Assembly: GCA_003614735.1 (NCBI GenBank)
Contig: KZ992534.1
Location: 1-34,151, forward strand
Length of the DNA: 34,151 nucleotides
Reading direction: 5' to 3'
Source of the DNA: Thamnocephalis sphaerospora
Taxonomy: Eukaryota; Zoopagomycota; Zoopagomycetes; Zoopagales; Sigmoideomycetaceae
Shown: positions 1-34,151 of the stretch, one piece after another
Numbering within the stretch: position 1 is the first letter of the stretch
Layout of the letters: every line of letters starts with the position of its first letter
Program-made: the position numbers and the translations under genes
Notes under the pieces: model-generated
Seen by the model: the letters and a program-made list of their open reading frames with translations, nothing else
Databases searched by the model: none
What the model was told of the DNA's origin: nothing

Positions 1-588
1 GCCTAACGGCTGCGGCTTATATAGCGGGCGGCTTGCTGGCCGTAAGGCATCGACAGGGGCTAGTGGTCGAGCCTACATGGGTTTGGAACAACATCGAATA
101 ACGTAGGATTGACGTTCGCGTTCTAATCTTAGCCTCGCGACCTCATGTTGTTGTCTGCTCGGCGTCCGTGCCCTTCGCGTTAGCTTGACGGCGTCGCGTT
201 AGTACAAGATCGGTGTCTGTGCACTAATGCAGACATCTGCTCGGCAGCCTCGTTGTGGTGGGCGATATTTGTATGGAAAGTGGAAAATACGTGTGGTTGG
301 AGGCCCGCACGTTACATATACCTCGATGTAATGCGAATATAGAACAGTAATCCACATGCCGCAGCATCCCCTAGTAGTGTTTAAGCACATCACATGCATA
401 TCCCGAACAAGTACGACAATACGATTGAGCATAAGAATGAGATGTGTGAGGGGAACGTGATCAAGCGCCATTTTTGCGCCGCCTCTTACACGTTGCTGAT
501 TGATGCATACAAGCTGCTGTAACTGGCCCTGCTACATAACTTGGTTTTCTGCTCTTTCATCGGTAAGGCTTTCTACTTTGCCGCCTAC
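1..588. other. left-edge non-coding stretch, probable 5' flank
   Basis: No recognisable gene was found here. A minus-strand ATG frame (199-471, 90 codons) is open but resembles no family I know and has no splice or promoter support, so it is not called. The right part is presumably the upstream region of the secreted-protein gene that starts at 721. Confidence 0.4.
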
Positions 589-595
589 TATAAAA
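589..595 (+). promoter_or_regulatory. TATA box of the 721-1955 gene
   Basis: TATAAAA lies about 130 bp upstream of the ATG at 721, in a spacer with no competing start. The position fits a fungal core promoter with a leader of roughly 100 nt. Assignment to this gene is inferred from distance and orientation. Confidence 0.55.
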
Positions 596-720
596 CCAGC
601 AGACTGCGCACTCGCATCGAGCTTTATATCTTCTTGCCACCAGCATTGCAGTAACGCACCCACCCACAGTAGCGCAGCTCTGCACCGATTAGACACGCTA
701 CATTCAATCATTCCAACAGC

Positions 721-1955
721 ATGAAGTGCATTGTCGCCACCATGCTCCTTGCCACTATGGCTAGCACGCTGGGATACGACAGTGATGCACACGCCAGTCC
801 GGCGCGCAGGATCGCCCGAGCGCAGCGGCCGATCACTGCCTCAGACTGGAGTCATATCCCTGAACTTGACATCAAGAAAGTATTACCACTGGTTAAAAAC
901 TTTGACTATATTGCACAGGTCAATTACAAGGGTAATGAAGGAACGGTCGTGTGCACCAGTTCTGATTTTTTGGGTCGTCGGATAAAGCATACTGCCAAGG
1001 TAAATGATCTGCAGCGATGCATGCTGAGCTAGTACGCTTACAGTATCTTTGAGCAGCACATTTCAGGCGGTATAGACACACCTGGTCTGGCTGTCATATC
1101 TGCTGGCTCATTCCCAAAGCTGGAGCCGATTCCGAATATCAGGTATGTGCCAAAGGCGCTCCAGCTCAACTAGCTGGTCTGTCTGCCTATAACTGACTTT
1201 GATGCATGCAGCAATTGGGTGCCTGGAAAACGTGAACTTCTATTATGAGAGCATTAGCCCAGAGAGTAAGTGTCCATGTGTGCCTTGCGTATACGATCAG
1301 CGCCATTCCTTTGACTCCGAAAATAGGTATTAGAATTCGTAACGGCATGGCAAAGGTGCCGTACGTTATTCTTACCGACTTGCACAGGATAACGGGCATA
1401 TACAAGAAAAAATTCGGCGCCATACACACCGATATTCCACAAGAAGATGAACCGGAAAGTTATGAAAACGAGAGCGGCTACCGCCCGCCCGAGGATCATC
1501 TAGCGCCCGAGAACGATGGCCATACAGGCATGACTAGCGTGAAAAAGCGGATTTCGTGGATGCTCGGTGCAACCATCTGCGATGTCTCGACTGGCGTGCC
1601 GCCGTATGGCTTCGAGAAATACTTGACTGGCATTAGACCTTGGAAAAGTGGAGAGCTGAAACGTGTCATGCTGGAATTGCAAAAGTCAAAGGAGACGTGC
1701 CTGCCAGTCAAAATATCAAGCCAACACTTGAATGCGCTCACGGAAAAGCTGACGACTTGTATTGCGAATGATCGACCGACAATCCGCAAGCTGGACCTGG
1801 AGCTAGTGCAAAGACTCGCAGATGACAGTGACATCAAGATAGCAGGCAATCATATCATTCAAGGCACGATGATGGTGACTGGAGCAGCATTAAACGCTAT
1901 CAATCCGTTCTTTAGACACCAACAAAGCTCTGTCAAGATAACCGAATCGCAATGA
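721..1955 (+). CDS. secreted protein of unknown family, multi-exon
   Basis: I do not recognise the family. The start at 721 opens with a likely signal peptide (MKCIVATMLLATMASTLG, residues 1-18), so export is predicted. A phase-consistent model is 721-999, 1076-1142, 1212-1265 and 1327-1955, giving 342 residues. The third intron has a clear GTAAGT donor at 1266 and its AG at 1325-1326. The last exon encodes about 210 residues, hydrophilic in its centre (acidic stretch around QEDEPESYENESGY), with basic and helical segments at the end. An AATAAA signal lies at 1977-1982, just after the TGA. The second exon is uncertain: a different frame over 1033-1142 gives a more protein-like peptide (GIDTPGLAVISAGSFPK) but cannot be joined to the next exon in phase. 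Gene existence is fairly sure; exon 2 is not. Confidence 0.65.
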
Positions 1956-1976
1956 GCATATAAGATTTAGACATAA

Positions 1977-1982
1977 AATAAA
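1977..1982 (+). terminator. AATAAA polyadenylation signal
   Basis: A canonical AATAAA hexamer lies 21 bp after the TGA of the 721-1955 gene, consistent with 3' end formation there. Confidence 0.6.
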
Positions 1983-2307
1983 GCCTGTGCCGAGCGTGCC
2001 ACCTTGTTTGGCACAGCTTTTGCAGATTAATGAAATAGCTGTTCATTTAGTGGCCATTTATGCCATGGTTACGGCTTACAGTTTTGCGGTTTTATCCGCT
2101 CGCGTAGGCCGCGCTGTCAAGCAATACAATGCATGAACGAGGTAACTTTCAGACCCGCTCTTGCGGGCAGACATTGGGTTGAATCGCTACGCATTTGTGT
2201 GTTATTGCTCTATAGCGCACGCGAAGGGGTAGCTATCGCTCGAGACTGAGCAGCTTCCGTCGCCTCTTTGATGGTCTGAGCCCATGTGAGCAACAGCGGA
2301 GGCCAGC

Positions 2308-3053
2308 TTACTTCATTCGTCTCTTGACGCGCAGGATCGCGGTCGTTTGTGTGCGTTGGTTGTGCTTGCCCCTGAAGACACTGCTTGTTATTTGGCATGG
2401 CGCCCAAAGGTACTTTACGCTTGTCAATTTTGCTTGCAGCCGCACTTGCCGCCGCCCGCTTGGCCTGCTTGCGGTTGGCGGTAGTATCAGCGTGTCTGGA
2501 ATATCGCTCGGCTTAATGGCCTCAGCTTCTGGAATGGTTGAGTTCTTATTTGCGCGAGCTGGCGTTGGCGGACTTTTGATTGCGCCAATAGTGGTGACCT
2601 TTTCGGGGGAGGTTGGCGGAGGCACTGCTGGTCTGGAGTGGCGGCAGAGCATTGCTAGCCTGGGGGTGGCTGCGGTGTGTTGTGCGTCTGAGATGACGGC
2701 GGGTTGTTGACCTGGTTGAGGCGTGAGCTGGAAAGCCGTGACTCGACGCACTCTTGAGTGCCGTCAAGCTGGTTTTGCTCGCTGTAGCGCTTGCATTTTG
2801 CGCCGGCGCTTCTACTCTTTCGGGTCGAGCAGGCACTCGGAAAAGGTCCTGTCTGCTTGCGGTGACGGTGAATCTTCTCTGCATCTGCAAGGCAGGTGCG
2901 GAGATCCATTGGCTTTCCAAACGTGGATAGACGCCCTTTTAGGCAAGTGCTGCTTGAACAGGTGTACACTCCCAGTACTCACTGCTGCTGGGCGGCCCGG
3001 TCGCGCGAGCCGTGTTCACACTCTTGTTTGCTCTGTCCCTGGTTGTGGGCCAT
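2308..3053 (-). CDS. possible Pro/Ser-rich protein, doubtful
   Basis: All three minus frames are largely open here, so this is tentative. One spliced reading starts at ATG 3053-3051 (MAHNQGQSKQECEHG...), leaves at a good GTGAGT donor at 2982, and continues through several short Ser/Pro/Ala-rich exons to a stop at 2308-2310. Some of its donors (GTCAAC, GTCACC) are weak. A competing frame reads a Lys/Ala-rich tail (RKQAKRAAASAAASKIDKRK) to a stop at 2210. No domain is recognised. The plus-strand ORF 2723-3193 covers the same DNA and is equally unsupported. RNA evidence would be needed to choose. Confidence 0.25.
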
Positions 3054-3641
3054 TCAACGATTTTCTTAGAGGGAAAGGAAAAGGACAACAAAGCCACAGA
3101 TTGGAGGATGATATAAGCGGATACGTTATACAGCGCCGTGTCAAGTCACTGGCGAAGGACAAGACGGTAATTGCCTGTGTATCAGAATGCTGACAGCTGC
3201 TTGTGACGCCGGGAAAGAACGACTCGACGCTTTAATGGCCAGTGCAGCCGATAGATCCTTCGTGTGTAAAGATTCACCAAGCTTCAGTCACCGCAATGCC
3301 ATGAATGTATCCATTTAGGTGTCTGCGTGTGGACGTACGGTTGGCACATCTGTCTATGCAGTGTAACACGCCGTCTTATTGTTCCTTATGCAGTTTCCAC
3401 AACCCAACTGGGGCACAGGGTGGGTTCACGGACAGTGCTACTATTGGCGCTGCTGCCTGCTATCACCAGACCTTTTGGGCACTGCCAATCACCCACTGGT
3501 TCTCGCGCCGCCATTTATCGGCTTATGTATAGCAGCTGCGCCCTGATCCACCGCCGTCAAAGCCACACGTCTTCCACTCTCTACCCACGTCTGTCATTGT
3601 CAAGCTAGTATACATATCCACGATACTGTGCTTTCCTTCTT
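3054..3641. other. intergenic region before the membrane-protein gene
   Basis: No gene is recognised. Short plus-strand frames (3305-3532, 3327-3608) lack conserved features. The region probably holds the promoter of the seven-helix protein starting at 3642, but I see no clear TATA box. Confidence 0.4.
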
Positions 3642-4639
3642 ATGCTTGTTGCCACACGCGAAGAAGTCGCCTTGTGGCTGGGCAATGAATGGGTGCAGAA
3701 TGCTACGTACTTTGGCGGCGTACCGCTGCACCCGCTCGGTGAACAGTCTTTTTACCAGTTTGTAACGAACGCCAATGATTCAGCGGAATTCCGCAAATCC
3801 ATGGCTGTCATCTTTCAGCATTTTTTCATTAATGTCGTGGGGGCCGCCTTGTTTTTACGGAATCTAGTGATTTCTGCACGACTGGTGCGCCGACGGCCGC
3901 ACGCTATTGCCACACAGAGCTGTCTAGTGCAGTCAGCGGTTGGTTTAGCTTGCGTTATCTTTTCAGTGTCCGGTTCACTGTCGACCGGTCCAAGCTGCCG
4001 CCAGACGGCCTGGATGACCACGACTTCCGCGCGCATTGGCGATATTTGTGTCGCCGCCGTACTGCTGCAAAAGGCGTACCTCGTCACTAATCGCAACCGC
4101 TGGGTTCTCCTCTTCATTCCGGTCATTGCTGCATCGGCACCGATTATCCTCTACATATCCTGGTCAGCTCCTACCATCATGACAATCGACAGCGGCTGCA
4201 TCTTCGTCTATCCAGAGTACTTTCCATGGCTGCGCTTTGGCCTGCATGCACCGATGAACATTGCTTTGACTGGCATTTTTTTCAACGTGGTCTATCGGCA
4301 ATGGAAGCAGTTTGGAACACATGCCTGGGAACAGCTAGCGAAAGAAGGCATCCAAGTTGGCCTGCTGATGCTACTCTCAAATCTTTTGTGCACCTTTTTT
4401 GTCGCTTTCGAGGTTCTTGGACTTTATTCGATCATGATTGTTCTTGCCGACTGGTGAGTGTTTTGTGTCGACAGGTACCGAGTATCTAGTGGCTTACACG
4501 CGCAATGCGGTACGTGCGTGTCCGATCTAGGTGTATCTGTTCATTCCTGCTCGTGAGGCACGTTAGCGGATCCAGACGAAAGACCAGGATGTATCAGAAA
4601 ACACCGCCACCGATTCGCGCAGATGTTCGAAGCTACTAA
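3642..4639 (+). CDS. seven-transmembrane protein, unknown fungal family
   Basis: A polytopic membrane protein of 306 residues. Exon 1 is 3642-4453 and exon 2 is 4531-4639; the 77-nt intron starts GTGAGT and ends CTAG. Reading through without splicing stops at once after ADW, whereas splicing completes the seventh helix (ADWCICSFLLVRHV) and adds a basic tail. Predicted helices: about 54-78, 93-113, 128-148, 154-174, 197-218, 236-258 and 260-282. The N-terminus (about 50 residues, with NAT and NDS sequons) would be outside if the topology is receptor-like. No rhodopsin, Ste2/Ste3, PQ-loop or Pth11 motif is seen, so a GPCR role is only suggested by helix count. Ligand and function are unknown. 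Confidence 0.75.
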
Positions 4640-4692
4640 CGGTCTAGCACTGCCGACTACAATATGTCGCATAGCAACTATGCCCATGGTAG

Positions 4693-5317
4693 TGTTGTAA
4701 ATGTATAGATTGGCACGCTAGGTATCATACAGGTACTGGAATTAAAAGACTGCGGTATTTGGGGTCACATAGCTGCACCCGACACACGGGTGTAGTGACA
4801 TATCAGACAACTCGACTGGCGGTAACCTGTGTTGCTGCCCCCTCGACGCAAATCACCAACTACACGCATTGGAGCAGCTGGGACGAGCCAAACTGCATGG
4901 TCTTTGCTAGCGCAATGTCTGGTAGCGACTATGCGTCGTGGCAAATGGCGCTGTCAGACTCACAAATGTGTGTGTGTTGGTAAGAAGACGTGCGTGGAAA
5001 CAAATGGACTTGCTGCACAGTATACGGACAAAGTGGCTGTTACAGCCCACTCTGGTGCGTTCCTGGTAACGCAACAGATTGAGCGAAAATACGAAAAGCC
5101 GGGTGTCCCTTGCATCGCTGAGACTTTATCTCTCATATCCTTTGCAAGGGATGGTATGGCCAGCAGCCAGTTCAACGTGAGGCTTGAAAAATGGCGCCTT
5201 AGCGTTTACCCGCCACGGCATGTCGTTGTCTCGATTTCGATGGTGCATTCGATTCGGCACATTCGGTCAGTATACGGCAGCCAAGCGATAATTGCGTTAC
5301 AAAACACGCAGAAATAG
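4693..5317 (+). pseudogene. small Cys-containing protein, reading frame broken at a TG repeat
   Basis: Two overlapping frames look like halves of one protein. The first ends ...DYASWQMALSDSQMC then runs into a TAA at 4981-4983. The second, one frame over, continues KKTCVETNGLAAQYTDKV to a TAG at 5315-5317. They cross exactly at a short TG tract (about 4967-4977), where gain or loss of one TG unit would restore continuity. No in-frame ATG is visible for the first half, so an upstream exon is missing or the gene is decayed. AATAAA at 5335-5340 suggests a transcript end. It may be a pseudogene, a polymorphic allele or an assembly error. Cysteine content and size suggest a secreted protein; family unknown. 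Confidence 0.4.
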
Positions 5318-5334
5318 CAAGGCAAAGAGTGTGA

Positions 5335-5340
5335 AATAAA
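5335..5340 (+). terminator. AATAAA polyadenylation signal
   Basis: AATAAA lies 18 bp past the TAG of the broken frame ending at 5317, consistent with a transcript terminating here. Confidence 0.45.
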
Positions 5341-5539
5341 CGGCAAAGAAGAGAACAGTACATATCCAGCAGACGCATGACTGCACTCCCAATAGAGGTG
5401 AAACTGTGTAACGGCAAGCATTGAAACGATCCTGCGCGGAACGATAGAAGACGCATCCACTGATATGGTATCACACAAGCTCGGTAGTGGCGGCTGAGCG
5501 GCGTGCACCGCTAGTCCCGGAAACCGACCGTGTCTAGCA

Positions 5540-5546
5540 GATAAAA
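5540..5546 (+). promoter_or_regulatory. TATA-like box of the GH16 gene
   Basis: GATAAAA lies about 120 bp upstream of the ATG at 5664, a spacing similar to the TATA box at 589. No other candidate lies between it and the preceding gene. Confidence 0.4.
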
Positions 5547-5663
5547 GCAGCGTCGCTGTCCGGCCAGCGCCACAACGGCATATCTACATTGTCTTCTTGC
5601 ATTCACCGCATTCACCATCATCATACACTGCTGAGCATCCGTCACTCTACACAACCACAGACC

Positions 5664-6612
5664 ATGGTGCGTAGCCAGCACTGCGCTGCGTGTGCTTTTG
5701 TGAGATAGCGCGGCTGATGTGTTTTTAGATTCACATCAAGGCCATACCGTTCCTTGTTGCCGCCATGCTGGTCATTGGCGCGGCTGCCAGTGTCAAGTCG
5801 CTAGAGCAGAGTGGCTCTACACTGCAGCCAAATCGCACAAGCGACACGGTCGACTGCGTAGATGAGCCCGGTGTGGGACTGCCGAAGCCCGGCAATGGTG
5901 AGGCCCAGCGGCCAACCTGCAGGCCCACTGTCTACAATTTCGACGACGAGCGTGATCTGGCTGCATTGGCCGATCCAAGCTTTGACAACAACTACTGCGC
6001 CGAAAACGCCGAGGTCTCCAACGGCAATCTGGTGCTCAAACTGACGGCTAAATGCGGTCCTTCGATTGGCCCTTCCTTTGAGTTCCGCGAGGGCAAGGTC
6101 GAGGCGCGTATCCGCACCGGCCGCACAAGCGGCGTAGTCACTTCGCTTTACGTGAGTACATCGAGTTTGCTCGCGTTTGAAATCAGTACTAATGGCCAAC
6201 ACTCCCGTGCACCTGCCAGCTTCGAAGCGGCATTGGGCCAGATGGCAGCCAGGATGAAGTAGACATTGAGTTTGTTGGCAAGGACCCAAATCGCTTCCAG
6301 TCGTTTGTCTGGGTGAATGGCAAGCGCGGGCAGGAGACGCCAGAGTATCACGACGTCGGGCAGGACACATCGACAGACTACCATGTCTACGGCATAGACT
6401 ACCAAAAGGACAGCATTAGCTGGCTGCTGGACGGAAGAGTGGTTCGCACGCTGCATCGCCAGAATGCGGCCGTTTTTCCCAGCGAAAAGCAACGCTTCAA
6501 GATTACCCTTTGGGATGGCAGCGACTACGACGACTGGGCTGGCCCAATCGACAAGTCGCAGTATCCGTATCATGCCTACTTTGACTGGATCAGATTCACA
6601 CCATACTGCTAG
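5664..6612 (+). CDS. Crh-type GH16 chitin-glucan transglycosylase
   Basis: Cell-wall enzyme of glycoside hydrolase family 16, Crh group, which cross-links chitin to beta-glucan. Exons: 5664-5666 (ATG alone), 5729-6151 and 6220-6612, giving 272 residues. The second intron has a TACTAAT branch site around 6187. Residues 2-22 (IHIKAIPFLVAAMLVIGAAAS) form the signal peptide. The GH16 catalytic signature DEVDIEF spans 154-160, with Glu155 the expected nucleophile and Glu159 the acid/base, both intact. Downstream come conserved strands (YHVYGIDY, SISWLLDGRVVRTL) and the WDGSDYDDWAG loop. The protein ends shortly after (FDWIRFTPYC) with no Ser/Thr stalk or GPI signal and no chitin-binding module, so it is probably freely secreted. 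An ATTAAA at 6698 may be its polyadenylation signal. Confidence 0.9.
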
Positions 6613-7249
6613 CTGGTGCGTGTCGCCTCATCTTTGTCGTGCATATGCCCTCTGGGCAGTATCTACCACGGTGTTTGCATGATTATGTCAATTCTTCATT
6701 AAACAGCATGAAAACATGAGCGCAATTGTGTTCCATTTAACGCGCTAGATTCTGATGCAAACGGACAGCTAAAAGCATCAGCAGGATACCAACGCGAATC
6801 TACTTTGCGTGAGCGCCTTGCATGCGCCCAACCTAAACCGCAGCCGCTGTTGATAGACCACATTGGATTAAACAATTACAAGAACAGCGTCCATCGATAC
6901 ATACAGATCAAAGCTCAACTGTACATGCATTTAAACAGACGAAAACACAGCCAGTACCGGCTGCAACGGTGGAGATACTGACCAAAAATGCGCAGAGGAG
7001 CGCTAAGCTAGTGATGGCGCTCCGCATCCAAGGCATATATGCGTGGCAACGCTGCCAATGTCCATCTGGCCGTCTGCTTAGGATGGACACAGTACTCTTG
7101 CTGGGGTGGCTGCATGGCTAGCAGGGGAAATGAATTAGACGCGCTCTTGTTTACCTAAAGCACATCTCTGTCTTTTGTTTACTGTTGCATCGCAGCGCGC
7201 GTCTTGCCACGTTTATCGCCGTTACTCCCATTATCCACCTTCTCCAGCC
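6613..7249. other. intergenic region between the GH16 and BARD1-like genes
   Basis: Holds the GH16 3' UTR (ATTAAA at 6698-6703) and the upstream region of the gene starting at 7250. No further coding signal, repeat or clear TATA box was seen. Confidence 0.5.
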
Positions 7250-9778
7250 ATGGCCACTATGCAGACTGCCAGCCGGTTTTTACTTGCTCTAAGCAGCTTT
7301 GAGCGCCTGCTCAAGTGCGGTATTTGGTAAGGATTGTGCCCACTCTGCCGAGGCTCATCGCACATGCCAACTAACGCTGCGCAACCAGCGGCCACCTGAT
7401 GTCAGAAACGCATACAGTCATGGAATGCGGTCATAACTTTTGCCAGTGAGTTCACGTAATACTGATTCACGCGCCAGTACACGACCGGCTGACACTGCGT
7501 GCCAGCATTTGTGCAGAAGAAAGACTCGGTGCAGACTGTCAATGCCCGACCTGCGGTCTTCCGGCGCGCGTCGGCAATCTTCGCAAGAATCTATCGCACG
7601 ATATGCTGGTAATGTGTGCCCAGCGCATGCGTCAGCTGACCGGCACACAGTCGGTGGTTCAGTCAGCGGAGTGCGCGGATGCCGAAGGCATAAAAGAACG
7701 CGCAGCGGCAACACCGAGAAAGAACATGCAACAAACAAGCGATACTGGGCCTGGTCTAAGGGGTTCCGAAAAACGATCTCGCAGAGCCAACAAGCCTGAC
7801 AGGGAGGTAAAGCGGCGAAAGAGTGGCTTGGAAGACGCGGCAACTGGCGTGGAACCGTCAGTGCCCGATGTCGGTGTGCAAAATGAACACAATCGCGTTG
7901 CATTGCGTGCTCTGCCAGCAAACGTCAGCGCATCGGTGTCGACAGAGGCAGCTCAGACGGCATGCTCAACGCCAGGAAAAGTGAAGGATGGCGGCCGTGG
8001 AAAGCCAAAGTCAAAGCGTGTAGTCACACCCGCCAAGTCTGCTGCTAAACAGGTGCGTGGCGACGGCCTATGCATGCTACTGGTATGCTGACTCGAGTCT
8101 TTTCAATTGCAGTCTGCTAAAAAGCCCATAACAACGACATACGATAAGTCTGCAGAGGTACATGGCAGTGGCAGTGGTTGTGGTTGTGGTGAATATAAGC
8201 TGTGCAGCTTACACCTGAATGCTACCCATTAGGACACGCTTGCTACACCGCGTGTATCGCTGCGTCGACGCAAGGTAGACAATTATTTTTCACCGGCCAA
8301 CTACTCCGGCTACGATGACACATGTGCTGGTTTCGTCAAGGAAAAGTCGCCTCGAACGGCGGTAGGTATACACGAGCATACCATAGTAATTACAGATATC
8401 ACATGGTGTTTATTCATTTGCATGATATAGAAAGACCAAGCTACGCCTGGTGCTGCTAGTTTCATGACTCCACCGCCAACCGTCCGTAGTAACAGCACTG
8501 GTGCGGACGAGTGGTCATGCACTATGTGCACCTTTTTGAACCCCACCAAAGCCCGCAAATGCAAGATATGCTTACAGCCGCGAGGAAAATCGCGTGTTGC
8601 CACGGTGTTTGATGACGCAGTAGCACAGGCTGTAGATGGCGCAAATGACTACACTTTGGAGCAGCTGGGCCAACGCACAAGCACGGGCGAAAAATGTGTT
8701 GTGGCATTGGGACAGGCAAAGGGCAGACATTCTCGGACGCGCTCCACATCGGCGGCGGAGCCTGGCAACGTAACACCAGCCAGCCGCAGCAAAAGAGCCA
8801 CAGTGATAACGGTTGACTTGAATACGGCTAAAACAGAACCAGCAACAAGCTGCAAAAGTACATCCGATAGCCAGCAGACATATATAACAGACACGCCATC
8901 GGCACAGGCCCTTGCTATGAATACACCACACACGCGCACCCTGGCACGAACACTCTCTACGGAAACAAGCAGCACGACGCCGCACATTCTTGCCACTGGC
9001 TTGAAGCAGAGTGAGCTGGTATGTGACATCATTGGTATGTACATGGCGCAAACCCGCTGCTTACCATCGCTGTATCGTTTAGAGTATCATTCGATCAATT
9101 TCCATGCGTGGTCTCAAGCCAAAAATGATGTCCGAGTTTACAGAACGTACAACACACGTGGTGGTCCCAGCAGACGCCAAGGGACTGGCGCCACGCACGG
9201 TCAAGTACATGTCGGCACTGCTAGCTGGCTGTTGGATTGTGGATTTTGATTGTACGTATACCGTTAGCCATCATTGCAATTGTGTAAGCATACTCACACT
9301 CGCATTCTGCGATAGGGGTGGTCAAAAGCGTAGAGGCCGGCTGTTGGCTCGATCCAGCACCCTTTGAGGTGCACGGCGACTCGGGTGTGGGTGTGTCGGA
9401 TGCCGTGCGGCGTAGTCGCCTTCGTGAGGCCAACCGGGTAAGCGACCTGTGCTGGAGTAGTCAGCACGATCGTAATGTCAAACTTATACGCTCCTGTTTC
9501 AACAGTTGCCGCGGTTATTCGCAGGTCTACGCGTGCATCTGGCCAGCAAGCAGCACGACAGTCTGCGGCGCCTGATTGCACTCGGTGGCGGCGTACTGAC
9601 CACTGGAAACGACAGCACGGGTGATCATGTGCTGACAGTACTGGACAAGGATCCCACGAGCACGCGTGCGCGCAGCAGCCAGAGCGACATCAACGATGCA
9701 TGGCGCATCACGACAGAGCAGTTTTTACGCAGCATATCTCTGCAGCATCCATGCTGGCCAGAGTCGAAGTGCATATAG
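7250..9778 (+). CDS. BARD1-like RING / RanBP2-zinc-finger / tandem-BRCT protein
   Basis: Likely nuclear E3 ubiquitin-ligase subunit of the BRCA1/BARD1 type. Nine exons: 7250-7326, 7389-7445, 7506-8052, 8113-8157, 8233-8361, 8431-9018, 9083-9251, 9316-9437, 9506-9778; 668 residues. The RING is complete: C23, C26, C39, H41, C44, C47, C58, C61. It is followed by LRKNLSHDMLVMCAQRMRQL, matching the helix after the BARD1 RING. The centre is long and basic. Residues about 312-337 (EWSCTMCTFLNPTKARKCKIC) form a RanBP2-type zinc finger. Two BRCTs follow: about 482-577 (TTHVVVPAD, CWIVDFDW) and 579-668 (LPRLFAGLRVHL). The linker RRSRL...LPRLFAG resembles the BARD1 inter-BRCT region. There are no ankyrin repeats, unlike animal BARD1. 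An assignment to BRCA1 itself is less likely. The domains are certain; orthology is inferred. Confidence 0.87.
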
Positions 9779-10462
9779 ATGCATGGTACGACGCAAAGCA
9801 TGCTGGAAGCAGCATACGCTGGCCAAATGACTCGTGCCAATGCAGTATGTACAATAATAGCCATCGGTGAACCCATACACAAAGCGATGCATCAGTGCAA
9901 ACAGTGGCATGTTTTCTGGTAAAGTAAAAAACAGCAGTGTAGCAATGGGAGTGGAAAAGAGCGTCAAATAGATGCACGGCCAGTCTGGAGACGGCACGTT
10001 GACGGACAATGGGATGTAACTGATACTCATAGACTGAACAAAATCAGCGGATAGATGCTTGGAAAAAGAAGCACGGCAGAGATACGAAAGAGAGGGTGCA
10101 CGTAGGCTGGTGGACATTGGGCAAGGGCCGACGCAGCTGCGTGCGATCGTCATCCATCGACACGATAGCGCAGCCCGCTGCTTGCCATGAAGGTTCGGGC
10201 GTGAAAGAGAGTCTACGGGTTGTTGTCGCCGCCGTCGTCGTCGACACCAGCACCAACATCGGTGCAACAGCGGTGTCGCAGCAACGACGGCAACAAACCA
10301 TTGTTCTAAGCACATCAAATACTCGGTAGCCCGCAGCCTGTAGACTGTGTGCCTCCTGCTACCAATGACCATCGCCACCGCAGTCGGTCGCCTACGCTGC
10401 TGAAGCCACCCATCTTTTCCGCTGCTGACGACATGCTTCCCGTCACATACTACTCCGGCGAG
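9779..10462. other. intergenic region between convergent BARD1-like and PRL genes
   Basis: A 684-bp spacer that should hold the two 3' UTRs. It contains a short GTC/GCC-rich tract near 10220-10255. A long minus-strand frame (9725-10378) is open but has irregular composition and is not called. Confidence 0.45.
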
Positions 10463-11492
10463 TCAACGTGTGTCTAGGCGCAGCAGACGACGCACACGAT
10501 CACGGAATGCACTGCGGCGTGTGCGTTTGTAACGCGCCAGAAAGCCGACTTGGCGGCTGTTGAATGCGCCGCGGCGGCACTGACGCACATGCTCGATCGC
10601 ATCCAGTGGATCCATACCGTGCTCAATCAAGGCAACTACCGCAAGACGTGCCCGTTAGCAGCACGCAACGCCAACCAGCTCAGCAACGGCGACACTCACT
10701 GCACACAAAAACGGGCGCACGGCCCAGACCAGCAACACAGTGCACAGCCACGGCTGGCAATGGCAGACCGTCGGCACGCGCTGCCAACACTTCAGCCTGA
10801 TGCTGCTCGGTCAATGCAAGCCACTGTTTGACAATGGGCGCAGGCGGCTGAAGAATGCGCAAACTAATCAGCGTACGCTACCAGACCGCTCGTCTACAAC
10901 GCTAGTCGCTACCCACCAAGCCACCATCCTCGAATGCCCAATCCTAATGTCGTGCATAGAGTAGGAGAAAGCAGCGCCAATCGTCAGCCACCCATGCCAA
11001 ACTGACGCACCACTGCAAACCACCTACGTGAACGTGAATGCCCACATCCTCCACACGACGCGCGTTGTAGGTTGGCTCGCAGACTCGCTGTCGCCCGGAA
11101 AAAGCACCACCATGTCAGCATGTTGTCGTATAAACCAAGGCTATCGGTAGTAACCAACCGCAATGTGCGTGACGTTGAGCTCCTTGAATTTCTGTCCAAT
11201 ATCAGAGCACAAGGATCGTAAGTGGAGGCCGTAAAAGCGTTGCTACACCCCTGACCCGCCAGCCTACCTGTAGATAGATAGGCAGCGAACTTTCTGTCGG
11301 ACAGTCGACAATGTAGAAGCGAAGATCTTCAAACTCGATCAGCGCAGGGGTGGCCAGCGCAGTGTGCAGTGACTTGTGGCCGACGCCACTGGCACCAGCA
11401 CTCTGCGGAAAGTAGGTAGCCACAGTTGTCTCGCTGCTGCTTGTGGCTGCGGTCGCCGTTGCGCCCGACTTGTGCGACACCAACGAAACCAT
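10463..11492 (-). CDS. PRL (PTP4A-type) dual-specificity phosphatase
   Basis: Protein tyrosine phosphatase of the PRL family. Exons (minus): 11492-11268, 11191-11159, 11087-11028, 10943-10917, 10847-10700, 10635-10463; 221 residues. Residues 1-50 are a Ser/Thr/Ala-rich extension. The core begins ALIEFEDLRFYIVDCPTESS. The family residues are present: Cys89 in RVCEPTY (the redox partner of the active-site cysteine in animal PRLs), the general-acid loop DWAFEDG (Asp112) and the P-loop HCVAGLGRAP (Cys152, Arg158), with the PRL-specific Ala after the Arg. The end GAFNSRQVGFLARY is also typical. The tail is polybasic (KRTRRSAFRDRVRRLLR) but stops at LDTR with no CAAX box, so prenylation is not predicted. 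In animals PRLs bind CNNM magnesium transporters; that role here is unproven. Confidence 0.92.
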
Positions 11493-11695
11493 AGTAGCCA
11501 GTGTAGTGGGTAAACGGTGCACGTAAGCGCACCAACAACCAGGGGAAGGATGTGAAGCAGCAAAAGTCCTCCACAAGGCCAATAACAGTCGGCTATAACA
11601 AAGGGAGCTGATGTCGTGAGAACGGCAAGGAGGCAACTCAAAGGACGATTTCACAACGCCTAGCAGGATCGCACAAGCACCAAACACAGCTGAGG

Positions 11696-11740
11696 TTAGC
11701 CTAAAAAAGACGCGGCAATGACAGACAAATCGACCACCAT
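11696..11740 (-). other. candidate upstream ORF in the PRL leader
   Basis: ATG at 11740-11738 opens a 14-codon frame (MVVDLSVIAASFLG) ending TAA at 11696-11698, about 200 bp before the PRL start at 11492. No other minus-strand ATG lies between it and the PRL start. Whether it is in the mature leader is unknown. Confidence 0.25.
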
Positions 11741-13035
11741 GGGTGCACACCAGCTGATCATCAGGAAAGGAGAGCACGCAGGTCGCGTACGTAGCGGTGA
11801 CCAAGATAGTGTCTCCAGGGGGTGTGCAAGCCCAAGTAGACGACCAAATGCACCAACAGGACCATGTCACGAGTATCGGCCACTTTGCGCAGGCTTACCG
11901 TAAATATCCAGTCCAGAGACCAAAGCAGGGGCCGAAGCACAGACGGCGAATGCGACAGAAGCGCGTCGGTTATCCCAGCTTAGCCGAAACGCTGGCCACC
12001 AAACGACTCGGCGCAGACGGCGGTGCGGTGGCGCAAGAGAACCGTGCCGTGCGCAGAGCAAGCAGAGACGGAGGACGGCAGCGGTGCGGAAGAGGCGGCC
12101 GAGAGCCAAGCAAGTCGCATTGGACAGCGGCAGGGAACGCGATAAGACGAGGACAGGGTGAGGACCTGTGTATACGGCGGAAATTAGAGCGGCAACCAGA
12201 CAAACAAGCGAAAAGTGGGCGGTGGGCGTAGGCAGCAGCGTATGCAGAAAAACCAAGCCGGTGTTGGCCGCAGTAGCGTACAAGGCGAGCAGTATGCAAC
12301 GTTTCAGTCGCCTTTTCTCCGGACTGAAGTGGCTTTGGTAGATTCAAAGTAAACGAATGACCAGATGGGTTCCAGCAGGATGGGTGCAGACAAAAAAGCA
12401 AAGTGATGCAAGCGAGAAGCCAGCGAGAACGGAGTGTCGGGTGAAAGATAAGGGGGAGGCAATCACACTCACACTCACACTCACACTCACATACACTCAC
12501 TCGCACACTCACACACTTGCTCATCCACCACATGTGTGCGCACGCGCCTCAAAGGGGATCATGGCCGGGTGAATAGTATGTGCCGGCACGCGCGCGGCAC
12601 ACCAAGATGTGCATTGCTTGGCGCTACTGGCGCGCGCGCTTACTTGCGTCGGCGTGACGCAGATGGTGCCATTAGGCATTGCAGCATGGCCATGCAGCCA
12701 GGGCACATACGGGACGCAACACCAGCATTAGATATGCTTACAACCATGGCTCAAAACGTCGCAAAATGTATCATTGACAGAAATAGACCAACAGGCGACA
12801 AAGTATGCAAAAGGCATCGCCAGCATTGGGCCGGATCGGTCCGGTTCGGTCGCGTGCCAGCCTATGGTCGTGCAACGTAAGATACGCAAGAAGAATAAAG
12901 CGAAAAGAGCAGAAGCAGGCCATGCAAGTGGAAACGGATGATGAACATGCGCAGCAATACACAAACAGAGGCAGTCGGGCAAAGGTATCGTCGGCGCTAC
13001 TAGTCCGGCAATAAGACGTATGTACACGGTCCAGT
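11741..13035. other. spacer between PRL and KDM4 genes, no confident gene
   Basis: Should contain the PRL promoter and the KDM4 3' UTR. Minus-strand frames (11867-12283, 11970-12533) are hydrophobic or Arg/Pro-rich and overlap each other; one has a GTAAGC donor near 11897, so a small membrane protein is possible but unproven. The CACTCA repeat at 12462-12516 lies inside. Confidence 0.4.
12462..12516. repeat. CACTCA-type microsatellite
   Basis: Imperfect tandem CACTCA/CACACT units. On the minus strand they read as repeated GTGAGT, identical to a consensus fungal 5' splice site. Confidence 0.85.
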
Positions 13036-16241
<3,206 letters not shown>

Positions 16242-16796
16242 GGTGCCAACGTTGGTACTGCCTTTGTCGCAGAGAAGCGCGGGATAGCACAGAGGAAGCC
16301 TGAGCAGCACGCAGGCCAAATCTCCAGGCGACGGGCACTCGCACAGTCGCGGCACACAGTGCCAGGCACACGCTCTCAACCTGCTCTAGAGCGACAGCGC
16401 TGGCGTTACAGACACGCGGCGAAGGGGAAAGGGCGCTGCAAGATCACGCTGCCGTTGAAATTCCAGCACGCAGAAAGTCAATGCGGCAAAGTGCAAAGCA
16501 GAAGCAAGAAGGGGATGTCGCCACCAGGACGGCGGCAGAGCGCAGCGCTGAAGACGAGAGGTCGGTACGCGCACACAGACTAGTCTCCTAGCAGGAAAGC
16601 AGGCGAAAGCGCGGTTACGAAACAGAGCTGGCGCCAGAACAGAGAAAGAAGGCGAACCGAGTGCAGCAACACAAGGCTGCCTAGAGAGATGAAGCAACTT
16701 GACCAGTACTTCATCTCTCACAACCATTTACTTGACCCACCCACACTCTTCAGCCCCCCCCACATACACACAGAGTCTGCCGTGCCACTACCCGCC
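16242..16796. other. divergent promoter region, KDM4 (-) and SDF2 (+)
   Basis: A 555-bp spacer between two start codons that face away from each other, so it should hold both promoters. It has purine-rich stretches and a C7 run at 16755-16761, but no clear TATA box. Short frames inside are not conserved. Confidence 0.55.
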
Positions 16797-17821
16797 ATGC
16801 CACGCTGTATGCTGCTTCTCGTCTGTTTGGCCATCGGAGCCATGCCGCTTGTAGACGCCGATGACATTAGCCTAGAGCCAGGTGCGCGTCTGCCGCGTGT
16901 GCTCCGTACTGGTCGCGCACTCACAGCCGCACCACGCTAGGCTTTACCAGCGTGACCTGCGGCAGTGTCATCAAGCTTGCCCACCATGCCACCGGCTATA
17001 AGCTGCATTCGCAAGAAGTCAAATACGGTGCGTCAGCGCAAATGCGCATATAACCCAGCGATGCTCACTCGCAGCGCATACACCGTGCTCAGGCACGGGC
17101 AGCGGTCAGCAGTCGGTGACTGGACTGCAGGCCAGCGCCGATCCCGACTGTCTCTGGCAGGTGAATGCAGCAATGGGCGAAGAGTGCCGGCGCGGGTAAG
17201 TAGCTGTGAGCGGCTGCATAGCGACGTCCACGCTCAGCATGCTTGTTGTCGCCTGCAGCGAGCCGGTCAAGTGCGGCCAGTCGATCCGTCTGGTGCACTA
17301 CAGCACCTCAAAACTGCTGCATAGCCACCGGCATACGTCGCCGCTCTCAAACAACCAGGAAGTGAGCGCGTTTGACGGGCAGGATGCCGGTAAGCAGGCG
17401 TCTGGGTGGTACCGAATGGGCATACACGCAAAAGCCAACATTTGCGCACGCGTTGCAACGCAGGCGACAACTGGACGGTCGAGTGTGTAGCAGCGGATAG
17501 CGCCGGAGCAGCGTGGCGGCGCGAAACACCCGTGCGGCTGCAACACGCCGAGACCGACATGTACCTGTATGCATCCGACGCCTACATGTACGGCTCGCCT
17601 ATCCGCGGTCAGATGGAAGTGTCGGCGGTGAGCGCGCCAGACGACAACACGCTCTGGCGGTCAGAGGTAGATATCGCGCTGCATGCTGTGCCAATGACGG
17701 TTCTGGCTGACGATCAATGATCGCTGCGGCATAGAATGGTATTTACTTTGGCTCCAGCGATACAGCGGCCGAGGAAGAGACCAGCGAGGCGGACGAGTCG
17801 GTCGAGCACGACGAGCTTTAG
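16797..17821 (+). CDS. SDF2-family MIR-domain ER protein ending in HDEL
   Basis: Soluble ER-lumen protein related to SDF2/SDF2L1, which in animals and plants works with ER Hsp40 chaperones in glycoprotein quality control. Exons: 16797-16881, 16941-17027, 17093-17195, 17259-17389, 17464-17666, 17735-17821; 231 residues. Residues 1-22 are a signal peptide (MPRCMLLLVCLAIGAMPL...). Three MIR repeats follow, with the family hallmarks SVTCGSVIKLAHH, LHSQEVKYGTGSGQQSVTG, KCGQSIRLVHYSTSKLLHSH and SPLSNNQEVSAF. The C-terminus is acidic and ends EHDEL, a canonical ER retrieval signal, which confirms the last exon and stop. Full family length, no defects seen. It starts divergently from KDM4 and converges on the BRD8 gene with 75 bp between stops. 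Confidence 0.95.
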
Positions 17822-17896
17822 CTGATCGACAGCGCCAACGCGTGCATCTAGCAAGTGAAGAGACAAGTGATACATTTTGAATTAAAACAGCGCACG

Positions 17897-20583
17897 CTAA
17901 GTTGAGCCCAGCCGCGGCGATTCGGCGGCCATGATGCTGCATTTACGTCGTCGATGGGTACTTGTCTGCCAAGAGGTAGCTTCGGTCTGACGAAACGCGT
18001 TGATTGCGCGATCCACCTCGTCCATCATCTCCAAGGCCATCTGGTAAAACTCGCTGCCAGCCGGATTAAACATGGCCGCGTTTTGGAAGATGAGCATCAT
18101 GTCGCGATGAAACTCGTCCGTCGTATTGATCACCTGTTTCCAGCATGCATCGCAACGCAGTCAGTCGACAGTCCGTGCTTGACGACATGCGCACGCTCAA
18201 CGCACCCCTTCGCGCACGCGCTTGCGCACAGTATTGAGATCCATCGGCCGCTTGATCACGTCATAGTATCCGGGAGCCTGTTGGCGACGAATAGGTTGCG
18301 CAAACACCGACGCATACCGATGGTTGGCCAGATCACGCCAAATCATGAGAACCAGCTTGCGCCACGTCTTTTGCCGCTCCACCTCTTCCTCGTGCGACAG
18401 TTCCATGCGTGTGGGCGTTGACGCCTTGCTCCATCGCGGCCCATTGTGATCCGACTCGGCATCCGAGCCTAGGTCCGCGCTAGAAGCTATACACGCCACC
18501 GCACACCGTCAGTCGGTTGACCCAGCATCAAGCAGAATAGCGTGTACCTACCCCGCAGTACGCTTTCTGCCATAGGCGATGGCGACCGCGACAGTGGCAT
18601 CTCGTCCTGCTCGGCTCGCTCCGAAACGCTGGCCGATGGAACTGCCGCTGCGACTTCGTCGTCTGTCGGTAAAGACACTTCACGCTTCATCTCCACCGAC
18701 TGGGCGTCTGCCGTTTCCGCTTCGTGTGTGTGATCTTTCACAACAGTCTGCTGTGCGGCAGCACTCGTCATTTCCGCATCCGGAGCCTGCTCTGATGCTG
18801 CAGACACAGGTGGCGAGTGGTGCTCAAGCTCATCCGTTTCTTTGGCCTTGATGTGCCCATCAGCTGACGACGTCTCCACCACCGCTCGATCCGTCTTGTC
18901 CAAAGACGGTTGCTTTATGTCCGCTTGCATCTGCTCATTCACGACTGCCTCCACCACGTCGTGTGTCTCGGCCAGGGGCGCATAATGCTGTGCGTCTTCT
19001 TCGACCTTCACCGCCTGCTTGGGCGCCTCTGGCGCCTCGTCCTGCGGTGATGCTTTAGCTGGCACTTTAGATGATGCGATGGGTGATGCACTGGCCGCAG
19101 CAGTGGAACTGGTGTTTGCTCCCGGTAGCGACTCAATACCCTCCATGCCGTCCTGCTCTGACATCCAGGATGTTCCGTCCCCATTCATCTCCTCAGCCGG
19201 AAAAGCAGCACTTTCATTCTGCTGTTCTACAGCCGCGTCATGTACCACCTCACTGGATGTCACCACAGATGCGTCGGCGATATCGGCGGCAGAGTGCAGG
19301 TCTTTGGCCTCACCAGGCACGGGCGCTTCCGACGCCACCAAGGTCGGTGGTATAGCGTGTTCGTCAACTTCCATAGCATCAACCTTATCCGGCAGCTCCT
19401 GTGTCTCTCCAGCCGGTTCGGATAGTGGCGTGGCAGCTGTGTTTAGATTAGCGCCTACTTTGGCAGCACCTTGGACGTTGTCCTGTTCCATTTGTGTTGT
19501 TGTGCGCGGTGATGGTACTTTGGCGGCGGCAATCTCGTCTGGCCTGGCCTCTACAGCCAGAGCCAGCTCGTCTACTCCCCGCACGACAGGTGCTGCCACT
19601 GTCGCTGTCATTGTCTGTCCATCAACCGCTTGCACGTTTCCCGACTCTTCCGACGTTGTTGTTTCCAGCAATGTACTGCCAACTGTCGTGAGAACAGGCA
19701 CACCAGAGGTCGTTTCCTCGACCGGCAGGACTGCCGTGCCATCGGAGCTGTCGTATTTATGCTGCTGTTCCAACAGTCGCGTATCCCATTTGCCAGTGCG
19801 AATCTGATGGATCTCTTCAACCAGCGTTCTACCACCCGTGGGCATCATAAGCTGGTGCGCATCTTCGCAGCACCAATGCTTGCTACAACCTACCCAATGC
19901 GCTCCTCGTCATCCTTGATGGCGCGCTTCAGTTCCTCAACGCGCTGCGCGTGAAAGTGGCTTGCCAGCTTGATCACCGCAGGCATATCTGATGTGCCGAG
20001 GCGTGTTTGGCATTAGCCAGTGTGCGCAAACCGCGTTTAGCCCACGTCATCGCCAACCTACCGCGCGTAGCGCTTGTTGCACCCGAATCGCCACCTTCCG
20101 CAGCATCACCTGCAGCGCGCCTCTGCTTTCTGCACAAGTGGACACGTCAGTCGCTGTGTAAGCTCCGCAGCCGGCGGTTTGCCTACATACCGCTCCTCCT
20201 CTAGCTCGCTGATGAGGCGCAGGTACTGTCGCTCGCAATTCTAGCGGTGCCAAACAGGGTGTGGTCAGATAAGGTGACGGCAGCCTGCGTCTATCTGCGC
20301 CTCCGCCTACCTTGGGCGTCAGCTCTTCCGAGCGCGTGATAAGCCGGTGCTGCCGCAGAGTACGCGACACCGTCGGCCAGCTATCGTCTCCGTAGTGATA
20401 GACCGCTTGCGTGAGCAGTAGATTCTCGAGCGTGCCCCAGACAGGCGCATCGCTGCCGGCCCCTGTTGCAGCGGCGACACTCGCGCCGTCACCGGTGTCG
20501 TGGGCCGGCACGTCGGACATGTCGACGTCGCCAGACAGCTGGGCAGCGTCCTCGGAGCGTATGGTGGCAAGATTCGCCGCCAT
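17897..20583 (-). CDS. BRD8/Bdc1-type bromodomain subunit of NuA4 acetyltransferase
   Basis: Nuclear protein with a C-terminal bromodomain, expected in the NuA4/TIP60 histone acetyltransferase complex. Exons (minus): 20583-20311, 20240-20191, 20129-20062, 19987-19894, 19828-18552, 18486-18206, 18133-17897; 759 residues. The start is the ATG at 20583, because the upstream frame has no earlier ATG. Residues about 48-108 (WGTLENLLLTQAVYHYGDDS, TVSRTLRQHR, CERQYLRLISELE) match the SANT-like N-terminus of BRD8. A segment HQIRTGKWD follows near 185. The big fifth exon is acidic and low-complexity (Glu/Ala/Val/Thr). The bromodomain is about 618-735: GYYDVIKRPMDLNTVRKRV, then FQNAAMFNP, where Asn704 is the expected acetyl-lysine-binding residue. 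Assignment to BRD8 rests on the N-terminal domain plus the single bromodomain. Confidence 0.9.
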
Positions 20584-21439
20584 GGATCGGAGGGCGCGTG
20601 GAGCAGACGTGGACAAGAAGCAGAATCGTGCGCCAAGATTTATATGTTGACGATCGCGATGACAGGAGCAAGTACAGACACGTTTCAGCCGTGCGCCACG
20701 ACCAAGACTACTTCACATACGTATCAGGTGCACATGCAGCCCTGTAACACAGGTTATCGGCAGCGTGTTGGGTTGGTATGTATAGGCAGACGGCGACGCA
20801 TGGCAGCGTCCGCCAACGGCATGAAACAGAAGAAACAGCCAGTGGCAACAACGGCCACGGAGCAGATGGAGAGAGAGCGTGTAGATGATCCTGAGAAAGA
20901 CATCGCTAAATTAAAAGCACACGCGCCAAGGCACGAAGAACAGAAATCAGGGCGGCCGCCGATCGTAGGTAGGAGTCGGTGCGAGCGAGGACGACGACAA
21001 AAAGGCGGAACATGGCAGAGGGGACGGGCGTGTCGGCGGCGATAGCAGCGACAGCCACGGCGGCGACGGCGATGGATAGACAGGGTGGTCGACGCTCGGC
21101 GGCGACAGGCCGCGGTGCGGATGATATCGAAACAAAAGAGTACGTGTACGCGTGGACGTGAAATGCAGACGAGAAAAATGCAGCAGGCGGCAACGGCAGC
21201 AGCAGCAGCAGCAACAGCAACAGTGACGACGACAACGACGACGACAGCGACGATGGTGGTCGTGGCCGTGACGACGGCCCATGCGAGTGCGCGCGCGCAG
21301 GCAAATGCAGACGGCAGCAGCGGTGGCGGCATAATAACAATGAAATAGGGCGCGGACAACACGCGCTGGCCGGCGGCGACAGCAAGCAGCAAAGAAAGAC
21401 GAATAGGCAGGACTGGCACTCTGACAGCGGTCGCAGCGC
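20584..21439. other. spacer: BRD8 promoter and VPS9 3' flank, with triplet repeats
   Basis: No gene is recognised. Both strands have long open frames, but these are Arg-, Cys- or Ala-rich products of GC-rich triplets. A CAG/CGA-type imperfect repeat lies at 21178-21260. Confidence 0.5.
21178..21260. repeat. imperfect CAG / CGA triplet repeat
   Basis: Runs of GCAGCAGCAG followed by ACGACGACG units. It lies about 180 bp or more past the VPS9 stop, so it is probably 3' UTR or intergenic. Confidence 0.75.
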
Positions 21440-24425
21440 TCAGTCGTGTTCGTCATCGTCGTCGAGCGGCTCGTCGTTTTCATCTGCAATGCTGTTTGAG
21501 ATCTCCAGGAGCGCCTCAATGGCCGGCGGCAGATGACCGCGATGCGCCTGCAGCACCATGTGGCACACCTCGACATCAACGTTGGGGAACATGTTTCGCA
21601 GCATGTCAAACGCGTGCGCATAGTCTTTGCTGCGTGTAAGCGTGCTCCGCGACTGGAAGGACTGTGCGTCGGAAAACGTGTACAGGGAGGCCATCGAGTC
21701 GATCGACATTGTGCGCGCTCGCCGGATCGCCTGCGGCAGGGACTCGCGTTGTGAGGTCGTCGGCGACCAGGTGTTTGTCGAGGGCGCCGTGCTGCTGGGT
21801 GGCGAGGCTCTACCGGGGAACTGGCTGCTGGCGCTACCCTCGTCCGAGTCGGTCACGTCCATCAGCTGATCAAAGCGTCGAACTGCGCGCTGTGCCAGGT
21901 TCACGCCCTTCGTCAGGATACTGAGTCCGTTTGGGCGCTGCGGCGTGGACGCGCCAGACGCACCGGCCGAGCTAGTAATTGACGGCCGGCGCGATGCGCC
22001 GCGTGAAGAGGACGACGGCGTCATCGGCGGCGTAGTATTCTCGTAGCTGATAGGAGGACGCGGAGGCGGAGGGCTTGTGGGTCGGTTCTCCGCCGCCAGC
22101 TCCTCCAGCGTGCGGCTGATGGAGGCGTCAAACTCCTCTCGAGAGATGGAAAGCGAGCTTGCGTCCATCCGCTCCAGGAACGAAATGACGCCCATCTGCA
22201 GACGATAGGCAAAGTGCCGTTAGCAATGGCGTCGATCTCGCAGACACATGCACCCACACACATGCACATGCGCATGCCAACGTACCAGGTTGGTTAAATA
22301 ATAGCCGGCCTCCGATTCTAGTCGCGACGGATGCCGAAACCGCGAGATGTACCTGAGCAACGCGTCAGCAACACCGTCGATCAGCAATCCAGATGTGGTA
22401 GCGCCCGCAGGTTCACGCCTATACGATACGCACTGTACATTCGATACCAGCTGTTCGGGATTCGCTTTGATTACAACGTAAATAAGGATGGGAAGAAACT
22501 TGTCCGCTCCTGCCGCTTCGCCTTCCATGCGTCTCAGCAAAGCTGCGGTAAATGCGCATGTTAGCTACCACTGGTGCAGACCCAGCACAGCGCCGCGAAA
22601 CATACTGAAAATGACGATGCAGCAGTTGAGAATGCAGATAAGCTTGTCGCGCGGCGCACGATAGTTGTTCATCTTGAGCAGCTCTAGCAGTAGGCACCAG
22701 CAAGCTCAGTCCGCTGCCGAGTCGGTCGTCCGGTCACATGCGACAACGTACCCTTTTGCGCGAATTCAAAGTACGACTCGTTGTTGGCCGTGGTGGGAAT
22801 ATCCAGGTGCTCCTCCTTGATCCACCGAAAAATCTGAATCTTCTGGTGGGTGATTTCATCGCGCTCCGCATCGTCCGTCGTCGAAGAGCAGAAGGTTCTA
22901 GCGCACATGCAACGATGAGCCTTGTCGTCTGATGATTGCCATTTTTGCTTGCCATGGTGTTCCACTCCGTTGCACCAGCGCCGTCATCGCCGTCGACATG
23001 CACACTGCTACTTACTCGCCAAACAACCGGTTCATCACCAGCTTCTCCATGCCTTCGCGGGCATTGTCAAACTCGGCCTCGGACACGCCCCGCCACTGAT
23101 CGCACTCGTGCATCTTTCCCTCGATAAACTATTTCAGCCACGCAAAGCGGTTGCAGCAAAGCAGCACACACACACATCAGCACGATCTACTTGTACGGCA
23201 ATGCCGGTCACCTGTGCCACGCTCCTACCTCGAGAAAGTCGTGGATGATCCGAATCTGCTCATTCACCGCCCATGCCTTTTTGCTAAACTCACGCAGGAA
23301 GCTGTGTTGCCATAAAGGAAAGCCAAGGTGAGTTAGTGTGCGCAATGGCTAGTGCGTGCTTCATCCAAGCCACGCGCAATTACCTTTTCAGGTAGCGGGC
23401 AATAGGCGCGGAGCTGCGATGCCGCATCTGTTCGAGGAAGCGGCGATAGTCAAACTTTGGCTTCTCCTCCTTGCCGGCGTCGGCATCTTTGGCGCCAGAC
23501 GAGTCCCCACGAGCCAGATTCTCCGACAATGGCACGGCCACAGCGGGCACCCCTGCATCTTCAGCACCATTTGCATCTGCCTGGTCATCTGCACGGCTGC
23601 TGCTGTCTTCGCCCTCCTTGTTCTTGGCACCGAGAGTGCCGTTCGTGTGCTGACTGGCCTTGAGCTTGCGGCTGCCGGCCAGACTAGTCGTGCGCACGTC
23701 CGGTTTGGCCGCATCAGGCAGCGAAGACACTGATGGCACCGTGTATGGCGAGCGCAGCAGCGGTGACACAGGTGAGCAACGGGCAGAAATAGGCGGCGAA
23801 ACATCATGCAACGCGTGTAGAGGGCGAACGGGCCCACGGGTCGTGAGAGAGCGGCGCAAACGCCACCACGCGGAGCGATGGAGCACGTGCCCCGCAAGTC
23901 TGTTCACTCTGCCAAGGATCCAAACTCCCCGGCAGTACCCCCGGTCGACGCCATAGCCACCGCTGTGACACGAGCTGGCGCCCTGCCTGCACCACCGTGC
24001 TCCTGGCGTGTGTGTGTGTGCTTACCGCGGGGATAATCCTTGAGGGTGGCGTCGGTGACTGTATGCCCGTTGACGGCGGCCCCACTGCTGCCACGCCGGC
24101 GACGACCAATCGCAGCCGCGTCGTGGTTGCTCCTGCTATCGCTCCGATGCGGCCGTTGCGGACGGCGTAGCTGCTGACGGCCGAGGGGTGCGCCCGTGCC
24201 GTTGGCCGACAGAACATGCTCCTTGCCGGACGACACAGGGCGCTGGGGCGGCGTATCGACAAGGATAGGGTCGAATTCGCGTACGAGATCGCCCACCGAG
24301 TAGCCACCGCCGCCGTCGCCGCCGCTCTGCACGCTGTTAGGCTGCTGGAGCGGCGAGTACCGAACCGTGTCCTCTGGCCCGGATGGCTTGGTCGGGTGCG
24401 ACATGACCTCCGTAGTCATATGCAT
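21440..24425 (-). CDS. VPS9: Vps9-type Rab5 guanine nucleotide exchange factor with CUE domain
   Basis: Endocytic/vacuolar-sorting GEF that activates Rab5 GTPases (Vps21 in yeast). Exons (minus): 24425-24026, 23906-23384, 23301-23229, 23128-23016, 22897-22752, 22683-22606, 22542-22434, 22352-22286, 22195-21440; 754 residues. The N-terminal 280 or so are low-complexity. A helical bundle starts near 285 ([20 protein letters not shown]). The VPS9 domain runs to about 503: [56 protein letters not shown], and RFRHPSRL...EAGYYLTNL. After a Ser/Pro-rich stretch, residues about 695-735 are a CUE ubiquitin-binding domain with its MFP and LL motifs ([19 protein letters not shown]), followed by an acidic tail. 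Start and first intron (23907-24025) are less sure; the upstream frame has no ATG. Confidence 0.93.
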
Positions 24426-25608
24426 GGAGATTGGAGGCGTGGGCGCGTCCGTAGGGCGTATATGCGCGGGCCGTGGGATGGGCAAGGGCGAACGGAGGAG
24501 TAGGCAGGCGCTGGCGGTGGTCGTGGAGGAAGAGGAAGAAGCGTGAAACGAGCGAGTCAATAGAGTCGCGGAGCAGAGGAGCTGTGGCTAGCCGCTGAAA
24601 GTTGGTTGCAGAACGAGAAAGGGAAAACAACACCAAACGCCGGACAAATGCGGCAGTGACCGAGTGTGCAAAGCAGGGTGGGAGGAGGAGGAGGAGGAGG
24701 AGAGAGGCACTGCAGGCCGGGCGATTGAGAGCGCAGCGCAGTAGAGACAGCACTGCCCACCCACTGTGAGCGGAGTAGGGCAGCGACCGACAGCAGCGAC
24801 CGACTGGTGCGACCGACAACGGGTCAGCGGGCAACGCAGGCAGCGGTAGCAAGCAGTGGCGCAACCGAAAAACGCCGCCGGGCCACCGTAGACCCAAGAC
24901 GTGGCAGCAGCTCAGACAGCAAGCGTGAGCGCGCCAGATGACCACGGCAATGACGAGCGTCAAAGCCGCACGTGCGAGCGTATGCGTATGTGTGCGCGTG
25001 CGTGAAGCGGCGCTGTGGCGTTGACCGCGTGCCAGACGAGAAAGGAGGCCGCAATGAGAAACGGCTGCAAAAGCAGGAGCAACGAGCGGCAATGCTAAAA
25101 CGGCAGAGATGGAGGGTGCCCACGCGTGACGGCCAGCGATAGTGCAAACAGTGGGCAAAGGAGAGCGAGGGGTAAGGGCACGCTACGTTCAAAGGGCAGG
25201 CGGTTGCGGCGGTAACCGTCAATGCTGTAGGAGAGAGCAGCAGCAGCGGTGGTGGTGGTCGTACTAGTAAGGCGTCGCAGCGATAGTAGCAGTAGTAGTG
25301 GTGGTAGTAGAGTAGTAGTTTGTAGTAATAGGAACGTTGAGCGACCGGCAAGATCAAGTGACCGCCTTCTGGTGGACGGCGAATAGGTGGATACCAACCC
25401 CCGGTTGTCCACGCAAATCCGCCACAAAACGTGCGTATCAGTTGGTGGGACCGCGTGCAAAACAAGCAACGGGCGAGCCAGCTGCGCGTGGGGACTGAGT
25501 AGACCAGGAAACAATACCAGCGAGGGAAACAGCAAGCTCGGTGGATCAGCAGGGACACCGGTGCAAGCGGGCCGATAGCAACGGCGGCAGCAAGGAAGAC
25601 CAAGGAGC

Positions 25609-25660
25609 GTGGAAGAGAGAGAGAGGGAGGGAGAGAAAGAGAGAGAGAGAGAGAGAGAGC
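25609..25660. repeat. GA dinucleotide microsatellite
   Basis: An almost pure GA tract, interrupted by GGGAGG and AAAG. It is about 680 bp upstream of the TRM6 start. Confidence 0.85.
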
Positions 25661-25794
25661 AAAGCCTGGTGTGTGATCATGAACACAACAGGCAGTGGCA
25701 GCAGCAGCAGACAGTCATCGGCGTAACACGCTCCGTCAGGCCGGCGGCTTCCTTTGATGGGCATCTGGTTGTACGCATGCGCCCATGGCTCCAA

Positions 25795-25890
25795 GCAGCG
25801 CAGCAGCAGCAGCGCAGCAACCGCCATCGCCGCCACCACTGCTATTACTGCTACTGCCGCCGCCGCCGCCGCCGCTGCTGCTGCTGCCGC
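25795..25890. repeat. CAG and GCC triplet tracts
   Basis: Short CAG runs followed by GCCGCCGCC and CTGCTGCTG units. No coding context is supported. Confidence 0.75.
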
Positions 25891-26337
25891 AGAGGACGCG
25901 AGCGCAGACCGTGCATCGCCCGCTCACCCGCTTACTCACTGCACGTCCGACGAATGCATGAGCGGCGACTGACAACGCGGCTGCCCGCGGTCCATGTATG
26001 CATGGGAATGCGCCGGTTGGCTGCCAATGTCGGCGCTTTCCCTCTGGAACACGGGGGAGCAGCTGCGAGCGCGACTACGGTGGGCGCTGCCAGGGCGCGT
26101 AGACGCCGCTACACAGATAGGGTCTGGGCCGTGCCGTCTATCACGGCGCGACCGCGTAGTGATGCACCAGCATATATCCGTGGATCGGATTCGTTCCGGT
26201 TGTGCGTCACATGTGTACCTACAGTCATAGCTTGGCGCTAGTAGACCTAGTGGCGGGCGGATAGGTCTACTTGTGAAACAGACGTGTTTTCTTTCTTTTT
26301 GCGACTGCCAGCAACACGACCGCTCATCGTAACCAGC

Positions 26338-28406
26338 ATGTCTCTAGAGTCGACTGCCACGGTCGTAGCGGGCGACGTAGTCGACACGACGCCAGAAGCG
26401 CAGTGCGATGCAGCATGGCGTGTGCGTGAAGATCAGTACACGTTTATTCGCATGCCAAGTGGCAACACCAAGGTGCTCAAGCTGCAGCGTGGCAGGTAGG
26501 GCCGGCGCAGGTCGAGAACAGCGTGGTGGTGGTGGTCTCTGGTGGCCGCGGGTGAGGCGCGCGAGCTGACAGCGTGTCTGCTTGGTGCACAGCGTGGTGA
26601 GCCTGGGCAAGTTTGGTGCGTTCAAGGCCGACGACGTGCTCGGCAAGCCGTTTGGCCTGTCCTATGAGGTTGTGGGCAAGCGGAAACTGCGCGTTGTGCG
26701 TCGCATGGACCAAGACGACGCAGGTGAGAAGGACAGGTCACTGCGCTAGGCGTGTTGCACAGAAATATGCTAATGCATGTGCATGAGTAGGCTATGACTC
26801 GGATGCCAACAACCGTGAGATTGGACAGGACGGTACTAGCCAGCAGTTGTCGCAAGCGGAGATTGAGCAGATGAAGCGTGATGGCCTAGAGGGTAGTCTG
26901 GCGTCAGAGGTGAGCTAGCACGGACGCGTTGATGCTAGCATGCACTGGTACTGATGGCGATGACGGCAGATGATTATCCAAAAAGTAGCTGAAAATAATC
27001 AGTCGTTTGAGAAAAAAACCGAATATTCCAAGGCAAAGTATATCAAGCGGAAGCAGCAAAAGTAAGCAGCGTGATGGGGTGTCGGCATGGATGAGCGGCA
27101 GCTCACGCGACCGCACCATGCGGCAGGTTCTCCAAGCTGTTCACGCCCATCCGGCCGACGCTAGCAACGGTGTGCGATCACTTTTTCGCCAAGAACCCGG
27201 GCAAGATCATGTGGGTTTGTGCGGTCTAGGATCATAGTGATGTCGTCGGCTGACCGATGGCGTCTGGCGTAGGGACATGCGCATCGACTCGCTGTCACAG
27301 CTGCTGACCTTTGGCAACGTGCATGCGGGCGGACGTTTTCTGGTGGTGGATGACGCACAAGGCATGCTTGTGTCGGCGGTGCTGGACCGGATGGGCGGCC
27401 ATGGCGAGGTGCTGGCGGTACACAGCGGCGAGAACCACAACTTTGACGTGATGCGCTACCTCAACTATCCACGGGACATCACAGCACCGTTGCGCACCAT
27501 CAGCTGGGGACAGATCACGCCCGACCTCATGGACGAGGATGAGATGAAGCTGCGACAGGGTAGGCGGATGTACCTTGACCACCTGCTTGGTCGACTTGCT
27601 TAGTCATACTGCACAGACACGCGTCCGGACCAAGAGCTGACCGAGTGGCAACGGAGGAATCGTGATCGTCGCCGCATCCGTGTGGAGCGGTTGCAGCAAG
27701 CGCGCCAGATGCTCACGCCTGGTTACTTTGACGGGTAGGCCGATGATCCACATGTGCTTGTCGCTACAGTCAAACTGACTAATCGATTATTGTGGTGGTA
27801 GTTTGTTGGTAGCCACGGAGCTGTGTCCCATGTCGGTGTTCAACCACTTGCTGCCGTTTATCGCCGGTTCACGGCCAATTGTCTTTTTCAACGCCTACCG
27901 AGAGGTGAGCGACAACGAGGTCGATTGCAGCGTACTTGGCAGACGCGCGTGCTGACGTGGTCATGTTTACCGGTAGCAACTGCTTGAAGTAGGCGCACTG
28001 ATGCGTAAATTACCCGAATGTCTCAACGTTCAGATCACGGAAAGCTGGCTGCGCGAATATCAGGCATGTACACCGGTGGCGCGCGCGGTGACGTCTGTCC
28101 GCTTACTTGTTTTATGTGCAGGTTCTTTCGGGACGTACGCATCCCATGATGAGCATGAGCTCTGGCGGTGGTTTTCTGCTGTCGGCCACCAAGGTCATCG
28201 ACTGCCCAGCTCTCCCCATGCACGTTCGCCCGTCGCCTGCAGTCATGGAAGGTGTAGACGCAAGCAGCAGCACGTCGGCCGCCAAGGAGACGGAGATGCC
28301 GCAGACAACGGCGGCCGTCACAACTGAAAACACTGGTGCGACAGCGACAACGACGACGACAGATGATGCACAAGCGCACGCCGACAAGAAGCGCCGGTGT
28401 ATGTAG
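26338..28406 (+). CDS. TRM6: Trm6, non-catalytic subunit of tRNA m1A58 methyltransferase
   Basis: Nuclear partner of Trm61 that binds tRNA for N1-methylation of A58 (yeast Gcd10). Exons: 26338-26495, 26593-26723, 26791-26909, 26970-27061, 27127-27210, 27273-27559, 27617-27734, 27802-27904, 27977-28063, 28122-28406; 487 residues. The N-terminal domain reads YTFIRMPSGNTKVLKLQ, then SLGKFGAFKADDVLGKPFGL. A charged helical stretch (EKKTEYSKAKYIKRKQQKFS) is followed by the degenerate methyltransferase fold (QLLTFGNVHAGGRFLVVD, VLDRMGGHGEVLAVH). Near the end, ITESWLREYQVLSGRTHPMM and SGGGGFLLSA are typical of Trm6. The last intron (28064-28121) uses a GC donor after CAG. The C-terminus is a Thr/Ala-rich tail. 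Full length, no defects. Confidence 0.94.
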
Positions 28407-29710
28407 ATGCCTGGCTTTTAAGTGCATGTGCTAAAAAGGACGGAGATGGTGGCCAACGACGTCACTCGCACTACCATGCAGGATAAAGCATCGGCATCTA
28501 TATTTACGTCGTACGCGCCGTCATGTCATGATCACGCGCAAACCAGCCGCCATGTTGCATCAGCTGATGGGCACAAGACAAAAGGGGCGCTTTTTGCCGG
28601 CCAGTAACGTCATGCATCCAACCTAGTATTAGTGTGTGTGTGCGGTTGCTCGCCGCCGCATGGGTATGGCTTTGGCAGTGGTGGACTTTGCCAAGTAGGC
28701 AACTGTGACTATTATTGCGCCGGTATGCGTGTGCCCTTGCTGTCGCGCGGCTATACAATGCCGCGTTGCAGTCGGTTCAAGCGCTGCGCCCTGCATCTGC
28801 CGCCGCGCTTTCCATTCTCTTTCCGCCTGACATTGCGTACATGCCATTCTGACGTTGCACCACCACCGCCGCCGCCGCCGCCGTCGCCATCACATCCCCT
28901 CCACCATCGTTCGCATTGCATTCCCATTGTCCAGCTGTTCTGCGTGCAGTTGGCGCTTGCCTTGATCTAGCCATCTCGACGTGGTCGCCTTGTCCGCTCG
29001 TCTTCTTCAGCGGTAAGTGTATGATCGATCTAACCGTGGGTCGTGCAAGCGAGCATTTTGAGCGCTTTTTGCGCGCCATTCTGTCCAAACCCGTCGATCC
29101 ATCATCTGCCTGCAGTGCGCTGCTTTCACCGACCAGCTGGGCGCCGGGCGCAGATGTGTCCCCAGTTGAGTCAGCGGGTGCAAATGATGCTTGCAACGCC
29201 GACCAGCTTGGTCTTCTGCTTTGGTCCAATAGTCTCTGCTACGACGCCTTTCCTTCGTCTTTCTCTCTCTGCTCTTACCGCCTTTCGGCTCCTTCTCGTC
29301 CACTCCGCCCCGCTCACTCGTTCGCTCGCCCTTTGCCGCCTGCCCCTCAATCTCTCCCTCAAGTGGCACTTGTTTGCTCCTTTGCCTACGCCACCAGCTC
29401 AGACGACGTTACCACCACCACCACCGCAGTAGCAGCGCCCGGCCCATCTTCAACGGTCGGTTCCTTTTGTATTCAGGCTGTGACGCTGTAGTGGCAATTG
29501 AGGCGGCTACCACCTCCCTGCACATACCTATTGCTCTCGACACGCCTACGCACGCTCCCTGACGTACCTGCTGCACTACTTCAGCTTTGGCACGTCTACC
29601 TATTACCGCTTGCCTGTGTATTCAACGCTAGCCTGTGGAATCAGTCGGCCGCTGCGACGGGCATACTTGTTCGACTGTGTTTATTCCCTACCCTCCTAGT
29701 CGTCATCATT

Positions 29711-29742
<32 letters not shown>

Positions 29743-29882
29743 AGCCGTTTGCATTCTCCTTGACACACACTCACGCCTGTCTGGTCTGGTCCGGTCAGGT
29801 TTGATATTGCTAGGAAAGCATCTGTTGTTCAGGTCCTGCATCGGCTGCTTGCGGTTGCTACCGACCGGTTATTCCTGCAGCC
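28407..29882. other. 1.5-kb spacer between TRM6 and the kinase gene
   Basis: Should hold the TRM6 3' UTR and the kinase promoter and leader. It includes a GCC tract (28857-28887), a CT-rich stretch (29255-29370) and a TAG triplet run (29711-29740). A plus-strand frame (28916-29491, Ser/Pro/Leu-rich) is open but unconserved and is not called. Confidence 0.5.
29711..29740. repeat. TAG triplet microsatellite, ten units
   Basis: A perfect run of TAG about 140 bp upstream of the kinase ATG. In one plus frame it is a wall of stop codons. Confidence 0.9.
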
Positions 29883-32575
29883 ATGACGGCCCTTACCGCA
29901 CTGACACAGGCAAGCCTATGCCGAGCGACGAACGAGACCGCAGACGCTAACATATCGCCACCCCCACTTGCTGCCCCTTCGTGCTACCATTTGTGTGGCA
30001 CCTACAGTCGCCTCACGATCCAGAAGAGCTGTTCACCATTCTGGAGAAGCTGGGCAGCGGCTCGTTTGGCAGCGTCTACAAAGCGCTCAACAATACCACG
30101 CAGGAAGTCGTGGCCGTCAAGAAGATTGATCTAGAGACGGCCGAGGATGACATCAGTGATATCCAGCTGGAGATTGCGCTGTTGTCGCAGTGCGACTCGC
30201 CCCACATCACACGTTATCATTCGTCGCACGTCAAGGGCTATAAGCTGTGGATCGTCATGGAGTACATGGCAGGCGGCTCCTGCCTGGATCTGCTCAAGCC
30301 TGGTGTCTTTCTAGAGCGGCACATTGCGGTGGTAGTGCGCGAACTGCTGCTAGGTCTCGCTTATCTTCACAGCGAGGGCAAGATTCACCGTGACATCAAA
30401 GGTGGGCACGCAATCTGGATTCGATCAAAGCGAAAGTGACAGCATCGATAGCAGCAGCTGACCTGATGCGTTTGACGTGTTTGCAGCGGCCAACGTTTTG
30501 CTTTCGGGACAGGGCGAGGTTAAGCTGGGTAGGCATTGCCACGCATCACACATTCTACACTGCACTGGCTGACTTTTTTTGGTGTAGCGGACTTTGGTGT
30601 TGCTGCTCAGCTTTCGAGCCAAAAGGGCAAGCGCAATACATTCGTCGGAACACCGGTAAGCAGCAGCAGTGCTACTGCCAACATGCATCTCCAGCGCAGT
30701 CACTTACCAGAATACGTTTGTCGCACGTTGATCACAGTTTTGGATGGCACCCGAGGTGATCCAGCAGTCTGGCTACAATGCCAAGGTAAATATAGTCATC
30801 TGCAGATGGCATGCCAGTGAGCATGATCAGCCTTACTAATTGCATGTGGCATAGGCCGACATTTGGTCTCTTGGTATCACGGCCATCGAGTTGGCACGAG
30901 GACAGCCGCCGTTTGGCGACTACCATCCCATGCGTGTGCTTTTCCTGATTCCGCGCAATGATCCGCCAAAGCTTGAGGGCCACTTTTCGCCAGCGTTCAA
31001 AGAGTTTGTCAGCCTGTGTCTGACCAAGGATCCGGAACGTGTAAGTGCCATAGACTAGGCGGTGGTGCACTTGAGATACTAGAATGTCGAGGTGCTGATC
31101 AAATCTACATGCAAACAGAGACCTACTGCCAGGGACCTGCTGCAGCACCGCTTCATCACCAACTGCATGCGTGACACCACCTCACTGCAGGAATTAATCG
31201 AGCGCTATGACAACTGGCGTCTGTCTCTGGGCGACATGACACCCTCTGATTACACACAGACCATGTAAGTGAGGATGTGAGGTCAGCTACGCTGCTTGCT
31301 GTGCTAACTTGGCGATTTAGCCTTACCGAGTCAACGGAAGACGACGGTGTGTCGACGTGGAACTTTAGCACGATCCATCGTCACAGCATGGCATTGTCGA
31401 CCATTCGCGGCCTGGAGCAAGAGGGTGACGATGACGATAGTCTGCCGTCTACGCTGCGCGCCAGCACAAACTTTAGCTTGGCACCGAGCACCGAGGATGA
31501 AACCATTCGGGTAAGCCTTTTAAGCACTTGTGGCGTCGTTCTCGTCGCCGACAAGTTGCTCACCATATTATTACGACGGGCTACTCCCTCCGGCGGCCAC
31601 AGACCCACTCGCTAACGGCCAGGTCCACCATCCGCTTGATGGACCTGCAGGCGCTTCCCAACGATGATGGTGGTGTGACGCTTGAGGCGATCCAGTATCC
31701 GGAAGGCACCGTGCGACGCATTCCAATTGCGCGCGCGTCCATGGTCATACCGCCCGACGAGGCCGAGGACGCCTATTTGGTCGGCAAGGAGCTGGCCCTG
31801 TCGGTGCTGCTTCCCGCACTGGCCAAGGTGAGTCGCTGCGTACCCGACACGTTTGCCAACCTATAGTGGCTTATACCGCGTGCACGTTCACTGCAGATTA
31901 AAGATGAAGACAGCGAGCGTGCCTGCGCGGCTGTTTCCAAGGTCGAGCAGGGTGTGCTAGAACTAGAGCGTATACACCCGGAGCTGCTGCTCACTGCCGT
32001 CACAGAGATTGTCACGGCGCTGCAAGGGTAGGCTGGCGGCAATACAAGTCAACTGCGACGTTGTGCTCACTGTGTGTCCCTTTCCATGCTACAGAATCCA
32101 CCCGGAAATCCAAGAGCGCGTCGGCTTGCCCGCTACGGCGGTCGAAATCCACCACCCTGCTACGCAGGATGCCGCCACCACCATGACGGTGGTGCGTCGG
32201 CAATCGGTGGCTGTAGGCGGCAATAACGAAACCATTCGCCTGCGACGAAAGGAAGAGTCGGTGCAGACGGACACGCTGCAGCAAACTGGCTTTGACGAGC
32301 TGACCGTACGTGGCCTGCCAATTGCCACCTCCACAATTGCCATTCGCAAACAAGAGGATGCACGCGAGGAGGATGCGGCGACACTGGTGGACGATGATCA
32401 CGCCGCCGCCACCGCCGACGACGACAACCAGGAGCCAGCAGCAGCCGACAGCAGCAAGGTGGACGATGCCGACGATGCTCAGTCGTCCTCGGGAGGCGGT
32501 GGTTTTTTTGAATTTCGCAGCCCCATCGTCGCCTATCTATACAACCGCTGGTACTCGAAATGGTCGTTTACCTAA
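29883..32575 (+). CDS. Ste20/GCK-family Ser/Thr protein kinase
   Basis: Cytoplasmic kinase of the germinal-centre-kinase branch of Ste20 (the group of yeast Kic1 and fission-yeast Nak1/Sid1, polarity and septation). Exons: 29883-29909, 30008-30401, 30487-30528, 30588-30655, 30738-30785, 30855-31040, 31119-31264, 31321-31510, 31603-31827, 31897-32027, 32095-32575; 645 residues. The first exon has nine codons and leaves through a GC donor, giving MTALTALTQ then [15 protein letters not shown], typical of the family. Catalytic residues are intact: GSGSFGSV loop, Lys47 (VAVKK), HRD Asp138, DFG Asp156, and GTPFWMAPE, diagnostic of GCKs. The domain ends near 270 (RDLLQHRF). The rest is acidic and Ser/Thr-rich with a helical part ([19 protein letters not shown]) and ends [15 protein letters not shown]. 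The exact orthologue cannot be fixed. Confidence 0.93.
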
Positions 32576-33053
32576 GTGACCGCGCAGGTCTAGCCGAGCG
32601 CTACCGCCTCATTCTTTATGCCAAACATTCTTTACGCTCTCCTTCATTTATATGTGGTCGCCGTTCTTTGTATAGGCTTTATTTCGCTGCGTCTCCTCAT
32701 CCTACTGCGTTCTTGCCGTTTGCCACGTTCGTACTATCGCGAACCTGCCTTTATTCGTCTGGCATGCGTGCTGCGTGTCGGTCACTGCATGCTTGCCTTT
32801 TTTTGTTTGGCCACAGCGTCCGCACATCCCCAGTGACCTATGCCCTGTCCTTTCCGCCTTGTCTACGTACTCAATGCAGCACCATTTCATAGTGCGCCGC
32901 TATGGTTCGTACGCATCGTGCCCTTGACTGCGCGCATTTATCCCCCCGTGGATGTCGTGCCCATTCGTTATCTCCGCTCTTTTGACCGGCCGTGACCGAA
33001 AAGCCGCTGGCAACCAATAGCAATGACACTTGGCGATGTGCCTCTCCTTTCCA

Positions 33054-33075
33054 TGTGTGTGTGTGTGTGTGTGTG
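33054..33075. repeat. GT dinucleotide microsatellite
   Basis: A run of about eleven GT/TG units, roughly 60 bp upstream of the CRE palindrome. Confidence 0.9.
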
Positions 33076-33133
33076 CCTACACCAGGGACCAGCATCCAAT
33101 GTCATACCGCGTTATCGCTTGAAACGAGCCGAA

Positions 33134-33141
33134 TGACGTCA
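33134..33141. promoter_or_regulatory. CRE palindrome (bZIP/ATF-CREB site)
   Basis: A perfect TGACGTCA palindrome, the binding site of ATF/CREB-type bZIP factors, lies 23 bp before a TATA box and about 170 bp before the small ORF at 33314. The geometry suggests a regulated promoter; binding is inferred. Confidence 0.6.
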
Positions 33142-33164
33142 CATATTGACATGCATCACTGTCC

Positions 33165-33170
33165 TATAAA
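33165..33170 (+). promoter_or_regulatory. TATA box of the small gene
   Basis: TATAAA within CCTATAAAGCCC, about 145 bp upstream of the ATG at 33314 and just downstream of the CRE. The spacing resembles the TATA box at 589. Confidence 0.6.
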
Positions 33171-33313
33171 GCCCCCGTTACAGGACAACCAAGTCGCCTG
33201 CTGCATCCACGCTCTTTTTATCGACAAAAGCACCGCACAGCTACGCATAGCCACCTGTGCCCACATTGACGCATATACAAGCACACCCTTGCTGGCACAC
33301 TAGCATCAACAAC

Positions 33314-33685
33314 ATGGTTCTATTTTCTACCGGTGAATCCACCATGGCAACGACTGCGGCACCCAGTGCGGCACCCAGTGCGGCACACCGCGGGACTGGC
33401 GCCGAAGCTGTGGATGAGCGGCTACAGATGCATACTGCCGATCCGGCACGGGAAGAGGAGCGGTTGGCGGCGTTTGTGGCTGAAGCGCCCAACGCCGAGT
33501 ACGTGCTCGATGCGCCGCTTCTCTGTCGGCCACGCAGCAGTCAGCAAAAGGACGCGCGCGGCACCACCTGCCTACGCTCCAGCCTAGACGCAAAGAGCAT
33601 GTTTGCTCGGATGCAGGCATTGGGCTTTTTCTGTCAGCTGTCACCTGAACCCGAGAATACGCAGTTGATTTGTCGCCGCCTCTAG
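33314..33685 (+). CDS. small protein of unknown function
   Basis: A single-exon frame of 123 residues, ATG at 33314-33316 and TAG at 33683-33685. I do not recognise the family. The N-terminus has an Ala/Pro/Ser repeat (APSAAPSAA) from two to three copies of a 12-bp unit. The middle is charged (DERLQMHTADPAREEERLAA). The C-terminus LDAKSMFARMQALGFFCQLS looks like an ordered helix or small domain. There is no signal peptide or membrane segment. A second in-frame ATG at 33344 is an alternative start. A CRE palindrome and TATA box upstream support a real, probably regulated gene, perhaps stress- or cAMP-responsive. A further TATA box starts only 18 bp after the stop. Confidence 0.6.
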   Translation: MVLFSTGESTMATTAAPSAAPSAAHRGTGAEAVDERLQMHTADPAREEERLAAFVAEAPNAEYVLDAPLLCRPRSSQQKDARGTTCLRSSLDAKSMFARMQALGFFCQLSPEPENTQLICRRL

Positions 33686-34151
33686 CACTCATAGGCCTAT
33701 CTATATAAACCCCCTGCTGTCCGTATGCGGTGTTTGTGAGAGCGAGAGCGAGCGAGAGGGGTCTCTGTGCACCGGCTAGCCTGGCTGATTTGCAACGAGT
33801 ATGGTCTACCAACGGTACACCAGCGGACGGGCAACCACGTGGGCCGGCAGCTGCCTGCCGCCTATTTGTCCGTGCTAATGTTGCGATGCTGATGATGGTA
33901 TCGGGCAGCCTGTTGCGTAGCGGCCCAGTCTGCAGCTTATCGGGCTCGACTGTACCTGTGCCTTTGCACACGCATTTGTACGCCTGCTACGTTGCCACTT
34001 TGTCGTCTGCTTGCCTGCTTACTCGCTCATTCGCCCGTCTGCCCGCCTGCTTTCTCGGTGCTGCGCTGCCGCCAGGGTGCCTGCCTCGCCGTCCGCCGCG
34101 CTGTCCATTGCCCGGCCCACTACCCACCTCATCTGTGCTATTCTCCGCGTC
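33686..34151. other. right-edge stretch, probable promoter of the next gene
   Basis: Begins with a strong TATA box (33703-33710), then a GAGA-like purine tract (33738-33760) and a long CT-rich stretch to the end. No coding region is recognised, so the gene it serves probably starts beyond the window. Confidence 0.4.
33703..33710 (+). promoter_or_regulatory. TATA box of a gene to the right
   Basis: TATATAAA sits 18 bp after the stop of the small gene and would direct transcription rightwards. Its target ORF is not visible here. Confidence 0.45.

Follow-up and report, generated by a model that had tools for sequence, protein, structure and literature searches.

A candidate BARD1 ortholog with an NZF-type finger and tandem BRCTs, and its putative BRCA1-type RING partner, in the zoopagalean fungus Thamnocephalis sphaerospora

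A window of 34,151 nucleotides from Thamnocephalis sphaerospora (contig KZ992534.1) carries on its forward strand, at positions 7250..9778, a BARD1-like gene that spans 2529 bases from its start ATG at 7250 to the end of its stop codon at 9778. The gene comprises nine exons (7250-7326, 7389-7445, 7506-8052, 8113-8157, 8233-8361, 8431-9018, 9083-9251, 9316-9437 and 9506-9778), with GT-AG introns between them (eight, each 60-75 nt long), and the exons together form an open frame of 668 codons. The start, the stop and the open nine-exon frame confirm the coordinates of the single gene proposed in an earlier reading of the DNA (termed here the sequence-only reading). In the 668-aa product, a C3HC4 RING with a helix stands at the N-terminus and tandem BRCTs at the C-terminus, with a zinc finger of the NZF type (RanBP2-like) between them. 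A Pfam scan returned 13 families up to E 1, with no ankyrin repeats, as initially claimed, and neither SAP nor UBZ domains among them.

The gene model draws on our own annotation, on the deposited model of the same gene, THASP1DRAFT_22946, and on an ortholog from Syncephalis fuscata, BDF19DRAFT_441817. THASP1DRAFT_22946 comprises 521 aa and agrees with our model over the RING and the greater part of the BRCTs; missing from it are the zinc finger, the beginning of BRCT1 as far as THVVVP and some of the linker sequence. Since the deposited model splices around them, the finger and the BRCT1 segment might be artefacts of our own gene model, a suggestion that is scarcely credible given that exon 6 is open over 196 codons and that both segments are conserved in BDF19DRAFT_441817, where the finger core and THVVVP together back the 668-aa model. 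Two separate genes, one for the RING half and one for the BRCT half, were also considered and rejected, because in both species the RING and the BRCTs stand in one deposited model.

The S. fuscata ortholog (P0002, 604 aa) was retrieved with the 668-aa protein at E 1.6e-100; its genus and Thamnocephalis are placed in different families of the Zoopagales. The two proteins, on which the BARD1-like comparison rests, are 44% identical overall, 67% in the RING and 50% in the tandem BRCTs. The S. fuscata protein keeps the RING, the BRCTs and a central motif, together with most of the finger, including its W-C-C-TFLN-C-I core; because an ortholog from another family keeps the RING, the BRCTs and the finger core, the domain set is not a matter of chance. 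The fourth finger Cys is absent from the deposited BDF19DRAFT_441817, where similarity breaks off, which is taken, short of proof, as a splice error of that model. The full-protein search, which is word-based, scored 7990 candidates, of which three matched at E up to 10; the last of these was a fish microcephalin (E 3.2), and animal BARD1 was not reached. The same search with the BRCT region gave one match at E 0.001, the deposited copy of the same gene. Structure prediction of the S. fuscata ortholog from a two-row alignment yielded a mean pLDDT of 29.4 and no usable model.

The first BRCT and the inter-BRCT linker (RRSRLREANRLPRLFAG) extend over residues 468-585 (8977..9526, exons 6-9), followed by a divergent and shortened second BRCT at residues 579-667 (9506..9772). 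The Pfam BRCT model scored 33.4 bits, above its cut-off of 21.3, while the second BRCT was recognised weakly by LIG3_BRCT (16.3 bits) and BRCT_2 (14.0 bits), both below cut-off; it is clearer in BDF19DRAFT_441817 (BRCT_2 20.4 bits), still below the cut-off of 27.3. A profile built from the two fungal sequences matched, among proteins of known structure, BRCA1 (67.1 bits) and BARD1 (65.4 bits), followed by SLF1 (32.0), MCPH1 (31.2), KKT4 (23.4), MDC1 (23.2) and TopBP1 (19.3). With twice the score of any other solved family, the tandem BRCTs appear to be of the BRCA1/BARD1 type, and the initial claim of two C-terminal BRCTs with a BARD1-like linker holds, the second being weak. The phosphate pocket is kept, with T474-G475, T520 and K522 corresponding to S575-G576, T617 and K619 of BARD1. 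Arg519, which is without counterpart in human BARD1, sits at the place of BRCA1 R1699, such that R519-T520-x-K522 resembles R1699-T-x-K1702 of BRCA1. Residues R705, D712 and Q715 of BARD1, which contact H2AK15ub nucleosomes (PMC12637766), face G, H and T in a poorly aligned stretch of the Thamnocephalis BRCTs.

Between the RING and the BRCTs lie two further conserved elements. A 27-residue central motif, TPRVSLRRRKVDNYFSPANYSGYDDTC (residues 247-273, 8245..8325), identified by alignment with BDF19DRAFT_441817, is nearly identical in both genera and gave one PDB match, at E 1.4, taken as chance. The zinc finger follows at residues 311-336 (8506..8583). The sequence-only reading had described it as RanBP2-type; the finger is present, and a chance cluster of Cys residues was rejected as an explanation, while its type appears better called NZF. 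The Pfam model Zn_ribbon_RanBP scored 17.5 bits (cut-off 27), and the best single-domain PDB match was TAB2 (26.6 bits), before YAF2 (24.2), HOIP (23.7), NPL4 (22.0) and single-finger RanBP2 (18.8). Whole RanBP2 occupies the top row with 29.6 bits, a sum over eight fingers that score at most 11.1 each. The NZF label was chosen because TAB2 is a ubiquitin-binding NZF and the top score of RanBP2 sums eight fingers. C315, C318, C329 and C332 fit the C-x2-C-x10-C-x2-C pattern of ubiquitin-binding NZFs, with T319-F320 after the second Cys and the hydrophobic I331 two residues after the third. This Cys spacing, which is that of TRABID NZF1, and the T-F plus hydrophobic triad are described for the ubiquitin-binding NZFs of TRABID and NPL4 in passages of PMC4386640. 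The finger would thus be predicted to bind ubiquitin, with the features shared by TAB2, NPL4 and TRABID placed here within a RING-BRCT protein.

The positions of the introns provide a comparison with human BARD1, whose exon ends in the RING and BRCT stretches are c.158, 215, 1810, 1903 and 2001 according to passages of PMC6877745. Intron 1 (7327..7388, phase 2) interrupts the codon of the second RING Cys (C26) and corresponds to c.158|159 of BARD1 and c.80|81 of BRCA1. Intron 2 (7446..7505, phase 2) splits the codon that follows the GHNFC Cys; its counterpart is c.215|216 of BARD1, and exon 2 measures 57 nt in both genes. Intron 7 (9252..9315, phase 1) lies in the Trp538 codon and corresponds to c.1903|1904 of BARD1 (W635) and c.5152|5153 of BRCA1 (W1718), and intron 8 (9438..9505, phase 0), immediately before LPRLF, corresponds to c.2001|2002 of BARD1. 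Hence, four of the five introns within the aligned domains coincide with human BARD1 in base and phase, and four of the five human ones are matched; Thamnocephalis intron 6 and human c.1810 are without counterpart, and the three remaining introns fall in the unaligned middle. The chance of at least four exact matches in five is 1.8e-8 under uniform placement, rising to 4.1e-5 if positions may differ by one residue in either direction. The mapping is anchored on the alignment at C53/C71 and S575, G576, T617 and K619 of BARD1. Splice sites were fixed before the comparison, guided by open frames and by homology to BRCTs; the THASP1DRAFT_22946 protein reads identically across all four matching junctions.

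Three of the four matching positions are common to BRCA1 as well (the c.81-1 and c.135-1 acceptors, and W1718 by c.5152|5153). The fourth, intron 8, is that of BARD1, as BRCA1 c.5277|5278 lies three residues nearer the following F-x-G, a placement that relies on the human BRCA1 residues after Lys1759. An extra BRCA1 intron at c.5193 is found in neither BARD1 nor the Thamnocephalis gene. Gene structure therefore speaks for BARD1, more sharply than the sequence trees described below, in a comparison that covered the introns of BARD1 and BRCA1.

The T. sphaerospora assembly (14.46 Mb, 594 contigs) was scanned exon by exon. Matches to one RING family numbered 34 at E up to 0.1, and one of the 30 that were fetched, on contig C13, had the look of BRCA1. 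The gene encodes 362 aa in our model and 392 aa as deposited (THASP1DRAFT_27424). For its RING with both flanking helices, the four best PDB sequences were all BRCA1 (58.9-54.2 bits). Next came a RING2-BMI1 chimera, whose 50.5 bits are a sum in which the best single RING contributes 36.3, then RNF4 with 44.6 bits in two stretches, Peroxin-10 with 43.2 and RING2 with 40.2. Thus, a BRCA1-like RING partner, as sought since the sequence-only reading, is encoded in the same genome. It is conserved in two Syncephalis species, S. fuscata and S. plumigaleata (72% and 70% identity; 279 and 308 aa), and its first intron lies at the c.80|81 position of BRCA1. The protein is called a BRCA1-type RING partner, not BRCA1, because no BRCT family was found, either in the 362-aa model (Pfam, E up to 1) or in P0004, P0005 and P0006 (E up to 0.1); the ortholog search was limited to 0.55-1.75 times the query length, so a much longer BRCA1 would stay hidden. 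The comparison rests on three partner sequences, which all contain EELPSQLFSQS after the RING helix and a DSQ(S/A)S(I/L)TQ(L/M)SSP block towards the end. These tail blocks comprise four SQ/TQ sites, one of which is S-Q-L-F (residues 99-102 of P0004, identical in 3/3). The predicted structure of the S. fuscata partner, from three rows, had a mean pLDDT of 38.1, giving no usable model.

A BRCA1 with BRCTs was not among the nine BRCT family matches of the exon-wise scan, which also missed the BARD1-like gene's own BRCTs and RING. Four matches lie in exon frames of a multi-BRCT gene on contig C185, and the others on C68 (one), C467 (one), C261 (two) and C154 (one). By reading, C68 presumably encodes a Chs5-like FN3-BRCT protein, C467 a Rev1-like and C261 an RFC1-like protein. 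The C154 frames were considered for BRCA1 and discarded, as they resemble PTIP (28.4 bits) and, to a weak degree, SLF1, Brc1 and MDC1, not BRCA1. A search for BRCA2 OB1 gave no matches and no control signal either, and searches for H2A matched a single place, where the sequence looks Z-like.

As both genera are mycoparasites, the sequences could derive from a host or from other contamination of the assembly. This origin is very improbable: the closest matches of both proteins come from the other zoopagalean genus, with none of three and none of eight from Mucorales in the word-limited search, and the overall identity of 44% between the two species' copies argues against one shared contaminant.

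The RING (residues 12-91 with its flanking helices; 7283..7644, split by introns 1 and 2), defined by Pfam RING models, PDB matches and a profile, is complete and of the C3HC4 type, followed by a helix, as had been stated. Its BARD1 likeness is less clear-cut. Pfam gave 26.4 bits with zf-C3HC4_2 (cut-off 27, just under) and 24.5 bits with zf-RING_6, the 'BARD1-type' model (cut-off 35). The latter does not discriminate, because the partner RING scores 25.4 and the BARD1-like RING 24.5. The best single-sequence PDB match was RAD18 (44.2 bits), with BARD1 at 37.0, and the two-sequence profile gave RAD18 42.0, BARD1 41.4 (whole RING plus helix) and BRCA1 23.9 bits, below a top row that is a two-RING chimera with a best single RING of 27.6 bits. 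The BARD1-like RING is therefore not BRCA1-type, and RING scores do not tell BARD1 from RAD18. A PAxxxxL(K/R)xN segment is common to this RING and BARD1, while the first two Cys read CGIC, with Ile, against CSRC, with Arg, in human BARD1. In the RING tree (17 rows) the fungal pair groups with BARD1 at a support of only 76/78; placement with RAD18 is not rejected (p-AU 0.157), and a clade of the partner with BRCA1 is neither recovered nor rejected (p-AU 0.358), several long branches being flagged. The BRCT tree (six rows) has BRCA1 adjoining the fungal pair (support 57/26) and resolves nothing: none of four groupings is rejected (p-AU 0.231-0.462, one being already in the tree), including BARD1 as sister (0.462), BRCA1 with BARD1 without the fungi (0.249) and the fungi with MCPH1 (0.231). 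Both sequence trees are short and weak. The profile searches uphold the BRCA1/BARD1 affinity of the BRCTs and put BARD1 and RAD18 level for the RING.

Such RING scores are compatible with a RAD18-like RING joined to BRCA1/BARD1-type BRCTs, which would act by itself at stalled forks, as a homodimeric ligase of the RAD6 type. No RAD18 gene was located by the exon-wise scan, which is no evidence, because the same scan also missed the BARD1-like gene; a RAD18 match on contig C32 was dismissed as being, by reading, a Mgs1/WRNIP1-like UBZ-AAA gene. Unlike RAD18, the Thamnocephalis protein has BRCTs and neither SAP nor UBZ, both RING introns and two introns of the BRCT part sit at human BARD1 places (in a comparison with BARD1 and BRCA1 introns), and a conserved BRCA1-type RING partner exists. 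Such a RAD18-like ligase is improbable.

The gene is probably a zoopagalean ortholog of BARD1, as judged from its sequence and that of its partner, and its product would most likely pair with the C13 protein as a chromatin ubiquitin ligase. It shares with animal BARD1 a RING with C-terminal helix and the tandem BRCTs with their RRSRL...LPxLF linker, and with the human gene four identical intron positions. The BARD1 kinship suggested at the outset is supported by BRCT similarity, by gene structure and by the BRCA1-type RING partner, and the description 'rewired' also fits, with an NZF in place of ankyrins and a BRCT-less partner. The undecided RING scores, the weak trees, the H2AK15ub-contact residues that appear changed in a poorly aligned stretch, the absent ankyrins and the BRCT-less partner count against BARD1 orthology. 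Animal BARD1 has ankyrins, whereas the fungal protein carries the NZF between RING and BRCTs; plant BARD1 is not known to have ankyrin repeats. Ankyrins are treated here as a feature of the animal lineage, not as defining BARD1 across eukaryotes. BRCA1 is as close as BARD1 by its BRCTs, and the partner, while BRCA1-type in its RING and helices, lacks them.

The best reading is a BRCA1-BARD1-type ligase with BRCTs on the BARD1 side only and a ubiquitin-type NZF where animals have ankyrins. The two proteins would pair through their RINGs and flanking helices to give a nuclear ubiquitin ligase that serves homologous-recombination repair on chromatin, nucleosomal H2A being the likely substrate. 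We infer a RING heterodimer working on nucleosomes because the BRCA1-BARD1 RING pair ubiquitylates H2A at K125/127/129 and requires the acidic patch, as passages of PMC10639053 report. The reading modules would reside on the BARD1 side, namely the tandem BRCTs with their phosphoserine pocket and the NZF with its ubiquitin-contact residues, and the partner would bring the RING that faces the E2, along with a tail in which SQ/TQ sites are conserved. In animals, holding the ligase at ubiquitylated chromatin is the job of the ankyrin-BRCT unit. The NZF may hold the fungal ligase at already ubiquitylated chromatin, reading ubiquitin by another route than animal BARD1.

Orthology may also hold while the pair has been rewired to another task, for example in meiosis or transcription-linked ubiquitylation, the NZF then not being a reader of chromatin ubiquitin. 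The partner without BRCT, the shortened second BRCT, the absent ankyrins and the H2AK15ub-contact residues not conserved in the alignment point that way, while the phosphate-pocket and NZF ubiquitin-contact residues kept in sequence speak against it, and we regard such a change of task as possible but rather doubtful.

A more specific form of the ligase reading is a minimal, one-armed enzyme in which BARD1 carries all readers, the BRCTs may bind a phosphorylated S-Q-L-F of the partner and the NZF replaces the ankyrin-BRCT reader. S-Q-L-F would fit both an ATM/ATR SQ target and pSxxF, the ligand of BRCA1 BRCTs according to passages of PMC12448885, and damage signalling would then lock or recruit the pair via the BRCT-SQLF contact. 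This proposal, derived from conserved motifs, is speculative and on balance unlikely.

BRCA1 homologs in early-diverging fungi (Mucoromycotina and Mortierellomycotina), transcribed in Mucor, Rhizopus and one species of Mortierellomycotina, are already reported in passages of PMC11061109 and qualify the earlier statement that most studied fungi lack BRCA1/BARD1; passages of PMC8483008 state that databases contained no fungal BRCA1. By word counts, the main text of PMC11061109 mentions neither BARD1, Zoopagomycota, Thamnocephalis nor Syncephalis. A zoopagalean BARD1, an NZF in BARD1 and a BRCT-less BRCA1-type partner were absent from the literature matches listed, which comprised titles and abstract starts with few subscription journals covered.

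The BRCA1-BARD1 pair of animals and plants seems to survive, stripped-down and rearranged, in part of the fungi. If this is true, the compact pair (668 and 362-392 aa) would represent a natural minimal version of the ligase, showing that ankyrins and the BRCTs of BRCA1 are dispensable parts and suggesting that an NZF is able to take their place. Were the one-armed arrangement to hold, fungi would offer a test of how BRCT duties were ancestrally divided between BRCA1 and BARD1. BARD1 orthology, if correct, would also mean that the BARD1 gene structure predates the divergence of animals and fungi.

The BARD1-like gene lies directly downstream of a glycosyl hydrolase family GH16 gene of at least two exons (window 5729-6609, plus strand). 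Further along the window, the minus strand carries a JmjC domain (14085-14951; 48.4 bits), followed in the protein by a PHD-like HC5HC2H zinc finger (13392-13775; 45.5 bits), which together suggest a histone demethylase of the KDM4 type whose PHD is extended. This order, JmjC and then extended PHD, is an animal-like arrangement. The same strand encodes a bromodomain that reads as BRD8-like (18200-18508; 43.2 bits) and a VPS9 domain (22223-22564), while the plus strand encodes a Gcd10 family member (27241-27600), which we take to be a tRNA methylation subunit, and a protein kinase that reads as STE20-like (29951-30436).

Profile and protein searches of the T. sphaerospora genome revealed a single H2A-like gene (contig C42, 15222-15497), which resembles H2A.Z. 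The assembly may lack canonical H2A, or introns may divide its gene. A further gene, on contig C154 (stretch L060, 2149-3657, minus strand), displays a C-terminal tandem BRCT, the first repeat of which has PTIP as its best match (28.4 bits).

Within the BARD1-like protein, the central motif (window 8245-8325) contains YFSPAN, and EDYFSPAN is present in the linker preceding the tandem BRCTs of a fish microcephalin (P0003). This likeness may reflect a common short binding motif, or may be chance, since P0003 was chosen by shared words. The deposited Syncephalis fuscata ortholog, P0002, lacks the fourth NZF cysteine, probably through a splice error of the model.

In both the BARD1-like gene and the BRCA1-type RING gene, an intron splits the codon of the second RING cysteine, and does so at the same base (window 7327 and L042 2813, respectively). 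Human BARD1 and BRCA1 likewise share an intron position in this codon. The coinciding introns may be a vestige of shared ancestry of the two RING genes.
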